This document shows, one piece after another, positions 1-24,996 of a DNA stretch of 24,996 nucleotides; within the stretch, counting starts at the first letter, position 1; every line of letters starts with the position of its first letter. Made by a program: the position numbers and the translations under genes. Source of the stretch: a virus. Where the stretch lies: the IMG/VR virus record IMGVR_UViG_3300042507_004479, positions 1 through 24,996 of that record, one strand, 5' to 3'. The notes under the pieces were generated by a model. It saw nothing but the letters and a program-made list of their open reading frames with translations. It made no database searches and was not told where the DNA came from.

Positions 1-39
1 CGCCTGCTTGCGCGTCAGTAAAAGTGGATACGTCGTCAT
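1..39 (-). CDS. Start of the gene after the large terminase (partial; portal protein expected)
   Basis: Only the first 13 codons are inside the window (protein begins MTTYPLLLTRKQA). The ATG overlaps the terminase stop codon in a TGATG arrangement, the same coupling seen at the terminase start, which supports this as a real start. Portal is a guess from gene order: in most tailed phages it follows the large terminase. Nothing in 13 residues identifies the product. Confidence 0.5.
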   Translation of the reverse strand, partial: MTTYPLLLTRKQA

Positions 40-1682
40 CAGTAGGAGCCGCCGCCCACCGCGGCGAAGGAGCGTTTGCCGTGATCCACGGGGTCCATGA
101 CGGCCAGGTAGCGCAGGCAGTCGATTGGATCCTTGGTCGCCCCCTTGTCGCCATCCTGGCCGGTCCACTCACGCAGCGAGTAGATCAGGTTCTGGCAGTC
201 GCGGGAGACGTACAGTTGCGGGCGGTTCTTCTCGTCAATCGGCTCGTTCGGATCGTAGGCCAGCCAGTCGTTGATGATACCGACGCCCTCATCGATGCCG
301 CGGCCCGCCGCCGGCTCGAAGTACATGCCGGGATCCGCCGGATCCTCGTCGTTGTCGGTCTCGAAGAGCTGCGTCAGCGTGATGCCGGCATCCTGCGCCT
401 GCGTCTTCGTGCCGCCCGCCTTCGGGTCGATGTAGCGCGCGAAAATCTTCTCCTTGCCCTCGAGTTCGCGGATCAGCGCACGGTACGCCGAGACGCCTCG
501 ACCGGCGCCGTTGCGCTGCGCAATGCCGATCTTCCCGTCCGGCTTTTCCGATGGCAGCGCCCACTCGCCGATGCTCATGTCGGGCCACTCGCGGTACACA
601 TAGCGCCGGCCATCGGTGCCGACGCGAAGCCAGAGCATGAAGTAATTCCGCGCGCCGGCGGGATCCATCACCATGTAGTTCGTGCCGTCCCGCGGAATGT
701 CCTCGGGCTTCACGATGTTGTGCTCACCAAAGAGCGGGAACTGCGACCCCTGGAGCGACTCAGCCCAGCCGTAGGCGCGAATTTTGACCTCATACGCCGT
801 CTTCCCCTGCAGAGCGGCTTTCATGTTCGCCCAGTCCGAATACGGGTTTAAGATACTGTGAAACCAGATCACCGCGCCGCGCTTCCCATGACAGGTCGCA
901 ATGTACGGCATCGTCCCCCGCGGCAGTCCCGGCACGTTCACCGTGGTCGCCAAGAGTTCGCTCTTCTTTGCGTGCGTGAACTTGCACCCGGCGACGAACT
1001 CCTTGACCGCCTGCGTGTACCCCAGGACCGGCGTGAAGGTCAGGACAAACAGCCCGTTGCGCGTGACCAAGCGGTAGCGCAGCGTGTCGATCCAGTCCTG
1101 CGGCACCAACTCGTCGCACCAGATCATGTCGAGTTCGCCGCCCTCGATGACTTTCCGGTCCTGCGAGTAATTGAGGAAGAAGCACTGGGAGCCGTTCGGC
1201 AGGACAAACGTGTTCTCCGAGAACCCGTTCTTCTGCGTGTAGCTCATATTCGTCACCTTCGTCTTCCGTAGCCGCTGCCACTCCGGCGGCAGGTACTTGA
1301 AGATCACGTTCTGCTGCATCTGAATCGACGACATCGACGTAGTGTGCAGGCACCAGACGCGCGTGCCTTTGTTGGCCACCAGGAGCTGCACCACCCGCTT
1401 CGCCGCGTACTCCGTCTTCCCGGCGCGGTTCCCGCCGTTGATCAGCAGTTCGCGGTGCTTGAGCAGCAACTGATCCGCCTCCTTCCAGTGCTTCGGCTCG
1501 TACCCGTGGCGGTACGGGTCGCGCTGCTCGGCCACGATCTTGTCCTCCCGCAACTGCAGGATCCGCACCGTCTCATCGAGACCCTTCGTGTCCACCATGC
1601 GCCGTATGTCCTCCGGCGTCGGCGCCGGGATCACCGGGTGCGGCGCAGGCTTATACCCCGCGAACTGGGCGAGATCGCTCAT
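39..1682 (-). CDS. terL: Phage terminase large subunit
   Basis: DNA-packaging motor: an N-terminal ATPase that translocates DNA and a C-terminal RNase H-fold nuclease that cuts concatemers. Visible motifs (547-aa form) are Walker A GGNRAGKT at about residues 83-90, Walker B LDMIWCDE at about 184-191 with the catalytic Glu, a possible coupling segment FTPVLGYTQ near 215-224, and a nuclease Asp in YMVMDPAG near 340. The conserved KDPIDCLRYL near the C terminus fits the last metal-binding Asp region. The length is normal for TerL. The ATG at 1682 was chosen because GGGGAAG lies just upstream and it overlaps the previous stop (TGATG); an in-frame GTG at 1700 would add six residues. The gene sits directly before a coupled gene expected to be portal. 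Identification is secure; the packaging type (cos or headful) cannot be read from it. Confidence 0.95.
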   Translation of the reverse strand: MSDLAQFAGYKPAPHPVIPAPTPEDIRRMVDTKGLDETVRILQLREDKIVAEQRDPYRHGYEPKHWKEADQLLLKHRELLINGGNRAGKTEYAAKRVVQLLVANKGTRVWCLHTTSMSSIQMQQNVIFKYLPPEWQRLRKTKVTNMSYTQKNGFSENTFVLPNGSQCFFLNYSQDRKVIEGGELDMIWCDELVPQDWIDTLRYRLVTRNGLFVLTFTPVLGYTQAVKEFVAGCKFTHAKKSELLATTVNVPGLPRGTMPYIATCHGKRGAVIWFHSILNPYSDWANMKAALQGKTAYEVKIRAYGWAESLQGSQFPLFGEHNIVKPEDIPRDGTNYMVMDPAGARNYFMLWLRVGTDGRRYVYREWPDMSIGEWALPSEKPDGKIGIAQRNGAGRGVSAYRALIRELEGKEKIFARYIDPKAGGTKTQAQDAGITLTQLFETDNDEDPADPGMYFEPAAGRGIDEGVGIINDWLAYDPNEPIDEKNRPQLYVSRDCQNLIYSLREWTGQDGDKGATKDPIDCLRYLAVMDPVDHGKRSFAAVGGGSY

Positions 1683-2314
1683 CACCACTTCCCCGGCCAC
1701 CGCGGCTGACGCGCCGCCAGGACGATGCCCTCGTACCGCCGCACCGGGATCACCATCCCAGGCTGAAAATTGGTCGAGTCCTTCACCCGGCAGATCACCT
1801 GCCGCCCCTCAAACTCCACCAGGATGGCCCGCCGATTCGCAAACTTGTTCTGCAAGACGCGAGCCTCGTCCGCCGTCCACCATCCCGGTCGGCCATGCTC
1901 CACGATCAAGCCATTCTGCGGCAGGCGCGGAATCTCCGCGTCAGGGTATCTGTGGCCCGCCGGCGCCAGATCTTCACTCCTGGGCGATTCCTGGGCCGCT
2001 GCCAGGGCTTCCGGCGCCGCGATCAACTCGAAAATCTTCCGCCGCCCGCTTTCCGCCAGCCAGACCGTCTTCGGCTTCTCGGTCATCCACCAATCTGTGC
2101 CCTCCACCAGGTGCTGCTGCCGCATCTCGCGCAACGCGGGTCGGCCAAGGCCCGTCTTGTCCGCGAAATCCATCTCGCGCTCCGCGTTTTGGGGAAAATT
2201 TTCGGCGGCTGGACCCGTCGCGTTTCCTTCGCTCGCGGCGATGGGGCCACCCCCTCCCCCCCTTGGCTGGTGCGAGTTGTTTGCGTCTGACTGTCCGCTT
2301 CCGACAATGTACAT
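1682..2314 (-). CDS. Hypothetical protein with helix-turn-helix-like segment, next to terL
   Basis: A 210-aa protein coupled to terL through a TGATG overlap. The first 47 residues are Gly/Ser/Asn-rich and of low complexity. Residues about 48-100 (DFADKTGLGRPALREMRQ, then EGTDWW and a helical ESGRRKIFEL segment) look like a winged-helix or HTH domain of the kind that reads DNA. The C-terminal 60 residues are beta-rich (ILVEFEGRQVICRV, GMVIPVRRY) and could form an SH3-like barrel. An internal ATG at 2173, preceded by GGAG, would give a 163-aa protein without the low-complexity head and is a serious alternative start; the ATG at 2314 has no visible ribosome site. Position makes a packaging accessory or small terminase role possible, but the gene upstream is the better small-terminase candidate. 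Function is not established. Confidence 0.7.
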   Translation of the reverse strand: MYIVGSGQSDANNSHQPRGGGGGPIAASEGNATGPAAENFPQNAEREMDFADKTGLGRPALREMRQQHLVEGTDWWMTEKPKTVWLAESGRRKIFELIAAPEALAAAQESPRSEDLAPAGHRYPDAEIPRLPQNGLIVEHGRPGWWTADEARVLQNKFANRRAILVEFEGRQVICRVKDSTNFQPGMVIPVRRYEGIVLAARQPRWPGKW

Positions 2315-2370
2315 TATGTTAAGTTGTTGAGCTTTGCTGCGCCGCTTGTTACTCGCTTACCGTTAGCATC

Positions 2371-2916
2371 TTACGAGATCTGAACGGTGTCGGCCTCGAT
2401 GGCTTCGACACGTTTCGGTTCGTTCATCATCGCGCGCAGCGACTCGGCATCGACCGAAACCCGGTGCTCGACCACCGAAACAGCCGGTTCGCCGGCCAGA
2501 ACTTGGGTCTTGTCGAGCAAAATTCCCAGCGCCACGGAAAGTCCTGGAATCTGTCCCGCTTTAATCTCCTGCGAATCAAGACCCTCCAAGCCTCGTTGAA
2601 TGGTCGCTGCGGTCTTGTTGGCCAAGCGGTGGAGCGTGCCGAGCATCTGGCGTTTGAACAGCTCGGGTTCGCGTTCGACTAGCTGGTCGCGGATCAAGGC
2701 GACGGTGGCAGGGCCGGAGGAAGTTTCTTGGGCGATGCGAACGATGCCGGTTCCCTTGCGGAGGAGGTCTTCGATGGCGGCGCGCTTCTCGGGGGAGATG
2801 TTGAGCGCGGTGCGGGCCATGGAGTCTGGGCTGCGGGCCAGGCGGGTGTCGACGGATTCGCCGACGAGTGGGTCAGGTCTGCCGCCATCTACCGCGAACT
2901 GTGAAGGTTCACCCAT
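2371..2916 (-). CDS. Candidate terminase small subunit (HTH protein)
   Basis: This 181-aa protein has an N-terminal HTH after a variable leader: ISPEKRAAIEDLLRKG, then IVRIAQETSSGPATVALIRD, reading as helix-turn-helix. A mainly helical stretch follows (LFKRQMLGTLHRLANKTA and LSVALGILLDKTQVLAGEP), and it ends in a short VVEHRVSVDAESL tail. HTH plus an oligomerising helical middle is the usual layout of small terminases, which recognise the packaging site and recruit TerL. The LLDKTQVLAGEP-type segment recurs in proteins encoded near terminases. The ATG at 2916 was chosen because the upstream part of the open frame is Pro/Arg/Ser-rich and unlike a protein; an ATG at 2820 (MARTALNIS) would give 149 aa and keep the whole HTH. 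About 56 bp separate it from the next gene. The role is inferred from fold and position. Confidence 0.72.
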   Translation of the reverse strand: MGEPSQFAVDGGRPDPLVGESVDTRLARSPDSMARTALNISPEKRAAIEDLLRKGTGIVRIAQETSSGPATVALIRDQLVEREPELFKRQMLGTLHRLANKTAATIQRGLEGLDSQEIKAGQIPGLSVALGILLDKTQVLAGEPAVSVVEHRVSVDAESLRAMMNEPKRVEAIEADTVQIS

Positions 2917-3019
2917 GTGAGCCTGAATGTACCTAGTGGAAATTTTTTGGTCTACAGCCTCGCGGAAGATTTTTCGTGGAGTGGGCCAAGGGGGCGAGCG
3001 CCTCGCGAAAGTGTACGGG

Positions 3020-3316
3020 TCAGAGCGAGTCGATACGACGGGCGCGTCTGGCTTTCTCGAGAACGAAAGTTTTTTCGGGCGGCGGCGGCGTCGGGGCAAA
3101 TCGCCAAGTGATGGCCGAGACCTGGTTCCAATCGATGAATTCGGCGTGGTCGGCCAAGGTGGGGTCGCCGAGCGGGGTGAGGCGCACATCGGTGACGCGG
3201 CCATCGGCGCGAACGACGACAGGTTCAGTTGTGGAGGCGAGGTGAATCAGGCCGGCGTTGCGGAGGGCGACGCGGACTTTCCAGTGGTCGGGCAGGTTTT
3301 TTTCGTTGGTTTCCAT
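3020..3316 (-). CDS. Small hypothetical protein
   Basis: A 98-aa protein beginning METNEKNLPDHWKVR. It reads as a compact alpha/beta protein (VRVALRNAGLIHLA, EPVVVRADGRVTDVRLTPLG, FIDWNQVSAITWRF), followed by a proline run and a basic tail (RRARRID). No family was recognised. The open frame extends upstream to 3451 through a long hairpin. An in-frame GTG at 3415 has AAAGGAG before it, so a 131-aa version cannot be excluded. The upstream residues (ALAPFRGKGRA) are, however, what such a palindrome yields when translated by chance, so the ATG at 3316 is preferred. A 103-bp gap follows before the candidate small terminase, in which no further gene is visible. Confidence 0.55.
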   Translation of the reverse strand: METNEKNLPDHWKVRVALRNAGLIHLASTTEPVVVRADGRVTDVRLTPLGDPTLADHAEFIDWNQVSAITWRFAPTPPPPEKTFVLEKARRARRIDSL

Positions 3317-3373
3317 AAGAGCTTTTGAGGTGGGCCACGGCGAGTCGCGGCATGTTTTTTTGGGTTCGATTTT

Positions 3374-3413
3374 GTACGCTCGTCCCTTTCCCCGAAAGGG
3401 AGCGAGAGCGTAC
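3374..3413. repeat. Strong 40-bp imperfect palindrome (hairpin) between early and packaging genes
   Basis: The outer arms GTACGCTC (3374-3381) and GAGCGTAC (3406-3413) pair perfectly. The inner arms TCCCTTTC (3383-3390) and GAAAGGGA (3394-3401) also pair, around a CCC loop, with a small asymmetric bulge between the two stems. A second small palindrome, TCTCCT-TT-AGGAGA, lies at 3418-3431. Neither is followed by a U-rich tract on the minus transcript, so this is not a textbook intrinsic terminator. It could be a REP-like repeat, a transcript-stabilising or processing hairpin, or part of a packaging recognition site, since it lies at the border of the terminase genes. The 3317-3491 stretch holds no other gene that I can support. 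Confidence 0.6.
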
Positions 3414-3491
3414 ACTCTCTCCTTTAGGAGATAGGGGGGGGGACTAGTCACTGTTTTGTACGTTCCCAGTATCCTCCCTGTATCTATTCAG

Positions 3492-3821
3492 TCAGACGCC
3501 AGGATGGAGTCGGTCGAGGTGGGCCAGATACTTCTTCTTGAGCGACGCGATCTGGCCTTCCAAGCGGCGGATCTTGGCCATCAGGTCAGCGTTGATCTCT
3601 GCCTGGGTTTGCTCGCGAACGTAGGCTACTCCCTGCCACTTGAAGGGCGGCTTGAGGAAGACGACGAATTCCTGCTTGCGGACGTACTCCCAGACGCGCT
3701 TGGACTTCTCGAAGTCATAGCTGAACGAATCCTGAATCCAGCGCAGGAGTTCGCTGCGCTCGGGGTTTTTCCAATCGTGGGCCAAGGGTGGCATCGGGCT
3801 GAAGCGTTCTCGGTGAGTCAT
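3492..3821 (-). CDS. Hypothetical protein with C-terminal coiled coil
   Basis: This 109-aa protein is coupled to the primase-helicase by an ATGA overlap (start 3821, upstream stop 3818). Its N-terminal half is aromatic-rich (LLRWIQDSFSYDFEKSKRVWEYVRK, in two helical pieces). The middle has a beta-like FVVFLKPPFKWQGVAYV segment, and the C-terminal third (EINADLMAKIRRLEGQ, IASLKKKYLAHLDRL) has the heptad pattern of a coiled coil. No family was recognised. Position after the primase-helicase suggests a replication accessory such as a helicase loader, but nothing in the sequence proves that. It is the last gene of the early block before the hairpin at 3374-3413. Confidence 0.65.
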   Translation of the reverse strand: MTHRERFSPMPPLAHDWKNPERSELLRWIQDSFSYDFEKSKRVWEYVRKQEFVVFLKPPFKWQGVAYVREQTQAEINADLMAKIRRLEGQIASLKKKYLAHLDRLHPGV

Positions 3822-5647
3822 CGGAACGAAGGGAGTCTGGGGCCAGTTTGGCTGCGGTTGACCTTGAACGTGGCGTTGAGCGCGTGCTGCCAGCAGATGC
3901 CGTGGGCGGCGTGCTGGATCCTGATCTTCGAGCTGCGCTGGCCCTCGATGTCGACCATGCCGGAGCGGTTGCCGCGCTTGGTGAGGGTGAGGTTGAACAC
4001 CGGCTCGTCGCCCTGGCGTTGGAGGACTGCGACCTCGCGCGCCCAGTTGGTGAGGTCGGCGGATCCGGCTCCGGCGTAGGCGAGATCGCTGACGGTGCCC
4101 TTGGCCTGCTCGCCCTTGGGTGGCTTCGGCATGTGGTGCAGCCAAGTCCAGAGGACGCCGGTCTCCTGGAGTACCGGGTTCAGCTCGTTGCGGAGCCAGC
4201 GTGACATGAACGCCTGATCGCTGATGTCGTCGCCGGCGTAGGACAGGAGCGGGTCGGCGATGAGAACGTCGGCCTTGTGCTTCGTGATGATGGAGCGGGC
4301 GAGCCGGATGAACTCGGTGCCGGTCTTGACGGTCTCGTCGTAGAAGCGGACGTGATCGTTGAGCGTGGCCAGCTCGTCGGATCCGTAGCGCATGCCGGTG
4401 ACGACGCCGCGGAACGCCTCGGCCATGTCGCCCATGTCGTTCTCGGCTTGGATGAAGGCCACGCGGAGGGGCTTGACCGGCTTGATCCCGAAGAAGGGCT
4501 TGCCGAGCGCCAAGGTGAGGCCGAACTGCATCGCGAAGGAGGACTTCCCCACTCCGCTCTGGCCCACGATGACGAGCGAGCCGCCGCGGCAGAGCCAGCG
4601 GTCGCCCAGGACGTTGTTCGGGTCGTTGTCGACGTTGTAGTCGAGCAGATCCTGCGGGGTGGTCGGTTCGGCCAGCTCGGACTGATCTCGCCAGTCGAGC
4701 CATTCGGCCCAGGTGCTGAAGCCGATGTGGACGGCCACCAGTGCCTGCTCGACGCCGTCGCGCATGATGCCGGGCAGGCGCGAGAAGCGGGACGGGTTCT
4801 TGTTGGACTCGCAGGGGTGCTGGTCGGAGAGGTAGTCGTACACGATGTCGCGGCGCTCTTCCCACTCCTGCTTGGAAGCGGCGTCGACTTTCACCCAAGC
4901 GTGCAGACTGCGCCCACCGGAGTCGATGACGGCGGCGATGGGCAAGCGGCACTGTTGAATGATGGCCAACTGCTCGGGCTTGGGCTTGTCATCAAACTCG
5001 ATGAGGACGTGGCGGTACGCTGCGACGTTGGAGTCGGAACCCTCGTAGCGTTCGGGGAACGTGGGGTTGATGCGGATCCATGCGCCCTGCGGCTTTCCCT
5101 CGAAGATCGAAGGACGGTCGACGAAGAGGCCGAGCCACCGCGGGATCGGCAGGAAGGTGCCGGAGTTGGCGGGAAACCATTTGTCGCGCTCCTCGTCGTG
5201 GTTGGCCTCGAGGCCGATGCAGATCCAGTCGGTGTCCTTGAAGACGGCGTCGAGGAACTTGCGCGTGGCATCCCAGCCGGTGGGCATGGCGTTGTCTGGC
5301 GCCGGCGCCGCGGGCGCTGGTGGCGTGCCGCGTTGCACGATGAACTTGCCGCTCGGGCTGACGCACGATGGCCGGCGCGTGGGCGAGTCCTGGAGGAGAA
5401 ACCCCGCGGGCTTGTCGTGCGGCTTCTTGATCGCCTCATCGATCTTGTGGGCCAGTTCGCGTTCGTTCCACGGTGGCTGGCAGGAGGCGTTGTATTCACG
5501 AAGGAGTGACAGTGCGTCGCCCTTGGAGAGAGAAAAACCGTGGCAGAGCGCCACGGCTACGGTGTAGGTTTGGCTATGCCCGCCAGCGCCGGAGATGGCG
5601 GGTGGACAGGTTGCCAGGTAACGTCTGGCGCGGTCGATGATGGTCAT
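3818..5647 (-). CDS. Primase-helicase: AEP-type primase domain fused to RecA-like ATPase
   Basis: A 609-aa replication protein. Residues 1-75 form a helical domain (ARRYLATCPPAISGAGGHSQ, FSLSKGDALSLLREYN, WNERELAHKID) common at the N terminus of phage primase/ATPases. Residues about 140-310 look like an archaeo-eukaryotic-type primase: EFDD acidic motif at 217-220, SGGRSLHAW at 243-251 with the typical His 249, and SRFSRLPG at 286-293 as the third motif. Residues about 345-560 are a RecA/AAA_25-type motor, with Walker A GQSGVGKSS at 362-370 and Walker B VLIADPLLSY at 461-470. It should make primers and unwind DNA at the phage fork. The ATG at 5647 overlaps the stop of a 55-aa ORF (ATGA). The first acidic motif (EFDD) differs slightly from hDhD, so catalytic activity is likely but not certain. 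Confidence 0.85.
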   Translation of the reverse strand: MTIIDRARRYLATCPPAISGAGGHSQTYTVAVALCHGFSLSKGDALSLLREYNASCQPPWNERELAHKIDEAIKKPHDKPAGFLLQDSPTRRPSCVSPSGKFIVQRGTPPAPAAPAPDNAMPTGWDATRKFLDAVFKDTDWICIGLEANHDEERDKWFPANSGTFLPIPRWLGLFVDRPSIFEGKPQGAWIRINPTFPERYEGSDSNVAAYRHVLIEFDDKPKPEQLAIIQQCRLPIAAVIDSGGRSLHAWVKVDAASKQEWEERRDIVYDYLSDQHPCESNKNPSRFSRLPGIMRDGVEQALVAVHIGFSTWAEWLDWRDQSELAEPTTPQDLLDYNVDNDPNNVLGDRWLCRGGSLVIVGQSGVGKSSFAMQFGLTLALGKPFFGIKPVKPLRVAFIQAENDMGDMAEAFRGVVTGMRYGSDELATLNDHVRFYDETVKTGTEFIRLARSIITKHKADVLIADPLLSYAGDDISDQAFMSRWLRNELNPVLQETGVLWTWLHHMPKPPKGEQAKGTVSDLAYAGAGSADLTNWAREVAVLQRQGDEPVFNLTLTKRGNRSGMVDIEGQRSSKIRIQHAAHGICWQHALNATFKVNRSQTGPRLPSFR

Positions 5648-5811
5648 TGCAAGTGCTTTTTGATTTTCATCAGGACGGCCATCACGGCTACGCCGTCTTC
5701 TGGCGTGGGTTTCTCGATCATCATCACCAACATGATTGCCGCAAGGGCGTCGGCGATCAGTTCCTTCTGCTCTTTGATGATGGCGTCTTTTTCTGCGAGT
5801 GCGTCGTGCAT
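5644..5811 (-). CDS. Small 55-aa hypothetical protein
   Basis: The frame reads from ATG 5811 to TGA 5644 and overlaps the primase-helicase start by ATGA; four bases separate it from the upstream stop at 5816. The protein starts MHDALAEKDAIIKEQKELIA, which is helical and charged, continues with a Met-rich hydrophobic stretch (AIMLVMMIEKP) and ends with MAVLMKIKKHLQ. It may be two helices forming a small helical hairpin. No family was recognised. Support comes from the tight fit between two coupled genes and sensible composition. Confidence 0.55.
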   Translation of the reverse strand: MHDALAEKDAIIKEQKELIADALAAIMLVMMIEKPTPEDGVAVMAVLMKIKKHLQ

Positions 5812-5815
5812 TTTG

Positions 5816-6307
5816 TTATGGGGAAACTTGAATCATGCTTGATATAGGAATCTCGATTTGGGGTTCGTAGTCGGTTGTGCTCTTCACTAATTGCCGACAC
5901 CCACCCATTGACATCTTTCGTGCATCAATGTCGTTGAACCTGATGTAGCGAACTACACCGTCAGACCAGCGCACAAAGAAAAGTGCAGGAGATCCAAGTC
6001 CTGCTTGGGCAAGTCCCAGGGCCAGCCACTTGCGGACGTTCAAGAAAACGGTCGGGTACTGAGTCGAGGGAGTGGACCTTGATTTTGTCTCTATGACGGC
6101 GACCATGCGCCCGTGTTTTGTCGCATAGAAGTCGATTGGGCAGAGCTTCCCGAACCTATGGACTTTGACCTCCCACCGTTGCTCAATGAGACTGACGATC
6201 TCGTTTTCGCGCACTACATCAGCGTCTGCTGTAAACATGACCTTGCCGTCAGTGCCGACAGTACCGCTCCTGCTGTAGTAATCAGGTGCGTTGCCCTGGC
6301 TTTTCAT
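5816..6307 (-). CDS. Probable PD-(D/E)XK-fold nuclease-like protein
   Basis: A 163-aa protein with a nuclease-like core. An N-terminal helix with E35 (RENEIVSLIEQRW) leads to a strand, then CPIDFYATK with D59, then MVAVIETKSR with E73 and K75. The D...ExK spacing is the classic PD-(D/E)XK signature, and E35 could be the helical Glu of the fold. Later segments (FLNVRKWLALGLAQAGLG and PALFFVRWSDGVVRYI) fit the helix and strands that complete such a core. Substrate is unknown; small stand-alone members in phages include structure-specific and VRR-type nucleases. Its start overlaps the upstream stop (ATGA at 6304-6307). It lies between a coiled-coil protein and the primase-helicase, so a role in DNA metabolism is plausible. 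Confidence 0.65.
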   Translation of the reverse strand: MKSQGNAPDYYSRSGTVGTDGKVMFTADADVVRENEIVSLIEQRWEVKVHRFGKLCPIDFYATKHGRMVAVIETKSRSTPSTQYPTVFLNVRKWLALGLAQAGLGSPALFFVRWSDGVVRYIRFNDIDARKMSMGGCRQLVKSTTDYEPQIEIPISSMIQVSP

Positions 6308-6681
6308 TTATTGCCCTCCATTGCCTCGTCTATGGCGTCGCGGGTTATGTCTTCTAGATCAATTCCGGCGTGAACGCCGGCCCAGTTGCTCCCCTCTTCA
6401 GTGGCCAACCAGTCCATCCGCGCTTTGTCCTCGCGAAGCTCTTGGTTCATTCTCGCCTGATGCTCCATCTCGGCACGCAGTCGATTATTCGAGTCACGCC
6501 ACCGTTCAATTTCGGCCTGTAGGCGCAGCACCTCGTCACGCTGATAATCGTAATCAGCACATAGCAGTCTGAGGGATTCGTTTTCGCGCTCAAGCTGGCG
6601 GGCAAAGTTGGGGCAAACGCTGTTGAAGCCTTTTCCTCCGCTAAGGAAAACGGCGGCATCAGTTCGTGGTGTGTCGCTCAC
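6304..6681 (-). CDS. Phage hypothetical protein of the 'SDTPRTDA' type, coiled coil
   Basis: A 125-aa protein starting at GTG 6681, which has GGGAGG seven bases upstream, the clearest ribosome site in this block. The start also overlaps the preceding stop (GTGA). The N terminus SDTPRTDAAVF is widely seen in small phage proteins of unknown function. The middle (RQLERENESLRLL through LREDKARMDWL) is a long charged helix with coiled-coil character, and the C terminus (LEDITRDAIDEAME) is another common phage tail motif. No biochemical function is known. A longer GTG start at 6696 is less likely because its ribosome site would be lost. Confidence 0.75.
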   Translation of the reverse strand: MSDTPRTDAAVFLSGGKGFNSVCPNFARQLERENESLRLLCADYDYQRDEVLRLQAEIERWRDSNNRLRAEMEHQARMNQELREDKARMDWLATEEGSNWAGVHAGIDLEDITRDAIDEAMEGNK

Positions 6682-6887
6682 GAATGAACCTCCCACTTCT
6701 CCACGCCGCTCTTCAGCAGCTCGAGCGCGGCCTGCAGCTTCTCGCCATCCTCAACACTGGTGACGGCGATCATGGCAACGTGACGGATAGTGCCGTCAGG
6801 TTCCGCGTTCACTTTATTCAGCAGGGCGAAAAGCCCGGTGGCGCCGGCGTGCATTTCAGTGCCGGCCTTTGTCATTTTTTTTGTCAT
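6678..6887 (-). CDS. Small hypothetical protein
   Basis: A 69-aa protein beginning MTKKMTKAGTEMHAG. It contains one alpha/beta core (ATGLFALLNKVN, IRHVAMIAVTSVEDGEKLQAA, then LELLKSGVEKWEV). The start is uncertain: ATG 6887 overlaps the upstream gene by 32 bases and has no clear ribosome site; ATG 6875, 6917 and 6935 are also in frame. It is coupled downstream by GTGA. No family was recognised. Confidence 0.55.
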   Translation of the reverse strand: MTKKMTKAGTEMHAGATGLFALLNKVNAEPDGTIRHVAMIAVTSVEDGEKLQAALELLKSGVEKWEVHS

Positions 6888-7167
6888 GTGTTCTTGGGGA
6901 AAGGACGTGTCGACCATGGATGATTGTGTGTACACAGTACTCGCTGCGCCGGAATCGCTTCGCCAACGCCACGATGGTCACCTTCTCGCTTTTCCAAGCG
7001 GCCAATATCTTGTCGTGCTCCTCTTGGCTCACTAGAAAGCGTGGGATCGTACGCGCCTCCTGCTTTTCAGAGAGCGGCAGGAGCTTTACGTTCTTCACAT
7101 CTCGGCAGTACTTGTTGATCAAGTACTCACACGCCTCGACGGCAGATCTCTTGGCATCGTGCTCCAT
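6856..7167 (-). CDS. Small protein with HTH-like C-terminal part
   Basis: A 103-aa protein. The N-terminal part (KRSAVEACEYLINKYC) is helical and the middle carries a basic, proline-containing stretch. Residues about 73-95 (SEKVTIVALAKRFRRSEYC then VHTIIHGR) match the pattern of a short HTH in which an IA-x-RF turn is followed by a recognition helix and an IxxGR end, as in resolvase-type or phage HNH-associated HTHs. DNA binding is therefore likely; the target is unknown. The ATG at 7167 lies three bases after the helicase stop. The frame runs 32 bases into the next gene. Confidence 0.6.
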   Translation of the reverse strand: MEHDAKRSAVEACEYLINKYCRDVKNVKLLPLSEKQEARTIPRFLVSQEEHDKILAAWKSEKVTIVALAKRFRRSEYCVHTIIHGRHVLSPRTHDKKNDKGRH

Positions 7168-7170
7168 TAT

Positions 7171-8250
7171 TTAGGCGCGGGTAATAGTGTATCCGAGCTT
7201 CTTGTACGTTCTGACGCGGGCGAGAAACTGCGCGTGCGCCAAGGCCGCGCCGGCGTCGACAAAGTCGTGAACCGTGCCAAACTCCTTGCCCTCATGCGGG
7301 CGCATCACGCGACCGGCGCGCTGCTCCAATTTTCCAGCAGATCTGCCACCGGCGGCGAGGACCAGCACACTGGCTCGCGGCACGTCGAGTCCCTCGTCGG
7401 CCAGACTCGTCGCGATCATGCAGCGCAGCCGCCCGTCGCGGAATGACTCGATGGCCTCGGTGCGGCGGCGCTTGCCGATGCCGGCATGAACGACGACCGA
7501 GTTCGGGATCTGCGCGCAGAGTTGCTCGCCGTGATCGATGGTGGAAACCAGCACCAGGATGCTGCCGGGTTCGCTGGTCGCCAACTCGGCTATCTTGGAG
7601 TTGCGGCGGGTGTTGGTTAGCACGCAGTCGGCGGTGGCCTGCCACCTGGCGCGGCGTTCATGCTCGTCGGCGTCGATCCACGGGAAGCGCCGGCACCGGC
7701 GGATGGTCTCCTGCGCGGTCGCCATCTCGATTTCGGAGTCGTACTGGCTCGGTTGGTCGAGGTCGTGCAGAACGACGGCGCCCTTGGTGATGGACCCGTT
7801 GGCCATGACCTCATCGCGTGGCACGGTGAAAAACTCGCGGAAGAAGTCGCGGAGCCGCTGATCGCGCTCGGGATCCTGCGACCATGGCGTCGCGGAGAAC
7901 CCCCAGATGATGCCCTCGCACTTTCCCACCGTGGCCGTCCAGGTGGCCGCAGGCATGTGGTGGGCCTCGTCAACGACCAAGATGTCGTACCTCGAGCAGT
8001 CGGGCTGACCGGCCACACAGTGCGCGTCGATCTTCACGCCGCACGTCTCAGCCGCGGCCTGCGCCTGCTCGACCTGTTCTCGGGTATTGGCGAGCCAGCC
8101 GATGCGGACGCCAATGATGCCGCGGGTCATCTCGGCCACGGCGGAAGCGGCGATGAATGTCTTGCCCGCGCCCGCTGGCGCGATGACGAAGGCGCGTTGC
8201 CGGTTCAGCAGCCAGTCGACGGCGCGTTGTTGGTAGGGTCTGAGGTTCAT
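7171..8250 (-). CDS. SF2 DEAD/DEAH-box helicase
   Basis: A 359-aa ATP-dependent nucleic-acid motor with both RecA-like lobes: Q-like start NLRPYQQRAV at 2-11, Walker A APAGAGKT at 24-31, DEAH at 94-97, motif III FSATP at 118-122, and motif VI QRAGRVMRP from 310. The region 280-295 (ATSLADEGLDVP) is motif V-like. It resembles the compact phage helicases of the Rad25/UvsW type that remodel forks and recombination intermediates. It is shorter than cellular helicases because accessory domains are absent. The start overlaps the methyltransferase stop by ATGA. The neighbourhood (SSB-like protein, RecT, exonuclease, primase) supports a role in replication/recombination. Confidence 0.9.
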   Translation of the reverse strand: MNLRPYQQRAVDWLLNRQRAFVIAPAGAGKTFIAASAVAEMTRGIIGVRIGWLANTREQVEQAQAAAETCGVKIDAHCVAGQPDCSRYDILVVDEAHHMPAATWTATVGKCEGIIWGFSATPWSQDPERDQRLRDFFREFFTVPRDEVMANGSITKGAVVLHDLDQPSQYDSEIEMATAQETIRRCRRFPWIDADEHERRARWQATADCVLTNTRRNSKIAELATSEPGSILVLVSTIDHGEQLCAQIPNSVVVHAGIGKRRRTEAIESFRDGRLRCMIATSLADEGLDVPRASVLVLAAGGRSAGKLEQRAGRVMRPHEGKEFGTVHDFVDAGAALAHAQFLARVRTYKKLGYTITRA

Positions 8251-9470
8251 GTCAGGAGCCTCCCTGCGAGAACTCGAAAAGCTCGCTCTGCGGTGGCGGG
8301 AACGACTCCGTTTCCGAGCAGTCGCAGCTCGTCGGTTCGATTATCACCGGAGACACACAACTCGGCATAACCCATCCCACCGGCAGACCCATCAGCGTCT
8401 CCACCCAGCGCGGGTTCAGCTTGCCGTTCGCTTGATTCGCCAAATCCTTGCCCGTGCAATTCTGCGTGTAAGTGGTCCCCGCCTTGATCTGCGAGTGCAG
8501 CGTGTCCGGTTGCCCGCGATGCTTGCCCAAATCGTGTTCCGCCCTCGGCGTTGCCCATTGTGCCGCATCTGCAAGGTTCGCTTGGCCCACCAGCTTCCCC
8601 GCACTCAGATGCGCACTCGGACGATACAGACCGTTCCCGATTTGCACGCAGCCCCTCGCGTCCTGAGTGTCCGTCGTTCTTGGGGTCGGCCACTGCGGAT
8701 TCCGCACCACCGCGTCCGTCAGCGACGTCCCCGAATGCGCGTTGCTCCCCTCCAGATTGCGACTCCCCGATGACTTCGCATCCCCCGCGGTTGCCGTTGG
8801 CCACTGTGCGCGGTGGTTCCCATTCGTGCTGGGATTCGCCGGGGCGACTCGGCCAGACAGTGCTTCGATGCGAACCGCATCCGGCAGCAGATCCCCGCGC
8901 ATCTTCCCGTCCTTCCGCTCCAGCGTCACGTAGCAACCCTTCCAGTCCCGCGCAGATGAAGTGGGCCAAGATGAACAACCGCTTTCGCTGGTGCGGCGCC
9001 CCGACTTCCGCCGCGCTGAATATTCCGAACGTGCAGCGATAACCAATTCGCTGAAGGTCGAGTAGGACTTGCTCGAGTCCCAGTGATATGTGGCCCTCGA
9101 CGTTTTCAAAGAAGCAGAGCCGGGGTCGCATTGCCAAAATTCCGTCTGCGATCCATGGCCAGAGGTGGCGGGGGTCGTCCTTGCCGAGGCGCTTCCCAGC
9201 GGCACTGAAGGGCTGGCAGGGGTAGCCGCCAGAGAGGATGTCCACGCGACCGTGAAACTGTCCCCATGGGAAGGTTTTAACATCCGTCCACAAAGGAGCT
9301 GGGTCCAGATGTCTCGCTTCAATTTTAGCGACCAGGTTCGCGATGGCGAAGGCTTCGATCTCACTAAAAGCGATTGTGCGCAGGTTCGGGATTGCTCGTC
9401 GGAGTCCGAGATCAATGCCTCCGTATCCGGCACAAAGGCTGACGTGTGTAATTGCTTGGGAAGAATCCAT
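8247..9470 (-). CDS. DNA (cytosine-5-)-methyltransferase
   Basis: A 407-aa enzyme that would transfer a methyl group from SAM to C5 of cytosine in a specific DNA site, probably protecting phage DNA from host restriction. Motif I is SLCAGYGGIDLGL (11-23), motif IV GGYPCQPFSAAG with catalytic Cys85, motif VI FENVEGH (121-127), motif VIII QRKRLFIL, and motif X LLGNGVVPATAERAF near 384-398. The variable target-recognition region (about 185-375) is Gly/Glu-rich but contains WPSRPGESQHEWEPPR and a DNRTDELRLLGN join that I recognise from family members. The same DNA is also open in another frame with a different family-like sequence (see separate entry). No ribosome site is visible before ATG 9470. 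No partner restriction enzyme is seen, so this is an orphan methyltransferase. Confidence 0.9.
   Translation of the reverse strand: MDSSQAITHVSLCAGYGGIDLGLRRAIPNLRTIAFSEIEAFAIANLVAKIEARHLDPAPLWTDVKTFPWGQFHGRVDILSGGYPCQPFSAAGKRLGKDDPRHLWPWIADGILAMRPRLCFFENVEGHISLGLEQVLLDLQRIGYRCTFGIFSAAEVGAPHQRKRLFILAHFICAGLEGLLRDAGAEGREDARGSAAGCGSHRSTVWPSRPGESQHEWEPPRTVANGNRGGCEVIGESQSGGEQRAFGDVADGRGGAESAVADPKNDGHSGREGLRANRERSVSSECASECGEAGGPSEPCRCGTMGNAEGGTRFGQASRATGHAALADQGGDHLHAELHGQGFGESSERQAEPALGGDADGSAGGMGYAELCVSGDNRTDELRLLGNGVVPATAERAFRVLAGRLLT
8366..8968 (-). other. Alternative frame inside the methyltransferase gene with family-like TRD sequence
   Basis: In the minus-strand frame shifted relative to the methyltransferase, an open reading frame runs from a TTG at 9523 to a stop at 8252 (423 codons). 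Its second half carries the pattern known from another group of phage C5-methyltransferases: WPTSSARDWKG, ERKDGKMRGDLLPDAVR, QWPTATAGDAKSSGSRN, GTSLTDAV, QWPTPRTTD, QWATPRAEHD and LNPRWVETLMGLPVGW. The first half of this frame looks like noise. This is either a relic of an ancestral frame after indels, or real overprinting. It is listed as a sequence feature, not as a confident gene. Confidence 0.55.
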
Positions 9471-9524
9471 GTCATGGGGGAAATTGTGCGCGTTCCGCAG
9501 TCGCGCCCCTGCGTATCACTCAAA

Positions 9525-9935
9525 TCAAAACGGGTTGTCGTCCGGCAGGAACCGCTGCACGCGCAGCGCCGTCTTCGTCTCGCCGTTCTTCACGTAGCTT
9601 TCGGCCTCGAGTTTCACCTGGAGCTTCTGGCCCACGAACCGGGCGAGGAACTCATCGAAGGTTTTGTTCTTCGTGAAATCCAACTCCTCGCCGTCCGGCA
9701 CCGTGATGGCGGGGCAAGCGACCAAGAGCTGGTTCACGCGCCACCAGCTTTTCTCGGTGTTGAACATATTGTCCGACACCGAGTGTCCCTGCGCGGAACG
9801 GAATGTCAGACGGACGACGGAGTCGCCTTTCGGCGTTATCATGCCCTCGGTTTTGACGAGAGTGACCAAGTACGTACCCGGTCCCTCGAAGGGTTTCATC
9901 GACGCCGAAGCGCGATCTACAACGAACATAGCCAT
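9525..9935 (-). CDS. Probable phage single-stranded DNA-binding-type protein with SSB-like acidic tip
   Basis: A 136-aa protein. The core is beta-rich (GTYLVTLVKTEGMIT, SVVRLTFRSAQGHSVSDN, then KLQVKLEAESYVKNGETKTA), which fits an OB-type barrel as in DUF669-like phage proteins found in recombination operons. It ends in LPDDNPF, close to the DDDIPF tip that SSB uses to dock partner proteins. It sits directly after the exonuclease gene and close to recT, where annealing systems often carry an SSB. The ATG at 9935 gives MAMFVV; an ATG at 9929 is also possible. The binding role is inferred, not shown by a unique motif. Confidence 0.7.
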   Translation of the reverse strand: MAMFVVDRASASMKPFEGPGTYLVTLVKTEGMITPKGDSVVRLTFRSAQGHSVSDNMFNTEKSWWRVNQLLVACPAITVPDGEELDFTKNKTFDEFLARFVGQKLQVKLEAESYVKNGETKTALRVQRFLPDDNPF

Positions 9936-9937
9936 GG

Positions 9938-10738
9938 TTATGCTGCTTTCACTTTTGCCCAGTTGGGCAGGGTTATGGTCTCGACCTCGCGGCTGTAGGC
10001 CGGCCAGGTCTTGAAATCGGAACAGGTGGAATGGAGAGCGAGGAGCGCCTGCCGCTCGTTCTCCGCGAGGATCAGGTCCGCGGCGTCCAGCTCGTAGCAG
10101 GCGACGGCGTGCGGCGCGGACTTCTCGACGGCAACGAACACGAAGCGCAGATCGCCGAGGCCGACAGCCTTCGCCATGGCCCGATAGTGCGCGGCCTGGA
10201 GGTTGTACTTGTAGTTGGCCAAGCTGCGGGCAAAGCCGGCGGGACTCGCGTCCTCGGTCGTCTTCAAGTCCACGATGGCCGTCTCGGTCAGGTAGTCGTA
10301 TCGGGCTTTACAATACGCTCCGCGTTCGTCGTTGGCGAACAGCGAAACCTCTGCGGCGCCGCCGGTCAGGAGTTTCGCCGCCGCCGGGTGGGCGCGTACC
10401 GCGTGCCGCATGGCCAGCAGTTGCTCCCGCTCGTCGTGGGTTATGATCTCCTTGCCGACGTTGGCGCCCTGGAACTGCTCCCAGATCGACTTCCCCTCCT
10501 TGGTGCGCCGGTCCACGATGGGAGCGACGACGACGTCACGGTCGAAGCGGTCAGGCTCGATGACGCAGATGTGGCCGAGCATGCCGAGCCGCAGGGCCGG
10601 CGTCTGCTCGTCAGGATTGTCCAGCCAGTGGGCGTAGTGAGCCGGGGTGACGGCCAGCTTCTTCAAGCCGGACGCAGACAGTGCGCGGATGGCGTGGTAC
10701 TCTGCCGCCGGCAGGTTGTGGTGGATGCCGAGTTTCAT
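9938..10738 (-). CDS. RecE-like PD-(D/E)XK exonuclease
   Basis: A 266-aa exonuclease expected to resect double-stranded ends and load RecT on the resulting single strand. The N terminus (LPAAEYHAIRALSASGLKKL) and LGMLGH with H56 are typical of the exodeoxyribonuclease VIII C-terminal family. The catalytic core reads E130 (AAEVSLF), RYDYL with D148, and IVDLKTT with D157 and K159, followed by the Q181/Y185 helix (YNLQAAHYR) that shapes the active site in this fold. It is the length of the RecE catalytic domain alone, without the long N-terminal part of E. coli RecE. The start at 10738 overlaps the upstream stop (ATGA). RecT is encoded one gene upstream, giving a complete RecET-like pair. Confidence 0.88.
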   Translation of the reverse strand: MKLGIHHNLPAAEYHAIRALSASGLKKLAVTPAHYAHWLDNPDEQTPALRLGMLGHICVIEPDRFDRDVVVAPIVDRRTKEGKSIWEQFQGANVGKEIITHDEREQLLAMRHAVRAHPAAAKLLTGGAAEVSLFANDERGAYCKARYDYLTETAIVDLKTTEDASPAGFARSLANYKYNLQAAHYRAMAKAVGLGDLRFVFVAVEKSAPHAVACYELDAADLILAENERQALLALHSTCSDFKTWPAYSREVETITLPNWAKVKAA

Positions 10739-11004
10739 CGTTCGGAATCCTTCTTGCGAATGGCTAGCATCCCATCGGCATACTCATAGGCCCTACGCGC
10801 GATGGTTTCTGGATGGGTTGTGCTGTAATTAGAGACGTCAGCTTCGTACGCCCTGCGATAGACCGCACACAGAGCCGCCGCCGCGAAGTAGTCGCGCAGC
10901 GTCATGCCTCCGATACTGTGAACAGCCCAACTCTGCGCGTCGCTGTCCCATAAACGCTGCGCGTGCGGAAATGCTGGCCCGCCGTCGTTGATGGGTGCGC
11001 TCAC
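10735..11004 (-). CDS. Conserved phage hypothetical protein ('GGPAFP...GMTLRDYFAA' type)
   Basis: An 89-aa protein starting at GTG 11004, overlapping the recT stop (GTGA), with GGAGG about ten bases upstream. It carries INDGGPAFP near the N terminus, GMTLRDYFAAAAL in the middle and a helical ARRAYEYADGMLAIRKK tail. This three-part pattern is very common in small proteins of tailed phages, usually near recombination or replication genes, and no function is established. Its place between recT and the exonuclease may mean a regulatory or accessory role, but that is a guess. Confidence 0.8.
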   Translation of the reverse strand: MSAPINDGGPAFPHAQRLWDSDAQSWAVHSIGGMTLRDYFAAAALCAVYRRAYEADVSNYSTTHPETIARRAYEYADGMLAIRKKDSER

Positions 11005-11786
11005 TTGTTGATCGCCTCCACGAATGGCTTGGGGTTCTGCATGATCTTCGCCGCCAGCGCCGCCGGCATGTCGCGGAAGTTCTGGCCCTCGCTGATGTGA
11101 CCCTTCGCGAGTAGGTAGGCGTTCGCCTTCTCCGCGTGCGGCTCCAGCAGCGCCTCGAGTTTCGAGAGATCTGCGGTCGGGGTTTCGCTGGTGACGACGG
11201 TCGGCGTGACGTTAACCGGCGCGGCGCTCGGCGTAGCGTTGTCCTGGATCTCCTCTGGCGTGTAGACGCCGAACACCACCTCGGGGGCGAGGAGCCGCAC
11301 CGCTTCACTGATCACGCGCGCGGTCAGCATCTGGCGCGGGAACTTGCGCCAGTTGTCTTTCAGCTTGCCGTCACGTCCCACCGCAACGCCGTTCTGCACG
11401 AACGACTCAATCGTGGCGGAAAAAGGCAGCGAGTTGCCGCGGAGCGTGAACGTCGCCTCGACTGCTTTGTCGTCGCGGCGAGTCCACTTTACCGTGCCGC
11501 CGGACATCTGGAACTTCGCCAGCATGGCGTCGGCGCGCATGGAGAGCTTGCCCTCGATGACGTGGTAAGTCTTGGCCAGCTCAAGCGGGGCTTTGCGCTC
11601 GGTCATGCACTGGAGGGCCAGCACCTGTCCTTGCTCGACCTTGGTGCAGCCGAACATGCCAGAGCTGGCGATGATCTCGCCCAGGCGTTCGACGGCGTGG
11701 AGCGGATCGGTCATCCGCGTGTAGGCGTCACCCTCGGCGGGTGCGGCGAGGGCGAACGATGCGCCCGTAGTTATTGTATTATTCAT
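11001..11786 (-). CDS. recT: RecT-family single-strand annealing protein
   Basis: A 261-aa recombinase that would coat resected single strands and anneal them to complementary DNA. The RecT signature is clear: WRKFPRQMLTARVISEAVR (about 146-164) followed by PEVVFGVYTPEEI (168-180). Upstream, KAPLELAKTYHVIEGKLSMR and LAKFQMSGGTVKW are typical of the phage RecT/Orf48-like core. After residue 185 comes a Pro/Thr-rich linker and a short helical C terminus. No ribosome site is evident before ATG 11786. A terminator-like hairpin lies just upstream, so recT may have its own promoter or be reached by readthrough. With the neighbouring exonuclease and SSB-like protein it forms a recombination module. 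Confidence 0.85.
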   Translation of the reverse strand: MNNTITTGASFALAAPAEGDAYTRMTDPLHAVERLGEIIASSGMFGCTKVEQGQVLALQCMTERKAPLELAKTYHVIEGKLSMRADAMLAKFQMSGGTVKWTRRDDKAVEATFTLRGNSLPFSATIESFVQNGVAVGRDGKLKDNWRKFPRQMLTARVISEAVRLLAPEVVFGVYTPEEIQDNATPSAAPVNVTPTVVTSETPTADLSKLEALLEPHAEKANAYLLAKGHISEGQNFRDMPAALAAKIMQNPKPFVEAINK

Positions 11787-11832
11787 GGGACGAAAAAATT
11801 TCGTGGTGCTAATCTGCCCACGGTGTCATGGG

Positions 11833-11870
11833 AAAAGGGGCCGGCGTCCTGCCTAGCGGGGGCCGGCCCC
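11833..11870 (-). terminator. Intrinsic terminator-like hairpin after the RuvC-like gene
   Basis: On the minus transcript, GGGGCCGGC (from 11870) pairs perfectly over nine bases with GCCGGCCCC (ending 11837), around a 16-base loop, and is followed at once by UUUU. It starts two bases after the TAA of the RuvC-like gene. The U tract is short, so termination may be partial. It separates the small early genes from recT and the rest of the operon. Confidence 0.65.
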
Positions 11871-11872
11871 AC

Positions 11873-12325
11873 TTATTTTCCGCGGGCGAAATCCAAAATC
11901 AGCAGGGCGTCCGCGGTCTTGAGCGTCACGTCGAGCGTCGGGAAACGGCGCACCGCTTCCGTCTTGAGCTTGTTCTTCCACTCGGTCGTGGAGGCGCACT
12001 CGCGCTTGGTCCCAAGCCGGAAGTGTTTTTGCCAATCGTGCGGCTTCACCAGGATGACGCGCAGGCCCAGCGCCGTGGCCGCGCCTTCGATGTAGCCAAA
12101 ATTCTTGAAGAGGACGGCGGTGGTGCTCGACGGGATGGCCCGCCCCACGAACTTCGGGACGTCCTCGATCCAGATCTCCGCGGAGGTGGATCCGACGACA
12201 AGCGAGCGCAGAAGATCGATGGCGTCAGTGATCGCCGCCGGCATGGCGCAGCAACCCAGCTCTCCCCCCTTGGCCCACGCGATGCCGCCGCCGGCGCCGG
12301 GATCGACTGCGATGATCAGACGCAC
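11873..12325 (-). CDS. RuvC-like Holliday junction resolvase (RNase H fold)
   Basis: A 150-aa enzyme expected to cut Holliday junctions or branched phage DNA before packaging. The RNase H-fold acidic residues fit: D8 in IIAVDPGAGGGIA, E54 in IWIEDVP, and D139 plus D145 in TADALLILD at the C terminus. GYIEGAATALGLRV and VKPHDWQKHF match the pattern of phage RuvC-type proteins. Its length is slightly below cellular RuvC (about 170 aa). GTG 12325 is supported by GGAGGG four bases upstream and overlaps the previous gene by ten bases. A terminator-like hairpin follows the stop. Confidence 0.85.
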   Translation of the reverse strand: MRLIIAVDPGAGGGIAWAKGGELGCCAMPAAITDAIDLLRSLVVGSTSAEIWIEDVPKFVGRAIPSSTTAVLFKNFGYIEGAATALGLRVILVKPHDWQKHFRLGTKRECASTTEWKNKLKTEAVRRFPTLDVTLKTADALLILDFARGK

Positions 12326-12573
12326 GTACCCTCCAACTCGCTTAACTCGGCGCGCAGGGTGACGATGCGGGGGATGTTGGTCAGCTTGGCCTCGACGTCT
12401 GCGACCGCAGCGCCGACACTGTCGCCTTTGCCGGCCAGCATTTCGTTGCCAGCAAAAACGGTCACGGTGACGATGCCTTTGTCCGTGACTTGGCTGTAGA
12501 CGGAAAGGCCAGCTCGGGCGCGGAGCGACTCGGTGCCGGCGCGCAGATATTCGGCGATATGTTCTGTGTTCAT
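12316..12573 (-). CDS. Small hypothetical protein
   Basis: An 85-aa protein with an N-terminal helix (MNTEHIAEYLRAG), beta strands (AGLSVYSQVTDKGIVTVTVF) and a C-terminal helix rich in Ala/Glu (VGAAVADVEAKL, VTLRAELSELEG). It may be a small alpha/beta domain. No family was recognised. The start overlaps the preceding stop by ATGA, and TTTTCCC lies directly before the ATG. Its end overlaps the RuvC-like gene by ten bases, so the two are probably translated together. Confidence 0.65.
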   Translation of the reverse strand: MNTEHIAEYLRAGTESLRARAGLSVYSQVTDKGIVTVTVFAGNEMLAGKGDSVGAAVADVEAKLTNIPRIVTLRAELSELEGTCV

Positions 12574-12701
12574 GGGAAAACGAAGCCGTAGAGCGTGTAG
12601 GCGAACACGGCGCAGCAGACGCCGAAGAGCAGGAGGTTGCCGACGACCATGAGCGTGACTACGGCTAGGCCGGGGGTCTTCGGCAGGGGCTTGGGCTTCA
12701 T
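12570..12701 (-). CDS. 43-aa single-pass membrane protein
   Basis: The frame runs from ATG 12701 to TGA 12570, with ATGA overlaps at both ends. The protein has a basic Pro/Lys head (MKPKPLPKTPG) followed by one strong hydrophobic helix (LAVVTLMVVGNLLLFGVCC, continuing into AVFAYTLYGFVF). The basic head suggests an N-in orientation. It could alter the host membrane early in infection (superinfection exclusion or similar) or do something unrelated; no family was recognised. Confidence 0.65.
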   Translation of the reverse strand: MKPKPLPKTPGLAVVTLMVVGNLLLFGVCCAVFAYTLYGFVFP

Positions 12702-12946
12702 GCTGCGCGCCTCCTCGCTTCGCGCTGCAACGCGAGATCGAGCTGCGACCGCGAGTAGCGACCGCGACTGACAGGGCGAACGTGGTTCGCGGCGCACCAG
12801 ACCGAGAAAGCGGCGTGCGATTGGCGCTTAGCGTAGGCCATCGCCTCGCTGCGGGTCAGCACCTCGGACTGCGTCAGCGTGGTGGCCTGTAGCTCAACCA
12901 CTCGCCGCGCGATGCGGTCCACGTCGGAGTCGGAGATCGCGTTCAT
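12698..12946 (-). CDS. Excisionase-like / MerR-type HTH DNA-binding protein
   Basis: An 82-aa protein. Residues about 30-75 (LTRSEAMAYAKRQSHAAFS, VWCAANHVRPVSRGRYSRS, QLDLAL) follow the pattern of excisionase-type winged HTHs: a helix opening with LTRSEA, a recognition helix ending in W, then a GRY wing and a final helix. Such proteins direct excision with the integrase or act as regulators. AAAGGAG four bases before the ATG is a good ribosome site, and the start also overlaps the upstream stop (ATGA). The integrase lies about 0.7 kb away, which fits an excisionase, but a simple transcription factor is equally possible. Confidence 0.65.
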   Translation of the reverse strand: MNAISDSDVDRIARRVVELQATTLTQSEVLTRSEAMAYAKRQSHAAFSVWCAANHVRPVSRGRYSRSQLDLALQREARRRAA

Positions 12947-13107
12947 CGCGCTCCTTTGGCCGCTCGGCAGTGCTGCTCGAGCAGGCGGTTGATCAGGTGC
13001 GACAGCGACTCGTTGCCTTCCATCGCAACTCGAGCGGCTTCGCGTTTAGTTGCCGGGACGAGGGTGATCGTCGCCGGGAACCTCTTTTTTCCTTTAGGTC
13101 GTGGCAT
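12943..13107 (-). CDS. Ribbon-helix-helix protein, minus-strand member of a divergent pair
   Basis: A 54-aa protein starting MPRPKGKKRF. A strand (FPATITLVPAT) is followed by two helices (KREAARVAMEG and SLSHLINRLLEQH), which is the MetJ/Arc/CopG layout. It is expected to dimerise and insert the strand into the DNA major groove. An in-frame GTG at 13125 would add six residues. It is the first gene of the long minus-strand operon and diverges from another ribbon-helix-helix gene across about 93 bp, so repression of its own promoter and of the opposite one is likely. Confidence 0.7.
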   Translation of the reverse strand: MPRPKGKKRFPATITLVPATKREAARVAMEGNESLSHLINRLLEQHCRAAKGAR

Positions 13108-13200
13108 GGGAAAGTCCGATGCCACGTTGGAAAAACGTATTCCGTACGTGTGTAAACTTAAAAGTTGCGAACTAGGAAAAGATACCTATGAAATACGTTT
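13108..13200. promoter_or_regulatory. Divergent control region with repeated ACGTA half-sites
   Basis: This AT-richer spacer lies between two divergent ribbon-helix-helix genes. ACGTA (13135-13139) and TACGT (13145-13149) form an inverted pair five bases apart, and a third copy, TACGT, is at 13194-13198. AAACGTAT (13133-13140) and ATACGTTT (13193-13200) are inverted copies at the two ends of the spacer. AACTT-AA-AAGTT lies at 13155-13166. A weak plus-strand promoter could be TTGCGA (13164-13169) with TATGAA (13186-13191). Promoters for both directions must lie here, but none matches the consensus well. Confidence 0.55.
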
Positions 13201-13440
13201 ATGGCTGGCCGTCCCCTAAAGGGTGAAACTAAGCGGGTGAAGTTCACCACAACGGTGGATTCCGCGCTGATCTCAGTGGCGCGTGAGTGCGCCAGGGATC
13301 AGCACATGACGCTGCCCGCGTTAATCGAGAAACTCCTTGAGGCGGAAATCAAACGTCGCGCCGCGACCGCCGCCGCGCTCGCCGCAGTTGACGAACTCGT
13401 CGCCGAAAGTCGTCTAGCTCGGAAGACGAAAGATAAGTAA
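13201..13440 (+). CDS. Ribbon-helix-helix regulator, the only plus-strand gene
   Basis: A 79-aa protein. RVKFTTTVDSALISVAREC gives the strand and first helix, and MTLPALIEKLLEAEIKRR the second helix of a ribbon-helix-helix fold; a long Ala-rich helix and a basic tail (RLARKTKDK) follow. No ribosome site is seen before ATG 13201, and the possible -10 element lies very near the start, so a leaderless or nearly leaderless transcript is possible. Being the only gene on this strand and divergent from the early operon, it is the best candidate for a lysogeny repressor or switch partner. Downstream, 13441-13662 shows no gene I can support; it contains a 10-bp palindrome CTTCGCGAAG at 13456-13465. 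Confidence 0.75.
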   Translation: MAGRPLKGETKRVKFTTTVDSALISVARECARDQHMTLPALIEKLLEAEIKRRAATAAALAAVDELVAESRLARKTKDK

Positions 13441-13662
13441 GCGCGAGTTTGAGAGCTTCGCGAAGTGTCGACTGCGTGGTCATGGTGTTGCCGTTTTCGG
13501 GCAGGGGTCAGCTTTCAGGGGTACTTTTGCGGTGCGCCGCGCGCCTCGCCGGATCAGTGCGACTGACGAAACAGCCGGTCAATCGTTGCGAGGTCGGTAC
13601 TAATACGCACAAGGTCATTCCCCCATCCTACCAAGCCGCCTGAGACATTGGTGGTCCCAGCT

Positions 13663-14622
13663 TCACACTTTCGGTCGCAGGGCGAAAAACTTTTCCGCCT
13701 CGGGCTTGGTGGCGAGGCCCGCGTAATTGCGATGCAGGAGCGTGGGGCGCCCTTCGTGACCGATCCAAGTGGACACTTTGCCGGCGTCGCCGGTGAGGGC
13801 CAGAAGGTACGTGGCGCACGTATGGCGCGTCGCGTCGTGGTGCCACTCGCCAATGATGCCCTTGGCGCGATACGTGGCCTGCCGGATATGCGACTCGCAA
13901 ATCGGTTCCTCGTCTGCGCCCGGTTGGAGCCACGCCCAGACAGTCGGCGGCAGATCCTGGATCGTGCGCGGCTTCCCCGTCTTCGCAATGTCGCCGGGGA
14001 TGCGTATCAATTTTTCGGATATGCGGACGTGCTTCCACAAAAGCCGCGGCTTTCCGTCGCCGGCCACCTCCTCGGGGCGCACCGCGGCAAAGAAGAGCAG
14101 CGCAAAGGCGTTCAGGTAGGGACCGGGGTCAGCCAGGATCTGCTTGACCTGTTCGACCGTGAGAAAAGCGGCGTCGCCCTCGTTGCGCGGTCCATCGGTG
14201 CGCAGCCCCGGCGTGATGTCTTGGCCGACGAGCTGCGGTTCCTGCGCCACACCCCAGCGCCAGAGCGCACGCAGCGCCCGCGACATTCCCGCCCGCGTGT
14301 GCTCGCCGATTGGGACCGCTTGCAGCCATGCGAACAGCTCGGCGCGGGAAATCTCATCGAAATGCCGGTCGCCGAACTTCGCCTCTGGAAGCGCCAGCAT
14401 CTTCTCATACCACGCCACCGACCTGGAGCGCAGTCCCCTCGCCATGCGGGAGCGGATGAACTCATCCACGGCTTGCGTGAACCGAATCCGCCGCACGGCG
14501 CGCTTGCCCTGAACGGCCTGCTGCGCGGCCTGCTGCAGCGTAATGCCGGTGCCGTCGAGGATGCGCAGAGCGTCGCGGGCATCCATCCGCTGTTCCGGTG
14601 TCAGTGCGTAGTCTTTGCGCAT
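13663..14622 (-). CDS. int: Tyrosine recombinase / phage integrase
   Basis: A 319-aa site-specific recombinase that would join attP to a tRNA-Leu gene in the host. An N-terminal SAM-like core-binding domain (about 45-135) precedes the catalytic domain. Catalytic residues visible are R182 in AAVRPEEV, K214 in AKTGKPR, H262/R266 in HDATRHTCATYL, H289 in WIGHEG and the nucleophile Y300 in HRNYAG. The ATG at 14622 gives MRKDYALTPEQR, a natural-looking N terminus; the frame stays open to a TTG at 14682 through a palindrome. There is no clear ribosome site, and the palindrome at 14625-14644 touches the start, suggesting control at that point. The attP core lies about 130 bp upstream. Function is secure. 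Confidence 0.92.
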   Translation of the reverse strand: MRKDYALTPEQRMDARDALRILDGTGITLQQAAQQAVQGKRAVRRIRFTQAVDEFIRSRMARGLRSRSVAWYEKMLALPEAKFGDRHFDEISRAELFAWLQAVPIGEHTRAGMSRALRALWRWGVAQEPQLVGQDITPGLRTDGPRNEGDAAFLTVEQVKQILADPGPYLNAFALLFFAAVRPEEVAGDGKPRLLWKHVRISEKLIRIPGDIAKTGKPRTIQDLPPTVWAWLQPGADEEPICESHIRQATYRAKGIIGEWHHDATRHTCATYLLALTGDAGKVSTWIGHEGRPTLLHRNYAGLATKPEAEKFFALRPKV

Positions 14623-14624
14623 GT

Positions 14625-14644
14625 CGGTAGATTCGAGTCTACCG
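14625..14644. repeat. Palindrome at the integrase start that resembles the tRNA anticodon arm
   Basis: The plus-strand sequence CGGTAGATTCGAGTCTACCG has a 7-bp stem (CGGTAGA/TCTACCG) and 6-base loop. It lies two bases before the integrase ATG on the minus strand. It matches the anticodon-arm part of the attP core at 14793-14811 (CGGTAGATTTTGAGTCTAC) except for a two-base shortening and a small change in the loop, in the same orientation. Confidence 0.7.
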
Positions 14645-14753
14645 CGTCGGATGGCGAAACAGAAATTCACGGAAACTACCAAGCACTTACGGAAACCCAG
14701 GGTTTTGCGGCTTCAAAGGGTTTCCGCGCAGGGAAATCGCCTTTTCTCCTCTG

Positions 14754-14811
14754 TGGTGCCCAGGGCGGGGGTCGAACCCGCAAGCCTTTCGGCGGTAGAT
14801 TTTGAGTCTAC
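14754..14811 (-). other. attP core: 3' part of a tRNA-Leu(CAA) gene
   Basis: Read on the minus strand, this stretch has an anticodon arm (GTAGA, loop CTCAAAA with anticodon CAA, TCTAC), a long variable arm (CGCC-GAAA-GGC) typical of tRNA-Leu, a T arm (GCGGG-TTCGACC-CCCGC), the acceptor 3' strand CCTGGGC, discriminator A and CCA. No GCCCAGG acceptor strand or D arm is found upstream, so it is not a working tRNA. Phage integrases commonly use the 3' half of tRNA genes because the incoming copy restores the gene. The integrase is adjacent, and phage genes lie on both sides, as expected for attP. Confidence 0.8.
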
Positions 14812-14859
14812 GAGGCTTTGTTGTTATTCAACGACTTATGCAACCGTCATGTACCATGT

Positions 14860-14949
14860 TCAGCGCGGCCAACGAAAAACCCAAAGAAAAGCGGCGAGGC
14901 CCATCAGGAACACGCCAGAAGAAAAGAGGAGCAGCGCCGCCGTGATCAT
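14860..14949 (-). CDS. 29-aa membrane peptide
   Basis: The ATG at 14949 overlaps the exonuclease stop (ATGA) and the frame ends at 14860. The peptide is one hydrophobic helix (ITAALLLFSSGVFLMGLAAF) ending in LWVFRWPR, with positive charge only at the C terminus. It follows the holin-like gene and the exonuclease in the late transcript, so a small lysis or membrane role is possible. It is too short to assign, and the call rests on coupling and composition. Confidence 0.45.
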   Translation of the reverse strand: MITAALLLFSSGVFLMGLAAFLWVFRWPR

Positions 14950-15719
14950 GCCGCCTTGGCCTCAAGGTACGCTGAGTGCGCGGAGGTGTTGATCGCGTAA
15001 TTGCGGTAGCACTTTTGGCACTGCATCCGATGCGTCACACTCCCGGCGGCAGTCACGCGAATGCCGCGGGCCACGGCCACTTTTACGGATGCGCAGTGCG
15101 GGCAACTCCACTTGTCGCGCCCCGCCATCACGCCGGCGTGCGTCTTGTGCGGGACATGCGGCGCCAGCTTGAGGTAGACCTGTTCCAAGAGTGCCACGTC
15201 GCGTTTGCAGTACTTGACCATCCGCCGGAGCGCCGCGGCGTCGCGGTCGAGGACGATGGACTTCCAAAGGCCGAACTCGGTCTTGTGCTTTCGTCCAAGC
15301 CCAAGAAATTTGCCGAGATAGTCGAGCCGGTTGCTGTTGAAGAGAAACTTTCTCCTGGCCCACTGGAGCGTGTCGACGGTCTTGTAACTCGGGAAGGTGG
15401 GTAGGCCATGGTGAGCGCAGCGTGCCTTCACCCAGGGCAGATCGAACTTGTCGCCATTGTGCGCCACCAGCTCGTCGGCTTGCGCCGCAACCTCGAGGAA
15501 GTCAGCCAGCAGTGCGCGGTCATCTTGGCGCTTATCCCAGGTCAGCGCGTAGACCCTCTCCTCCCCTTCCCACTTGTAGCCGATGCAGATGATCGCGCGT
15601 TCGTGGAGGATGTTGTCGTGGTCGATGTTCAGCTTGTATCCGGTGCGCCAGGACAGGACGACGTTGGGGGACGTCTCAATGTCCCAGAAGAGCCGCCGGA
15701 GCTTGGGGCGCAGGTTCAC
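14946..15719 (-). CDS. DEDD-family 3'-5' exonuclease with C-terminal zinc ribbon
   Basis: A 257-aa RNase H-like exonuclease. Motif I is FWDIETSPN (D13, E15), motif II VAHNGDKFDLPWV (D93) and motif III VKYCKRDVALL (Y170, D174), the DEDDy arrangement of DnaQ/polB-type exonucleases. C206-x2-C209 and C234-x2-C237 form a probable zinc ribbon that could hold nucleic acid. No polymerase domain is present. GTG 15719 overlaps the upstream stop (GTGA); the frame is open further upstream but those residues are Arg/Pro-rich noise. Oddly, it lies between holin-like and integration genes rather than in the replication block. It may act on host DNA, in end trimming or in nucleotide recycling. Confidence 0.83.
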   Translation of the reverse strand: MNLRPKLRRLFWDIETSPNVVLSWRTGYKLNIDHDNILHERAIICIGYKWEGEERVYALTWDKRQDDRALLADFLEVAAQADELVAHNGDKFDLPWVKARCAHHGLPTFPSYKTVDTLQWARRKFLFNSNRLDYLGKFLGLGRKHKTEFGLWKSIVLDRDAAALRRMVKYCKRDVALLEQVYLKLAPHVPHKTHAGVMAGRDKWSCPHCASVKVAVARGIRVTAAGSVTHRMQCQKCYRNYAINTSAHSAYLEAKAA

Positions 15720-16147
15720 TTGCGCGAGTAGCGTGATCCGAACCACCAAAACAGCGCCGTGAAACTCCCGAACGTGATCTGGTCGGCCATGGTGGCCTGC
15801 ACGGCGGGATCGCTGCGCAGGAAGACGACGAGCAGTACGACGAGCAGGAGCCACGTCAGCGCAGGCCGCGTGAACGAGCGGAAGCAATCGACCAGCTCGC
15901 CCAGGTTGATCACCCACCCGCTCGCCTTGTCGGAGACCGTGACGTCCTCGTTGACGTTCTCTTGAGATTTCCCGAACGCGGCCCAGCTCAGTTCTTCCAC
16001 CTTAATGCGGGCCATGGCTTCCATCCGCATGATCTCGACCTTGGCCTCCTCGCGCTTGGCGTAGACCTCAAACCAGCGGGTGCCGAGATTGAGGATCCCG
16101 CCGAAAATGCCGCCGCCCGCGGCGTTGAAGAGTAGGTCCAAGATCAT
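15716..16147 (-). CDS. Holin-like membrane protein
   Basis: A 143-aa protein. The N terminus (LLFNAAGGGIFGGILNL) is a glycine-rich hydrophobic helix, residues 28-55 form a charged helix (VYAKREEAKVEIMRMEAM), residues 94-110 are a strong transmembrane helix (ALTWLLLVVLLVVFL) and 126-138 a possible second one (FGSFTALFWWFG). This Gly-rich head, charged helix and C-terminal membrane pair recurs in phage proteins annotated as holins or holin-associated proteins; holins permeabilise the inner membrane at lysis. No endolysin is seen nearby, so the role is inferred. The start overlaps the stop of the 1932-aa gene (ATGA). Confidence 0.65.
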   Translation of the reverse strand: MILDLLFNAAGGGIFGGILNLGTRWFEVYAKREEAKVEIMRMEAMARIKVEELSWAAFGKSQENVNEDVTVSDKASGWVINLGELVDCFRSFTRPALTWLLLVVLLVVFLRSDPAVQATMADQITFGSFTALFWWFGSRYSRK

Positions 16148-19100
16148 AGTCGTTTGGCGATGAGTCGTTCCGCTTCCTCGAGGGACTTGGCGACGGCGAT
16201 TAGCTCGCCCACTGGGCTGAACACGCGGAACTTGCCGCCGTTCTTGTTGACGACGGTGTAGCCGAAATCGGCGCGGTAGACGGTGCCGTTCGGCATCGCT
16301 TCGGGTTGGAAGTTGATCTTGGGGGCGCCGCCATCGAGCGACGTGCGCACGTTCGCCGGCACGCGGATCCTGCCGTCCTTTAGCTCGGCGCCGGCCCGCT
16401 GGAGGAGTGCCTTGTACAAGCCGCCCATCGGATCAAGCGGATCCAGGGCGCGGTTGAGCATGTAGTCAGTGGTGTCGGTCGCCTCCTGCTTTGCGACGCG
16501 GAGGTCGTTGAGCGCGGCCTCGCGGAACTCCGCGATGCGCTCCCGCTCGGTCATGTCCTCCCAGAGCTTCTTGCCTTCGCCTCGGCGCAGCTCGCGGTCC
16601 ATTCCGCGCGTGCCGCCGCTGCGATAGCCTGCCGCCTTGGAACCGTACTGCGCCAGGGCATCACGCCAGACCGGACCTCCCATGTCTGCGACGACGGATT
16701 CCATCCCCGCGAGACCGTTGCCGGAGTCCGGCATGAAGTTGACTGACTTGGGACGCTGCACCGATGCGACAAAAATGTCGTCTGGGTTTTTAGCTACAAA
16801 GAGTTTTTTCCCGGCGATCTCCTGGACTGTCGGGTCTTTGAGATACGCTTCGACCACAACTGGGTTGGCCGGTTGGTTTATCGCCCTTGATGCAGCTCTG
16901 AGCCTTTCGCCAAGGTCACGCGGAATCTTTTCGGCAATCTCGTCAAAGTAGCTCGCCAACTCACTGATGTCATCGACGTGCCGAGAGTTGAACTCAGGAA
17001 CGTCGTCGATGGTTGTGAACCCATCCACCTTTAGCCCTTTTTCGATTCGTTGCGCCAGTTCGCGCATGACCTTGTTGGCTGAATCCACCGCAGCTTGTGA
17101 CGAATCCACGCCGCCACGCGCATAGGAATTTGCAGCGTTAAAATCGTCGGTGAAAGAAAATCCTCCCCTCGAAATGCCGGTGTTGCGGGCGCGAAGTTCT
17201 GGATCGAACTTATCGCCCTTGAAATCTGGTGAACCGTGGTAGAAAGGCCCAGCAAGCCCTCTCGCTTTGGCTTGGTCGGGCGTAATGTTCACGGGAATAC
17301 CGTACTGCGTGTCCGGCATGAAGTACGCCAACGAAGACGGCGACTCCACTTCTGCCCTCTTCCACTTCTTGCCGGGTTTCGGAGTCGACATGTAGCCGGC
17401 CACCTTGTTCGCAGCGTAGGCTTGAGCGAGTTGGCGGTCGTTCAGCGCAGGGAGTTTTTCTAGACCAGGGAACATCGCCTCATGGGGTTCCACGCGCTGG
17501 CGAATCCGGTCCCACAAGGTCCACTGAGCCGGGAAGACCGCGACCCCAAGTTCCTCCGCTCGCTTTTGATTGATCTCCAGAGCCGAACGATATGCCTCCG
17601 ACATCACTTGGAAGTCATTCGGCGTCTCAATCCATTCCACTGCCTTGATGTGTTCCGGCGCGTTCGGGTTGATGTCACCCTTCGCCGTGATGAGTTTGGC
17701 CTTCCTGCTGCCCATTGCGGCAAACACGGCTTCGTTGACGAACTCGCGCACCCGGTCGGCGCCAAATATCTCGGCCTGACCCAACACGTCGTCCAGAGTT
17801 TTGGCTTTGACCGCAGTTGGGTCGGGCAGCTTTGCCAGATCCTTGTCACGTTCCTTGATCAGCTTTTCGCGCGATTTGGTCTCAGTGGCTCGCGCGATCT
17901 TCTTCTCGTAACTGACTGCGGTCTTTTTCGCCTCCTTGATGAGCGCGTTGAAGCGGTCGACGACGATACCCTCGAAACGCGAACGGAGGTCTTTGTCGCC
18001 CAGAAGTTCCTGTCCGAACGTGCGGGCCATGTGCCGGTCCATGGCTGATATCGATGCGTTGAGCGGATCCTGCCAGACGGATCCAAAAGATCCCGTCTTG
18101 GTGCCGAATCCACTGACCTGAGTCGTCAGCTTGTCGACAAAGTTGGCCCACGATTCGCCCGGTTGCTTCACGAAGAAATCGGGATTCTTCACAAACATCC
18201 GCGCCGCGTTCACGATGTTAGAGAGGTCCGCGGTGATCGGAATGCCCAGACCGCCCTTGCCGGCGGCGATGAAGCCCAGCTCTTTCTTCAGTTGTTCGTT
18301 TAGCTTAACCAGATTCTCCTTGGTCGGGTTCTCTGGGTAGAGCTTCGCAAAACGTCGGATCTCATCCATGGACCCAAAGCGCATGCGAGCCTGACCAATT
18401 TCGTTGGGAAGAAGCGGTGCGTTCGGGGAGAGCATCCCGAACACAATCGAATTGAAACTGGAGATCTGGTCACCCGGCGCCGGCTCCATCGTTCGGGCCA
18501 GTTTCGCCGTGAGCTGCGCGTGAGTTTTCTCCGGCAGCGTCTTTACGTCGACTGGGTTGGCTTTGAGCCAGAGGAGGTCGTAGTAGGTGAACTTTCCGTC
18601 CAAGCCTCCCGGCAGTCGCGCATAAGATCCAGGTAACTCCGTGGCGATTTCCCTGACTGGAGATAGAGGGCCAAGGTTGTCGACACCGAACGCTTTGCCG
18701 TAGTCCGCAAAGTCTTCTGGAGTCCAGTCTTTCGGCTCTTTGCCGCGGAATGTGATGTTGCCTTTTTCATCGCGGGTAACTCCGTTCGGTTCGCTCAAGT
18801 TACGCCGCGGCAAAGCTTCTGCAACTTGATTCGATTGCTCGTCAGCGGGCTTGAAATTGACCTTTTGCGCCTTGGCCGACGCCTCTGCTGCGTTACTGTA
18901 AATGCCGACGCGCTCGCCGTTGGGGTCGAAAAGGCTGAATCGGTTTTTCCGTTCGATGATACGAAAGCCCTCGTCGGACTGGTACACTTTGCCGTGGGGG
19001 AGCACTTCCGCTGGCTTGAAGTTGACCTGGGAGAGCTTGTACGAGCCTGACTCGTTGAACGGAAAGTTCTGCTTCAGATCGACCAGCTTGCCAAGTCGGT

Positions 19101-21942
19101 CGAGCCGCATGGTGCTTACCACACGGGTGTCCTTGGAGTCCTGATACGCCGGTTTGCCAATCTGCTGCTTGCCAGTGCCGGATTCGGAGCGGGTATTGAT
19201 GCCGAGCGACGAGATGTTCCGAATCTCACCGCCCTGCAATTGCGCCTTGGTGGGAGCGAATCCGTAGATCTTGTTGAAGATGTCCCGCTTGATCGGGCCG
19301 AACAATTCCGCGCTGGGTTTGGCGACGCCATCGCCGAGCGAAAGATTTCGCGAGTAGTCGATCAGTTCCGTCCACGCTGCGTCTTTGTTGCCGCCCCACC
19401 GTTCCAGAACGCCAGGTCGAGACATGACGTCATCGAACCGGGAGCGCAGTTGGGTGACGTCGAGAAACTCGATGGCCACGGCGCCTTTCTGGGTCGTGCG
19501 AATCTTGTGAACGACGATGTCGCGGTTGGTCGAACCCCGGCTTGCGTAAAGCGTGCCCTCGCCGGCCTTCTTGGTCGCCGGGAAATAGGTGCTGTTGATG
19601 ATGTTCCCCGACTTCTGCGCCTCGTTCAAAAAAACGAGCTTGTTGAAGTGCTCCGGCGCGAGGTGCTTGTTGTAGACGGCCAGTTCGGCATCAGTGACGT
19701 TGTTTACGCCACGCGGCACGCTGGCCAACTCCTCCGCGCTGCGTTGGTACGCGGCATCGCGGGCCACGTTCACCTGCTCTTCGGTGCGCACGCCGATCAC
19801 GTCGCCCGTGGCCGCGTCGCGCAACAGGACATCGCCCTGGCCCTCGTCGTTGGCCCAGTCGACAAGTGCAGGCGTTGGCATCCGAGCCAAAGGAACCTCG
19901 GCGAGCGGCCTGCCGTTCTTGGCGATTGCTTTGTTGATGTCGGTGCGAGCGACAATCAGTTCGCGGGCAAGTGCGTCGAGCGCGGGATGGCCAGTGTTCG
20001 CCTTGTAGCCATCGACGCCCATGCGGCGCAGGACAAAGTCGATGCCTCCTTTGAGTTTTCCAATGACGGCGCCATCCGACGTGCGTTCGCCGCGGAGCAG
20101 CAGATCGCGGTTTTCCCGGCGTTGCAGAAACTCGCGGAAATACTCGGCGCCCATCTCCTCGACCAAGTTGTTACCATCGTTGAGATAGTCGCGCAGTTCC
20201 TGCTTGGCCGGTTCGGTGCGCCCGCGGTTGACGTAGTCGTCGTAGAATTTCGCCTTCTGCGCAGGCGTGAACGTCGAGTCGACTCCGTCGAAGATCCGTT
20301 TCCCGATGGTTTCGCCCAGCGCGGTACGCATGGCGCCGTGGAACGATTCGTGGAAGCCGGTCCCAGGCTTCACCGCATCGACGTTAAAGATGATCGAAGG
20401 CTTTGCGCCTTTGCCTGCTGGAACAACTGTAACGCCCTCAAAAGCGACGCCTCGAGCCTCGGGCATAGCCTTGGCTTCCGCGTCATTGACGAAACGAAAC
20501 TCGACGTCGCCACTGAGCCAATTGCGAACGTCGACAATCTCCGCAACGGCTTCGTGATGGCCATCACGCGCCATCCGGTCGAAGAGCGCGGCGGCATTCG
20601 CTCGAGTTGGCGCATCCATCGTGGCCGTAGAGCGAACAGCGTCGTTGAGGATGCGTTGCTGGCGCACATAGCCCTTCCCGTGCATGTAGGCGCGACCGGC
20701 AACACCACCAGCGGCGCCGAGCGTCAAACCCGCGCCGATGCCACCGGCGGCACCGTCCTCGCCGTCTGCCATGTAGCCAAGCAGACCGCCAACGACGGCA
20801 CCTTCCGCAACACCGCGAGTCGCCGCCGCCAGGTACGGTGCGACGACGTCCGCGCCGGCCACTGATCCGATGCGTCCGATGGTGCGTGCCGCAGTCGATG
20901 CGGAGAGATCCTTGGCCAGCCCTTCAAATACTCCAATGCGTCCTTCGCCCTTGGCAGCGTGCTCGGCCACCTTCTCCATAAGTTCGCCGGCGAGCGACAA
21001 GCTACGTCCAGCGAGTTTGGTCCCGGCGATTGCGGTCGCAGTGGTACTGAGGCCGGGAACGGTGAGTCCCAAACCGAGCTGGCCGGCGGCGAGTCCGGTC
21101 GTTCCTCGGGTGACCGCCTGCTCAACTCGTTGAGCCACGTCGGCGTTGCCGGTGATCGCTTCCGCCGTGCTGGCGGCGATCCGTTGCGGGATGCTCGCGA
21201 CTTCGGTGGTCAACTCACCAGCACCGCGAATGGCTCGGCCAGTGGCCTGCGCTGCGCGCGCAGTTGCCGCACCGATCTTTCCGCCAACGCCGAGCATTTC
21301 CATGCCCGCTGCGATTGGGAGCGGAGGCTGAATCAAGAAGCTGCCCGCCTCTGCGGCGTTCGGCATCGATGACTGCGCGAGGATGTTTTTGCGCTGCTCC
21401 TGCCAATTTTGAAGGGAGCGGAAGTTGTTCAGCTCGTCATCGACGACCTTCTCGTACTGCGCCTTGGTATCAGGCGAGTCCTTGAGTTTGCGCGTCGAGA
21501 GGAATTTCTCGTAGCTGTTGTTGTCCGCGTCGTAATTTTCCAGCGCGCTCAAAAACAGGCTGGAGAAGTCACCGTAGCCCACCAGCGCGGCTTGGCCCAC
21601 GTTGGCCACAAGGGAATTTGCCTTCTCAAGCGGACCTGCGCCCTGCTGAAACTCAGGTGGCGTGGTGAATGCCTTGCCAACGACGTCGCCAATTCCCGCC
21701 ACGCCTGCGGCGACCTTTGATCCAAAAGAGACTGGATTGTCCTCCTTGTATTTGCGCATGAGCAGGAACTCATCCCGCGTCATGTCTTTCGCGTAGGCCG
21801 GATTCTCGGCCAGGCGCTCAGTGATCATCTGGCCGTCCACGGGAAACTCCAGTTCGACGGCCTTGTCGATGTCCTCGTCAGAAGTGCCGTCTGGAAACGT
21901 GAGTATGCCCCGCCCTGGAACCGTAACGCGAATTTCGGCCAT
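16144..21942 (-). CDS. Giant polyvalent virion-type protein (metallopeptidase motif, ADP-ribosyltransferase-like domain)
   Basis: A 1932-aa multidomain protein, about a quarter of the window. The N terminus (VTVPGRGILTFPDGTSDEDI) is a short beta domain common at the start of phage internal proteins. Residues about 100-440 are helical with Gly/Ala-rich, membrane-like stretches. HESFH at 531-535 is an HExxH zinc-peptidase motif. Residues about 1090-1300 are a helical domain. FYHGSP with H1569, then GGFSFTDDFNAANSYARGG, matches the ADP-ribosyltransferase-type domain of polyvalent proteins. NFxP-type linkers occur near 973, 1027, 1539, 1733 and 1875, and a 50-residue domain occurs twice (about 977-1025 and 1878-1932). 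Polyvalent proteins are described by Aravind and colleagues as factors delivered with phage or conjugative DNA to modify host targets. It lies in the virion block next to a probable internal protein, so co-ejection is likely. Which activities work is unknown. Confidence 0.8.
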   Translation of the reverse strand: MAEIRVTVPGRGILTFPDGTSDEDIDKAVELEFPVDGQMITERLAENPAYAKDMTRDEFLLMRKYKEDNPVSFGSKVAAGVAGIGDVVGKAFTTPPEFQQGAGPLEKANSLVANVGQAALVGYGDFSSLFLSALENYDADNNSYEKFLSTRKLKDSPDTKAQYEKVVDDELNNFRSLQNWQEQRKNILAQSSMPNAAEAGSFLIQPPLPIAAGMEMLGVGGKIGAATARAAQATGRAIRGAGELTTEVASIPQRIAASTAEAITGNADVAQRVEQAVTRGTTGLAAGQLGLGLTVPGLSTTATAIAGTKLAGRSLSLAGELMEKVAEHAAKGEGRIGVFEGLAKDLSASTAARTIGRIGSVAGADVVAPYLAAATRGVAEGAVVGGLLGYMADGEDGAAGGIGAGLTLGAAGGVAGRAYMHGKGYVRQQRILNDAVRSTATMDAPTRANAAALFDRMARDGHHEAVAEIVDVRNWLSGDVEFRFVNDAEAKAMPEARGVAFEGVTVVPAGKGAKPSIIFNVDAVKPGTGFHESFHGAMRTALGETIGKRIFDGVDSTFTPAQKAKFYDDYVNRGRTEPAKQELRDYLNDGNNLVEEMGAEYFREFLQRRENRDLLLRGERTSDGAVIGKLKGGIDFVLRRMGVDGYKANTGHPALDALARELIVARTDINKAIAKNGRPLAEVPLARMPTPALVDWANDEGQGDVLLRDAATGDVIGVRTEEQVNVARDAAYQRSAEELASVPRGVNNVTDAELAVYNKHLAPEHFNKLVFLNEAQKSGNIINSTYFPATKKAGEGTLYASRGSTNRDIVVHKIRTTQKGAVAIEFLDVTQLRSRFDDVMSRPGVLERWGGNKDAAWTELIDYSRNLSLGDGVAKPSAELFGPIKRDIFNKIYGFAPTKAQLQGGEIRNISSLGINTRSESGTGKQQIGKPAYQDSKDTRVVSTMRLDRLGKLVDLKQNFPFNESGSYKLSQVNFKPAEVLPHGKVYQSDEGFRIIERKNRFSLFDPNGERVGIYSNAAEASAKAQKVNFKPADEQSNQVAEALPRRNLSEPNGVTRDEKGNITFRGKEPKDWTPEDFADYGKAFGVDNLGPLSPVREIATELPGSYARLPGGLDGKFTYYDLLWLKANPVDVKTLPEKTHAQLTAKLARTMEPAPGDQISSFNSIVFGMLSPNAPLLPNEIGQARMRFGSMDEIRRFAKLYPENPTKENLVKLNEQLKKELGFIAAGKGGLGIPITADLSNIVNAARMFVKNPDFFVKQPGESWANFVDKLTTQVSGFGTKTGSFGSVWQDPLNASISAMDRHMARTFGQELLGDKDLRSRFEGIVVDRFNALIKEAKKTAVSYEKKIARATETKSREKLIKERDKDLAKLPDPTAVKAKTLDDVLGQAEIFGADRVREFVNEAVFAAMGSRKAKLITAKGDINPNAPEHIKAVEWIETPNDFQVMSEAYRSALEINQKRAEELGVAVFPAQWTLWDRIRQRVEPHEAMFPGLEKLPALNDRQLAQAYAANKVAGYMSTPKPGKKWKRAEVESPSSLAYFMPDTQYGIPVNITPDQAKARGLAGPFYHGSPDFKGDKFDPELRARNTGISRGGFSFTDDFNAANSYARGGVDSSQAAVDSANKVMRELAQRIEKGLKVDGFTTIDDVPEFNSRHVDDISELASYFDEIAEKIPRDLGERLRAASRAINQPANPVVVEAYLKDPTVQEIAGKKLFVAKNPDDIFVASVQRPKSVNFMPDSGNGLAGMESVVADMGGPVWRDALAQYGSKAAGYRSGGTRGMDRELRRGEGKKLWEDMTERERIAEFREAALNDLRVAKQEATDTTDYMLNRALDPLDPMGGLYKALLQRAGAELKDGRIRVPANVRTSLDGGAPKINFQPEAMPNGTVYRADFGYTVVNKNGGKFRVFSPVGELIAVAKSLEEAERLIAKRL

Positions 21943-21947
21943 GGTGA

Positions 21948-23228
21948 TTATTTCAAACGCTGCTTTTGATAAGTAACTCCGTTGGGTAGTTTCTTCGTCT
22001 CGACCTCGTTTGTTTTTTTCTCCTCCGGCGAAACGTACCGTGCGCTGGCGATGTATCTTTCGGCGTCTGGTCCGATGGTGGCTACCATTGCTTTCGTTTC
22101 TTGAGCGCGCATTTCAGCTTTTTGCGCTATAACCTCGGCCCCGTCTCCAGGTTGCGGGAAGTACTGTTCGTCCCACTCTTTATACTCGGTCGGAGTGATG
22201 GTTGCTCCTGACTGCCTACGCAACGAAGCGGCGATCCAGTTTTTCTTCGCAGCGTTGTAAGCTTTCAATTCTTGATCCTTGAAACGCTCCGGCGTCCACG
22301 AACCGTTGAACAACGCGGTTGTGTCGTATTGATTCTTTTTCATTAAGTCTTCGTTCTGCATGAGACGCAGAGAGAAACTTAGTGAATTGCTTTGAGCGTC
22401 GGTCAGCGCCTTGGCGCCAGCGCCTTCCGCGGCCTTTTTTACCTCACCGTCGATCATCGACTGAATCGAGGCGGCGTCTTTTTGATTATTGGCGAGCAGC
22501 GCAGCGTCGCGGTCGGCCATCAGCTTGCCGAGCGGAGACTCTGGCGTCATTGGCTGCGCCGGTCGTTGATCAGGCAATACGTCAAACTTGCCGGGACCAG
22601 TTTCCACAATGTCAACCTTGCGACCGTTGCCACCTTCGAGGGTCTGCATCTTGGGCGCGCCGAACTGAATGTTCTTGATCATCGACAGGGACGGGGCGAG
22701 GGCCGAGTCCTGTAGGCTTCCGCCTCCACTGATGAACGTCTTCAGTGCTGCTCCGATGTCGACGTTACCGTCAGTGTCAGTGTTCATCGTCAGCGACGTG
22801 TTCAGCAGTTCGTCGCTTTTTCTTTTCCTGGCAGAATCAGCCAGCATCTCGCGCACTCGCTGGTTCTCGAGCTTTGCGCGCTCTTCCTCGATGCCCTTCT
22901 GCTTAATCAGCATGTTGGTCGAGATTTCGCCCATCAGCGATTTGTGTTCATCCAGCGTGGCCTTACCGAGTTTGAATTTCTCGATCATCTTGGGGTCCAG
23001 TGATTCCGCCAAGGTTGGGTCAGATTTGAGAAACTGACCGATTTGCGGGCCAAGCACCTGGCGCTGCTTTTCGTTTTCAGAATACTGCTTAATGGCGCCC
23101 GCAATCGTGTTGCCGATAGACTCGATCCCAGCGGCCTGATTCTTGGCCATCTGAGCAGCGGTCTCCATGTAGCCGCTCGGGAGCGGGCTGATGTACGGGA
23201 CGTTGTTGAAGTATGGGCCTTGTCTCAT
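21948..23228 (-). CDS. Probable internal virion protein
   Basis: A 426-aa mostly helical protein. It begins MRQGPYFNNVPYISPLP, then has long charged helices (about 25-135, including IEEERAKLENQRVREML). The second half carries SNSLSFSLRLMQNEDLM, FKDQELKAYNAAKKNWIAA and RRQSGATITPTEYKEWDEQY followed by FPQPGDG. The LRRQSGATI...E...YFP..GD pattern recurs in phage internal or ejected proteins next to very large polyvalent proteins. It probably sits in the capsid or ejection channel. It starts by ATGA overlap with the SET gene and ends five bases before the 1932-aa gene, so the two are expected to be made together. The assignment is from pattern and neighbours. Confidence 0.7.
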   Translation of the reverse strand: MRQGPYFNNVPYISPLPSGYMETAAQMAKNQAAGIESIGNTIAGAIKQYSENEKQRQVLGPQIGQFLKSDPTLAESLDPKMIEKFKLGKATLDEHKSLMGEISTNMLIKQKGIEEERAKLENQRVREMLADSARKRKSDELLNTSLTMNTDTDGNVDIGAALKTFISGGGSLQDSALAPSLSMIKNIQFGAPKMQTLEGGNGRKVDIVETGPGKFDVLPDQRPAQPMTPESPLGKLMADRDAALLANNQKDAASIQSMIDGEVKKAAEGAGAKALTDAQSNSLSFSLRLMQNEDLMKKNQYDTTALFNGSWTPERFKDQELKAYNAAKKNWIAASLRRQSGATITPTEYKEWDEQYFPQPGDGAEVIAQKAEMRAQETKAMVATIGPDAERYIASARYVSPEEKKTNEVETKKLPNGVTYQKQRLK

Positions 23229-23608
23229 TGTGTGATGGCGTTGAAGCCCAGCTTGCGGGCGGCGTCCGCATCGGACGTGAACGTGATGGTGAGTTCTTCG
23301 CCGGCGGCGATGTGACGGGCGGCGACGATCTCGGCCTCACCATTGGTGATGATGTCGCTTTCGCGGCAATTCGGTTCGCTCGAGAAATTCCAGTAGCGGC
23401 TATCGTCTCCGCAGATGACGAGCCACGCCGGGTTGGCGGGGTAGACGTACCCGTAGTGCTTGAGGACGTCGTCGGCCTCGCTCAACGGGATGCGCCGGTC
23501 AGGCGGCATGAAGCGCCACACGGTTTCTCCTGGGCGAATGTCGCGCCCAGCGTGCAGACCCAGACCGTGGATCTTGGATGCGGAAACGTATGCCTCAATT
23601 GTCGTCAC
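23225..23608 (-). CDS. Small SET-domain protein
   Basis: A 127-aa protein with the three parts of a SET lysine-methyltransferase domain: IHGLGLHAGRDIRPGE (about 13-28) as the opening motif, WNFSSEPNC (73-81) in place of the NHSCxPN pseudoknot motif, and GEAEIVAARHIAAGEELTITF (in two pieces around 90-110) ending in the GEELTxxF closing motif. Known members bind SAM and methylate protein lysines. The NHS motif is altered to NFS, which may lower activity. GTG 23608 overlaps the upstream PAPS-reductase-family gene by 14 bases; no ATG fits. Its place among virion genes suggests a virion or host protein as substrate, but this is inference. Confidence 0.75.
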   Translation of the reverse strand: MTTIEAYVSASKIHGLGLHAGRDIRPGETVWRFMPPDRRIPLSEADDVLKHYGYVYPANPAWLVICGDDSRYWNFSSEPNCRESDIITNGEAEIVAARHIAAGEELTITFTSDADAARKLGFNAITQ

Positions 23609-24398
23609 CGTAGTAATCGAATTGCGGTTCGCTGTAGGGTACTTTGTCGGCCACGCAGGATACCTCGTATCCGAGCTTTGGACACATGACGCTTTTCGCT
23701 TGGCTGCGCTTGTCGCAGCAGGCGATGCACACGTTGGCGTAGTCGCTATTCGTCCACTTGTCGGTTTTCTCGCAGCGGTTGGCGACGTCGTATCGGTCCT
23801 CCTGCTGCGGCACGCCGTGCTTTGACGTATAGTCCCAGACGTCCTCATCGGTCCAATAGCGCAGAGGAAATGCAGCGTCGGGTGCCATGCCTTGGTTGTT
23901 CTTCACATCGACGTGAAGTGGAACGGCGCCGGCGATCTGGTCCTTGTCGCTCGACTTGTGGCCGATCAGCACCAGGTCGAACGGGTAATTGAAAGTGCCG
24001 GTGGGACGGTTCAACACGTCCTTGATGCCGCAGAGGAACTTCCGATTGGGTTCCGGCGGCAGGATGTTCTTCGGCATTTGCAGGTACGAAGACGGCGTAG
24101 GACCAATCTGGTAGTGATTGGTGAACGCCATGATCTCCTTCCCTTCCCAGAGCGTGACGAAGGAGGGAGCGTAGTCATGCACCTCGAGTTCCCACTCGGC
24201 GATCATACGGTCAGCGAACGTGTACTTCTGGGGCCACCAAGGATCGCGGTGGAAGACCACTGGCAGATGGATACCGGCGGTGCGCAGGATATGCAGCAGC
24301 ACCATGGAGTCCTTGCCGAACGAACACATGATCGCGGGGCGCCGGTAGGCTTCCAGCGTCTTGCGCACGAACGAGAGCGTGTCTGCGACCTTAGCCAT
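23595..24398 (-). CDS. PAPS reductase-family protein (PP-loop ATPase)
   Basis: A 267-aa PP-loop enzyme. SFGKDS at 26-31 is the nucleotide-binding loop (the family norm is SGGKDS). LVLIGHKSSDKDQ and LRYWTDEDVWDYTSKHGVP are characteristic of PAPS/APS reductase and DndC-like proteins. Cysteines C123, C209, C224, C227, C228, C239 and C248 could hold an iron-sulfur cluster as in DndC and APS reductases. Phage members are common and their role is unclear: sulfate assimilation, tRNA or DNA thiolation, or another adenylation. No dndA/B/D/E partners are in view, so phosphorothioation cannot be claimed. The start overlaps the upstream stop (TAATG). Confidence 0.82.
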   Translation of the reverse strand: MAKVADTLSFVRKTLEAYRRPAIMCSFGKDSMVLLHILRTAGIHLPVVFHRDPWWPQKYTFADRMIAEWELEVHDYAPSFVTLWEGKEIMAFTNHYQIGPTPSSYLQMPKNILPPEPNRKFLCGIKDVLNRPTGTFNYPFDLVLIGHKSSDKDQIAGAVPLHVDVKNNQGMAPDAAFPLRYWTDEDVWDYTSKHGVPQQEDRYDVANRCEKTDKWTNSDYANVCIACCDKRSQAKSVMCPKLGYEVSCVADKVPYSEPQFDYYGDDN

Positions 24399-24996
24399 TA
24401 GAAAATGATCAAACCGCCGGCGATTGCCCCGCCCGCTCCAATCATAGCGCCGTTACGGCTGGCGACCGCATTGGCCTGCGCAATGTTGGTCGCGTTGATC
24501 CCCTGCTGGTTTCCGCCGTAGATGTTGTTCGCGTAGGTCGACTCAGGGTTGAAGAGCGCCGGCCCCGCCATCTGCTGGAACCCCGCGCCGTAAGCGCCGG
24601 TGCTACCACCCGCAGCGAACCCCTGCGAGGGTCGGCCAAGGATCGCTTGGAACGGATCGCCCACCGCGGCCTGGCGCAGTCCGACGAGACCGGCGGCGTA
24701 GCTGCGGTCAGCTCCAGTCGTCTGGTTCTGGAGCTGCGCAAGCTGGCCCAGGTTCTGGTAGTAGTTCTGGTCGACGCCTTGGTTGAACTGCGTGTTGAAC
24801 TGCTGCTGCTGGAAGTTGGTCTGCTGGTTCGCCATTGCCGCGCGCAGGGCCGCGTCCTGGTTGTATTGACCGGCTTGCAGACTCGCTGACTGATTCAACT
24901 GAGCCGCTTGCAGGTTGCTGGATTGATTCGCCAAAGCGGCGCGCAGAGCGGCGTCCTGATTGGCTTGCGACGCCTGCAGTCCGGTCGACTGGTTGG
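24398..24996 (-). CDS. Repeat-containing probable virion protein (5' end outside the window)
   Basis: The frame is open to the window edge and gives 198 residues. The upstream part is six 11-residue repeats rich in Gln, Asn and Ala (see repeat entry). Next comes a Gln/Asn-rich region (QQQQFNTQFNQGVDQNYYQN), then a Gly-rich middle (GRPSQGFAAGGSTGAYGAG). It ends in a hydrophobic Gly/Ala segment (GAMIGAGGAIAGGLIIF) that looks membrane-active. Composition and place suggest an internal or ejected virion protein. The internal TTG at 24934 is not taken as the start because the repeats continue upstream. It is coupled to the PAPS-reductase-family gene by TAATG. Confidence 0.65.
   Translation of the reverse strand, partial: NQSTGLQASQANQDAALRAALANQSSNLQAAQLNQSASLQAGQYNQDAALRAAMANQQTNFQQQQFNTQFNQGVDQNYYQNLGQLAQLQNQTTGADRSYAAGLVGLRQAAVGDPFQAILGRPSQGFAAGGSTGAYGAGFQQMAGPALFNPESTYANNIYGGNQQGINATNIAQANAVASRNGAMIGAGGAIAGGLIIF
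24797..24994 (-). repeat. Six tandem 33-bp units coding 11-residue repeats
   Basis: The encoded units are NQSTGLQASQA, NQDAALRAALA, NQSSNLQAAQL, NQSASLQAGQY, NQDAALRAAMA and NQQTNFQQQQF. Each opens with NQ and has Leu or Phe at position 6. An 11-residue period fits a right-handed (hendecad) coiled coil or an amphipathic helix. Units 2 and 5 are nearly identical, suggesting duplication of a three-unit block. More units probably lie beyond the edge. Confidence 0.85.

Follow-up and report, generated by a model that had tools for sequence, protein, structure and literature searches.

A predicted OGG-like DNA glycosylase core and an exchangeable cassette slot in a giant polyvalent protein of an uncultured phage

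Introduction

The closest described systems are the polyvalent proteins of phages (Iyer et al., 2017, PMC5512222), large multidomain chains that combine HExxH zincin domains with ART-like or PBECR modules and are encoded in a virion gene neighbourhood. The word 'glycosylase' does not occur in the main text of that paper, and in the parts of the literature that our search covered no glycosylase was found in a polyvalent or ejected protein. For the best-conserved block of the protein described below, the closest described structures are those of the OGG2 (SsOgg 3fhg, MjOgg 3fhf/3knt and TmOgg 3n0u) and OGG1 (hOGG1) glycosylases. OGG2 enzymes have a strictly conserved C-terminal lysine that senses 8-oxoG.

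Here we describe P0001, which is encoded in a 24,996-nucleotide stretch of viral DNA (IMG/VR virus record IMGVR_UViG_3300042507_004479, positions 1 to 24,996; hereafter the window). It resembles the published polyvalent proteins in each of the features listed above, but differs from them in having a constant glycosylase-like core, combined with an exchangeable slot that has copies of a joint motif at its boundaries.

Results and discussion

Domain layout and gene neighbourhood of P0001

An earlier note, made from the DNA sequence alone, had proposed a polyvalent protein at this locus with metallopeptidase and ADP-ribosyltransferase-like parts. The 1932-aa reading frame is indeed present, and it lies on the minus strand, which the note had not given. 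The frame and the sequence motifs in it are not chance occurrences. Its parts are listed in Table 1.

Table 1. Coordinates in the window of the parts of P0001 and of the adjacent genes.
Feature	Residues (aa)	Position (nt)	Strand	Basis or remark
Polyvalent protein P0001, 1932 aa + stop codon		16144..21942	-	ATG start; relatives known
Glycine-zipper-like hydrophobic stretch, Gly/Ala-rich	~366-424	20671..20847	-	read directly from sequence
Zincin-like metallopeptidase region (predicted)	505-640	20023..20430	-	HESFH 531-535 at 20338-20352; E600 at 20143-20145
Conserved region without name	~740-970	19033..19725	-	RGSTNRDIVV at 802; aligned in relatives
Joint motif VNFKP	973-977	19012..19026	-
~50-aa tail domain, first copy	984-1027	18862..18993	-	BLAST to second copy
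Joint motif VNFKP	1028-1032	18847..18861	-
OGG-like HhH-GPD DNA glycosylase domain (predicted)	1050-1545	17308..18795	-	L078 model and conserved residues
Core key residue K1282	1282	18097-18099	-
Core key residue D1302	1302	18037-18039	-
Core key residue Q1473	1473	17524-17526	-
Core key residue W1477	1477	17512-17514	-
Joint motif AYFMP	1539-1543	17314..17328	-	break in homology among relatives
ART-like cargo module	1556-1733	16744..17277	-	H1569, Y1607; FYHGS at 1567, GFSFTDDFNAANSYA at 1594; sub-cut-off Pfam, BLAST to L047
Joint motif VNFMP	1734-1738	16729..16743	-
Second slot segment without name	1739-1875	16318..16728	-
Joint motif INFQP	1876-1880	16303..16317	-
~50-aa C-terminal tail domain	1882-1931	16150..16299	-	BLAST to relatives' C-termini
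426-aa upstream gene, possible ejection/internal virion protein		21948..23228	-	directly upstream; named by position
143-aa holin-like gene		15716..16147	-	directly downstream

Seven relatives of P0001 were found in IMG/VR, with best-segment identities of 42-80%. The metallopeptidase motif held up when the seven sequences that span this region, the window included, were compared: all have an HExxH sequence (HESFH, HESFH, HEGFH, HEAFH, HEMFH, HELFH and HESMH) and, downstream of it, a glutamate, which in the window is E600 in 'GAEYF'. The region had no Pfam match; its HExxH and downstream glutamate fit a zincin, and on this motif we class it as a putative zincin-like domain.

The ART-like module can be identified less firmly. 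Its sole Pfam match was to ART-PolyVal (E 0.029), which covered 41 of 140 profile positions; its 15.6 bits fall below the Pfam gathering threshold of 31.2. The module is similar by BLAST to the module in the same slot of relative L047 (E 4e-12). The ART active site follows an H-Y-D scheme with aspartate as the third residue, as set out in PMC5512222; H1569 and Y1607 can be assigned by motif, but the third residue is not evident. An ART-like module is present, as proposed earlier; its identity as an ART is weakly indicated.

Several unrelated domains, namely the HExxH region, the OGG-like core described below and the ART-like module, thus occur in one chain, and the gene context is that of late or virion genes, although the upstream gene of the window is named by position alone. 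In L006 the gene that immediately precedes the polyvalent gene is a relative of this 426-aa gene (46% over 425 aa), and the same arrangement occurs in others. The downstream 143-aa gene matched GTA_holin_3TM with E 0.042, which is below cut-off, and has relatives directly downstream in L002, L003 and L004. In two further loci the core protein is encoded between the portal and the scaffold/major head protein (L097) or after a DNA ejection protein (L090). Classification as a polyvalent protein is supported by the multidomain chain, the virion neighbours and the ART-PolyVal, PBECR5 and methyltransferase modules that relatives carry in the same slot, the module of P0001 itself being the sub-threshold one. 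P0001 would be delivered into the host along with the DNA.

The cassette slot is bounded by joint motifs

The slot lies C-terminal to the core, and relatives carry ART, RNase-like, methyltransferase or GNAT modules there, or nothing. Cargo that could be named by Pfam comprised ART-PolyVal in L006, L007 and L033, PBECR5 in L008 and a methyltransferase in L002; the second slot segment of P0001 (aa 1739-1875) matched no family in Pfam or PHROGs. A short [FY]MP motif connects the modules, which are followed by a conserved tail of about 50 aa; BLAST detects this tail at the C-terminus of the relatives compared, irrespective of the cargo that precedes it. The two copies of the tail domain within P0001 match each other with E 2e-9 in a two-sequence BLAST comparison.

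Breaks in homology cluster at the joints. Among 20 proteins that were chosen from lineages carrying the motif, 11 of which form one close group and weigh heavily, 62 of 146 breakpoints fell within 15 aa of a joint, compared with a mean of 16.5 and a maximum of 33 in 2000 random draws. In a reduced set of 10 proteins in which homologous breakpoints were collapsed, 21 of 98 were no more than 10 aa from a joint, against a mean of 4.5 and a maximum of 13 in 5000 random draws. Both counts omit lineages without [FY]MP. Across the 20 proteins we counted 70 occurrences of the strict motif, whereas shuffling gave a mean of 2.8.

A rather doubtful, though by no means far-fetched, explanation is that the joints have no part in protein processing or docking and are simply linkers or hot spots of DNA recombination, as a shared short sequence would also yield clustered breakpoints. 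It can be seen, however, that in another lineage the equivalent sites carry [FY]S[KR]K, with VYFSKK after the core and VNFSKK before the ART module in L033, so that the letters change in concert while the place in the protein is preserved.

The conserved core is predicted to have an OGG-like fold

The best-conserved block of P0001 is aa ~1050-1545, and the family of this core comprises 70 distinct sequences, almost all from uncultured phages, that have no Pfam or PHROGs name. An AF2 model of the homologous domain of L078 (~450 aa, 44 sequences) had a pLDDT of 91.2 and a pTM of 0.88. In VIA it matched SsOgg (3fhg) with Z 12.5 over 195 aligned residues of a 207-residue target at 3.1 A, a Z below the value of about 13 under which the aligner advises caution with helical bundles, and MjOgg and TmOgg with Z 12.2 and 11.7; OGG proteins made up all 50 of the 50 listed rows. 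The top Foldseek rows were hOGG1, MjOgg and endonuclease III, with E 0.09 or worse, and none of the PDB rows reached E 0.001. For the domain of the window itself, a model built from 25 sequences had a pLDDT of 80.5, with low values at the HhH; it returned no OGG match but only unrelated, mostly helical proteins. We conclude with good confidence that the L078 domain is modelled with an HhH-GPD fold and the B/C-domain arrangement of OGG proteins. Two regions had been left nameless in the earlier note: the helical stretch at 1090-1300 now appears, from the L078 model and the conserved residues, to be the middle of the OGG-like domain, while the area around RGSTNRDIVV (~740-970) is still without a name, having no Pfam or PHROGs match.

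Four residues of the core, K1282, D1302, Q1473 and W1477, are kept in all 70 distinct sequences. The spacing from lysine to aspartate is 20 in the window and 18 both in L078 and in E. coli Nth, where K120 and D138 are the catalytic residues. By conservation, spacing and the aligned fold, K1282 and D1302 would correspond to the catalytic pair of HhH-GPD/OGG enzymes, and they may be catalytic. In the hOGG1 rows of VIA the alignment ended at model residue 390, equivalent to chain residue 325. If no gap is assumed in the last helix, Q380 and W384 of L078 (Q1473 and W1477 of the window) fall on Gln315 and Phe319 of hOGG1, which PMC3397491 gives as the base-reading pair; with this register the core has the glutamine and the aromatic residue four positions apart.

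The core shares with OGG2 proteins the predicted fold over 192-198 residues, the lysine and aspartate, and an aromatic residue near the C-terminal end, but it has no detectable sequence similarity to them, has an extra N-terminal beta domain, and is fused into a giant virion-type protein. The alignment to OGG2 ends at the invariant histidine of a PHE motif, and since the chain runs on past the position of the C-terminal lysine into this motif, the lysine is absent. We have not filed the core as OGG2. With hOGG1 (Z ~9-10) it shares, by position, the Gln-x3-aromatic pair, along with the lysine and aspartate and some beta structure on the N-terminal side of the helical core. The OGG1-type A-domain is aligned in part only, overlapping from model residue 16, and no match to Pfam OGG_N was found in 44 members, nor to HhH-GPD in the core. 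The same fold and family are represented in BFVD by A0A6J5LUD9 (Foldseek E 1e-23, 27% identity), an uncharacterised and unannotated protein of an uncultured Caudovirales phage that, at 614 aa, differs in length from P0001.

The relationship to OGG escapes detection by sequence profiles alone. Searching the PDB by hmmsearch with A2 and A7 returned no matches at E up to 10, no Pfam family was found in more than two of 44 members, and PHROGs gave scattered weak matches in at most 4 of 44. When A3 was aligned by hhalign with five HhH-GPD proteins, lysine fell on lysine and aspartate on aspartate (P 0.02); against 95 single proteins Nth ranked third (P 0.036), and none of MutY, AlkA and the four other HhH-GPD proteins came above 16th place. 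The score against a 20-sequence OGG1 profile (17.6) did not exceed those of 60 column-shuffled controls, which averaged 16.3 and reached 23.0. A search for the OGG2 family in 40 genomes found none, and a single scan of genome contigs led to one locus. An annotated phage collection of 50,697 records, from which near records may be left out, likewise yielded no member of the core family. It was queried by tblastn seven times, once with the whole protein (E 1e-5) and six times with proteins or cores of relatives (E 0.01), and positive controls worked. Taking fold and residues together, we predict that the core is a DNA glycosylase of the OGG-like HhH-GPD type and belongs to a clade not previously described.

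A possible role for the core in the infected cell

The explanation that we somewhat favour overall is that P0001 is a co-ejected modular virion protein with a constant OGG-like glycosylase part and an exchangeable effector slot. The broader proposal is tentative and falls rather short of an even chance: that a clade of uncultured phages injects such a glycosylase, as a virion-borne first step of base excision repair or as a base-excision weapon, on a constant hub with swappable cassettes and a lineage-specific processing or docking motif at their boundaries.

It is unlikely that the glycosylase is a weapon, excising a base from the DNA of the host or the modified DNA of a competitor to leave abasic sites and breaks beside the action of the ART-like cargo. 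The core does travel with effector-type modules (ART, PBECR5), its C-terminal base pocket is unlike that of OGG2, and restriction by base excision is known (PMC4357717). However, the core is far more conserved than the cargo, while the parts of an arms race usually vary, and apart from a cytosine methyltransferase the window shows no modified-base pathway.

A further potential explanation, which we regard as improbable, is that catalysis has been lost and the fold persists solely to bind DNA, as a tether to packaged or incoming DNA. The HhH hairpin binds the DNA backbone without sequence preference, according to PMC3397491, and P0001 is probably packed with DNA; however, pure binding would not need the lysine, the aspartate and the base-reading pair that are invariant in 70 of 70 sequences. 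That the core is no glycosylase at all but a helical look-alike, a virion scaffold of unknown fold, would fit the absent sequence-level signal, the window's own model and the poor Foldseek E-values, but is very unlikely given that the listed VIA rows belong to one enzyme family, that the best target is almost fully covered and that the invariant residues fall at OGG active-site positions.

Under the favoured explanation, that of a co-ejected modular protein with a constant glycosylase, P0001 would be expressed alongside the late genes and packaged into the head, from which it would be ejected together with the DNA. Once in the cell, the glycosylase would flip out and excise an oxidised or otherwise modified purine, the likeliest target being 8-oxoguanine-type damage that the phage genome gathers in the unrepaired particle, and the excised site would be handed to host base-excision repair. 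As the glycosylase is constant while the host-directed cargo changes, this part is expected to serve the phage's own DNA. The slot effectors, ART-like in P0001, would be exchangeable between lineage-specific joints of the [FY]MP type; these joints may serve as cleavage sites for the zincin domain or as binding sites for a packaging partner, and the ~50-aa tail may act as a tag for packaging.

If this is true, some phages would bring base excision along and not depend on the host for it, or else would use it as an early attack, and in either role it would be a new activity among injected phage proteins. Domains of the L078 type, which are modelled confidently and present a clear pair of residues to mutate, make the family readily testable, and the joint motif and tail domain offer handles on the assembly, exchange and perhaps cutting or packaging of giant ejected proteins. 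A role in ejection may also be suggested for the Gly/Ala-rich stretch of P0001. Stretches that resemble it are visible in L006, L007 and L008.

Conservation and predicted fold of the core

A viral contig scan with P0001, the putative polyvalent protein, returned 7 loci, and alignment of the relatives showed that the best conserved part is neither the peptidase nor the ART but the core, followed by a variable stretch and a conserved tail. Three more viral contig scans with core alignments gave 39, at least 79 and at least 78 loci (overlapping sets). Near-full-length core ORFs made up 182 of 196 hits and reduced to 70 distinct sequences, with 44 representatives at 93% identity. The core ORF is only 487-800 aa long in several lineages. 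BFVD contains a single clear relative, a phage protein that is uncharacterised, and the only match in a genome contig scan was to a contig (4.3 kb) from a Verrucomicrobiota MAG. The window, an entire IMG/VR-type virus record of 24,996 bases, had no match to phage records at the DNA level.

Pfam searches of the 44 representatives gave no family common to more than two of them. When the window's core itself was modelled with AF2, confidence was low at the decisive position and the model matched no fold. A model of the core from locus L078, built from the 44 sequences, reached pLDDT 91.2. It can be seen from VIA that this model matched SsOgg (Z 12.5, 195 aligned, 3.1 A), MjOgg (Z 12.2 and 12.0), TmOgg (11.7) and human and mouse OGG1 (about 9-10), and 8-oxoguanine DNA glycosylases accounted for 50 of the 50 matches listed; they also came first in Foldseek, with weak E-values.

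The helix-hairpin-helix signature of the window (GFGTKT) is followed by D1302 within AMDRHM; the Lys-Asp spacing in L078 is 18, equal to that of E. coli Nth. K1282, D1302, Q1473, W1477 and H1487 were kept in 70 of 70 distinct core sequences. Residues named in PMC3397491 are Lys249/Asp268 and Gln315/Phe319 for hOGG1 and Asp194/Trp198 for OGG2. Structural alignments with hOGG1 end at model residue 390 (chain 325), and from these end points, rather than superposed coordinates, Q1473 and W1477 would correspond to Gln315 and Phe319, provided that the last helix is ungapped. CacOGG1 and another solved OGG1-like protein have AQQYLF where the window has AQWTLW.

We conclude that the core is, by predicted fold and residue positions, an OGG-like domain; the assignment is based on these because sequence profiles detect no OGG relationship. 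The earlier note had described the 1932-aa ORF, confirmed here on the minus strand, and its HESFH and ART-like motifs, which lie where it placed them. The middle that it left unnamed contains the predicted OGG-like core, while aa 740-970 still lack a name.

The polyvalent concept, with its peptidases and ARTs, has been published (PMC5512222). As a glycosylase is mentioned neither in the main text of that paper nor within a polyvalent or ejected protein in the portions of literature searched, we take the central domain family as new; the novel part is a polyvalent-type protein with this family at its centre.

Exchange of cargo modules

Downstream of the core the proteins diverge, and the slot holds different modules.

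Features of the window and of related loci
Sequence	Position	Feature	Remark
Window	16144-21942 (-)	P0001	
P0001	aa about 1040-1547	core	
P0001	aa 1278-1283	GFGTKT	
P0001	aa 1874-1931	tail	
Window	19033-19725	conserved RGSTNRDIVV region	aa 740-970
Window	11873-12325	RuvC-like gene	labelled by eye
Window	23225-23848	SET-domain gene	Pfam E 1e-10
Window	23595-24398	PAPS-reductase-like gene	Pfam E 3e-10
L002	slot	Methyltransf_23	Pfam E 3e-6
L003	about aa 1140-1275	unnamed module in slot	IYRA/VFRA ... W[VI]T ... SYA
L047	about aa 1108-1250	same module in slot	
L004	after core	tail only	
L006	slot	ART-PolyVal	Pfam E 2e-14
L007	slot	ART-PolyVal	Pfam E 2e-7
L008	slot	PBECR5	Pfam E 2e-22
L020, L030	slot	GNAT	Pfam, sub-threshold
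L033	N-terminal to core	ART-PolyVal	
L044	10019-11851	core	loop interrupted
L097	13381-14352	capsid protein	

In L044 the core is interrupted, in a loop, by about 120 aa with an ART-like YHR...GYG stretch, which looks as if cargo had been placed inside the predicted enzyme.

In the window's lineage the modules are bounded by motifs of the [FY]MP type; in L033, L041 and L044 the boundary motifs are of the [FY]S[KR]K type. Homology breakpoints lay near the [FY]MP-type motifs more often than chance in 20 proteins chosen from lineages with these motifs, 11 of which are one closely related group that weighs heavily. The tail, about 50 aa, occurs in two copies, one before the core and one at the C-terminus. 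A capsid localisation signal has been reported for P1 DarB (PMC9024508), which is a precedent for the tail possibly serving as a tag.

Gene context and proposed role

The P0001 gene has a gene for 426 aa on one side and a holin-like one on the other, and several loci keep relatives in the same order. A core protein lies between the portal and the scaffold/major head protein in L097, and after a DNA ejection protein in L090. This is the neighbourhood expected of an ejected virion protein.

The analysis shows a conserved core with its predicted fold and invariant residues, the exchange of cargo, and where the motifs lie. We propose that P0001 would be packaged and then ejected, that processing may occur at the joints, that the tail may act as a tag and that the core would be catalytic on a DNA substrate. 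We favour repair of oxidised bases of the incoming phage genome by the predicted glycosylase, because a part that does not vary would more probably be there for the phage's own DNA than for a host target that changes. An attack on host or rival DNA is a less likely alternative. Retention of the core for DNA binding only is somewhat less probable again.

Cultured phages, among them Sinorhizobium phage phiM5 and pelagiphage HTVC106P, have capsid proteins related to that of L097; the core was not found in the phage collection containing these relatives. In the window, the PAPS-reductase-like and SET-domain genes lie just upstream of the ejection-type genes. Relatives of the RuvC-like gene occur in 41 loci (overlapping loci counted separately), the highest count among 19 window genes compared.
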